DNA of 36,343 bases, taken from IMG/VR virus record IMGVR_UViG_3300046509_000007, positions 1 through 36,343 of that record; one strand, given 5' to 3'. The stretch is from a virus. The notes under the pieces are model-generated. The model searched no databases, was not told where the DNA came from, and saw only the letters and a program-made list of their open reading frames with translations. The translations under genes were made by a program, and so were the position numbers. Positions 1 to 36,343 of this stretch are shown here, in pieces. Positions within the stretch are counted from its first letter, which is position 1; each line of letters starts with the position of its first letter.

Positions 1-1102
1 CTTGATCTTCCAGGCTGGGCTGGCTCAATCTTTCTATGGACGATTCGGCGACGCGCCCTTTTATCGCCTCCGCGTCGTAGTAATACTTCTGGCTTTTCGC
101 TAACAGGAAAATATACTCATGACTTTTCGTGCATCTGTCCGTCACGCTTTCCGGCATCGGGTTGGGCTTTGACCAAATCAAATCTTGCCTCAAATACCAA
201 CCGGGTTCGATTATCGTTTTGGGTTCTTCAATCCATGACGGCAAATCAACGGCTTCGCGCTGATTGAGTTTCTTCATAATCTCCCGACACATAACCTGCT
301 TTTCAAGGGCATCGGACGGGATGGAAACGCCTTTCTTGGTTTCATATCCATTCCGAATCTTCTGAAGCGTCCACGCCACACAAGCCTGGCGGCGTTTGAT
401 TAGAAGATAGGGATAAGCATCGGCAAGAACATCGGCGGCTATCCGCCCATTGATTCTCCATTGATACGCCGGACGCTGATTTGCTTCGGCATAGGATGGG
501 GGTAACTGTTCGCCCATGTTCCCGCCCTTCCCGACCAATTCAACGCATCGGTCTAATGCCTCAGTATCACACATCCGAATCTGGACAATAGGCGGATAAG
601 AACTTCCCGACCCATGCGACGATTTACATTCGGGAATAGTGATACATCCTTCAGCGTCTATCATCGCGGCCATCCATGCCCTATCAGTAGCCGCCTTCAA
701 AGTGTGATGCTCATAAGGCTGTTGGAGAGCGAAGGCCACGCGCCAGGGGATGCCGATTAGGTCTTTCGGCTTGAGGCCAGGATAATTCATCCCCTTGTTT
801 GCATATTCAGGTTGCCAATTTTGAGAACGCTTTTCCTCTGACTGTCCACCCTTTCCGCTCCCCGAATACGAATCGCCCAAATTAATCCAGCAGGTTCCGT
901 CATCCCTCAGCACCCGGCGGACTTCGCGGAACACCTCGACCAATTTCCCGACGTATTCCTCCGGCGTTTTCTCAAGGCCCAGTTGGCCGTCCACGCCATA
1001 GTCCCGAAGGCCGTAGTATGGCGGGGATGTCACGCAACAATGGACGGATTCATCCGGGAGCGTCTTGAGAACCTCCAGACAGTCGCCCTGTATCAATCTC
1101 AT
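1..1102 (-). CDS. DNA methyltransferase (N4-cytosine/N6-adenine, beta-type) with an inserted LAGLIDADG domain; 3' end cut by the window
   Basis: This gene reads leftward from ATG 1102-1100 and stays open to base 1, giving 367 residues with the C-terminus missing. The first ~127 residues carry the amino-methyltransferase motif TSPPYYGLRDYG and then GIPWRVAFALQ. In this family that stretch normally runs straight into GWYLRQDxIW. Here GWYLRQDLIWSKPNPMPES resumes only at residue 301 and continues into HEYIFLLAKSQKYYYDAEAI. The ~170 residues between contain MAAMIDAEGC at 144-153, a good LAGLIDADG match, followed by a PYLLIKRRQA segment typical of single-motif LAGLIDADG nucleases. No Cys/Ser precedes the insert and no His-Asn ends it, so it does not look like an intein. 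The expected FxGSGTT SAM-binding motif would lie beyond the window. The role is probably modification of phage DNA against restriction (inference). Methylase identity is strong; whether the insert is active is unknown. Confidence 0.9.
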   Translation of the reverse strand, partial: MRLIQGDCLEVLKTLPDESVHCCVTSPPYYGLRDYGVDGQLGLEKTPEEYVGKLVEVFREVRRVLRDDGTCWINLGDSYSGSGKGGQSEEKRSQNWQPEYANKGMNYPGLKPKDLIGIPWRVAFALQQPYEHHTLKAATDRAWMAAMIDAEGCITIPECKSSHGSGSSYPPIVQIRMCDTEALDRCVELVGKGGNMGEQLPPSYAEANQRPAYQWRINGRIAADVLADAYPYLLIKRRQACVAWTLQKIRNGYETKKGVSIPSDALEKQVMCREIMKKLNQREAVDLPSWIEEPKTIIEPGWYLRQDLIWSKPNPMPESVTDRCTKSHEYIFLLAKSQKYYYDAEAIKGRVAESSIERLSQPSLEDQ

Positions 1103-1108
1103 GCCCTT

Positions 1109-1137
1109 ATAATAGGGGAGTCCCCGGCCGTTGTCAA
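1109..1137 (-). promoter_or_regulatory. Promoter of the methyltransferase gene, leaderless
   Basis: Read on the minus strand, TTGACA (1137-1132), a 17-base spacer and TATTAT (1114-1109) form a near-consensus sigma70 promoter. Only six bases separate the -10 box from the ATG at 1102, so transcription should start at or within a base or two of the start codon. No Shine-Dalgarno site can fit, which implies a leaderless mRNA. The -35 box lies in the left arm of the palindrome at 1133-1159. Confidence 0.75.
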
Positions 1138-1159
1138 GAAATATAAAATAATTCTTGAC
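1133..1159. promoter_or_regulatory. Inverted-repeat operator between divergent promoters
   Basis: GTCAAGAA (1133-1140) and TTCTTGAC (1152-1159) are perfect 8-base inverted arms around an 11-base A/T-only centre. Each arm contains most of the -35 box of one of the two divergent promoters. A dimer bound here would cover both -35 boxes at once. The adjacent HTH protein (1190-1387) is the obvious candidate ligand. That is inference from position only. Confidence 0.65.
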
Positions 1160-1183
1160 TTTGGAAAATGGAAGGCGTATATA
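1155..1183 (+). promoter_or_regulatory. Promoter of the HTH gene and early operon, leaderless
   Basis: TTGACT (1155-1160), a 17-base spacer and TATATA (1178-1183) form a strong sigma70-type promoter. The ATG of the next gene is at 1190, six bases after the -10 box, with no Shine-Dalgarno sequence. The geometry (-35, 17 bases, -10, 6 bases, ATG) is the same as that of the opposing promoter. Confidence 0.75.
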
Positions 1184-1189
1184 TATAGC

Positions 1190-1387
1190 ATGAAAAAGAA
1201 AAAGACGGACCAAAGGCTAATCCAGCTCCGAAAGTATATGGATAAATCCGGGGCCAGGATCGAGGACGTGGCGCGGGCCATCGGGGTTACGGGCCAGACC
1301 GTGCGGGACTGGAAGGACAACGACCGGGCCGTATCCCCGCTTGCATCCAAGCCTTTGGATGACTTTCTGGCCGGAATCGACAAATGA
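1190..1387 (+). CDS. Small Cro/C1-like helix-turn-helix protein
   Basis: This 65-residue protein has a Lys-rich N-terminus (MKKKKTDQ). A helix-turn-helix follows at about residues 23-44 (IEDVARAIGVTGQTVRDWKD), then a short helical tail. This is the size and layout of phage Cro or controller proteins. It is divergent from the methyltransferase and sits next to a palindrome that overlaps both promoters, so it probably represses or balances both (inference). The frame is open far upstream, but that stretch is promoter and antisense to the methylase. ATG 1190 is the first sensible start, and the mRNA is probably leaderless, as is known for lambda cI from PRM. Confidence 0.8.
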   Translation: MKKKKTDQRLIQLRKYMDKSGARIEDVARAIGVTGQTVRDWKDNDRAVSPLASKPLDDFLAGIDK

Positions 1388-1671
1388 AGCCCGAAGCCGC
1401 CGTCATCCTGCCCGCCATTGCCACGCCACGGGCTCACAAAATGCACGCGGACGCATTATCTCCGGTTCCTGGGGTTCCGGGTAAGGCTCGGGTCTGCGGC
1501 GTCTGTGGGGCCAAATTCACGCCAAGTCGCAAATGGCAGGAATTCGACAAAGAGAAGTGCCGGAAGGCGGCATGGGCAATCCGCCGGAGGCTTGAAGTCC
1601 CGTCCGACATCCGCGCTACGCTGACGCGCATCGAATCGAAACTTGATCAGCTGCTTGCGGGGACGAAATGA
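1384..1671 (+). CDS. Small zinc-finger-like phage protein
   Basis: This 95-residue protein starts in an ATGA overlap with the HTH gene, so translation is probably coupled. Cysteines at 38, 41 and 59 (CGVCGAKF and EKC) resemble a zinc knuckle. A basic helix and a C-terminal amphipathic segment (IRATLTRIESKLDQLL) follow, the latter suggesting a short coiled coil. The pattern of CxxC, F, R, then C is common in small early phage proteins of unknown role. The N-terminal ~30 residues are Pro/Ala-rich and featureless. Nucleic-acid binding is likely but not shown. Confidence 0.65.
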   Translation: MKPEAAVILPAIATPRAHKMHADALSPVPGVPGKARVCGVCGAKFTPSRKWQEFDKEKCRKAAWAIRRRLEVPSDIRATLTRIESKLDQLLAGTK

Positions 1672-1817
1672 CCGACATCGACGTCCACTATCTCAGCGCA
1701 CCGCCCGACGTCGCCAAGCGGTGTCAGTTTTGCCAAACAACTTACCTTGTCCGGTTCGGCTGCACTTATTGCGGGGCCAAGCCGGATGAGGCAGATATCG
1801 AAAAGGAGGAATCATGA
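1668..1817 (+). CDS. 49-residue zinc-ribbon protein
   Basis: This short gene starts in an ATGA overlap with the preceding stop and ends in an overlap with the next start. Four cysteines at residues 19, 22, 32 and 35 form two CxxC knuckles (CQFC and CTYC) ten residues apart, a classical zinc ribbon. The 3' end of the gene contains AAGGAGG (1803-1809), the ribosome site of the following gene. The overlaps on both sides and the intact metal-binding pattern argue that it is real. Function unknown. Confidence 0.65.
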   Translation: MTDIDVHYLSAPPDVAKRCQFCQTTYLVRFGCTYCGAKPDEADIEKEES

Positions 1818-2143
1818 AACATACCCCAGGACCGTGGAGGTGGTTTAGGAACATTCATTGCGCTGGACCTCTCAAGGGAGCTTACGTTGACGCCCAGGGC
1901 GATGTTCCCGCCCGCATTGCCGATGTTTTAAGTCACGGGGGGGTCGGAAGTCAGGAGGCTTGCGAGGCTAACGCTTTCCTAATTTCCAAGGCACCGGCCA
2001 TGTATTTGGCATTGAAAGAAATCGCAAAGGGCGAAGGGGACTTTGACCGAGACCCGCTAGAACACGCGAAAAATACGATCGATAGCATGAGGCAAATCGC
2101 CAAGGACATGGTCCGCATGATCGAGGATGAAAATGAAGCCTGA
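1814..2143 (+). CDS. KHTPGPW-type phage protein
   Basis: This 109-residue protein begins MKHTPGPWRW, the N-terminal signature of a small protein found in many unrelated phages and prophages. It also has the family's second block, ACEANAFLISKAPAMYLAL, followed by a helical tail. The biochemical function of the family is not known. It is preceded by a strong AAGGAGG site. A related copy lies at 2306-2677, so the family is duplicated here. Confidence 0.75.
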   Translation: MKHTPGPWRWFRNIHCAGPLKGAYVDAQGDVPARIADVLSHGGVGSQEACEANAFLISKAPAMYLALKEIAKGEGDFDRDPLEHAKNTIDSMRQIAKDMVRMIEDENEA

Positions 2144-2309
2144 CCGTAACGACGAACACTCCGAAGCATTGAAGGCGCGGCGGGGCGTAGAGAAGCTGGT
2201 CATTACCGACAACGCGCAGGTCGATCCGCTCATGGCGGACATACTGTCCGGCTATTGTCGGGCCGTCGCCGTGGCGGCGTTCGTAGCGAACGAGGGGGCG
2301 AAGTCGTGA
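2133..2309 (+). CDS. Small hypothetical protein
   Basis: This protein has 58 residues starting at ATG 2133. GAGG at 2123-2126 gives a good spacing to this start; the ATG at 2127 would lie directly against it. It overlaps the previous gene by 11 bases and the next start by 4. No motif is recognised. The middle is acidic and helical, and the C-terminal half (ILSGYCRAVAVAAFVANEGA) is mildly hydrophobic. Support is from the tight overlapping arrangement only. Confidence 0.5.
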   Translation: MKPDRNDEHSEALKARRGVEKLVITDNAQVDPLMADILSGYCRAVAVAAFVANEGAKS

Positions 2310-2677
2310 GCGAAACAAAACACACGCCGACGCCGTGGCGAAGTTCGGCCGAAGTAACACAGGAAAAGAATCCGAGGCGCTTCGAGTCGGCCGTCACCAC
2401 GGATTCCGGGACAATTCTCAATATCCCCGTCGCCTCCTGTGCATTTCCCGGATTGCTACGGCAAGAAGAGTGCGAGGCCAACGCCGCCTTCATCGTCCGC
2501 GCCGTCAACTGCCATGACGAAATGGCCGACGCGCTGGCCGCGTCTAAGTCTGCCATTGAAGGACTACTCAGGATTCTCGCCGTGGATTTTAGCACATTCT
2601 CCCCGACCGAGGGGCCATTCTGGAAAGCGGTATCGAAGTGCAATGCCGCCCTCGCCAAGGCCGAGGCCAAGTCATGA
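2306..2677 (+). CDS. KHTPTPW-type phage protein, paralogue of 1814-2143
   Basis: A GTG start at 2306, in a GTGA overlap with the previous stop, gives 123 residues beginning MSETKHTPTPW. The second block, EECEANAAFIVRAVNCHDEM, matches the ACEANAFLISKAP block of the gene 160 bases upstream, so the two are paralogues. An insert of about 25 residues between the two blocks differs. The longer frame upstream of 2306 is Arg/Gly-rich and lies within the previous gene, so it was not used. Function unknown. Confidence 0.7.
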   Translation: MSETKHTPTPWRSSAEVTQEKNPRRFESAVTTDSGTILNIPVASCAFPGLLRQEECEANAAFIVRAVNCHDEMADALAASKSAIEGLLRILAVDFSTFSPTEGPFWKAVSKCNAALAKAEAKS

Positions 2678-2916
2678 GCCTAATCAAACACCCCGAGCGC
2701 CGCCTCGATCCGCCGGACGAAACGAATGTCGAATGCCCCGAATGCGGGGGGTTTTGTCAAGTCGTGGACGTGAGGCGAGAGGACGATCTGGCGGGAATTA
2801 TGATGTCCTGCCCCCGTTGCGACGGCGAAGGCTATATCGACGTGAAGCGTGAGGCGCAGGAAGCGAAGGAGGAATGGGCGGAGCGCGTCGCCGAAGACGA
2901 TTTCAACAGAGTCTAA
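2674..2916 (+). CDS. DnaJ-zinc-finger-like small protein
   Basis: This 80-residue protein starts at ATG 2674 (ATGA overlap). CPECGGFC at residues 21-28 and CPRCDGEGYI at 46-55 form two CxxC knuckles. The second has the CxxCxGxG shape of DnaJ-type zinc fingers. The C-terminus is charged and helical. Phage early operons often hold such single fingers, and the partner is unknown. Confidence 0.65.
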   Translation: MSLIKHPERRLDPPDETNVECPECGGFCQVVDVRREDDLAGIMMSCPRCDGEGYIDVKREAQEAKEEWAERVAEDDFNRV

Positions 2917-2942
2917 AAATCCTTTAGGAGGGATTGAATATC

Positions 2943-3197
2943 ATGAGCGACAAATGGACGAAACTCGGAGCCTTCTGGAAGAAGAATTCAAAGAACGAAA
3001 AAACATTCCTGTCCGGTGAGGTCGAGTGCCCCGCCTGCAAGGCGAAGACTAAGATCACCTGCTGGCCCTCGTACAAGGGCGATAACCCCAAGCGCCCCGA
3101 CTTCAACATCTACCTGGACGATTACAAGCCCGCGCCGAAAGCAGAGTCCGAAGACGCTTTCGGCGGCGACCCCGACAAGGGCGAGATGCCTTTCTGA
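2943..3197 (+). CDS. Small protein beside the recombination genes, possible single-strand binding type
   Basis: ATG 2943 is used because AGGAGGG (2926-2932) lies ten bases upstream; the TTG at 2934 is too close. The 84 residues begin SDKWTKLGAFWKK and continue with FLSGEVECPACKAKTKITCW, a beta-rich stretch with three cysteines. An acidic tail ending EMPF follows. A compact beta domain with an acidic, aromatic-ended tail recalls single-strand DNA-binding proteins and DUF736-like proteins, and the next gene is an annealing protein. The similarity is weak, and this assignment is a guess from context. Confidence 0.5.
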   Translation: MSDKWTKLGAFWKKNSKNEKTFLSGEVECPACKAKTKITCWPSYKGDNPKRPDFNIYLDDYKPAPKAESEDAFGGDPDKGEMPF

Positions 3198-3204
3198 GCG
3201 CACC

Positions 3205-3915
3205 ATGACCGACAAGAAAAGCGAAGCCATCGTGCCCCAGGGCGGCTCCATCTACGCCCGCATCCCAGCCATCATGCGCGACATCCCCGCCGTGCCGAAG
3301 GACAGGAGCAACACATCCCAGGGCTACAAGTTCCGCGGCATCGACGAAGTCTACAACCTCATCCACCCGATCCTCGCCAAGCACGGCGTCTTCATGACCG
3401 CCGAGATCATCGAAGAAAAGAGCTGCGAGCGCCCGTCAAAGTCCGGCGGCGTCCTCATCACCCGCTCGTTCTGGACGCGCTACCGATTCACCGCCGAGGA
3501 CGGATCGTTCATCACGACCGACGTGATGGGCGAGGGTATGGACTCGGGCGACAAGGCCGCGAACAAGGCCATGAGCGTCGGGCAGAAGTATGCCATCCTC
3601 CAGACGTTCCTTGTCCCGACCGACGACCCGAAGGATCCCGAAGTCGATTCTCCCGAGCCGGCCGCTCCGCTCCCGCCCGCGCACGATGACGCTTCCGGAT
3701 TCCTCGATGAACCGCCCGCGCCGTCGCCGTTCGACCAGCTCCCCGACTTCGCCAAGGCCAAGAAGGCGCTGGGGGACAAAGCCTACTACGAAATCCTCGG
3801 TCAGATCGGCGTAGAACACGCCAACGAAATCGCCGTCGAGAAGCGGGCCGCCGTGCTCAAGACCATGCGGGCGGCGTTCCTGGTTACGAAACCGAAGGCC
3901 AAGGCGACGAAATGA
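3205..3915 (+). CDS. erf: ERF-family single-strand annealing protein
   Basis: This 236-residue protein starts at ATG 3205, seven bases after the previous stop. Residues ~10-140 match the ERF family: YKFRGIDEVYNLIHPILAKHGVF, then SGDKAANKAMSVGQKYAILQTF and VPTDDPKDPE, the family's most conserved block. ERF proteins form rings that anneal complementary single strands and drive recombination and concatemer formation. A Pro/Asp-rich linker (~145-180) leads to a small basic C-terminal domain ending KPKAKATK, probably for DNA contact. The stop overlaps the exonuclease start, giving a complete annealase/exonuclease pair. Confidence 0.85.
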   Translation: MTDKKSEAIVPQGGSIYARIPAIMRDIPAVPKDRSNTSQGYKFRGIDEVYNLIHPILAKHGVFMTAEIIEEKSCERPSKSGGVLITRSFWTRYRFTAEDGSFITTDVMGEGMDSGDKAANKAMSVGQKYAILQTFLVPTDDPKDPEVDSPEPAAPLPPAHDDASGFLDEPPAPSPFDQLPDFAKAKKALGDKAYYEILGQIGVEHANEIAVEKRAAVLKTMRAAFLVTKPKAKATK

Positions 3916-4586
3916 CGACCGCCGAAAAGTCGCTCAAGGCCAAGGCTAAACAGCACACCGTCTACCGCCTCGCCAATGGCGACCGGGTCATCGGTGTCAC
4001 CACCGCAATAGGGCTGCTCGATAAGCCGGCGCTTAAGGCCTGGGCGAATCGAATCGGCCTCGAGGGAATCAAGATGTCCGACTACGTCGACTCCCTGGCC
4101 GACGTCGGGACAACCGCCCATGCGATGATCCTAGCCGACCTGTCCGGAAAGGGAGCGGAAACGGCCATTGAGGGCAAGGACGCGGACACAAAAACCTTGG
4201 CCGAAAACTGCTACCTCTCATTCTGCGAATGGCGCAAGCTGCACAAGATCGAGCCTATCGCCCTGGAGCGTCCCCTGGTATCTGAGCATTTCCGGTACGG
4301 AGGGACATCGGACTTCATCGGCCGCGTAGACGACGCCATCGAAATCATCGAGTTCAAGACGGGCGGGATATGGCCGGAGCACTTCATTCAACTTTCCGCT
4401 TGCGCTCAGCTCGCCCAAGAGAACGGAATCGTGACCGAGCCTATCCGCCGCTTCCGAGTCCTGAGTATCCCTAGGGCGGAAACGGAATCATTCGACGAAA
4501 AGGTGAAAACGTCCGTCTCCGTCGAATGGAAGATATTCGAGCATTGCCTCTCCATCTATGATCTGAAAAAGAAGCTCGAGAAGTAA
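3912..4586 (+). CDS. PD-(D/E)XK exonuclease of the recombination module
   Basis: This 224-residue protein starts in an ATGA overlap with erf. The Cas4/RecB-like nuclease motifs are in order: His70 in VGTTAHAM, Asp134 in YGGTSDFIG, the E-x-K at 147-149 (IIEFK), and Gln160 in HFIQLSACAQL. These are the metal and active-site residues of PD-(D/E)XK exonucleases that resect double-strand ends for phage annealing proteins. No helicase domain is present. Length fits stand-alone phage enzymes. It probably supplies 3' single strands to the ERF protein (inference from adjacency). Confidence 0.8.
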   Translation: MTTAEKSLKAKAKQHTVYRLANGDRVIGVTTAIGLLDKPALKAWANRIGLEGIKMSDYVDSLADVGTTAHAMILADLSGKGAETAIEGKDADTKTLAENCYLSFCEWRKLHKIEPIALERPLVSEHFRYGGTSDFIGRVDDAIEIIEFKTGGIWPEHFIQLSACAQLAQENGIVTEPIRRFRVLSIPRAETESFDEKVKTSVSVEWKIFEHCLSIYDLKKKLEK

Positions 4587-4599
4587 CCATGCCCACCAC

Positions 4600-4663
4600 A
4601 GAGGCCGGGATGACCGCGGTTACCCCATCCGCACACTTCGCCGAAGGCGACCTCCCGGCCTCT
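4600..4663. other. Long-armed hairpin at the end of the recombination operon, possible three-way junction or terminator
   Basis: AGAGGCCGGGA (4600-4610) and TCCCGGCCTCT (4653-4663) are perfect 11-base inverted arms followed by CATTTTC. The 42 bases between them can form TCGCC/GGCGA around GAA and a weaker GCGG/CCGC pair, giving a possible three-way junction. A terminator for the early operon is the simplest reading, but the loop is long for one. A 53-codon frame (4589-4750) runs through it and is not favoured because it contains the next promoter. Confidence 0.5.
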
Positions 4664-4679
4664 CATTTTCAAATGGGTA

Positions 4680-4708
4680 TTGACACGCGCCGGAATATTG
4701 TTTATATT
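4680..4708 (+). promoter_or_regulatory. Strong sigma70-type promoter ahead of the replication genes
   Basis: TTGACA (4680-4685), a 17-base spacer and TATATT (4703-4708) form a near-consensus promoter. Transcription should start near 4714-4716, exactly at the first base of a 15-pair stem. It would drive the structured leader, the initiator and the helicase loader. Confidence 0.75.
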
Positions 4709-4714
4709 ATCGGC

Positions 4715-4828
4715 GTGAGCGAAAGTAGCGATGTCAATAACGCAAACTAATCCCTGGCCGCTCTCTGCCTTTGGGCTGCTTTCGCTCACACCTAAGCATC
4801 AAAGGGAACGGCTGGGGATTTTCTATTT
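4715..4828 (+). ncRNA. Structured leader or small RNA with possible pseudoknot and attenuator
   Basis: Three helices can be drawn by eye. Stem A is 4715-4729 with 4775-4789 (GTGAGCGAAAGTAGC with GCTGCTTTCGCTCAC, 15 pairs, one G-U). Stem B is 4749-4760 with 4809-4820 (AATCCCTGGCCG with CGGCTGGGGATT, 12 pairs, two wobbles). Stem C is 4768-4773 with 4800-4805 (CCTTTG with CAAAGG). B and C nest in each other but interlock with A, so they make a pseudoknot or an alternative fold. B is followed by TTTTCTATTTT, like an intrinsic terminator. The promoter start coincides with the 5' end of stem A. This could be an attenuator controlling the initiator or a ~115-base small RNA. I do not recognise it as a known RNA family. 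Confidence 0.5.
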
Positions 4829-4838
4829 TAGGTGAGAT

Positions 4839-5654
4839 ATGGGATTCACGAAACTCGACGAAGGAATAATTCAATCCTCGATAATGGCTGAGGATTCAGA
4901 TACGTTTAAAGTATGGATCGCCCTTCTCGCTATTTGCAAAGAGAATGGAATCGCGTATGTTTCCCCCGTTTTCCTTTCGTCCGTCTGTCATATTCCCCTT
5001 GAAACCATACACGGCTCCATAGACAAATTATCGTCCCCGGATTCAGACTCAAGGTCAACCTCCGATGACGGGAGAAGGATACGTCGCGTAGACGGAGGTT
5101 TTGAAATAGTTAATTATCTTGTATATAGAACTGTCTCTCTTCGATCCGCCGATGCTGAACGACAGCGACTATATCGAGCGTCCAAGAATGTCATGACAAA
5201 ACCGGACGCCGTCCAAGAATGTCATGACGCCTCTGCCTCTGGTTCTTCTTCTCTTGAGAGCGATAGCGATTCTTCTTCTCTTAATTCTCTTAATTCCAAA
5301 GATAAAGAGAAGATAGATATCCACGCCATATCCGCCGAGGTTGTCGCCTATCTCAACACCAAGGCCGACAAGAATTTCGATTACAAGGCCAAAGAAACCG
5401 TCAGGCATATCGGCGCTCGAATTGCAGACGGGCGGACCATAGAAAACTTCCGGCATGTCATCGACGTGAAGGTCGCCAAATGGAAAGGGAAGACTTGGAA
5501 GGGCGGCAAGGGCGATACCGTCATCGGCGACGATCTTCTCCGGCCGTCCACGCTATTCAGCCAGACGAACTTTGAAAACTATCTCAACGAATCCATGCCA
5601 GGGGTGAAACACGATGCACCTTCAAAATTTGATGGACTAGGAAAAGAGGTTTGA
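4839..5654 (+). CDS. Phage replication initiator with Phg_2220_C-like C-terminal domain
   Basis: ATG 4839 follows an AGGTGAG ribosome site. The 271 residues begin with a probable winged-helix region (~1-95: DTFKVWIALLAICKEN, VCHIPLETIHGSIDKL). A Ser/Asp-rich low-complexity linker follows at ~125-150. Residues ~165-255 match the conserved phage C-terminal domain of replication proteins: VVAYLNTKADKNFDYKAK, then IGARIADGRTIENFRHVID and KVAKWKG. Such proteins bind origin repeats and recruit the helicase through a loader, and a loader gene follows directly. The linker-coding DNA contains two 18-base direct repeats, so the origin probably lies inside the gene, as in lambda O. Its DNA is more AT-rich than the flanking genes. 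Confidence 0.8.
   Translation: MGFTKLDEGIIQSSIMAEDSDTFKVWIALLAICKENGIAYVSPVFLSSVCHIPLETIHGSIDKLSSPDSDSRSTSDDGRRIRRVDGGFEIVNYLVYRTVSLRSADAERQRLYRASKNVMTKPDAVQECHDASASGSSSLESDSDSSSLNSLNSKDKEKIDIHAISAEVVAYLNTKADKNFDYKAKETVRHIGARIADGRTIENFRHVIDVKVAKWKGKTWKGGKGDTVIGDDLLRPSTLFSQTNFENYLNESMPGVKHDAPSKFDGLGKEV
5180..5297. repeat. Iteron-like repeats and AT-rich tract, candidate replication origin
   Basis: An 18-base sequence, GTCCAAGAATGTCATGAC, occurs at 5180-5197 and again exactly at 5211-5228. The copies start 31 bases apart, about three helical turns, and each contains the palindrome GTCATGAC. Immediately downstream TTCTTCTTCTCTT occurs at 5243-5255 and 5270-5282, followed by TTAATTCTCTTAATTC, an easily melted tract. 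Initiator sites beside an unwinding region inside the initiator gene is the lambda-type origin plan. Only two iterons are seen. Confidence 0.6.
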
Positions 5655-5656
5655 TC

Positions 5657-6319
5657 ATGATCGAGAATTTGGTTGAAAAGAAAAAGTGCTGGTGGTGTGC
5701 GAATGATAGTGATGGCTTAAGCGAGCATGGATATGAACAAGAATGCAAAAATTGTCGAGAAGAGAGATTAAGAAAAATAGCAGAGAAAATCGAACTGGAA
5801 ATAAAAGACAGAATGAAATCCATTATCCCAGTTCACTTCCAGAAAATAGATACGGATCGTCAAGAGGAATTGAAGAGATATTCTAACAAGAGCCTGTTTA
5901 TTACGGGGAAATGCGGGACCGGAAAGTCTGTATTTCTTTACTCTATGGCGAAGGAAATTATCAAAAGCGGAAAATATGTCAGGATAATTCGCTTTCCCAG
6001 TTGGGCGATGGAGATGCAGGCGTCTTTCAAAGTCGATGGAGAAAATCCATTCAGGAACGCACAACGGATAGCCGGATGTTCAGAACCCCTGTTTATTGAT
6101 GATCTTGGGGCCGAGAAAGCAACGGAATATATCCGGCAATTAATATATTTTATTCTAGATGAACGGGAACAAAAAGAATTACGAACCGTTATTTCGTCGA
6201 ACTTTAGCTTGAAAGAAATAGACGAACAAATAGATCCCCGCGCATCGTCTCGGATTGCGGGAATGTGCGAAGTCCTGATATTCAAGGGGAATGACAGGCG
6301 GATCAAAAAGGAGGGATGA
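5657..6319 (+). CDS. DnaC-like AAA+ helicase loader
   Basis: ATG 5657 is chosen over TTG 5651 because AGAGG (5645-5649) is well spaced. The 220 residues start with a zinc finger (Cys 11, 14, 30, 33). The AAA+ core has Walker A GKCGTGKS (84-91), Walker B PLFIDDLG (144-151), sensor-1 SSN (180-182) and an RASSRI arginine-finger block (195-200). This is the DnaC/DnaI pattern: ATP-dependent loading of the replicative helicase. No helicase or primase gene is seen, so a host helicase is probably recruited. The gene is strikingly AT-rich compared with its neighbours. Confidence 0.85.
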   Translation: MIENLVEKKKCWWCANDSDGLSEHGYEQECKNCREERLRKIAEKIELEIKDRMKSIIPVHFQKIDTDRQEELKRYSNKSLFITGKCGTGKSVFLYSMAKEIIKSGKYVRIIRFPSWAMEMQASFKVDGENPFRNAQRIAGCSEPLFIDDLGAEKATEYIRQLIYFILDEREQKELRTVISSNFSLKEIDEQIDPRASSRIAGMCEVLIFKGNDRRIKKEG

Positions 6320-6320
6320 C

Positions 6321-6443
6321 ATGAGCAAAACAATGATCGGCTTTCTAATCGGCCTTTTCGTCGGCGCCAACATCGGCCTTCTCGCCGCTGCGTTTTGCGC
6401 GTCCTGCAAGCGCGCCGGTGAATGGCCGTGGGGGAAGCCATGA
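6321..6443 (+). CDS. DUF3789-like single-helix membrane protein
   Basis: This 40-residue protein begins MSKTMIGFLIGLFVGANIG, a Gly-rich transmembrane segment followed by a short basic tail (CKRAGEWPWGKP). That is the layout of DUF3789-type proteins common in phage early regions. A GAGGG ribosome site lies just upstream, and the stop overlaps the next start (ATGA). Function unknown. Confidence 0.7.
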   Translation: MSKTMIGFLIGLFVGANIGLLAAAFCASCKRAGEWPWGKP

Positions 6444-6892
6444 TCCCCACCGAATTGGAACTGTCTGCCTACATCGACAGGATTGCCATCGCCGTGGGTT
6501 TGGCAAATGGCGACGGCCTATTATCCGCGCATGACGACAAGATGCTCGCCGCCCTTCGCGCCCTCCTCACCGCGCCGACTGACCACGAGCGGTGGGAGAT
6601 GTTGGAACTCGTTGCCTCTGAGGTTTACAGGTGCGACGAGATCCTTAAGCATGAACCGAACGAAGCGGAACACCATTACGCGCTTTGGAGAAAATCAGTC
6701 CTCGTAAACATCCAATACGCCCTCATCGCCGCGCCGTCGCTCAAGGCGAGGGCGGATGCGCTGGCGGAGGCGGTTGAGATGTTCATTGACAAGGCTACGC
6801 AGGTTGAGCGCGGGTTATATGACGTGAAGGACGAGAGGGTTGACGCCATGAGCGAAGCCTTAGCCGCCTACCGAGCATCGAAGGGGGAATGA
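6440..6892 (+). CDS. Hypothetical helical protein
   Basis: This protein has 150 residues from ATG 6440, which overlaps the preceding TGA; the earlier ATG at 6422 lies within the membrane protein gene. The sequence is almost wholly helical and acidic, with no cysteine cluster, signal or nucleotide-binding motif. The C-terminal ~40 residues (ALAEAVEMFIDKATQVERGL) look like an amphipathic helix. No family is recognised. Good codon usage and overlaps on its 5' side support expression. Confidence 0.6.
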   Translation: MIPTELELSAYIDRIAIAVGLANGDGLLSAHDDKMLAALRALLTAPTDHERWEMLELVASEVYRCDEILKHEPNEAEHHYALWRKSVLVNIQYALIAAPSLKARADALAEAVEMFIDKATQVERGLYDVKDERVDAMSEALAAYRASKGE

Positions 6893-6893
6893 C

Positions 6894-7154
6894 GTGAGCG
6901 ATCTATTTGATAATCCAAATAGAAAATACCCCGAGGATCGCACAATAAAGTCTCCTACCCCCGCCCCGCAACCTGCGCGGGTGAGGATTAGCGGGGAGGT
7001 GGTTGCGATGATGTTCGAAAAATCGGTTGTCGCCATGAAACTTGCCGAGTACCCCGCGTCGTGGGAATATGCGCGGGGAACAGATAAAATGATTGAAAGC
7101 CTCCGCGCCCACGGCATCGATGTCGAGGACAAGGAGGCGGGAAATGACAAGTAA
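6894..7154 (+). CDS. Small hypothetical protein
   Basis: A GTG start at 6894 with GGGGGAA upstream gives 86 residues. The N-terminus (MSDLFDNPNRKYPED) is polar and followed by a Pro-rich segment. The rest (ISGEVVAMMFEKSVVAMKLAEYPASWEYARG) is helical. No known motif. It overlaps the next gene by 11 bases. Confidence 0.55.
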   Translation: MSDLFDNPNRKYPEDRTIKSPTPAPQPARVRISGEVVAMMFEKSVVAMKLAEYPASWEYARGTDKMIESLRAHGIDVEDKEAGNDK

Positions 7155-7500
7155 CGAATGGAACAAGGCTCATCGGGAAATAATGAACGAGGTGAACCGG
7201 AGATGGAAAGAGAATAACCCAGGGGCCTATTCTAGGCACAAGAGGGTTCATGGGAAGAAATGGCGGGCATTACATTCGTTTGAACACAATGCCAACAATA
7301 GGCTATGGAAGGCCATCTTGTCCGGCAAGGTAATTCGCCCCGATACCTGTCCGTGTGGGAATCCTGATCCAGAAGGTCATCATACGGACTATTCAAAGCC
7401 GCTTATGGTGGTCTGGCTGTGCCATAAATGTCACACGGAACTTCACCGGCGCATAGGATCGCTTGGAAGGGAAATCATCAAGGGGGCCCACCGTGGCTAA
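7144..7500 (+). CDS. HNH-like zinc protein
   Basis: This protein has 118 residues from ATG 7144. The C-terminal half has CPCGNPDPEGHHTDYSKPL (69-87) and WLCHKCHTELHR (91-102), which is the phage HNH-type signature of HHxDYxKPL followed by LCxxCHxxxH. Metal ligands are Cys69, Cys71, Cys93 and Cys96. His79/His80, His97 and His101 are candidate active-site residues. The first knuckle is CxC rather than the usual CxxC. The N-terminus is basic and helical (KAHREIMNEVNRRWKE). It could be a free-standing homing-type nuclease or a non-catalytic zinc protein; its position far from the terminase argues against a packaging role. Confidence 0.7.
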   Translation: MTSNEWNKAHREIMNEVNRRWKENNPGAYSRHKRVHGKKWRALHSFEHNANNRLWKAILSGKVIRPDTCPCGNPDPEGHHTDYSKPLMVVWLCHKCHTELHRRIGSLGREIIKGAHRG

Positions 7501-7795
7501 GAAGCGGGGGGCGTTTTACTGTTCCGAGGATGCTATCAACGCCTCAATCTGCTACGCTGACCAACTCATGGTTGATATGCAGATGACAACGAAGGACGGC
7601 GAACAGGCACAGCGCGAACTCCGCTCCGCAATTGCGTTGCTCCGGGTTTGCGAGAAGTCCATTCCATCAATCCGAGAGGACGGATACCTTGGCGTGGTTC
7701 GCAATTCAGTATGGGATGACGTTCATCAATGGGCCATTGCCCGCGCCATCCTCCGTGCAGACCGCATCGCATCGAAAAGGAAGGAGAGAACATGA
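7493..7795 (+). CDS. Hypothetical protein with ADQLMVDM block, paralogue of 8243-8524
   Basis: GTG 7493 after a GGGGG ribosome site gives 100 residues. Residues ~15-45 contain YADQLMVDMQMTTKDGEQAQ, matched in the gene at 8243-8524 by QADQLMVDMMMTTEDGKQAQ. The C-terminal halves differ except for an ARAILRADRIASKRK basic tail resembling HLARKIEARRK. The two are clearly related and separated by two unrelated small genes. Function unknown. Confidence 0.6.
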   Translation: MAKKRGAFYCSEDAINASICYADQLMVDMQMTTKDGEQAQRELRSAIALLRVCEKSIPSIREDGYLGVVRNSVWDDVHQWAIARAILRADRIASKRKERT

Positions 7796-8064
7796 GCAGG
7801 ACACCGCTATTTTTGGAGGTTGAGGCCGGGGAGAAGTTTTGCTCGGGATGTGCCTGCACGATGTCTTGCCCATTCGACGAGGACGAACCGGTCGAGGCAG
7901 AGGCCGGGGAATGGCTCAGGATGCACGTTTGCCTAAAAGCCGAACGTCTTGCCCGCGCATACTTCGCTCTTGAGGAGGCGGTTGATGCCGACCTGAACGA
8001 ATACACCGGCAAGGCTACGGTTTCCGCCCTCGCCAAACTCAGGGAAGCGAAGGAGACGCCATGA
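7792..8064 (+). CDS. Cysteine-containing hypothetical protein
   Basis: This protein has 90 residues from ATG 7792, preceded by AAGGAG. CSGCACTMSC (17-26) clusters four cysteines in ten residues, a possible zinc or iron site. The remainder is an acidic helix (LARAYFALEEAVDADLNEY). No family recognised. It ends in an ATGA overlap with the next gene. Confidence 0.55.
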   Translation: MSRTPLFLEVEAGEKFCSGCACTMSCPFDEDEPVEAEAGEWLRMHVCLKAERLARAYFALEEAVDADLNEYTGKATVSALAKLREAKETP

Positions 8065-8246
8065 CATACAGCGAAGGGACGATGAGGGTAAGACCCCGCC
8101 AATTCTGGACAGCCCGCGAGCGAGCGGGGCTGAAGGCGATGGGGCGGGTATGGAAAAGATACGGAGATTATGTAACCCGAGATTATATCGCTGGAACTAT
8201 CCGCGCCTTCGTCAAAGCCTCGGGGACCAAAAAGGAGAAAACATGA
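8061..8246 (+). CDS. Small basic protein
   Basis: This 61-residue basic protein starts in an ATGA overlap. WTARERAGLKAMGRVWKRYG and YVTRDYIAGTIRAF resemble two helices of a compact DNA-binding fold, but no named motif is met. Its 3' end supplies the AAAGGAG site of the next gene. Confidence 0.5.
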   Translation: MTYSEGTMRVRPRQFWTARERAGLKAMGRVWKRYGDYVTRDYIAGTIRAFVKASGTKKEKT

Positions 8247-8524
8247 AACGTAAACCCGGTCAGATCGCGCTCGATGCGATTGATGCGTCGCTATGCCAGG
8301 CGGATCAACTCATGGTCGATATGATGATGACAACCGAGGATGGCAAACAGGCGCAGGCCGAACTTCGCGCATGGCGGCGGGTAGTCTTGGCGTGTGGAGA
8401 GGCCAAGACAATCTGCGTCGGGGCTCGTTATGTTGGTTATTATTTCACCGACAAGATAAGCGCCGAGTCGCTTGCGAAAGAGATACACCTCGCCCGCAAG
8501 ATCGAAGCAAGGAGGAAACCATGA
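8243..8524 (+). CDS. Hypothetical protein with ADQLMVDM block, paralogue of 7493-7795
   Basis: This protein has 93 residues from ATG 8243 with a good AAAGGAG site. It shares the IDASLCQADQLMVDM block and the following MTTEDGKQAQAELR with the gene at 7493. After that come a segment with two cysteines and a basic tail. The conserved block is an amphipathic helix with Met/Asp repeats. Function unknown; the duplication suggests that the conserved block carries it. Confidence 0.6.
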   Translation: MKRKPGQIALDAIDASLCQADQLMVDMMMTTEDGKQAQAELRAWRRVVLACGEAKTICVGARYVGYYFTDKISAESLAKEIHLARKIEARRKP

Positions 8525-8751
8525 TGGACAAGCCAACCCGCACCATCTGCGCCATGTGCCTGTTCGTGGCGGCGTTCATCCTCGGCGTCCTCATCGGGGC
8601 GCGCGTCGAGCGCGGCGAAGGCGAGGCCCGCATGGCGCTGATGTCCGGGGCGCATGATGCGGAGCTGGCCAGGGTACGCAAGGATAACGAGGTCATGCGG
8701 AGCGTGCTTACGGCGATTGATAAGAATTGGGGAAAGGTAGAGGGGAGATGA
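8521..8751 (+). CDS. Single-pass membrane protein with coiled-coil tail
   Basis: This protein has 76 residues from ATG 8521. A transmembrane helix (CAMCLFVAAFILGVLIGARV, about 10-29) is followed by a charged helix (ARVRKDNEVMRSVLTAIDKNW). This is a membrane-anchor-plus-coil layout. An i-spanin role is possible in principle, but the gene is far from the lysis genes. No family recognised. Confidence 0.55.
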   Translation: MMDKPTRTICAMCLFVAAFILGVLIGARVERGEGEARMALMSGAHDAELARVRKDNEVMRSVLTAIDKNWGKVEGR

Positions 8752-8978
8752 GAATACGAATCTTGCGGACAATGCGATCCAGGGGGACTGGATTTTCGTT
8801 TATCTCTATCCGTAATTCTCGGGAAAATGGAATGTTATCGCTATATGTCGGGCGGATGGGGGTATTCGTATTTTGGTCGATGAAAAGGTTTAGGCAAGGA
8901 GCTTGCCGCATGATGAGACTCGGTTACAGCCTTTCGTTTTCCTCGTTTCCGGCAAACCCAAAATGGATTAAGCCATGA
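8748..8978 (+). CDS. Doubtful small gene or decayed coding remnant
   Basis: ATG 8748 overlaps the previous stop and the frame ends in an ATGA overlap with the next gene. The 76-residue product is unusually rich in Arg, Ser and Phe and looks unlike its neighbours. The region is also more AT-rich. A different frame reads DNAIQGDWIFVYLYP, a TAA stop at about 8816, then FSGKWNVIAICRADGGIRIL, which looks more like natural protein but has no start codon. I suspect a disrupted gene, with the annotated frame a weak alternative. Confidence 0.3.
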   Translation: MRIRILRTMRSRGTGFSFISIRNSRENGMLSLYVGRMGVFVFWSMKRFRQGACRMMRLGYSLSFSSFPANPKWIKP

Positions 8979-9361
8979 CCCCCGCATCAGCTCTCAGGTG
9001 GATTAGCGGAAGGGATACCGGGATTTCCTCAAAGACGATGTTTGCCGCCTTGAGCGGCGCAGATATCGGGCCTAAAAAACTCAACTGCTTCGAAGGGAGA
9101 GACATCCCCAAGGACATGGACGATTTCGGCCGGTGTTATCGCTTGATCCTGGCCGTCCCCGAATGGAGGGATTACCTTGGGCGCGTCTCTATGGTTTTCC
9201 CGGCATGGACCCCGTTCATCCGAGAATGGGAAACCCTCCAATCCCTTTATCTATCCGGGGCCAAGGGAACATATCCGCTCTTTGAAAAACTGGGAGAGGA
9301 GTCGCGGATCATCGACGGATGGGAAAAGACCGGCCCGTGTTCATGGGAGATGAAGCCATGA
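8975..9361 (+). CDS. Conserved phage hypothetical protein (DTGISSKT type)
   Basis: This 128-residue protein starts in an ATGA overlap. It has the pattern of a small protein seen in many phage early regions: GRDTGISSKTMFAAL, then DMDDFGRCYRLILAVPEWRDYL, a Pro-Trp segment (FPAWTPFIREWETL) and a short tail. The family has no known biochemical role. The SSKT block resembles a turn-helix that could contact DNA, which is speculation. Confidence 0.6.
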   Translation: MTPASALRWISGRDTGISSKTMFAALSGADIGPKKLNCFEGRDIPKDMDDFGRCYRLILAVPEWRDYLGRVSMVFPAWTPFIREWETLQSLYLSGAKGTYPLFEKLGEESRIIDGWEKTGPCSWEMKP

Positions 9362-9711
9362 CCCCTGCCGAGATAATTATGGACATCATGGCCGGATACG
9401 TCGGCACGCGCAGCGCCATCAAGCGCGATGCGCTACTGATCGCCGTCAATGCGACGCTCAACCACTACGGCCAACCGCAGATAGACGACCGCGAGCTGAG
9501 GCGGGTTTATATCACCCTCCCGCTGATATGTGGCGATTTTGGCCTAGCGGTTCCCGGCGATTGGGATGAGATATGCGAGTTTGAAAAATACATCGCAAGT
9601 AAAATTCCTGGGGCCAAGGCCGCCGCCCGCGTCAACATCGTCAAGGCGGCATACGGGCACCTTGCGCCGGTGCCGGTGCAGCGAAATCTGTTCGGTGAGG
9701 TGAGGGCGTGA
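9358..9711 (+). CDS. Hypothetical protein, possible winged helix
   Basis: This protein has 117 residues from ATG 9358 (ATGA overlap). Residues ~18-60, with SAIKRDALLIAVN, IDDRELRRVYITLPLICGDFG, follow the helix-turn-helix-then-wing pattern of phage early regulators, where an 'isDRelRr' helix precedes a hydrophobic strand. No catalytic motif. The end (PVQRNLFGEVRA) resembles a clamp- or partner-binding QxxLF-type peptide; this resemblance is weak. Role unknown. Confidence 0.5.
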   Translation: MTPAEIIMDIMAGYVGTRSAIKRDALLIAVNATLNHYGQPQIDDRELRRVYITLPLICGDFGLAVPGDWDEICEFEKYIASKIPGAKAAARVNIVKAAYGHLAPVPVQRNLFGEVRA

Positions 9712-9833
9712 AACATTATCTGGCCGGTGAATTGCTCCGTATCGTCGCTTCATTAGCGGTGATTCTGTATCCGCCGGGGATTGGAATTGCCGTGTGGTGT
9801 GCGGCATGGGCTTTATCGTGGCACATCAAATAG
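9708..9833 (+). CDS. 41-residue membrane peptide
   Basis: GTG 9708 lies in a GTGA overlap with the previous stop. The peptide has one long hydrophobic stretch, LLRIVASLAVILYPPGIGIAVWC, broken by Pro-Pro, so it could be a helical hairpin or one tilted helix. It ends SWHIK. Short length makes it uncertain, but position and coupling support it. Confidence 0.5.
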   Translation: MKHYLAGELLRIVASLAVILYPPGIGIAVWCAAWALSWHIK

Positions 9834-9844
9834 GGCGTGAATCC

Positions 9845-10033
9845 ATGACCCCGCTCCGCATCCTCACCGCCATCGTCGCCGGCATCATCGTCCTGGCCGT
9901 CATCGGGCGCGGGATCATGGCCGTGGCGCGGTGGTATGAGCGGCGCACGTTGAAGAAACTCCTCGATATCTACTGGGAACTTTTGGGGGTTATGGCAAGG
10001 GACGAGACCGGGGTATTTCAGGGGAAGCCATGA
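9845..10033 (+). CDS. Single-pass membrane protein
   Basis: This protein has 62 residues from ATG 9845. One transmembrane helix (LTAIVAGIIVLAVIGRGIMAV, about 7-27) is followed by a basic amphipathic region (ARWYERRTLKKLLDIYWEL). It overlaps the resolvase gene start. Function unknown. Confidence 0.5.
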   Translation: MTPLRILTAIVAGIIVLAVIGRGIMAVARWYERRTLKKLLDIYWELLGVMARDETGVFQGKP

Positions 10034-10428
10034 AGATCACGCTCTTGATCCTCCCGCCGTCGGCCAACGTCGAAAAGCGAATGTTTTGGGCTGCCAGGAA
10101 ACGCCTCCGCGCTCAGTTTGCATGGGCATTTCGGGCGGAAGCGCAGTTGTGCGGGAAGCATCCGAGCCTTGCGGCCGGTCCTGAGCGGATAGGAAAAGTG
10201 AGGCTCGGGATCAAGGTCTATCGCTCCGGTCGCCGATACGATGAAGACAATTTTATCGGCGGACTAAAGATCCTAATAGACTCCATCCGCGACGCCGGCT
10301 ATCTCCGCAACGACTCGCCCGTCTGGCTGGAATTGGAACCGCGCCCGGAACAGGTGAAGTGCGGGGAGGGGGAGGAGCGAACCGAGATTGAATATACCGA
10401 ACTCGCAACCCGGAAGGGTAGAGGATAG
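10030..10428 (+). CDS. rusA: RusA-like Holliday junction resolvase
   Basis: This protein has 132 residues from ATG 10030 (ATGA overlap). The RusA signs are LPPSAN near the N-terminus and the acidic active site YDEDNFIGGLKILIDSIRDAG (Asp71, Asp73, with Lys80 and Asp84), followed by Asp95 in RNDSP. RusA enzymes are dimers that cut four-way junctions symmetrically. In phages they resolve recombination and replication intermediates before packaging. This fits the ERF and exonuclease pair upstream. The C-terminal ~25 residues are charged and variable. Confidence 0.8.
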   Translation: MKITLLILPPSANVEKRMFWAARKRLRAQFAWAFRAEAQLCGKHPSLAAGPERIGKVRLGIKVYRSGRRYDEDNFIGGLKILIDSIRDAGYLRNDSPVWLELEPRPEQVKCGEGEERTEIEYTELATRKGRG

Positions 10429-10436
10429 GAGGCAAT

Positions 10437-10709
10437 ATGCCAATCGACCAAAATGTATTGACGGTGATCCTGGCGCTCCTCGGAGGCGGCCTCGTGACGG
10501 CCATCACCCAGGCGCTCAAGAAGTGGCTCGGGATCACGGGGGGCTGGCAGGCAGCCGCGCTCGCGGCCATCCTGTCGATCGGTGGCACGGCGTATGTGCT
10601 GGTGACCCAGCATATCTTCACCGTGTTGGCGCTAATTTTATACAGCGTCGTGGTCTATGCGGCTACCACCGGGATCTACAAGCTCACGGCGGGCGCACCG
10701 GCGAAGTGA
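10437..10709 (+). CDS. Three-helix membrane protein, holin candidate
   Basis: This protein has 90 residues from ATG 10437 with an AGGAGG site. Three hydrophobic helices are visible at about 6-27, 37-58 and 60-84, separated by a short basic loop (KKWLGITGG). Size and three-pass topology match class I phage holins, which pore the inner membrane to release an endolysin. The endolysin is about 1.1 kb downstream, with a regulator and a terminator between, so the pairing is inferred. No family-specific motif. Confidence 0.55.
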   Translation: MPIDQNVLTVILALLGGGLVTAITQALKKWLGITGGWQAAALAAILSIGGTAYVLVTQHIFTVLALILYSVVVYAATTGIYKLTAGAPAK

Positions 10710-10718
10710 ACGATGGAA

Positions 10719-10750
10719 CCGGGGCCGTCGCCGAGGGGAGGCGGTCCCGG
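10719..10750. other. GC-rich hairpin upstream of the double-HTH gene
   Basis: CCGGGGCCG (10719-10727) pairs with CGGTCCCGG (10742-10750) over nine bases, one of them G-U, around a 14-base loop. There is no T tract, so it is not a standard intrinsic terminator. It sits between the holin-like gene and the regulator's ribosome site and could slow read-through or translation. Confidence 0.4.
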
Positions 10751-10766
10751 CTCTGGGAGGGAAAAG

Positions 10767-11411
10767 ATGTATGAACTGGCGGCACTAATCAAGGCGCGGA
10801 TAAAGGCCGACTTATCCCAAGCGGATATTGCCAAGCTCGCGGAAGTCACCGAAAAGACGATTGTCAATTTCGAGAATGGCAATAAGGCCCGGAGCGCATG
10901 GGGCCATAGGGTCATCTTGGCCTATGAAAAAATTTACGATGGGACTGGACTCAAGGCGGCCAATGGCCCGAAGACGAAATACGGGAGAATGCATGAAATT
11001 TCCAAGACCGAACTCGCCCGACTCGATCCCGAAACCCGCGCGCTGGTAGAGGCGCGACACAAGGCCGGATTCTCACAGGCGGAAATAGCAAAGCGTGCTG
11101 GTGTGTCCGTCGGCCCGATCCACAGGTTTGAACTGGGGCTGCCTATCTGGCCCCGCGTCAAAACCGCGCTCAAGGCGGCATATGGGAGCATGGACAAACT
11201 CGCCATCGAGCACAAGAGCTTCGAACACAAGGCGGGCGACGGGCTCAACGCGGCATGGCTGGAGCGTCAGGTCGAAACGTTCCTTCACGGGAACAGCTTC
11301 GGTGTTGTCGAGAGGGACAAACGCGCTCAGTATGTAATTTCCTACAGCAAAATATACGAGCTCGCCCGCATCGTCCTTTTGGCCGCTGGAAAAGATATAG
11401 AGATAACGTAA
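10767..11411 (+). CDS. Transcription regulator with two XRE-type helix-turn-helix domains
   Basis: ATG 10767 is used because GGGAGGG precedes it; the earlier ATG at 10713 would put a Gly/Pro-rich leader through a hairpin. The 214 residues hold two HTH units: LSQADIAKLAEVTEKTIVNF (16-35) and FSQAEIAKRAGVSVGPIHRF (102-121). Each is followed by a helix-rich dimerisation-like segment. A unique C-terminal part (~160-214) ends in hydrophobic helix IVLLAAGKDIEIT. Two DNA-binding heads in one chain suggest pseudo-dimeric binding to an asymmetric site. Lying between the early genes and the lysis/late genes, it may control the late switch (inference). Confidence 0.7.
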   Translation: MYELAALIKARIKADLSQADIAKLAEVTEKTIVNFENGNKARSAWGHRVILAYEKIYDGTGLKAANGPKTKYGRMHEISKTELARLDPETRALVEARHKAGFSQAEIAKRAGVSVGPIHRFELGLPIWPRVKTALKAAYGSMDKLAIEHKSFEHKAGDGLNAAWLERQVETFLHGNSFGVVERDKRAQYVISYSKIYELARIVLLAAGKDIEIT

Positions 11412-11667
11412 TTTATGATAGAATGGAAAAGGAGAACGGAGATATGAGAATTTATCATTTCAGACACCCGGAGAGCGGGGAAATATTGCACTCGCCTCTT
11501 TCCCGGATCTGCATAATCCGCAAAGAGCAACCGAAAGTGGGAGAGACGGGGCCCCAGCCGGCGGAGAGATTGTGGTTAGAACCATTCGAATACGAAGAAA
11601 AAATCGACGGGATAACGTCGATCATATACGACGGGGAAGAACTTCTTAGCAAAAAGATATAGAGATA
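11390..11667. repeat. 16-base direct repeat flanking a 72-residue gene
   Basis: AAAAGATATAGAGATA occurs at 11390-11405, in the last codons of the double-HTH gene, and identically at 11652-11667, across the stop of the next gene. The copies are 262 bases apart and bracket a single small gene. This could be the scar of an insertion or local duplication. Confidence 0.6.
11444..11662 (+). CDS. Small hypothetical protein
   Basis: ATG 11444 is chosen because GGAG at 11431-11434 is well placed; ATG 11423 overlaps that site. The 72 residues start MRIYHFRHPESGEI and are rich in charged and aromatic residues with a beta-like pattern. The C-terminus is acidic (DGITSIIYDGEELL). No family recognised. The gene is more AT-rich than its neighbours and is bracketed by a 16-base direct repeat. 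Confidence 0.5.
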   Translation: MRIYHFRHPESGEILHSPLSRICIIRKEQPKVGETGPQPAERLWLEPFEYEEKIDGITSIIYDGEELLSKKI

Positions 11668-11712
11668 GCCTAAGAAGTATTTTCAAATAATCATCTCTTC
11701 CCCCGAGTAGAC

Positions 11713-11730
11713 GCGGAATAATCCGCTTTT
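11713..11730 (+). terminator. Rho-independent terminator
   Basis: GCGGA (11713-11717), loop ATAA, TCCGC (11722-11726), then TTTTCCTTT. The stem is short but is followed by a U-rich tract. It sits in the 158-base gap between the regulatory genes and the endolysin, the natural border between early and late transcription. No other gene is seen in that gap. Confidence 0.65.
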
Positions 11731-11820
11731 CCTTTGCGCCTATAGGAATCACGGCGACAATCGGGGCGTGCACAAGGTTCTGTTCCTCCTCTTTTTCAGC
11801 ATGGCGCGGGCGGTGCTTTC

Positions 11821-12195
11821 ATGACGCCGTCCGCGCCCATTTCCATGACCGAAAAGCAGGTCCGCTTTGAGCGGGCCGTCGCTAAACTCATCCTCCAATG
11901 CCAGATTCAAGATATTGATATCATCTGCACGCGCCATATCTCGACCCTCGATGAAGACTTGAAATACTTCCTTGAGGGCAAGTCCCTCATCGACCCCCGC
12001 GTAAAACCGACCATGCATATGCTCCGCCTGGCGATGGACTTCGCCGTCATCAAGGACGGACAGATCACCTGGGATGCGGCGGACTATCAGAGATTCGGTG
12101 AGATAGCGGAATCACTAGGGCTCCGCTGGGGCGGGCTATGGGCCAGCGCGGGCCTCAACGATTGCTACCATGTCGAGTACCAGGAGGGAGCATGA
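11821..12195 (+). CDS. M15-family zinc metallopeptidase endolysin
   Basis: This 124-residue protein carries the M15 zinc-peptidase ligands in the right spacing. His66 and Asp73 lie in MHMLRLAMD, the family's HxxxLAxD pattern, and Asp114 and His117 lie in NDCYHVE after GLRWGGLW. In Ply500-type endolysins these residues bind zinc and cleave the L-Ala-D-Glu (or related) peptide-stem bond of peptidoglycan. The usual Ser before the first His is Thr, and the Gly three residues after it is Arg, as in the HLxRLAxD subgroup. There is no separate wall-binding domain. The ribosome site is weak; a 7-codon frame (ATG 11800) ends across the start and might couple translation. Confidence 0.75.
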   Translation: MTPSAPISMTEKQVRFERAVAKLILQCQIQDIDIICTRHISTLDEDLKYFLEGKSLIDPRVKPTMHMLRLAMDFAVIKDGQITWDAADYQRFGEIAESLGLRWGGLWASAGLNDCYHVEYQEGA

Positions 12196-12368
12196 GCGTC
12201 AGCATCGCCGAAATCCTCAAATTGATCGAAGGCGTCATAGATGCCGAGAAGAAGATCGCCACGGCCATCAATTCCGAGAAGGACGCGGCCCGCCGGGCCA
12301 AGCTGCTCAAGGCGTGCAAGGACCGGGACCTCGAGGCGATCAAGGAGATCCTCTATGCGGTCGAGTAG
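12192..12368 (+). CDS. 58-residue helical protein in the lysis region
   Basis: ATG 12192 has an AGGAGG site and overlaps the endolysin stop. The peptide is a single charged amphipathic helix (IAEILKLIEGVIDAEKKIATAIN, then KDAARRAKLLKACKDRDLEAI) with no transmembrane segment. Its last 14 bases overlap the lipoprotein gene. It may be an antiholin or structural helper; nothing in the sequence proves this. Confidence 0.5.
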   Translation: MSVSIAEILKLIEGVIDAEKKIATAINSEKDAARRAKLLKACKDRDLEAIKEILYAVE

Positions 12369-12606
12369 GCGGATCTTCCTGGCCATCCTCTGCGCGGTGT
12401 TCGTGCTTTCGTCCTGCACGCACTACAACCCCGCCCTCTACCCGAGCTACGACGTTTTGAATCCGGGCGCCGATGTCCGGAAGAATCCCATAAGCGTAAC
12501 CGATGACCCGGTCAGTCACGAATCGCTGTTCATCGTCAATTCCTCTTTCCTCATGTGGGTATCTGAGCTGAAGGCGGAGATCCTTAAGCTCCGGAAGGGG
12601 AAGTGA
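12355..12606 (+). CDS. Lipoprotein, possible outer-membrane spanin component
   Basis: This protein has 83 residues from ATG 12355. Basic N-terminus RSSRR, hydrophobic core IFLAILCAVFVL and lipobox LSSC (Cys21) indicate lipid attachment after cleavage. The mature ~63 residues have a Pro/Tyr-rich start and a C-terminal helix (SELKAEILKLRKGK). A small lipoprotein next to an endolysin suggests an o-spanin that joins the outer membrane to an inner-membrane partner, perhaps the XhlA-like protein at 12992. That pairing is inference. Confidence 0.55.
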   Translation: MRSSRRIFLAILCAVFVLSSCTHYNPALYPSYDVLNPGADVRKNPISVTDDPVSHESLFIVNSSFLMWVSELKAEILKLRKGK

Positions 12607-12608
12607 CC

Positions 12609-12995
12609 ATGCCGGACATCCCATACAGCCATAATATCCAACAGCTCGAGGTCCTCATAACCGGGAACGCGGCCGGCGGAATCGAGTATCGCGGCGGGAC
12701 GTCCGGCCATTGTCTCTACAACGACAAGGACGCGGCCGTCCAACGCGCCGAAATGCCAAAGGGAACGCTGTTCGACGAGCATACCCACAACGTCGCGGAG
12801 ATATTGGTTGTCGCGTCGGGTCAGTTGAGCATTGCCGCCGGTGGGGAAAAGCGAATCCTGAATCCGGCCGATGTTATCCGAATCTTGCCGGGAACACTTC
12901 ATTCATGCGAGGCCCTCGAGGATACCGTGGTGATGGGGATCCTCGTCCCCCGCAATGGCGGGTATCCAGCTCCGGCCCCGGTGGTGTCGATATGA
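12609..12995 (+). CDS. Cupin-domain protein
   Basis: ATG 12609 is preferred because GGGGAAG ends six bases before it; GTG 12603 is possible. The 128 residues contain cupin motif 1 in full, GTLFDEHTHNVAEILVVASG (residues 52-71), which supplies metal ligands His58, His60 and Glu64. Motif 2, LPGTLHSCE, adds His98. This single small cupin could be a metal-dependent isomerase, dioxygenase or sugar-binding fold. Cupins are not usual in phage lysis cassettes. The C-terminus is Pro-rich. Substrate cannot be predicted. Confidence 0.75.
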   Translation: MPDIPYSHNIQQLEVLITGNAAGGIEYRGGTSGHCLYNDKDAAVQRAEMPKGTLFDEHTHNVAEILVVASGQLSIAAGGEKRILNPADVIRILPGTLHSCEALEDTVVMGILVPRNGGYPAPAPVVSI

Positions 12996-13207
12996 CAGAC
13001 GAAAACGGCAACTGGGATTCCTGCAAGATGTTCGTCCTGAACGAACTCAAGCGCATGAACGATTGGCTGGCAACGATGAGTAAGGACATCGGAGATATTT
13101 CCATCCAGATGACGGCCCTCAAAATCAAAATGGCGTTTATTGGTGCCGCGGCCGGTCTCATCGTGTCCGCGATATTCAGCCTCATCGTCAAGCTCTCGGT
13201 GAAATAG
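12992..13207 (+). CDS. XhlA-like coiled-coil membrane protein
   Basis: This protein has 71 residues from ATG 12992. A polar N-terminus leads to a helical stretch (LNELKRMNDWLATMSKDIG) and then a C-terminal transmembrane helix (MAFIGAAAGLIVSAIFSLIV). Coil followed by one C-terminal membrane span is the XhlA design, associated with membrane disruption or holin partnering in phage lysis. It may also act as an inner-membrane spanin. It closes the lysis group. Confidence 0.6.
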   Translation: MTDENGNWDSCKMFVLNELKRMNDWLATMSKDIGDISIQMTALKIKMAFIGAAAGLIVSAIFSLIVKLSVK

Positions 13208-13208
13208 C

Positions 13209-13472
13209 ATGAAGCCCAAGCTCGACCCGAAGGCGAACGCCGTGACGCGGGTTGATCAGGCCCTTGACCATTCCCGCAAAGGTCCTGTTATTCGCGTAGC
13301 CTTCGCTGGGGTCATCAAGTCCATCCGAACCGCCATTGACGCAGTCGGGGACAAGATCGGGGCGATCAATATTTCATTCCGGCCCGAGGGGAATGTCATC
13401 GCCGATCTCGACGCGATTCATAAGCCGGATGCCGAAATTTTTGTTGTGATAGTGGAAAAGGGAAATGAGTAA
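13209..13472 (+). CDS. Hypothetical protein upstream of terminase
   Basis: This protein has 87 residues from ATG 13209, one base after the previous stop. No motif recognised. It alternates helix and strand: RVDQALDHSRKGPVIRVAFA, VIKSIRTAIDAVGDKIG, then a C-terminal strand, AEIFVVIVEKGNE. It overlaps the small terminase by eight bases, so it is probably co-translated with packaging genes. Confidence 0.55.
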   Translation: MKPKLDPKANAVTRVDQALDHSRKGPVIRVAFAGVIKSIRTAIDAVGDKIGAINISFRPEGNVIADLDAIHKPDAEIFVVIVEKGNE

Positions 13473-13791
13473 GCTCGCGGTAAAAAGCCGTAAAAAACCA
13501 CTCAAGCCGAGGGGAAAGCCTTTCGAGCCCGGCAATAACGCCAACCCCAACGGCCGTCCCAAGGGAAGTAGGAACAAGGAATATCCGTTCCTGGAAGACT
13601 TCTTTTCCATCTATGAGGAATTTGGAGGTAGGGACGGATTACGCGACAGGATTAAGGGAAACAAGCGCCTTATGGCGAAGTTCGATTCAACCGTCATCGA
13701 TATGGCCCAGAAGCAACTCCCGGACAAGATCGAGCACTCCGGAACCGCCGGCGGGCCGATGGTCATGATCATGTCGAGGCCGGGGAAATGA
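13465..13791 (+). CDS. Small terminase subunit, DUF5681-like
   Basis: This protein has 108 residues from ATG 13465. KPFEPGNNANPNGRPKGSRNK (18-38) is the basic hook typical of DUF5681-type proteins that precede large terminases. A helical region follows. The stop overlaps the large-subunit start (ATGA). Such proteins recognise the packaging site and stimulate the motor. The assignment rests on this motif and on the position. Confidence 0.65.
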   Translation: MSKLAVKSRKKPLKPRGKPFEPGNNANPNGRPKGSRNKEYPFLEDFFSIYEEFGGRDGLRDRIKGNKRLMAKFDSTVIDMAQKQLPDKIEHSGTAGGPMVMIMSRPGK

Positions 13792-15065
13792 CAGACGCCC
13801 AAACTCTTTACGAGGCGACAGATAGGCAGGACGTTTTCCATGCCGCGCCCGAGATGTTCAAGCTCTATGGCGGAGCGATGGGGGGCGGAAAGACCGTAGC
13901 CATCTGCGCTGAAGGTATCGCGCTTTCGAACGACTATCCCGGAAATCGCGGATACATATGCCGGCACACGCTGACCAGCTTCAAGAAAACGACGTTCCTC
14001 GTGCTTGATGCGATGCTCCAGCGCTCCGGACTTATCGTCAAGCACAATCAATCCGAACATTTCTATGTACTCCGTGGCGGGTCAACGATTTTTTATGGCG
14101 GACTCGGGGACGATACCAACGCCATCGACGCCTTGAAGTCAATGGAGTTGGGCTGGTTTGGGATCGATGAAGCATCTGAGACGACGGAGAAATTCTTTCT
14201 CATGCTCGCGTCTCGTCTTCGCCTGAAACTCCCGAACATCAAATACTTTGGGATCATGGCGACAAATCCCGATCCTGGTTGGCTGAAATCGCGGTTCATC
14301 GACCGCCACAGCCCGAATCATGTTTTTATCCCAGCGCTCCCGAAGGATAATCCGTATCTCCCGACGGATTATGTCGATCGGTTGCGGGACGTGTTCCCGG
14401 ACGATTGGCAAGCGCGATTCATCGAGGGTGACTGGGCGGCGTTCGAGGGGACGAGCAACGTCTTCCCCTATCAGGCGATTCAGGCGGCGGTCGAGCGCGA
14501 CCTGCCCGAAGGGAAGCCGGTAGAGGAGGGCGTTGACGTGGCCAGATATGGCGACGATGAAAGCGTGATCGCCGTTCGAAAAGGCCCGGTCGGGCGCATT
14601 AAAAAGACTTTCAAGAAAAACGACCTCATGGAATTGACCGGGGAGATCATCCAGGCCAAGGCAGAGGATAACGCCGAAGCGTTGAAGATCGATGCTGACG
14701 GCATGGGCGGCGGGGTCGTGGACAGGTTGCGCGAGCTCAAGCATAGCGTTGTCGAGATTCATGGCGGCGGCAAGGCGACCAATTCCGAGAAGTTCAGGAA
14801 CATGAAAGCCGAGATTCATTGGGCCTTCCGGGATCGGCTGATTTCTGGAGATATCGACCTCCCTGATGACCTGGAATTGAAAGCACAACTAACATCCATA
14901 ACCTACCGCGTCGCGTCATCCGGGCAACTGGAAATCACACCGAAGGAAGAGATGAAACGCAAGGGGCTCAAGAGCCCGGACCGGGCAGAGGCGATGATTT
15001 ACGCATTCGCCCAGGATTGCAGTCCGAAGGCCTACGCCGCCTTCGCCGAGAAGTCGTTTTACTGA
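13788..15065 (+). CDS. terL: Large terminase subunit
   Basis: This 425-residue protein has both packaging-motor domains. The ATPase has Walker A GGAMGGGKT (28-36), Walker B WFGIDEAS (123-130, Asp127/Glu128) and a coupling ATNPDP block (158-163). The RNase H-like nuclease has Asp250 in GVDVARYGDD, Asp302/Asp304 in IDADGMGGG, and a late acidic site in SPDRAEAMIYAF. It cuts concatemers and pumps DNA into the prohead through the portal encoded next. Length is normal for the family and no inserts are visible. Confidence 0.95.
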   Translation: MTDAQTLYEATDRQDVFHAAPEMFKLYGGAMGGGKTVAICAEGIALSNDYPGNRGYICRHTLTSFKKTTFLVLDAMLQRSGLIVKHNQSEHFYVLRGGSTIFYGGLGDDTNAIDALKSMELGWFGIDEASETTEKFFLMLASRLRLKLPNIKYFGIMATNPDPGWLKSRFIDRHSPNHVFIPALPKDNPYLPTDYVDRLRDVFPDDWQARFIEGDWAAFEGTSNVFPYQAIQAAVERDLPEGKPVEEGVDVARYGDDESVIAVRKGPVGRIKKTFKKNDLMELTGEIIQAKAEDNAEALKIDADGMGGGVVDRLRELKHSVVEIHGGGKATNSEKFRNMKAEIHWAFRDRLISGDIDLPDDLELKAQLTSITYRVASSGQLEITPKEEMKRKGLKSPDRAEAMIYAFAQDCSPKAYAAFAEKSFY

Positions 15066-15073
15066 GGAAATAG

Positions 15074-16561
15074 ATGGCATTCATAACCCGAAAGCGACAG
15101 ATTCAGGAATTGCAAGCGGAGAACCGAAGGCTCGCCAAGACCCAGGAGCTTATCGTCGAACAGATGGACAACATCCTCACCGTCCAGGTTGAGGAGAAAA
15201 AGAATTATACGGGCAACCGATACAAAACCGCGGGCGTCGCCGTCCGCGAGCTGGCCCGCAAATACACAGGCCTCGCCGACTGGGGCACGCTCCAGGTCGG
15301 GAACATCATCGATCTCCGCGCCGCCTATATCGTTGGCCAGGGCATCAAGATTAGCAAAGTTCTACCGAAGGACGCGGATGACGCAACGAAAGCGGCCGCC
15401 GATGACGCCTATGCCTTCGCGGATCGGTTCATTAAATTCAACAGCCTGGATCATGAGCTCCCTCAGTCGCTGGCGCGTGAGGCCGAGATCGAGGGCAAGA
15501 CTTTGCTCAAGATATTCCCGGTCCCATCCGAGGACGCCGCGGCGATTGCCGGAACCGATGTCGGCCTGCGGTGGATCTCGTGGACATCGAACGGCTACAC
15601 GGTCACAACCGACACAAAGGACTATCTGAAAATCGAGGGCGTCGAATGGAGCGGCGAGAAGCTGCTCCCCGATACCTGTGTCTTCAAGCGATTCGCCGGG
15701 CGTCTGGATATGCCAAATGATTCCATGCCCAGGACCGCGAAGTGCCTGACGCAGATCGAAGACCTGGACATGGCGCTCTGGGATTGGCGGCGGATCAATT
15801 ACCTGTACGCCGCGCCGACGCCGCATGTCGAGTGCAAGGACGCGCAACAGGCCAGGGAAATCAACGAGAGCGTCGGGGGCGCCAACTGGAAGATCGGCAA
15901 ATTCTTCGCCCACACCGGCGTCTTCAGCTATGCCCAGCCGTCGGCGGAAGGGCAGAAGGCTATCGAGTCGGAAATCCTGACGAAGATGAAGCTTATCAGC
16001 GGGACTACGGGCGTCCCCATCAACGCCCTGGGCGCCCCGGAGCTCACGACGAAGCTCGGGGCCGACTCTCAAGCCCAGCTCGACCTCATCGCCATGTCGA
16101 CGGTCGAGGAAAGGGAAGTCTGGCGGGGCGGGTATCAGGAGCTCATCGAAAAGGCGATGAAGCTCTGGAACGCGGAGACGAAGAAGACGCCGCTCCGACC
16201 CGAGCTCATCAGGGTTGACCTCGTTGTCGTCACGGCGGAGCAATGGCGGCGGATCACCGACATTTGGCTCCCGCTCAAGAATAGCGGCGATATCACGCGC
16301 AAGACGCTTCTCTCCCAGGTGCCCGGGCTCGATGTGGAAGCGGAGCTTGATGAGCTGGAGAACGAGGACGCGGCGAGCCTCGATAAGTTCTCGGGCGGGA
16401 ATGAGCCGGACCCGAACGCCGATCCCAATGCCGATCCGAACGCGCCCGCAGACGGCGGGGCTGGCGGGAACGGTAACGGCAAGATGGGCGGCTTGACCGG
16501 GCAAACGCTCCGTTACAAGAGCAACCCTGGCAACATCGCGAAGAAAGGACAACCCGCATGA
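15074..16561 (+). CDS. Portal protein
   Basis: This 495-residue protein directly follows terL. The N-terminus is a coiled coil (IQELQAENRRLAKTQELI). The portal-like core includes LADWGTLQVGNIIDLRAAYIVGQG and, later, VPINALGAPELTTKLGADSQAQLDL, the helical region typical of portals. The C-terminal ~60 residues are a low-complexity Asp-Pro-Asn-Ala repeat and Gly/Asn-rich tail, likely flexible. Portals form the 12-subunit ring at one vertex. Assigned by position, length and this pattern. Confidence 0.85.
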   Translation: MAFITRKRQIQELQAENRRLAKTQELIVEQMDNILTVQVEEKKNYTGNRYKTAGVAVRELARKYTGLADWGTLQVGNIIDLRAAYIVGQGIKISKVLPKDADDATKAAADDAYAFADRFIKFNSLDHELPQSLAREAEIEGKTLLKIFPVPSEDAAAIAGTDVGLRWISWTSNGYTVTTDTKDYLKIEGVEWSGEKLLPDTCVFKRFAGRLDMPNDSMPRTAKCLTQIEDLDMALWDWRRINYLYAAPTPHVECKDAQQAREINESVGGANWKIGKFFAHTGVFSYAQPSAEGQKAIESEILTKMKLISGTTGVPINALGAPELTTKLGADSQAQLDLIAMSTVEEREVWRGGYQELIEKAMKLWNAETKKTPLRPELIRVDLVVVTAEQWRRITDIWLPLKNSGDITRKTLLSQVPGLDVEAELDELENEDAASLDKFSGGNEPDPNADPNADPNAPADGGAGGNGNGKMGGLTGQTLRYKSNPGNIAKKGQPA

Positions 16562-16929
16562 TGATCACAACGCGAAATCTGAAACAGCCGGCGGCGGTAG
16601 AGCCGAAGAAGCTCAACATTATCACGACCGCTATCATCCCGAACGTGCCGAAGGACGCGCCCGCGCCCGTTGGCGACGGGTTCGCCAAGATGATCACCAC
16701 GCACGACGAGCCGAAGGCCGCGCCTGGGGCCCCCTTCGTCCGCGACGTGGACGATATGGCCAAAGACAAGGTCGAGGTGAAGCTGGGCGAACCGTTCGAC
16801 CCCATGAAAACGATTTACCCGCCGAGGCGTGACGTGGTGAAGATCGGCGAGCCGATCGACGCTCCTCTGCCTGTAGTCCCCGCGCCAGCGCCCAAGCCCA
16901 GGAAGCCGCGCAAGGCCAAGAAGGGCTGA
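16558..16929 (+). CDS. Proline-rich hypothetical protein in the head operon
   Basis: This protein has 123 residues from ATG 16558, overlapping the portal stop. It is mostly disordered: Pro, Ala, Lys and Asp-rich with repeats of the theme VKxGEPxD (VEVKLGEPFDPM and VVKIGEPIDAPL). The tail is basic, KPRKPRKAKKG. It may be a scaffold-associated or internal virion peptide; there is no direct evidence. Confidence 0.5.
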   Translation: MMITTRNLKQPAAVEPKKLNIITTAIIPNVPKDAPAPVGDGFAKMITTHDEPKAAPGAPFVRDVDDMAKDKVEVKLGEPFDPMKTIYPPRRDVVKIGEPIDAPLPVVPAPAPKPRKPRKAKKG

Positions 16930-16931
16930 AC

Positions 16932-17162
16932 GTGAAGCAAGAACACAGGAAGAGGCTCGAAAAACTAGAGGCGGCGCTATTGCCGAAGCCTGTCCGGGAC
17001 CCCAGAAACGAGCCCGTGAGGTTTAGGCCTTGCACAGAACGAGATGCCGCCAAGACGGCCATCCTTGTCCGGGCAGTCAATGCAGTCGGGGGGTTAAGCA
17101 CGGCCGTTATCATTCTTGATGAGGCCAAGAAGTACGGTTGGAAGTCGAGGGAGGCGGAATAG
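16932..17162 (+). CDS. Small hypothetical protein
   Basis: GTG 16932 gives 76 residues starting with a basic helix (KQEHRKRLEKLEAALLP) like the N-termini of small phage coiled-coil proteins. The rest is helical with VRAVNAVGGLSTAVIILDEA. No family recognised. The ribosome site is weak. Confidence 0.45.
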   Translation: MKQEHRKRLEKLEAALLPKPVRDPRNEPVRFRPCTERDAAKTAILVRAVNAVGGLSTAVIILDEAKKYGWKSREAE

Positions 17163-17177
17163 CCCAAGGACAAGAGA

Positions 17178-18320
17178 ATGCGCGTAAAAATCTGCGGAAA
17201 ACTTCAAGAGATGGCGGCCGAGGAAGTTCTCCGCAACGTTTCCGCGCTGGATTACAGGCGGATTATCAAGGCCGACCCGAAAGCCTGCTTTAAGGCCTTT
17301 TGTATCGGGCATGAGGGCGAATCGTCCGGGAAAGTTATCGGAATCGGGAAGGTCATTAAAAAATGGGCGCGCGCCGCGATTGAAAAAATGACGAATGTTC
17401 TGGAAGTGGGAACCAAGGTTTTCCACCTCCATGAAATGACGAATGACCACGAGGGCCGCAACCCCATCGGGGAAGTCGTCGGCAAGTCAATGTCCGACGT
17501 GGCTGGAAAATTATCAAGTATCGCAATCATGTATATCTACCCGGAATATAAAGACGTTCCATTGGACGTGGCCTCCATTGAGGCCGACATTACTGTTCCC
17601 GAAACGATTAACCCTAACACCCGGAGTGTTGAGGTTGACGTTGACGAGATAACGGGCGTTGCCCTGGGCAACTCCCAGATCGTAAAGCCGGGGTTCGCGG
17701 GAGCGACATTGCTTGCAACGATGCAAGAGTTCGCCGACAACGCGAGTCACGAGAAACCCCCCAAGGAGGGAGAAAAACCGATGACCAAAGCAGAATTGAT
17801 TGCGGCCATTCGAGAAGCGAAGCTCACCCTTTCGGACCTTTTCAGCCCGAGAGAGATCGCCGATGACTCCGCCGTCCAGGACGTCATTCGAGAAAAGCGT
17901 CGGAACGAGGATGGATTCGAGGGGCGGGTGTCCGCGAAGCTGGAAGCCGAGAAAGCGAAGCTCGAGCAGGACAAGAAAGACCTGCAAGCCAAGCTCGATA
18001 CGGCGAACCGGGCCACGCTCAAGACCCGTGCCGCCGAAGCCCTCAAGCCGGCCATCGAGAAGCGCAAGTTGGATGAGAAGCAGTCCGCCTTCATCCTGAA
18101 GAACGCGGCCAAGTTCGACCCCAAGAGCGAAGACACGCTCGGGAGCGATCTGGACAAGTTCCTAGACTCGCAGATCGATGACATGAAGGTCTATGCCGAG
18201 GTTTACGGCATCAAGGGCGGGGAACCGGGCAAGGCGGGCGTCCCCGCTGGCAAGGCGGGCGACACGTCCGTTGAAGACCTCCTTACCCCCGACGCACTCA
18301 AGGACGAACCGAAAAAGTAA
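17178..18320 (+). CDS. Capsid maturation protease-like/scaffold fusion
   Basis: This 380-residue protein lies just before the decoration and capsid genes, where phages keep prohead protease and scaffold. Residues ~45-190 include VIGIGKVIKKW, VFHLHEMTNDHEGRNPIGEV and SIAIMYIYPE, with a late ALGNSQIVKPGFAGATLL block. His and Ser residues there could form a protease site, but I cannot assign them firmly. Residues ~202-380 are scaffold-like: acidic, helical, with a coiled coil (KLEAEKAKLEQDKKDLQAKL) and a basic/Gly end. An internal start at 17781 probably makes the scaffold alone. Confidence 0.65.
   Translation: MRVKICGKLQEMAAEEVLRNVSALDYRRIIKADPKACFKAFCIGHEGESSGKVIGIGKVIKKWARAAIEKMTNVLEVGTKVFHLHEMTNDHEGRNPIGEVVGKSMSDVAGKLSSIAIMYIYPEYKDVPLDVASIEADITVPETINPNTRSVEVDVDEITGVALGNSQIVKPGFAGATLLATMQEFADNASHEKPPKEGEKPMTKAELIAAIREAKLTLSDLFSPREIADDSAVQDVIREKRRNEDGFEGRVSAKLEAEKAKLEQDKKDLQAKLDTANRATLKTRAAEALKPAIEKRKLDEKQSAFILKNAAKFDPKSEDTLGSDLDKFLDSQIDDMKVYAEVYGIKGGEPGKAGVPAGKAGDTSVEDLLTPDALKDEPKK
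17781..18320 (+). CDS. Nested scaffold protein from an internal start
   Basis: Inside the preceding gene and in the same frame, AAGGAGGG (17763-17770) lies ten bases before ATG 17781 (residue 202). Translation here would give a 179-residue product starting MTKAELIAAIREAKLTLSD, which is exactly the coiled-coil scaffold part. Lambda C/Nu3 uses the same trick to make many scaffold copies per protease. The ribosome site is stronger than that of the full-length gene, which supports real use. Confidence 0.6.
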   Translation: MTKAELIAAIREAKLTLSDLFSPREIADDSAVQDVIREKRRNEDGFEGRVSAKLEAEKAKLEQDKKDLQAKLDTANRATLKTRAAEALKPAIEKRKLDEKQSAFILKNAAKFDPKSEDTLGSDLDKFLDSQIDDMKVYAEVYGIKGGEPGKAGVPAGKAGDTSVEDLLTPDALKDEPKK

Positions 18321-18339
18321 ATCTACAAGGAGAAATCAC

Positions 18340-18711
18340 ATGGCCGAAACTGGCCTCATGCTTCGATGCGACGGTGCGCGACAGGAATCGTTCATCGTCA
18401 CCGCACCTTCCCCCGGCGTAACCGCCGGACAGGCCGACCTCATCCACGACACCGTGGGCGTCTATGCCCAGACCGCAGCCACGGGCGAGGAAGTCGCTTT
18501 CATTTACCGCGCCTGCAAGATACTCGTCCCCAAGCGGGTCGGCTCCACCAACGGCATCCTGGAAGCCGGCGACAAGGTCTACTTCGACCACGCCGCCGCG
18601 GACTTCTCGAACGACAGCTCCGGCAACGTCCTCTGCGGCATCTGCCCCAAGGCCGCCGGCGCAGCCGACACCACCATGCTGATCGACCTCTTCGGGTTCA
18701 TCGGTATCTGA
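18340..18711 (+). CDS. Capsid decoration protein, DUF2190-like
   Basis: This protein has 123 residues from ATG 18340 with AAGGAG upstream; the longer frame to the left is a shadow of the scaffold gene. The pattern GVTAGQADLIHDTVGVYAQTAATGEEVAFI and AGDKVYFDHAAADFSNDSSG, LCGICPKAA, is the beta-rich DUF2190 family, which forms capsid-stabilising trimers or cement. It lies directly ahead of the major capsid gene, the usual place. Confidence 0.75.
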   Translation: MAETGLMLRCDGARQESFIVTAPSPGVTAGQADLIHDTVGVYAQTAATGEEVAFIYRACKILVPKRVGSTNGILEAGDKVYFDHAAADFSNDSSGNVLCGICPKAAGAADTTMLIDLFGFIGI

Positions 18712-18721
18712 GGGAGATAAC

Positions 18722-19726
18722 ATGAGCATACTCATCAAAGACTGGCAGAAGTTCAACTTCAAGGACCCCGCTCACCTCAATCAGCTCGCCAAGAACCTCG
18801 GCAAGTTCCTCACCGGTCCCTCGACCGAGGAATACCGGAGCACCGTCGCCAAGATCCAGGAGTTCGCAACTCCCGGTGACTTCCCGACTTCCGTCCTCGA
18901 AGTCCTGGCGAAGTTCCATCAGACCACGCCCTACGACATGGGCTGGCAGCAGATCTTCAAGGTGCTCGATCTCACCGGCTCGAAGCGCAACGGCTTCGAC
19001 CTCTCCGACGTGACGAGCGGCCTCACCTTCGACAAGATCCCGGTCGGCGGGAAGCTCGAAGTCAAAAAGATGTGGGGCGAGAAAGCGCACGTCTTCTTCG
19101 ACAACTACGGCGGGGCGCTCGGCTGGAGCCAGAACCTCATCGACGACGAAGAGTACTGGACCCTGGAAGACACGGCCATCGAGTTCCGGAACGCGGCCTA
19201 TTACAAACAGGCCTCCGTCTTCTACGCCCTGATCGAGGCCGTCGCCGCCACCGGCGCCGTCGCCTGGCAGACCCATCCCGACGCCGTCGCTTCGGGCGCG
19301 GCTGGCTATCATGCCGGGCGCGACATCGCCACCATGAACGCGGCCGCCCAGCAGATCCTCCTGGCCGTCGGCAGCAAGGGCTACAACGCGACGCCCCAGA
19401 ACGCGACGTTCATCGTTCTGGCCCCGCTCCAGCTGCAGCAGCGCGTCAAGAACGCCCTGGCCATCCAGCTCCAGTCGTTCGCGGGAAGCCCCAATCAGGC
19501 GAATTTCGCTTTCCGTCCGCTCATCGCCACTCCGGGGATGCTGGCGGACACGTCTCACGCCTGGGTCATCCTTCCCGGCAACAAACTCGTGGCCGGCATT
19601 CGGCAGGACCTCAAGTATTACTCGTCCTTCGACATGCTGTCCAACACCGCCGCGCAGGCCGGATGGATGCGCTACGGCGGCGCGATCGGCGACACGGACC
19701 AGGTGGTCCGCATCGCGTTCGCCTGA
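18722..19726 (+). CDS. Major capsid protein
   Basis: This protein has 334 residues from ATG 18722 with a GGGAG site. It follows scaffold and decoration genes and is itself followed by a strong terminator. The sequence has HK97-like character: an N-terminal helical arm, a beta-rich middle (GLTFDKIPVGGKLEVKKMWG) and an A-domain-like end with QDLKYYSSFDMLSNTAAQAGW, RYGGAIGDTDQVVRIAF. No protease-cleaved delta domain is obvious, since the scaffold is encoded separately. Fold class is inferred. Confidence 0.85.
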   Translation: MSILIKDWQKFNFKDPAHLNQLAKNLGKFLTGPSTEEYRSTVAKIQEFATPGDFPTSVLEVLAKFHQTTPYDMGWQQIFKVLDLTGSKRNGFDLSDVTSGLTFDKIPVGGKLEVKKMWGEKAHVFFDNYGGALGWSQNLIDDEEYWTLEDTAIEFRNAAYYKQASVFYALIEAVAATGAVAWQTHPDAVASGAAGYHAGRDIATMNAAAQQILLAVGSKGYNATPQNATFIVLAPLQLQQRVKNALAIQLQSFAGSPNQANFAFRPLIATPGMLADTSHAWVILPGNKLVAGIRQDLKYYSSFDMLSNTAAQAGWMRYGGAIGDTDQVVRIAFA

Positions 19727-19756
19727 GTCTGAGGGGTACGAGAAAAAGTAGAAACG

Positions 19757-19790
19757 CGGGAGCGGGTCAGAAATGGCCCGCTCCCGTTTT
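19757..19790 (+). terminator. Strong rho-independent terminator after the major capsid gene
   Basis: CGGGAGCGGG (19757-19766) pairs perfectly with CCCGCTCCCG (19777-19786) around a 10-base loop, followed by TTTT. It lies 30 bases after the capsid stop, so it probably limits transcription into the next gene to a fraction of read-through, keeping capsid levels high and downstream levels low. Confidence 0.85.
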
Positions 19791-19806
19791 AACCACAAGA
19801 AACGAA

Positions 19807-22800
19807 ATGAGCGCAATGATTCGAACGAACGATCCCCGCGTGAGCCGGATCATGGCCCAGAAGCAGGGTCAAGCCCAGGTCATGAATGGGCGGACCTATC
19901 GGGCTGTTCCGTCCGCCTCGTCCTTCGCGGACCGCTTCCCCGACGGCGCATGGCGTGGCCAGCGGTGCTTCATCGTCGGCGGGGGGCCCAGCCTCAAGGG
20001 CTTCGACTTCAACCGATTGCGCGGCGAGCGCGTTATTGCCATCAACAAGGCATTCTATGATGTGCCGTTCGCGGACGTGATGTTTGCAATGGACCGGCCG
20101 CTATTGGATCTCATCATGGAGGGCAAACTGGGCGAGGACTATAGGGCGGCCTTCGAATCCTTCCCGGGCGCGAAGCTCTGGCTTGACCTCTCCGGGTATT
20201 CGTATCCGGCGGGCGTCTATTCCGTACCCACGGCTGGCGCGACGGGATGGACCAAGAGCATCAAAGATGGGCTGATTCACGGAAATAACAGCGGCTATGG
20301 GGCGCTGAACCTGGCGCTCTGCCTGGGCGCGGACCCGATCTATTTGCTCGGCTATGACTGTAAACGCGGAGATGACGGTTCAAAGAATTATCACAGCGGC
20401 TATCCTTCCGGGTCGAACCCGGATGCGATGAATATATTCAAACGAGAAATCGAAGCGGGGGCGAAATTGGAACAGGCGATATCTCACAAGGTCATCAACC
20501 TCAATCCCGAATCGGCGCTCAAGTGCTTCGAATTCGGGAACGTAGACGATGTCCTGGCCAAGACGCCGAAGTCGACGGGTGACAGGATCACGGCGATCAC
20601 GCCGACGGGAGACCGCCCGCTCGCGTTCCGCCTCTGCCGGGAGTGGATGGCGAACCAGACGCGAAGGCCAGATCAATGGCTGATAATCGACGACGGGAAA
20701 ACGCCGATTGAATTCGACTCGACCTGGTTCAATTCGGTTATGCCCGGAGTTGCCGTTGGCATTCGCCGGGAACCTCGGCGAGATGACCCCCTGCACACCC
20801 TTGACCTGAACCTCAAGGCGGCGCTCCCGCATATCACCGGCGACAAGATCCTCATCATCGAGGACGACGAATACTACGCCCCCGGCTACGTCGAGGAGAT
20901 GGCACGGCGACTTGATCAGGCCGAGGTTGTCGGGATTTGCCGGAGCAAATACTACCACTTGCCGACGGGCGGATATCAGCAGATCGGGAACGTCGGGCAC
21001 GCCTCGCTTGCCCAGACCGGATTCCGATCCTCGTTTCTCCCGGTCTTCGGTTCGCTCATCCAAAACGGCGACAACTCCAAATGGCCGGACGATAAACTCT
21101 GGCGGCACGTCCAGGCGACGGCGGGGAAGGCCAGCGCAATCAGGGCTCAGCTCTTCGTCGACGATCAAACCCCGCTCTATGTCGGTATGAAGGGCCTCCC
21201 CGGGCGCGGGGGGATCGGGGCGGGTCACAAAACCTCGATGTACCACGCCACGGACAAGGACCGGAGTCAGCTCAAGGCATGGATTCCGCGTGACTATCAG
21301 GTCTATCTGGATATCGTCTCCGAATGTTTGACCGACCGGAACGCCGACGAATATTTCCGGAAGCGGAAGGATGCTCAGGAAGTCTTCCTGAGCGTTCCTT
21401 CGACGTTCGACGATCTTTTGAAATCCTTGGAGCGCGACGGCAAGCGCCTTAATCAGCACACCCCCGAATGGAAGGCGTATCTCGAATTCGCCGCCGGTTA
21501 CTTCAAGGCCCGGGGCATCGCGCGCCCGCTCGTTGTCGAAATCGGGATATTGGATGGGGCCCAGCGCCGCTTTTATGAGACCCTCATGGGGGCCGAATAC
21601 ATCGGGATCGACATCAACTCCAAAGGCCCGGCGGACATCGTCGGGGATTCGTCCGCTCCCGAGACCTTGGCAAAACTAAAGCACAAGATTGGAGGGGCCG
21701 CGATCGATCTTCTTTTCATCGACGGCCTGCACACCTACGCCGGCGCGAAGTCCGATTATGAGATTTATGGCCCGCTCGTCCGGCACATCATCGCAATCCA
21801 CGACATCCACACGCCCAAGATCGGGCCAAAGGATCCTGTCGAAGTCTGGCGGCTCTGGGGCGACATCCTGGCCGGGAACAAGACCGATACGATTATCACC
21901 GTTCAGCGCCACAATCCGAGGCGTCCGGATGAGTTCAACGGTCGGCCGCTGGGCATCGGAATTCTCGTCAAGGACGCACCGGAAGCCCTGACCCCCTCCC
22001 TGGGCACCACCCCGAGGGCAAAAGCCCCCCAGAAATGCGTAGAACGCAAGGGCGAGCCCTCCCAGGTGCCGAAACCGACCGTCTCCGTCATCTCCCGCTG
22101 GCACAATGAGCAATTCATGGCCCCGTTCTTCCTCGGCCACTACGCCTTTGCCGATGAAATCATCATCATGCTCGACAAAAGCACGACGGACCGGAGCGCG
22201 GAAATCATCGACCTCTATCCCAACGCCCGCTACGAATACTTCGATCACGGCGGGAAGCTGAATGATCGACTCCTGGCCGACATGATGAGCGACCTGGCCG
22301 CGTCCCTGAAAACGGATTGGGTCATTTACGCCGACGCCGACGAGCTGGCTTTCCCGGAGGACGGGGAGGACGCGCGGGAGGTACTCGCCAAGGCCGACGG
22401 CAACCTGATCGAGACCTTGTTTCGCTGGGTCTATCGCCATGCGACGGAAGAGGACCTTGACCCCTCGAAACCCGCCGCCCCCCAGCGCCGGCACGGGGGC
22501 CCCTATACGATTGTCCCCAACCCGAGCGACAAATTCATGAAACCCTGCATCGTCAAGCCGGAGGCGGGGGTCCGCTGGGGCGTGGGCCAGCACGACTACA
22601 AGAAGAATCCGAAGGTCAAGGTTTCGTCCATTAAATTCTCGGGCGCTCATTGGCAAATGGCCGACGTTGAAGAGGCCGTTCGGCGGTACAACAAAAACAA
22701 CGATCGCCTGAGCCCCGAGAATGTCAAAAGCGGATGGGGCGTCAAAAACTTTACGGAAGCCATGATCCGCGAGGAATGCTCCAAGCATCTCAATGATCCC

Positions 22801-22812
22801 ATCGTTATCTGA
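19807..22812 (+). CDS. Four-domain sugar/methyl-transfer protein: DUF115-like, glycosyltransferase, SAM methyltransferase, glycosyltransferase
   Basis: The frame is open to the left, but that part is a shadow of the capsid gene and the terminator; ATG 19807 gives 1001 residues. Domain 1 (~50-250) has CFIVGGGPSLKGFD (54-67) and NNSGYGALNLALCLGADPIY, the DUF115/phage Rossmann type. Domain 2 (~258-500) has ITAITPTGDRP and IIEDDEYYAPG (Asp353/Asp354, a DxD-like metal site), a GT-A glycosyltransferase. Domain 3 (~530-745) has LVVEIGILDG (575-584) and DLLFIDGLHTY, a CmcI-like methyltransferase. Domain 4 (~755-1001) has VSVISRWHNEQF and IYADADELAFP (DAD 843-845), a GT2-type transferase. It sits between capsid and connector genes, so the target may be the virion itself (inference). 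Confidence 0.8.
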   Translation: MSAMIRTNDPRVSRIMAQKQGQAQVMNGRTYRAVPSASSFADRFPDGAWRGQRCFIVGGGPSLKGFDFNRLRGERVIAINKAFYDVPFADVMFAMDRPLLDLIMEGKLGEDYRAAFESFPGAKLWLDLSGYSYPAGVYSVPTAGATGWTKSIKDGLIHGNNSGYGALNLALCLGADPIYLLGYDCKRGDDGSKNYHSGYPSGSNPDAMNIFKREIEAGAKLEQAISHKVINLNPESALKCFEFGNVDDVLAKTPKSTGDRITAITPTGDRPLAFRLCREWMANQTRRPDQWLIIDDGKTPIEFDSTWFNSVMPGVAVGIRREPRRDDPLHTLDLNLKAALPHITGDKILIIEDDEYYAPGYVEEMARRLDQAEVVGICRSKYYHLPTGGYQQIGNVGHASLAQTGFRSSFLPVFGSLIQNGDNSKWPDDKLWRHVQATAGKASAIRAQLFVDDQTPLYVGMKGLPGRGGIGAGHKTSMYHATDKDRSQLKAWIPRDYQVYLDIVSECLTDRNADEYFRKRKDAQEVFLSVPSTFDDLLKSLERDGKRLNQHTPEWKAYLEFAAGYFKARGIARPLVVEIGILDGAQRRFYETLMGAEYIGIDINSKGPADIVGDSSAPETLAKLKHKIGGAAIDLLFIDGLHTYAGAKSDYEIYGPLVRHIIAIHDIHTPKIGPKDPVEVWRLWGDILAGNKTDTIITVQRHNPRRPDEFNGRPLGIGILVKDAPEALTPSLGTTPRAKAPQKCVERKGEPSQVPKPTVSVISRWHNEQFMAPFFLGHYAFADEIIIMLDKSTTDRSAEIIDLYPNARYEYFDHGGKLNDRLLADMMSDLAASLKTDWVIYADADELAFPEDGEDAREVLAKADGNLIETLFRWVYRHATEEDLDPSKPAAPQRRHGGPYTIVPNPSDKFMKPCIVKPEAGVRWGVGQHDYKKNPKVKVSSIKFSGAHWQMADVEEAVRRYNKNNDRLSPENVKSGWGVKNFTEAMIREECSKHLNDPIVI

Positions 22813-22819
22813 GGAAACA

Positions 22820-23452
22820 ATGAACATCAAGAAATACGACGAGCTCATGGCCGCCCTTCCCGAGCGCGGCGACCTCATGCAGGAAAACACGGAATGGTTC
22901 GCCTACTTGGAATTCGTCTCCGCCTATTTCAAGAGCCGGAAGATCGTCCGGCCCCTGGTTGTCGAAATCGGAATCTACCGCGGCGCGACCCGGGCGTTCT
23001 ACGAACAGATTCTAGGCGCGGAGTACACCTGCATCGACATCAATGCGGAGTATCACCCGGACATCCTCGGCGACAGCAAGGACCGGGCGACGTACGACGC
23101 GCTGACGGATCGGCTCAATGGCCGGTTCATCGACCTCCTCTTTATCGACGGGGATCACAAATACGAGGCCGCGAAGCGGGATTATGAAACGTATTCGCCG
23201 CTGGCCCGTCACCTGGTAGTCCTCCATGACGTCATCGCCCGGCGCGACGGCATGGAATCCGTCATCGAAGTCTTCCGGCTCTGGGAGGAAATCGTAGCGA
23301 CGGAAAGCACGATCGTCTTCAAGGGGCCGGGCTGGGTATGGCCGGGAAAGATGTACCCGTGCGGCGTTGGAATCATCTTCAAGGACGGGAAGCAGATCAA
23401 TGGCGAAGTGGCCGGGATCGGGGTTGTGCTGAAGGAACAGGCGGGAGAATAG
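22820..23452 (+). CDS. Stand-alone SAM methyltransferase, paralogue of domain 3 upstream
   Basis: ATG 22820 with GAGGAAA upstream gives 210 residues. LVVEIGIYRGATRAFYEQILGAEY, then DLLFIDGDHKYEAAKRDYE and LHDV, is the same CmcI/Methyltransf_24-like fold as residues ~530-745 of the preceding protein. The two agree over most of their length, including the lead-in EWxAYLEF and the tail VFRLWEEI. A tandem duplication followed by fusion of one copy is the simple explanation. A C-terminal ~40-residue tail differs. Two related O-methyltransferases may act on successive sugar positions (inference). Confidence 0.8.
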   Translation: MNIKKYDELMAALPERGDLMQENTEWFAYLEFVSAYFKSRKIVRPLVVEIGIYRGATRAFYEQILGAEYTCIDINAEYHPDILGDSKDRATYDALTDRLNGRFIDLLFIDGDHKYEAAKRDYETYSPLARHLVVLHDVIARRDGMESVIEVFRLWEEIVATESTIVFKGPGWVWPGKMYPCGVGIIFKDGKQINGEVAGIGVVLKEQAGE

Positions 23453-23453
23453 C

Positions 23454-23915
23454 ATGAGCGGCGAAATAGGCTATATTTCCATCAGTGCGGCCGATTTGTA
23501 TTTTTCGACCCGTCTTTTCGCTGACGCCTGGACGTCTATCCCGGCGGACTCGAATAGCGTCAAGAAGACGGCGGCGCTGACGACCGCCCATGACCGGCTG
23601 TATTACTCGGGGCTGTTCGACCTCCCGACGCTGGCGGCGGCTCCGGCCGATGAGCTCGTCGTCCTCCAGAAGGCGCAGTGCGAGCTTTCGCTATATCTCC
23701 TTCAACATTTGGCTGACGAAGACCGGCGCAAGGGGCTCCAGGCCCAGGGCGTCACGGCGGCCGGGATTGTCAAAGAGACCTACGGCGGCGATATGATGTC
23801 CCTCCCGATTCCGCCCATCGTCGCCTCTATCCTCGAGGACTATTCGACGGCCGGCTCAGGATTCGAGGTTTCGAGCATCGACCGCGACGAAGACGACGAC
23901 AGGATGAAGATCTGA
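23454..23915 (+). CDS. Head-tail connector, gp6-like
   Basis: This protein has 153 residues from ATG 23454. YISISAADLYFSTRLFADAWTS and KKTAALTTAHDRLYYSGLF follow the pattern of HK97 gp6-like connector subunits, sometimes mislabelled DnaT-like. The helical body is followed by an acidic tail (SSIDRDEDDDRMKI). It would form the ring under the portal. It overlaps the next gene. Confidence 0.65.
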   Translation: MSGEIGYISISAADLYFSTRLFADAWTSIPADSNSVKKTAALTTAHDRLYYSGLFDLPTLAAAPADELVVLQKAQCELSLYLLQHLADEDRRKGLQAQGVTAAGIVKETYGGDMMSLPIPPIVASILEDYSTAGSGFEVSSIDRDEDDDRMKI

Positions 23916-24841
23916 TGCCTAAAACCGTTGGCCTTGTCCCGATGAAAGCGCAGATCGAGCGGATTCAGTCTGCCTACGCGGGCGCGGCCAAGCGGATCGT
24001 CGATGTCCTGTCCGCTCTCGACCCGGCGACGTTCACGACCGTAGAACACGGCGCGGCGTTGCGGAAGGTCAAGGAAATCGTCCTCATTCTCAACGATCAG
24101 GTCCGTATGTGGGCGCCGGCGGCGATCCGGGCCGCCTACGACGAAAGCGCGGCCATCGCCCGGACGCGGCTCGAGCTCATCGGCGCGAAGCAACTCCCGG
24201 AATGGAAGTACAACCCCGCCCGGCACGATCGCAAGATTGCGCTGCTCGTCAAGACCGTTAGCCGTGACTTCTTCAAAGCGAATCTGACGATCGAGAAGAC
24301 CGCCCAGAAGTTCCTTGGCGTCATGGCGCAGGCGGCGGCGGGTGTCGCCAAGGTTGCGGCTCAGATCCAGGAATTCGATTCCGCCGAAGTGGCAAACTTC
24401 ATTAAGCGAATGATGGCGGCGGCGCTATCGGCAAAGACAAAATACAACGCGGGCCAGGCGCATCTCACGGGCAAAGACATCGCCGGAAAGATCATGGGCA
24501 AGCTCAAAGACATGATCGGGGGCGGAAATTTCATAACCATAAATGGCAGGAATTACAACCTGGAATCGTACTCCGAACTTGTCGCCCGGACGCGGATGCG
24601 CGAGGCCGCGACGGAAGCGACGATCGAGCAGAGCAAGCAGTACGAAAATGACCTGGTAGAAGTTCCCGAACATGCCAGCGTGTGCGAGGAGTGTATCCCG
24701 CATATCGGCAAAGTGTTTTCGATTTCCGGTAATCACCCGGACTACCCGCCTCTTCCGGACGGCGGTCCCCCCTGGCATCCGAATGACTGGTGCTATATTA
24801 ATCCGACATCAGAGCTGGCCCTGAGCTGGAGGGGCAAATGA
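23915..24841 (+). CDS. Minor capsid/head morphogenesis protein
   Basis: This 308-residue, Ala-rich helical protein ends with the signature of phage minor capsid proteins (Phage_min_cap2/SPP1 gp7-like): YSELVARTRMREAATEATIE, then HASVCEECIPHIGKVFSISG and PPLPDGGPPWHPND. Cys residues in CEEC probably bind zinc. The usual HPNCRH end here reads HPNDWCYIN, so one ligand is shifted. These proteins are made in a few copies per head and may be ejected with DNA. The stop overlaps the next start. Confidence 0.75.
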   Translation: MPKTVGLVPMKAQIERIQSAYAGAAKRIVDVLSALDPATFTTVEHGAALRKVKEIVLILNDQVRMWAPAAIRAAYDESAAIARTRLELIGAKQLPEWKYNPARHDRKIALLVKTVSRDFFKANLTIEKTAQKFLGVMAQAAAGVAKVAAQIQEFDSAEVANFIKRMMAAALSAKTKYNAGQAHLTGKDIAGKIMGKLKDMIGGGNFITINGRNYNLESYSELVARTRMREAATEATIEQSKQYENDLVEVPEHASVCEECIPHIGKVFSISGNHPDYPPLPDGGPPWHPNDWCYINPTSELALSWRGK

Positions 24842-25140
24842 TCGGGGCCTATCTGATACACCCCTTGACCCTGAAACGGCTCGTTTCGCTCGATCAATGG
24901 AATACCGCCATTTGGGTCAACGTCCCCTTCATGGGCCGCATGGACCGAGGCTCTAAACTGGTCCGCAATGCCCAAGGCGAGCAAGTTGTATCGGCGGCCA
25001 TCGTTCTCATCCCGGCGTCCCTTATTTCTATTACGTTGGCGGATCAGATCATCGACGCCGATGGAAACGAACACGCCATTATCACACTTGACCCGGTGTC
25101 TGGCTTCTCGTTCTCGCACTGGGAAGCGGCCATCCAATGA
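24838..25140 (+). CDS. Head-closure-like protein
   Basis: This protein has 100 residues from ATG 24838 (ATGA overlap). It is beta-rich, with an N-terminal strand pair, SAAIVLIPASLISITLADQI and a DADGNEHAIITLDPVSGF segment. Position between the minor capsid and tail-completion genes matches a head-closure or stopper protein. No specific motif. Confidence 0.55.
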   Translation: MIGAYLIHPLTLKRLVSLDQWNTAIWVNVPFMGRMDRGSKLVRNAQGEQVVSAAIVLIPASLISITLADQIIDADGNEHAIITLDPVSGFSFSHWEAAIQ

Positions 25141-25553
25141 GCGAAAACGACGGCTTCACTCTCGATTTCACGGAATTCAACAAAACCTTTTTTCAATATG
25201 CCGAGCATGACGCACCTGACGCCGTAAAGGCCGGGCTGTTTGAAGCGCTCGGGGAACTCAAGCATGACGCCGATGAAGTGGCCCCGAAGACGCCATATCT
25301 TGACGGCCATCTTCGAGCGGAACACACGAAGGTCATGGAACAACTGGCCGATGTAATTCGGGGTACCCTTACCTTCCTTATGCCCTACGCGGCGCGGATG
25401 CACGAAGGACTTCCGACTTGGAACTGGACGCAGACAAGGGCCGGCGGCGGGGTTGGGCCGAAGTATCTGGAAAATAAAATGGTGAGGAAAGACCTGCGGG
25501 ATAAATATATGGGAATTGTCGCGGCGCGGATCAGGAAGACGACGGAGAAATGA
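25137..25553 (+). CDS. HK97 gp10-like tail completion protein
   Basis: This protein has 138 residues from ATG 25137 (ATGA overlap). The pattern GELKHDADEVAPKTPYLDGHLRAEH, followed by FLMPYAARMHEGLPTWNW and a short helical end with KYLENKM, is the HK97 gp10-like family, which completes the tail or joins it to the head. The conserved PYAxxxHEG block is the best evidence. Confidence 0.75.
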   Translation: MSENDGFTLDFTEFNKTFFQYAEHDAPDAVKAGLFEALGELKHDADEVAPKTPYLDGHLRAEHTKVMEQLADVIRGTLTFLMPYAARMHEGLPTWNWTQTRAGGGVGPKYLENKMVRKDLRDKYMGIVAARIRKTTEK

Positions 25554-25554
25554 C

Positions 25555-25980
25555 GTGCTAAAGGAACTGGCCGTCTGGCTCCGGGACCGCATAAACGGGC
25601 TGGGTACCTCGCCCGCGCTCGTCATCGGCGGAAACCTCCAGGTCGGATTCCGTGCCTTGGATGCGCCCGTCCGGTGCCATGCCCTCATCGAAAACGGCGG
25701 CCCCTCGGATTTCGATTTGCCCTACAGAAAAGACATGATGCTCCAGATCGTGACGCGCGGGGATCGGTATCAATATGAGCAAACCAGCGCCGACACATGG
25801 GTAATTTACAACGCCATTCACGGTACGTCCGGGTGGACGATAGGACCGCTATCCTCCGGAGGACAGCAGTACAAAATATGGTCTATCGGCGCCCTGGCCA
25901 AGCCTCAATATATCGGTCAGGATGCGAAACTTAACCACGAATTCTCGACGAATTACCTTATAACCGCGAGTCCCTTATGA
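25555..25980 (+). CDS. Minor capsid/tail terminator-type protein
   Basis: GTG 25555 follows the previous TGA by one base, giving 141 residues. DFDLPYRKDMMLQIVTRGDRY and a C-terminal beta region resemble the small 'minor capsid from bacteriophage' and tail-terminator proteins found before the tail tube gene. These form a ring that stops tail growth. Fold is inferred. Confidence 0.6.
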   Translation: MLKELAVWLRDRINGLGTSPALVIGGNLQVGFRALDAPVRCHALIENGGPSDFDLPYRKDMMLQIVTRGDRYQYEQTSADTWVIYNAIHGTSGWTIGPLSSGGQQYKIWSIGALAKPQYIGQDAKLNHEFSTNYLITASPL

Positions 25981-26034
25981 ACACGAATGAACGGGCGCAA
26001 GCCCTTCAGATATCCCAGACCATAGGAGGTCAAA

Positions 26035-26550
26035 ATGAGTGGATTTCCTTTAGGTGAAGTCGGCCCCGTCCAGGTCAAGTTCAATGGCGTGGACTTGGGT
26101 TACACAAGGGGCGGTGTGACGTTCGAGCACAAGGAAGAGACCGTCGCGATCACTTACGATCAGACGGGCAAAAACGTCATGAATCGGATCGGCATCGGCG
26201 GGACCGCAACCGTCAAGCTCGGACTGGCCAATCCCACGCTGGCCCAGCTCGAGGACATCATTCCCGGCGCCACGATCGACGCCGACGGAATGATCGTCAA
26301 GGTCAGCGTCGGCGTGGACAAGCGGGCGACGGCGGCTCATGAGCTGATCCTGACCATCATGGCCGGAGTTGCGCCCTCAACCGATCCCGATGCGACGCTC
26401 GTCATCTTCAAGGCCATTCCTACGTATGAAGGCTCCCTGAAGTTCGACGAATCGAACCTGCGGATGCACAACATCACGTTTGAGGCGATCCCTGACGACC
26501 TGTCCACCAACCTCAACGGGCTGTACCGCATCGGCCTCCCGACTCCTTGA
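26035..26550 (+). CDS. Major tail (tube) protein
   Basis: This protein has 171 residues from ATG 26035 with an AGGAGG site. LGEVGPVQVKFNGVDLGYTRGGVTFEHKEE is the typical start of siphophage tube proteins, and a beta-rich core follows with GTATVKLGLANPTLAQL. It is placed just before the chaperone pair and tape measure, the invariant order. A small GGGCgcaaGCCC hairpin lies in the 54-base gap upstream (25981-26034). Confidence 0.85.
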   Translation: MSGFPLGEVGPVQVKFNGVDLGYTRGGVTFEHKEETVAITYDQTGKNVMNRIGIGGTATVKLGLANPTLAQLEDIIPGATIDADGMIVKVSVGVDKRATAAHELILTIMAGVAPSTDPDATLVIFKAIPTYEGSLKFDESNLRMHNITFEAIPDDLSTNLNGLYRIGLPTP

Positions 26551-26568
26551 TCGGGCCGAGGTGAAGTC

Positions 26569-26889
26569 GTGAAGCGATTCGTTATCGAGACTTCTCTTTT
26601 CGAGCCGTTCGAGGTCCAGATCTACGACAAGGTCTATGTGACCCAGCCGATGTCGGCGAAGCTCATCCGGGAGATCAACGACCTCGAAGCCCAGAAGCGG
26701 GACAAGAAGATCCCGGAGCTGGATGCGGTGGTCAAGATCTGCGCTCTCATGTTCGGCGTGGATTCCGTCGAGCTCGACTCGATTGACCTCCGGGCGCTGA
26801 CCCCCGCGATGGGATATGTTTTCACCGCGATGAACGAGGGCAGGCCGAAGGGGAAGGTGGCAGCGGAACCGGAAACCCCAAAAGCATAA
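26569..26889 (+). CDS. Tail assembly chaperone, short form (gpG-like)
   Basis: GTG 26569 with a GAGGTGA site gives 106 residues. The protein is helical and acidic, with VTQPMSAKLIREINDLEAQKRDK and ICALMFGVDSVELDSIDLRALTP. It ends shortly after a slippery site at 26877-26883. In lambda-type tails this short product coats the tape measure while the frameshifted long product recruits tube subunits. Confidence 0.8.
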   Translation: MKRFVIETSLFEPFEVQIYDKVYVTQPMSAKLIREINDLEAQKRDKKIPELDAVVKICALMFGVDSVELDSIDLRALTPAMGYVFTAMNEGRPKGKVAAEPETPKA

Positions 26890-27215
26890 GGGAGGCCCGG
26901 GGAGGGCAATTCGCGGTCATCGCCGCGGCCTTCCCCGGCCTCTTCTCGTATCACGCTTTACTGAATCTCGATGTCAGGGATTTGGAGTACTGGGTCAATG
27001 AGTCCCAAAAGAAACTCGTCTACGACAAGATCAAAGCGGCCATCGCCGCCCGCATGGGCGTGGCGACGGACGAAGGATTTCAAAAGATGATCCGGGACTA
27101 TGAAAGCCAAGTCGCCGCGATTGATCGGGCGTTCGCTGAGGCGACGGGCGGGACTGTGGTGCCGGTCCGCAAGATCACGAGCTGGCTTGACGTGATCGGA
27201 CAGAGAAAAGGATAA
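26569..27215 (+). CDS. Tail assembly chaperone, long form by -1 frameshift (gpGT-like)
   Basis: After a -1 slip at C CCA AAA (26877-26883), reading continues AGC ATA AGG GAG from 26883 without a stop to TAA at 27213-27215. The added 110 residues are SIREARGGQFAVIAAAFPGL and onward, through DLEYWVNESQKKLVYDKIKA to the end. The first 105 codons are shared, so the product is about 215 residues. The stand-alone frame from 26982 has only a TTG start and no ribosome site, so frameshifting is the better explanation. Confidence 0.8.
26877..26942 (+). promoter_or_regulatory. Programmed -1 ribosomal frameshift signal
   Basis: The heptamer C CCA AAA (26877-26883) is in the correct X XXY YYZ register of the upstream gene. 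Eight bases later GAGGCC (26892-26897), with C26898 bulged, and GGGGA (26899-26903) pair with TCCCC and GGCCTC (26932-26942). The loop itself can form a CGCGG/CCGCG hairpin. Spacing and strength match known stimulators. The zero-frame stop is at 26887-26889. Confidence 0.8.
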
Positions 27216-27221
27216 CCGAGC

Positions 27222-30200
27222 ATGGCCTTTGACGCCGGGGCAATAGTCGGACGGATGGAGCTGGCCCTTGACGGCTGGAAGAAGTCTGTCGAAACGGTCA
27301 AGGCCGATCAACAAAGCATGACCGGCTTTGCTCTCCGGCATAGCGAGGAAATCTCAAAACTCGGTAAAGAGTTCGCCATCGCGGGCGCGGCGATCACCGG
27401 CGCACTCACCGCCATTGTCCTCAAGACCGTCGAATCCGAGCACGAATTCGAGCACATGTCCGAAAAGACGGGCATGTCCACCGAGGAATTGTCGCGCCTG
27501 TCCCTGACCGCTCAAAAGGGCGGAACGGATATCGGGTCGATGGTTATGGGGCTGAAGTTCCTGGCCGCGCAAATGGTTACGACGGCCGGGGCGACGGATA
27601 AGCAATCCACCGTCTTGGGCGCGATGGGAATTTCGGCGACGGACGCCAACGGCAAGCTCCGGCCGTTCAGCGATATCCTTCCCGAAATCGCAAATCGCTT
27701 TGCGGGCATGGAGGACGGTGCGGTTAAGGTTCGGCTGGCCGTCGCGCTGTTCGGCAGGGCCGGGATGGACATGATTCCGACGCTGAACTTGGGAAGTGCG
27801 GGATTCAAGGAGAATGCGGAGCTGGCGTCCCGGTTCGGGACCGTCGTTTCCGAGAAAGCGGCGAAGGCGGCGGCGGAATTCAAAGACAAGATGATCGACC
27901 TTGGGGCTTCATCTACTGGCGTGACGCGGGCACTTGGCGAAGCGCTTATGCCCGCCGCCGAGGGCTTGATCATTAAGCTTACGGATACGGTCGTCAAGAT
28001 CAAGGATTGGATCAAAGAAAATCCCGCATTGGTTTCGAGCGTCCTTAACTTCGCGGGTGCGCTGGGGATCGGGCTGACTGCGGGCGGGACGTTCCTCATC
28101 GTCGTGGCTAATATTGCCAAAGCTCTGGCAATCCTAAAGATTCAAGCATCCATTCCGATCATGATCACGGTCGGCGTAATTGGGGGCCTCGCTCTCAAAG
28201 AAGCGTTCGATGTGGTTATGGATTTTCTCAACGATAGTACCTATAGCAAACTCCCGGAGCATGCGAAAGCCGTCGCCAACACCAAGGCAGACTGGGAAAA
28301 GCTCATAGGCACGTTGGGAGAGTATCCCACCGTCATCAAGTCGATTGAGGCTGGGCTCAAGGCGCAGGGCGTGACCGCTATCGAATCCGGGAAGATAAAC
28401 GAAAAGCTTATCGATATCTGGAAATCCTATGGATACGACTCAAGGGCGGCGATGCAGGCGGTCCTCAACGGGGATGCTGGACCGGCTGTCAAGAAACTTC
28501 TCGAAGACCTGATGAAGGCCCACGGAGGCGCGGCGCTGGCCGTCGCTGGCCATGTGGAGAAATCCAAGGAGCTTTCTAGTGAAACCAAGAACTCGAACGA
28601 TGAAATTAAGAAGCTTACTGACGATGCTCTCAAGAAATTAGAGGAGGCATTAAAGCCGGCCGGCCAGGCTACCAAGACCGCCGCCGAAGCGCTCGCGGAC
28701 TTGGCCAAGAATACCGAGGCCACCTATCCGGCCACGGACAAATTAACGACGGCCCTCCTTGCGGCTGCGGCTTCCGGCAAGCTGACGGCGGACGACATGA
28801 AGCCCGCCCAAGACCGCCTCATCGAATTAGCGGACGCGATGAATGGCCACGTCTCCCCGGCCTCCGCCAAACTCGTTGAGGACCTGAAGCGGCAGAGAAT
28901 AGAAACGGCCGCCGTGGCCAAGGGGATCGAGGAATTCCAGAAGGACCTCGAGGACCTCAAGGAACCTTACGGGAAGGCCACGTCCGACGGCTTGGATAGG
29001 GTGTTCGCCCTCGAAAAAGAAAAGAGCTCGACCGATTGGCTCGCAGGGGCGACGTCCGACCTTCAGAGGGCTTACAACGAATTCAACGCTGGTCACATGC
29101 TGACGCAGCTCGATGCCCTGCGGATCGCGACGGACCAGCTTTGGAAGGAGGCCCAGGCCAAGGGCAAGCCGGTCATGTGGATGCCGGACCCGGAGGACGT
29201 GGCGAAGCGGGCGAAAGAAATCCTGACTGCCCAGCAAACCGGAACGAAAGCCCTTGCCGCCGACTGGGGGAAGGTCAACGAGCAGATCCAGGCTGACTTC
29301 ATCCGGTCCGTAGGGTCAATTATAACGGGACAGACGACCTTGGCCGAGGGGTTCAAGTCGCTTTTATCGTCCATCACGAATGTGTTCATCAGCGGCTTTG
29401 GAAACCTTGTTAAAATCGGCCAGGATGCCGATAAAAGTCTCGGGGATAGCGCTACCGACGCCCTGAATGGTATCACTTCAACGACCACGGGAACCCTCAG
29501 CCTCATCGGCGCCGCATTTAGTTTTGCCCAAGCTGGGATGGCTGCGTATTACAAGCAGATGGCAGAGCTCGATAAAAAGGCGCTAGAGGGGGCAACCAAC
29601 AGCGTCCAGCAGGCATACGCCTTCCTGGGGAAGATCTCCGATGAACTCGCTAAGAAGATGTTTGACTTCTCCGTCAACAACAGCCTTGCCGCGACTGAAG
29701 CCAAGTACCTTGGCGACATGATGAAAGAGACGGGAATCACAGCCGAGAATTTTGATATCTATCTCTCCAAGGCGACGAACACGCTGACGCTTTACGAACA
29801 GGGAGCACTCACGGCGGCGGACGCCACGAAGCTGGCCGATGACCAATTCGGGCAGCTGCTAGAGGCTGCCAAAAAACTCGGGACCGAAGGCTCGGAGGCG
29901 ATGATTAACTTCATCAAGACCGCCCGCGCCGATGGACTCGAGCTCGCATCGATCAACGCCTATGTTATTGAAAATCTCAACAAAATCCCGGCCGCCCTGA
30001 CAACGATGATCGCGGCCTCCGATAATTCCGCGGACTCGCTCAAGGGGCTTGGGCAGATCGCGCTCACCACGTTCGAGGGGATGGTCGCGGCGGGCGTTCC
30101 GTACTATGACGCGATCACGGCGATGGCCGATCCTCTCGCGGCGCTGGCTAAGAAATATGAGGATCTTGGATTAGCGGCCGATCCGGCGCTTGCGGAACTG

Positions 30201-31400
30201 ATGAAGATCGTAGGCGTTACGAAAGAGCACAAGGAGCTTTTCGACGCCATCAGCGCGAACGATACGATCCTCAAGGCGCTTTCGAATAGCGGGTATTTGA
30301 CCGCCGATACCATGAAGACGTTGACCAAAAACGCCGTGGATTATCATGCCCAACTTATCGCAAATGGTATGACAGAGGACCAGGCGCTTCATGCGATGAA
30401 GGGCTCGCTCCAGGACATTTACGACGCCTCGGTTGCCAACGGCATCCCGCTCGATGAGAACACGCAAAGGCTGGTCGACCAGGCGAAGGCGGCGGGGCTC
30501 GTTAAAGACAAGGTCGACATGGGCGATGTCGCAAACAAGACGCTAACCGTCCTCGAAAAAATCGCCGCGATGTTCGAGAAAATGTTCGGATTCGCGGACA
30601 GTACGAAGGGCGTGCTTGAGAGTATCAACGGCCAGACTTACGGCTACAACATGGCCGAGAACTGGTCGACGAATAACCCCGGCGATGGCGGCGGGGGCGG
30701 GGGAGGCGGCGGCGGAACCTGCTTCGTCGAGGGTGTACCGGTAACAATGGCCGACGGATCGAAGCGCCCGGGAGAACAAGTCAGGGTAGGTGACCCCGTC
30801 AGAGCCTACGATACTGAAACGAGGGAATTTCTGACGGACTACGTAGACGCGGTTATCGCCCACGAGCCCGGGGAAGTCAAGCAACTCGTTTGGATCAACG
30901 GAATCGGCGTCACGCCAGAACATCCATTCTGGATCAATGGCGTCTGGAAGCAGGTGGGCGACGCCAGGGTCGGCGATCACCTTATCTCCGATAGCGGCTG
31001 GGTTGTCGATGTCGCGACGAAGACCTGGGGGCCGGGCGGCGTCAAAGTCTGGAACCTCACGCTTAGAAATAAGACTCACGACTACTTCGCCGGCGGCGTG
31101 CTCGTCCACAACATCCAGCAAAAGCCGGAATATGCCCTGGGCGGCTTCGTTCCGTTCACCGGACCCGCGATGCTTCACGCGGGCGAATACGTCAACACAC
31201 CGCAAGAGGTCGCGGCGATGACCAGGGGCGGCGCCGGCGGGGGATCCGGGGCGGGCGGGGGCGTGACGGTCAACCTCAACGGGCCGCTCATTTCGACGTC
31301 CGGAGTCTCGGAAAGCGATCTTCGCCGGGCGGGCGAAACTCTGTTTGATATCGTCGAGGGGGAGGCTAATCGCCTCGGGATGAGATTGGCCCGCGCCTGA
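27222..31400 (+). CDS. Tape measure protein with an internal Hint (intein-like) domain
   Basis: This 1392-residue protein is typical of tape measures. It has an N-terminal helical block, hydrophobic segments around 270-330 (LVSSVLNFAGALGIGLTAGG), long helical repeats and a late Gly-rich tail. Residues 1154-1165 are a poly-Gly run. From Cys1167 a Hint domain follows: CFVEGVPVTMADGSKRP, VRVGDPVRAYD, TPEHPFWI (Thr1231, His1234) and HDYFAGGVLVHN (His1296, Asn1297). The next residue is Ile1298, not Cys/Ser/Thr. That lack of a +1 nucleophile is the mark of B-type bacterial intein-like domains, which cleave but do not splice. After it, the usual tape measure end resumes: YALGGFVPFTGPAMLHAGEY. Confidence 0.85.
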   Translation: MAFDAGAIVGRMELALDGWKKSVETVKADQQSMTGFALRHSEEISKLGKEFAIAGAAITGALTAIVLKTVESEHEFEHMSEKTGMSTEELSRLSLTAQKGGTDIGSMVMGLKFLAAQMVTTAGATDKQSTVLGAMGISATDANGKLRPFSDILPEIANRFAGMEDGAVKVRLAVALFGRAGMDMIPTLNLGSAGFKENAELASRFGTVVSEKAAKAAAEFKDKMIDLGASSTGVTRALGEALMPAAEGLIIKLTDTVVKIKDWIKENPALVSSVLNFAGALGIGLTAGGTFLIVVANIAKALAILKIQASIPIMITVGVIGGLALKEAFDVVMDFLNDSTYSKLPEHAKAVANTKADWEKLIGTLGEYPTVIKSIEAGLKAQGVTAIESGKINEKLIDIWKSYGYDSRAAMQAVLNGDAGPAVKKLLEDLMKAHGGAALAVAGHVEKSKELSSETKNSNDEIKKLTDDALKKLEEALKPAGQATKTAAEALADLAKNTEATYPATDKLTTALLAAAASGKLTADDMKPAQDRLIELADAMNGHVSPASAKLVEDLKRQRIETAAVAKGIEEFQKDLEDLKEPYGKATSDGLDRVFALEKEKSSTDWLAGATSDLQRAYNEFNAGHMLTQLDALRIATDQLWKEAQAKGKPVMWMPDPEDVAKRAKEILTAQQTGTKALAADWGKVNEQIQADFIRSVGSIITGQTTLAEGFKSLLSSITNVFISGFGNLVKIGQDADKSLGDSATDALNGITSTTTGTLSLIGAAFSFAQAGMAAYYKQMAELDKKALEGATNSVQQAYAFLGKISDELAKKMFDFSVNNSLAATEAKYLGDMMKETGITAENFDIYLSKATNTLTLYEQGALTAADATKLADDQFGQLLEAAKKLGTEGSEAMINFIKTARADGLELASINAYVIENLNKIPAALTTMIAASDNSADSLKGLGQIALTTFEGMVAAGVPYYDAITAMADPLAALAKKYEDLGLAADPALAELMKIVGVTKEHKELFDAISANDTILKALSNSGYLTADTMKTLTKNAVDYHAQLIANGMTEDQALHAMKGSLQDIYDASVANGIPLDENTQRLVDQAKAAGLVKDKVDMGDVANKTLTVLEKIAAMFEKMFGFADSTKGVLESINGQTYGYNMAENWSTNNPGDGGGGGGGGGGTCFVEGVPVTMADGSKRPGEQVRVGDPVRAYDTETREFLTDYVDAVIAHEPGEVKQLVWINGIGVTPEHPFWINGVWKQVGDARVGDHLISDSGWVVDVATKTWGPGGVKVWNLTLRNKTHDYFAGGVLVHNIQQKPEYALGGFVPFTGPAMLHAGEYVNTPQEVAAMTRGGAGGGSGAGGGVTVNLNGPLISTSGVSESDLRRAGETLFDIVEGEANRLGMRLARA

Positions 31401-31409
31401 GAGTAAATC

Positions 31410-31790
31410 ATGCCTGACATTAAGCTGGGGATCTCCGGAAGCGAAGTGACGCTTCCGATCATCAATTCGTTGGGCGGGGCGGTCCCGAACGCAGAGGTCG
31501 CCCGGAATAAGGAAATCCAAAAAGCCGTCATGAGCGACGGATCGCCGCGCTATGGACTCCTGGCCATGAAGCGGGAATGGCCGCTCGAATGGGGATTGCT
31601 GACGTATGCGCAGGTCACGGCGATGATCGCCCTCCACGCCCTAAACGTGGCGCTCCGGTATCAGGATAATAACGAGAGTGCGACATGGTATGACGTGACG
31701 ATCATCTCCTTTAGATACCGCCGGTTAAGAGGGATATCGTCGGCGACGACGAGCTGGTATTCGGCGAACATGGTTCTCGCGGAAGTATGA
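31410..31790 (+). CDS. Tail protein downstream of the tape measure
   Basis: This protein has 126 residues from ATG 31410. Beta-rich sequence (KLGISGSEVTLPIINSLGGAV, then MKREWPLEWGLLTYAQVTAMI and YDVTIISFRYRRL) suits a small distal-tail component. The position between tape measure and the large tail protein is that of a Dit-type subunit, though 126 residues is short for Dit. No specific motif. Confidence 0.6.
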   Translation: MPDIKLGISGSEVTLPIINSLGGAVPNAEVARNKEIQKAVMSDGSPRYGLLAMKREWPLEWGLLTYAQVTAMIALHALNVALRYQDNNESATWYDVTIISFRYRRLRGISSATTSWYSANMVLAEV

Positions 31791-31791
31791 A

Positions 31792-34080
31792 ATGCAGGGT
31801 CTATCAGGCGTGACGGCAGCTCAATTCAAAGCGTCCGTCCAGGCGCCTAAAGCCAAGTTGGAGATTTACTACGGCGGCGGATGGGTTGACCTGACAAACC
31901 TCGCGGGAAAAAACTATCTCAAGAGCTGGTCGATATCTTTAGGCGGGGCGGCGATGACGCCGACGCCCGTGGCCGGAACATGGTCGGCGGCGATCGATAA
32001 CCCGGACGGGATCTTCTACCCGGCGAACACGGCGGGCGCCTACTACGATTATTTCACCACGGGCCGCAAGGTCCGTATCTCGGTCGGCGGAACCTATGGC
32101 GGGGTCGATGTTTATTGGCAGAGGATCATCGGCTTCATGGACTCGCCGAAATTCGCGGCTCAGATCGGCGGCGACGTCCAGCTCTCGGGGATGGACTACA
32201 ACCAGTACCTCGCCGACTTCAAACTAAAGAGCCCAAGCAATTATTGGGGGACGAGCGTCACGAAATCGACGGCCATCAATGCGGCCGTGGAGCGCTGCGT
32301 CAACGGCGGATTCGACGCAAATACAAATAGCTGGATTGCCGGGGACGCTACGCTGGCGTCGGTAGCGGGCGGCGTTGCCGGAAACTGCCTCCAAATAATG
32401 CGGACGGGCGGCGGGTCACAATTCGCCTATCAGCAAATGACGGCCCTCCTAACCATCGGCCGAACCTATACGGTCTCGGTCTATGTGAAATCGGGGAGCG
32501 GGATCGAGCTCGTCCTCAATGGCGGTTTTTCTTCGGCGACGACGAGCTGGACTGGCGGCGACTGCACGCTTGCGAGCGTGGCCGGTGGGCAGTCGGGAAA
32601 CTGCCTCCAGATCACGCGCACCGGAGGCGGATCGCAATACGCGGCCCAGACGATCACCGGGCTCATCGTTGGCCGGACTTATATTTTCTCGGCCTACGTC
32701 AAGAGCGGGACGAGCGGCGACGAGGCGATGGAGATCAACGTCTACAATGCGGCCGGGACGGGGACGCCCCTCGCTTCACGGGCCGGGACATCGACGGCAG
32801 CATGGGTCAAGCACTCGATCGTGTGGGTTGCGACGGAGACCGGCTGTCAGTTCGCGCTCAAGAAAATAACATCTACGGCGGGGACGATGCTGTTCGACGA
32901 AGCGTCTGCCATAGAAGCCGAGGTTAATGGGCCGTTCCAAATCTGCGTTTATAACGGGGCCGGGACGGGAACTCCGCTTGCAATGATAATCGGGGAAACG
33001 ACCGACTCCTGGACTCAGTACAGCATGAAATTCGTGGCGACCGAAACGGGCGCTCAATTCGCGCTCAAAAAGGTAGACTCGCGACCCGTCACGATCCTGT
33101 TCGATACTGCCTCATTTTATGAGGAGCAGACCGGCGTCTATCGCTACGCCATGCCAGCGGACTGCAAGGGCATCTATTATGTCACCTGGAACACCTCCCC
33201 GATCTATAGCGGGACCGACTGGCTCTATGATGCGGTCACAAATGAATTCGTTTTTAACGCGGACAAGACGATCACGGCCGGCGTCAATAACCTGATCCTC
33301 TACTATTTCCAGACGCAGGTCCCGGAGAACGTCGTCGCGGACATCCTTGTATCGGCGGGGCTCTACGCGACCCGCGCGGCGGCGCTCGCGGCCGGAACCT
33401 TTACGGCGACGGGGATCACGATAGACCGGGTATCGTTCCCGGGCGGGAACTCGGCGCTCTATTCCATCGGTCAAATCTGCGAACGGTGCAATTATCGCTT
33501 CTTCTTCAAATACGACGGCACCCCAGCGTTCATCCCTGCCCCGGCCATCAAGGGCGGGGGGCTCGAGGACTTCGCGCTCGAGCAGAACCATATCGCCGGA
33601 CCGTCGTACTACGAGGACACATCGGAATTATGGAACTTCATCGATATCGTCGGGGAGGAGAAGGCGCAGCCCATCGGCCTCGAGCAGACCGAGAAAAGCA
33701 ATTACAAGGGCTCCGCCTCGAATTCCGCCTCGATCACGGCCGACGGCGAACACACGAAGTCGATATCGAACCACCTCTTTCAGTCCGACGCGATATGCGC
33801 GGCGATGGCGACAACGCTCCTGGCGCTTTACAAAGACAAGAAAAAATACATGTCCGTCAGAACGGAGTTTTTCGCGGTCCCGCTTGAGAAGGGGGATACG
33901 ATCCGCGCCCAGGTCCGGCTGGCCCCGGCGGACGGGAAGGGCAAAAAATGGGGGACGTTCAAGTGGAGCGACGGGACGAAATGGGGCGGGAACGGGACCG
34001 TCCTGGTCCATCGCGGGAAAATCCGGGACATCAAGATCGACAACTTCAGCGCGACATATGTCCTCGAGCTCGCGCCATGA
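31792..34080 (+). CDS. Large tail-tip protein with nested carbohydrate-binding-like domains
   Basis: This 762-residue protein begins with a beta-sandwich tail domain (~1-165) and ends with a hub-like region (~450-762; VADILVSAGLY, YSIGQICERCNYRFFF, LALYKDKKKYMSVRT). Residues ~169-445 hold jelly-roll modules of the CBM_4_9 look: VNGGFDANTNSWIAGDATL and VLNGGFSSATTSWTGGDCTL each start a copy. The first copy stops after YVKSGSG (~237). The second runs complete (~240-377). Then INVYNAAGTGTPLA is echoed as ICVYNGAGTGTPLA (~384-397), which is the missing second half of the first copy. Sugar binding for host recognition is likely by analogy. Confidence 0.7.
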   Translation: MQGLSGVTAAQFKASVQAPKAKLEIYYGGGWVDLTNLAGKNYLKSWSISLGGAAMTPTPVAGTWSAAIDNPDGIFYPANTAGAYYDYFTTGRKVRISVGGTYGGVDVYWQRIIGFMDSPKFAAQIGGDVQLSGMDYNQYLADFKLKSPSNYWGTSVTKSTAINAAVERCVNGGFDANTNSWIAGDATLASVAGGVAGNCLQIMRTGGGSQFAYQQMTALLTIGRTYTVSVYVKSGSGIELVLNGGFSSATTSWTGGDCTLASVAGGQSGNCLQITRTGGGSQYAAQTITGLIVGRTYIFSAYVKSGTSGDEAMEINVYNAAGTGTPLASRAGTSTAAWVKHSIVWVATETGCQFALKKITSTAGTMLFDEASAIEAEVNGPFQICVYNGAGTGTPLAMIIGETTDSWTQYSMKFVATETGAQFALKKVDSRPVTILFDTASFYEEQTGVYRYAMPADCKGIYYVTWNTSPIYSGTDWLYDAVTNEFVFNADKTITAGVNNLILYYFQTQVPENVVADILVSAGLYATRAAALAAGTFTATGITIDRVSFPGGNSALYSIGQICERCNYRFFFKYDGTPAFIPAPAIKGGGLEDFALEQNHIAGPSYYEDTSELWNFIDIVGEEKAQPIGLEQTEKSNYKGSASNSASITADGEHTKSISNHLFQSDAICAAMATTLLALYKDKKKYMSVRTEFFAVPLEKGDTIRAQVRLAPADGKGKKWGTFKWSDGTKWGGNGTVLVHRGKIRDIKIDNFSATYVLELAP

Positions 34081-34649
34081 AAAAATTATGGCTCATTCCG
34101 TTATTTACCATGCTTATGTCCTGTTCTCTGTTTACCCCTACGAATCCGATCCTCTTGATCGGAGACAGCATCGTCGGGAATTTCCCCGTTGCCGAATTGT
34201 TGCCGGGCCGGAACCTTTCGACCTGGGGCATTTACGCGGCCTATATCGAAACGCTCTCGGACCGGATTCGGGACATCATCCCGCTCCGGTCCGGAAAGAT
34301 CATCGTCGCCATAGGGATCAACAATCTCCAGCGCGGGGACGCGGTCGAGGAGATTGCCGCGCCCTACGACGCCCTGCTCGCCCGCCTCATCGAACAGTCG
34401 CCCATGATCACGATCATCGTTCAGGCCGTCCTCCCGAATATGGATGGGCGAATCTCGCGGGCCTACCTTGCGGCGGCGAACGAGGCGATACAGGAAGCCG
34501 CGTCAAAGCACGGCCTCGCGTTCATCGACCCGGCACCCGCCTTCCTCGACGTCGGCGGGAACGTCCGGCCGGAGTTATTCGAGGGGAGCGTTCACCTAAC
34601 CCCGGCCGGGTATCGAGCATGGGCGGATTTCCTGCGGAGGTATCTGTGA
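34077..34649 (+). CDS. SGNH/GDSL-type hydrolase lipoprotein, copy 1
   Basis: This protein has 190 residues from ATG 34077 (ATGA overlap). A signal peptide with lipobox LMSC (Cys16) is followed by block I LLIGDSIVG (Ser31), the block II Gly in TWGIYAAY, block III GINNLQRGD (Asn82/83) and block V SVHLTPAGY (His173). These are the SGNH esterase blocks. The usual catalytic Asp three residues before the His is Gly170 here, with Glu169 next to it. It may deacylate surface sugars or peptidoglycan, or alter the host surface after infection (inference). A related copy is at 35646-36233. Confidence 0.75.
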   Translation: MKKLWLIPLFTMLMSCSLFTPTNPILLIGDSIVGNFPVAELLPGRNLSTWGIYAAYIETLSDRIRDIIPLRSGKIIVAIGINNLQRGDAVEEIAAPYDALLARLIEQSPMITIIVQAVLPNMDGRISRAYLAAANEAIQEAASKHGLAFIDPAPAFLDVGGNVRPELFEGSVHLTPAGYRAWADFLRRYL

Positions 34650-34762
34650 AAATCTGGTTAGCAGCGGCTTTTTTGCTTGGCGTTTTCGTCGCCGTTTGCA
34701 TCGTCCTCGAATTCATTAAGCATCGAGAAATCTATGATCGAATCAAAACGGATAGGAGATAA
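34646..34762 (+). CDS. 38-residue single-helix membrane protein, copy 1
   Basis: GTG 34646 overlaps the hydrolase stop. One hydrophobic helix, IWLAAAFLLGVFVAVCIVL, is followed by EFIKHREIYDRIKTDRR. The same tail, EF-KH-IYDRIK, occurs in the peptide at 36230-36340, so both come from one duplicated cassette. The gene is too short for most gene callers. A membrane partner or inhibitor of the hydrolase is possible. Confidence 0.65.
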   Translation: MKIWLAAAFLLGVFVAVCIVLEFIKHREIYDRIKTDRR

Positions 34763-34765
34763 ACA

Positions 34766-35632
34766 ATGGCGAACTGGCCGGTATTAAGCGGGGCGGATGA
34801 CGCGGCCTTCGCGCAACAAAACCTTTTGCAGACGGAGAAGGCCGACAGGGACGGCCAGATCCCGATGACCGGCGTTTTCCAGCCGGACATGGGCGCAACC
34901 GTGACTCCGGCGGCGGGGGTGTTGACCCTCGGCAATGATGGAAACTATTTCGCCGTCGCGGCGGGGAACTTCTCGACGATTGTGCAACTCGCCGTCGGAG
35001 GAGCGGCCGTCCAACCAGGGACAGTCGTTAAGCTCCATTTCAACGGCGTGAGCGTCATCACCCATTCGGCGGATATCGTCCTTCCCGGTGCGGCGAACAT
35101 CACGAGCGTGGCGGGGGATGAAGCGGAGTTCATCTGTTATGCGGCCGGGGATTGGAGATGCACGAAGTACCAGCGGCTGACTGATTGGCAGGATCTGCGG
35201 ACAACGGATGGCCCGACATTCAACCATTTGTACGTTGCCGGGGCCGGTGGCGTAGTCGGGCTTGCGGCCGGTGCGGACATGGCCGTGAACAACCCTACGA
35301 ATCAATCGTTCTACCACGTCGGCGGGGTGCAGGCTTACAACGTCCTCGATAACCAGACCGTAACATTTACGGTTGGGTCTGGTATTATTTTCACTGTCTG
35401 CAATACCTCACTCGGCCTTGGGGGGGCCTTTTTCGCCGGATACAAGGCCGCTGTTATCATATTGTCAGACCCAGGAGCCGCCTTCGTAGCCACAGACACA
35501 GACTCCGGCAAAATCGCCGTGTTCAAAACCGCCGATTCCACGACGGTCAGTATCAAGAACTATACTAACGCAACCATCACGCTGGTGGTCAACGGACTTG
35601 GGGTCATCGGCGCGGCCACGGCCCCGGCATGA
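34766..35632 (+). CDS. Tail fibre/receptor-binding-like structural protein
   Basis: This protein has 288 residues from ATG 34766 with an AGGAG site. The stretch ATVTPAAGVLTLGNDGNYF, then LHFNGVSVITHSADIVLPGA and ITSVAGDEAEFICYAAGDWRC, matches the beta-rich trimeric domain seen near the tips of many phage fibres. The C-terminal ~120 residues are also beta-rich and Gly/Thr-rich. There is no chaperone gene next to it. It is sandwiched between two SGNH cassettes. Confidence 0.7.
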   Translation: MANWPVLSGADDAAFAQQNLLQTEKADRDGQIPMTGVFQPDMGATVTPAAGVLTLGNDGNYFAVAAGNFSTIVQLAVGGAAVQPGTVVKLHFNGVSVITHSADIVLPGAANITSVAGDEAEFICYAAGDWRCTKYQRLTDWQDLRTTDGPTFNHLYVAGAGGVVGLAAGADMAVNNPTNQSFYHVGGVQAYNVLDNQTVTFTVGSGIIFTVCNTSLGLGGAFFAGYKAAVIILSDPGAAFVATDTDSGKIAVFKTADSTTVSIKNYTNATITLVVNGLGVIGAATAPA

Positions 35633-35645
35633 TAAGGCCGGATAA

Positions 35646-36233
35646 ATGAACATGACCCGCCGCGCCGTCCTCCCGCTCGTCGTCCTGCTCGCGCTCGTTG
35701 CTTCCTGCTCGACGTTCACGCCCACGGCCCCGACGCTTCTCATCGGCGACAGCATCGTCGGATGGTTCCCGGTTTCGGAATACCTGCCCGGGCGTGACCT
35801 CGCGACGTGGGGGATCTACGCGGCTTACATCGAAACGCTCACGGCTCGGGCGGCCGACCTCATGCCCCTGCGCCCGCAGCGGCTGATCGTCTGTGTGGGG
35901 TGCAATAACCTCCAGCGCGGCGATCCAGTCGAGGAGGTCGCGGCGAAGTACGACGCGCTCCTCGCGGCGCTGATTCGCCAATTCCCGCTCATGAAGATCA
36001 CCGTCCACGCCGTCCTCCCTATGAACGATTCCCGCGTCCCGTGGTCCTATTTCATGGCGGCGAACGCGGCGATCCGCGACGTGGCCACGCGGCATCGGTT
36101 CGTGTTCATCGACGCGACGGCGGCCTTCCTCGAGGAAGAGGGGAAGGTCAGGCCGGAGATGTTCGAGGGAACCGTCCATCTGACCCCTGCCGGGTATCAA
36201 GCATGGGCCGACTTTCTCGGAGGTGTTCTGTGA
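35646..36233 (+). CDS. SGNH/GDSL-type hydrolase lipoprotein, copy 2
   Basis: This protein has 195 residues from ATG 35646. Signal peptide with lipobox VASC (Cys21), LLIGDSIVG (Ser36), TWGIYAAY, GCNNLQRGD and TVHLTPAGY mark the same family as copy 1. The two agree along almost the whole mature chain. Again the residue three before the block V His is Gly with a preceding Glu, so the departure is conserved rather than a chance mutation. Followed by its own one-helix peptide. Confidence 0.75.
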   Translation: MNMTRRAVLPLVVLLALVASCSTFTPTAPTLLIGDSIVGWFPVSEYLPGRDLATWGIYAAYIETLTARAADLMPLRPQRLIVCVGCNNLQRGDPVEEVAAKYDALLAALIRQFPLMKITVHAVLPMNDSRVPWSYFMAANAAIRDVATRHRFVFIDATAAFLEEEGKVRPEMFEGTVHLTPAGYQAWADFLGGVL

Positions 36234-36340
36234 CCGTTGTCATTATCGCCATTCTCGCCGTCCTAGTCCTGGGCGGGCTCCGGCTCGCCGCTGAATTCAG
36301 CAAGCACAAGGGAATCTATGATCGAATCAAACGCCCGTAA
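36230..36340 (+). CDS. 36-residue single-helix membrane protein, copy 2
   Basis: GTG 36230 overlaps the stop of hydrolase copy 2. VVIIAILAVLVLGGLRLAA is a membrane helix, followed by EFSKHKGIYDRIKRP, closely matching the tail of the peptide at 34646-34762. DNA for the last residues is nearly identical (ATCTATGATCGAATCAAA in both). It ends three bases before the window edge. Confidence 0.65.
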   Translation: MTVVIIAILAVLVLGGLRLAAEFSKHKGIYDRIKRP

Positions 36341-36343
36341 AAT

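Follow-up and report, generated by a model that had tools for sequence, protein, structure and literature searches.

A-type bacterial intein-like (BIL) domains are defined by a C-terminal His-Asn, while B-type BIL domains lack intein block G (PMC4031507; PMC7765530). The A-type domains form a thioester at Cys1 and cyclise the Asn at their C-terminal end, with cleavage products dominating, and they can splice at a low level without a +1 nucleophile, the freed amino end attacking the N-terminal thioester (PMC4031507). Proteins that measure phage tails can also be processed. The tape measure protein (TMP) of T5, pb2, is cut after R1127 in tail morphogenesis and both pieces remain in the tail, where three copies of the C-terminal piece have been resolved in the hub cup; the lambda TMP is also processed, and the C-termini of the 80alpha TMP have likewise been located in the hub (PMC10038345). 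The reasons for this cutting and its mode are poorly understood, and in lambda and T5 it is proteolytic. Extra enzyme domains within a TMP are exemplified by phiCbK gp95 (CHAP) and the TM4 motif (PMC3556154); these cell-wall hydrolase domains target the host wall, whereas the Hint domain described below, an extra domain of the same kind in its placement, would target the TMP itself. The open-licence literature yielded no account of a TMP that contains a Hint domain. Two candidates for such a published case were rejected: the inteins of phiCbK reside in TerL and ribonucleotide reductase and not in the TMP (PMC3556154), and in ICP1 the TMP is interrupted by genes of free-standing endonucleases, with splicing at the RNA level, which is a different arrangement (PMC10448857).

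The DNA analysed here, in its full length referred to as the window, is a complete 36,343-bp metagenomic IMG/VR record (IMGVR_UViG_3300046509_000007), and its relevant features are collected in Table 1. The product of the putative TMP gene matched TIGR01760 of NCBIfam (E=1.9e-14) and a dozen PHROG "tail length tape measure" families. Directly upstream lies a two-frame chaperone gene, whose GT-like −1 frame extension runs to position 27215 and whose −1 frame ends 6 nt upstream of the start codon of the TMP gene; the chaperone gene is preceded by a gene (26035-26550) resembling major tail and Ig-domain tail proteins. The order of major tail gene, frameshifted chaperone and TMP is the usual mark of a long-tailed phage operon. 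Judged by its profile matches and its position behind a −1 frameshift tail chaperone, the encoded product is a TMP.

Table 1. Positions of the TMP gene, its chaperone and the parts of the TMP in the window
Feature	Position	Strand	Evidence
TMP gene, 1392 aa	27222..31400	+	TIGR01760, PHROG TMP families, gene order, chaperone frameshift
Tail assembly chaperone (G-like) gene	26569..26889	+	sequence, CCCAAAA slippery site at 26877
TMP residues 1-1166, 122.8 kDa, N-terminal of the Hint domain	27222..30719	+	
Ten-Gly linker, residues 1156-1165, before Thr1166-Cys1167	30687..30716	+	
Mini-Hint (A-type BIL-like) domain, residues 1167-1297, 14.4 kDa	30720..31112	+	PT-HINT, BIL structures, dN/dS
Cys1167, block A nucleophile	30720..30722	+	Cys in 14/15 aligned viral Hints, Ser in 1
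TPEH, residues 1231-1234, block B TxxH	30912..30923	+	Thr and His invariant, 15/15 aligned viral Hints
His1296-Asn1297, block G	31107..31112	+	invariant, 15/15 aligned viral Hints
Ile1298, +1 position, not Cys/Ser/Thr	31113..31115	+	sequence
C-terminal TMP piece, residues 1298-1392, 9.6 kDa (95 residues)	31113..31397	+	
C-terminal TMP module Y-A-x-G-G-F-V-P-F-T-G-P-A-x-x-H-A-G-E-Y-V, residues 1304-1324	31131..31193	+	Hint-free in other phages' TMP-like proteins

Towards the C-terminus of this protein, the PT-HINT family of Pfam (PF07591) was matched with 37.1 bits (E=4.7e-9; family cut-off 27.7). The domain comprises 131 residues in all, carries no endonuclease insert and ends GGVLVHN, so that block G (VLVHN) is present. 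The best PDB sequence matches included the BIL domains 6y75/6tmm and 2lwy. An AlphaFold2 model, built from a 15-row alignment of viral mini-Hints, displayed the horseshoe beta (Hint) fold with a mean pLDDT of 91.6; in a Foldseek search it matched 6y75 (E=1.3e-12) and 2lwy (E=3.6e-10) ahead of the DnaB inteins, which followed from 3.2e-08, and its TM scores against the BIL structures were 0.82-0.85. By sequence and model, residues 1167-1297 are a complete member of the Hint superfamily with intact catalytic residues. The original prediction, made from the letters alone, had placed a Hint domain in a TMP behind a poly-Gly linker, with Cys1167, TxxH at 1231-1234 and His1296-Asn1297 intact and Ile next; the profile matches and the fold model bear out the placement, the linker is present, and the residue numbers are exact. 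Its span of 30684-31112 holds at the end but not at the start, since 30684 belongs to the Asp before the poly-Gly and the domain proper begins at 30720.

Structural and sequence comparison placed the domain closest to the A-type BILs of Clostridium thermocellum (2lwy) and Tetrahymena (BIL2; 6y75, 6tmm), with which it shares the fold, a length of about 130 residues, Cys1, TxxH and His-Asn, the missing +1 nucleophile, the missing endonuclease and a site in a variable region. It differs from them in that its host protein is a phage TMP and in that its processing is predicted from sequence. Since the domain ends GGVLVHN, it is A-type-like in its features; the B-type assignment originally proposed is not upheld, as block G and the C-terminal His-Asn are absent from that type (PMC4031507; PMC7765530). 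A class 1 intein would have Cys, Ser or Thr at the +1 position, where Ile1298 is found here, and would carry a homing endonuclease region, although mini-inteins lack one too and this absence is indecisive by itself. The polymorphic-toxin PT-HINTs provide the best Pfam match, likewise have a C-terminal piece behind the domain and, where plasmid-borne, share up to 36% identity with the TMP Hint; they differ in that the piece here is a TMP module instead of a toxin. With regard to activity, the expectation that the domain should cleave but not splice holds in part: that it would mostly cleave is a fair expectation, whereas the exclusion of splicing is too strong, because A-type BILs can splice at a low level without a +1 nucleophile (PMC4031507).

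The residues following Asn1297 start IQQKPEYALGGFVPFTGPAMLHAGEYV, and six residues separate the end of the Hint domain from a conserved C-terminal TMP module. A DNA scan of viral contigs for the module motif recovered eight stretches, one of which is the relative L002 discussed below; in the other seven (two of them near-identical), long TMP-like open reading frames continue directly into the motif without a Hint domain, and the motif lies at a distance of 66-80 residues from the end of each. In Leptolyngbya phage Lsp-JY19, too, the annotated TMP ends with this module and has no Hint domain before it. A Pfam search of the residues behind the Hint domain matched no family. As the same module occurs in Hint-free TMPs, the Hint domain sits directly before a pre-existing C-terminal module, which a cut after Asn1297 would detach; the earlier description of the roughly 95 following residues as a normal TMP end is in keeping with this.

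Among 2.9 million viral contigs, the only close relative found was L002 (IMGVR_UViG_3300045733_000193), whose TMP is 60-65% identical and carries a Hint domain at the corresponding place, with Val following His-Asn. Scans of genome contigs with a TMP profile found no relative, nor did a scan with a DNA pattern joining His-Asn to the C-terminal module, which recovered the window but accepts only CACAAC and hence misses L002 (CATAAC); two further viral-contig scans were likewise restricted to CACAAC for His-Asn. Between the window and L002, 119 of the 131 Hint residues are identical (91%), and none of the 12 differences falls at a catalytic residue, whereas no 131-residue stretch N-terminal of the domain exceeds 86% identity. 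The linker is only 32% identical to that of L002, which is Pro/Gly-rich; Gly-Thr-Cys at the N-terminal junction is common to both. In this single pair of sequences, from which all conservation figures derive, the Hint domain gave dN=0.057, dS=0.70 and dN/dS=0.082 (95% interval 0.033-0.158), as compared with dN=0.251, dS=1.15 and dN/dS=0.219 (0.177-0.274) for the aligned rest of the TMP. These values point to purifying selection on the Hint domain, and the low ratio together with the untouched catalytic residues implies a selected activity or fold instead of a decaying passenger. Because dS in the domain is somewhat lower than in the rest of the TMP, some recent exchange may have contributed.

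Scanning viral contigs for the C-terminal Hint motif [YF][YF]Ax-G-x-[LF]-V-H-N yielded at least 80 readable stretches. Among the matches listed, 72 of 80 Hint or intein sites with this HN-containing motif have Cys, Ser or Thr at +1, most of them being inteins, and the eight exceptions include two further TMPs, so that the suggested search for other Hint-bearing tape measures was fruitful. One, L066 (IMGVR_UViG_3300020045_003191), is a 693-aa protein encoded between a tail-chaperone-sized gene upstream and a Dit gene (PHROG 33, E=2.3e-12) downstream; its Hint domain (PT-HINT, E=4.7e-10) ends HN|V and is followed by 78 residues containing AQGGQVYAGKPTLVGEAGQEVFVP. A search for relatives of this TMP returned only L066 itself. 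The other, a 1062-aa protein, was read from two overlapping loci (L109 and L183) of the contig IMGVR_UViG_3300050821_006746, with genes of phrog_1407 (major tail protein) and phrog_344 (tail assembly chaperone) upstream. Its C-terminal module matches TMPs of Geobacillus phage GBSV1 and Paracoccus phage Shpa, and this module and the gene order, without a TMP profile match, identify it as a probable TMP. Its Hint domain (E=3.1e-10, HN|K) has 264 residues behind it and so lies much further from the C-terminus than that of the window, which is a point against the autocleavage reading given below. Overall, the +1 residue is Ile in the window, Val in L002 and L066 and Lys in L109, and none of the four TMP Hints, which represent three TMP families, has lost His-Asn or another catalytic residue. 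A Hint domain without a +1 nucleophile upstream of a C-terminal module is thus a recurring design in TMPs.

The origin of this design was approached from both the host proteins and the domain. BLASTP between the TMP backbones outside the Hint domain (and the L066 rear module) detected one short L002-L066 stretch and nothing else significant, while in a Hint tree of 23 rows the comparison of one against several origins of the TMP Hints gave a p-AU of 0.51. Independent acquisition, for which the unrelated TMP backbones are the only argument, is therefore best called unproven. The wider proposal, that several unrelated siphophage lineages gained a self-cleaving intein-like domain before the hub-binding module of their TMP, replacing protease maturation by a perhaps assembly-timed autocleavage, is tentative, and we rate it somewhat short of an even chance. 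In 50,697 cultured-phage records, tblastn with the Hint domain plus C-terminus, with the window TMP and with the L066 and L183 TMPs found no TMP with a Hint domain; TMPs without Hint and Hints in terminases or helicases were returned, never both together. With three TMP families in IMG/VR and none among these records, the rarity first suspected is supported.

Our preferred reading, to which we assign a probability of roughly 0.55, is that residues 1167-1297 constitute an A-type BIL-like autoprocessing Hint domain whose autocleavage, mainly after Asn1297, would separate the C-terminal piece of the TMP. From the known families we infer the chemistry: in the folded domain Asn1297 would cyclise with the help of His1296, cutting the chain behind it and parting the 95-residue C-terminal module from the 123-kDa ruler; Cys1167 may additionally form a thioester with Thr1166, hydrolysis of which would shed the 14-kDa Hint domain, and a minority of chains may be spliced. 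Intact catalytic residues, for their part, neither prove activity nor show which end is cut. Role and timing we infer by analogy with T5 and lambda. Release during assembly, release during ejection and a timer function had all been suggested, and these were guesses, among which assembly has the best precedent. The most likely role would be TMP maturation in tail assembly, where the module may have to be joined covalently to the ruler during formation of the tail tip, and its separation could later allow tip and ruler to part at DNA ejection. The Hint domain would then substitute for a protease, cutting between the ruler and the hub-binding module. It is likely either removed or located at the tail tip, because a folded 14-kDa domain in at least three copies would be awkward inside the filled tube. 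As in T5 pb2 and lambda gpH (PMC10038345), processing would leave the C-terminal part of the TMP as a chain of its own; unlike there, the cutter would be the TMP's own domain, no Hint having been reported in the T5 or lambda TMPs. The correspondence between the C-terminal piece of pb2 and that of the window TMP is a functional analogy.

The same residues could serve other outcomes. Splicing would excise the Hint domain and join residues 1-1166 to 1298-1392, leaving a continuous mature TMP in which the domain is an intein-like passenger. Both junctions look competent and A-type BILs do splice in this way, the freed amino end attacking the thioester, but cleavage products prevail in domains with such +1 residues (Ile here, Val in L002) (PMC4031507). 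A passenger also agrees poorly with a domain that has no endonuclease, occupies a variable Gly-rich linker instead of a conserved site and is better conserved than its host protein, as a neutral passenger would not be, and we regard splicing as unlikely. A little less probable again is that the domain works through cleavage or transfer at Cys1167, the thioester being resolved by water or another nucleophile in a Hedgehog-like manner, so that the Hint domain and C-terminal piece stay joined and the new C-terminus of the ruler is released or modified. Hedgehog Hint domains rely on this step alone (PMC7664689), block A Cys and block B TxxH are intact, and the N-terminal junction is Gly-Thr-Cys in L002 as well; yet His-Asn, superfluous for a domain that cleaves only at its N-terminus, is kept in 4/4 TMP Hints, and no acceptor-binding region is seen behind the domain.

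Conservation of the catalytic residues across three families also speaks against a catalytically silent domain retained as part of the tail tip, and although a Hint fold might conceivably have a purely structural use, we consider this improbable. Delivery of a toxin, in which the Hint domain would free a C-terminal effector for injection into the host, is suggested by the name of the PT-HINT family and by the order of the parts, HINT standing just before the toxin in polymorphic toxins (PMC3482391). What follows the Hint domain here is the module common to Hint-free TMPs, with no Pfam match; this reading, strongly disfavoured and the least probable, was dropped because the piece is an ordinary TMP module.

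Should cleavage after Asn1297 be complete on translation, the C-terminal module would act in trans; if it is timed by assembly, the Hint domain would act as a true switch for maturation. A TMP with its own cutter, predicted to cut exactly behind Thr1166 and behind Asn1297, would make the need for cleavage and its timing addressable by two point mutations. A phage-structural role would be added to the BIL-type Hint domains, about most of whose natural roles little is known. Since unrelated phages carry the domain in a similar place of the TMP, a built-in means of cutting the tail ruler in tail assembly is suggested, and Hint domains without a +1 nucleophile may represent a recurrent processing module in virion proteins.

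Further nucleophile-less Hint domains were observed in other viral proteins. Seven large proteins (L022, L024, L034, L036, L042, L045 and L046) end with a Gly-rich linker, a mini-Hint of the form CF[IV]EGTYITLPDG...GILVHN and, behind it, Lys with a few more residues; this family would be a second, apparently undescribed use of such domains. L034, L036, L042, L045 and L086 resemble the window Hint in the Gly-rich linker directly before CF[IV]EGT and in the C-terminal His-Asn, with Lys at +1, but their proteins have no demonstrated TMP identity and mostly few residues after His-Asn (373 in L086). By eye, L082 (1140 aa) resembles the host-specificity or tail-tip protein J and has a Ser1 Hint domain ending HN|K near its N-terminal part. 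L063 and L035 are proteins with at least two Hint-like ends in tandem.

Several genes near the tail regions are also worth recording. In L066, glycosyltransferase- or methyltransferase-like genes (by eye) occupy positions 7032-9512, inside the morphogenesis operon and immediately upstream of the major tail gene. In the window, glycosyltransferase-like (PF00535, PF13704) and methyltransferase-like (PF13578) genes lie at 19072-23449, between the capsid-side and tail genes; the block encodes a 219-aa protein and a much longer one, of some 1000 residues or more, and could serve virion or host-surface modification. The tail protein encoded at 31792-34080 (762 aa) contains two carbohydrate-binding domains of the CBM_4_9 family. 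A gene at 35646-36233, close to where the tail region ends, encodes a GDSL-like lipase/acylhydrolase (PF13472, E=3.5e-17), which may be an enzyme that is associated with the virion and modifies surfaces.
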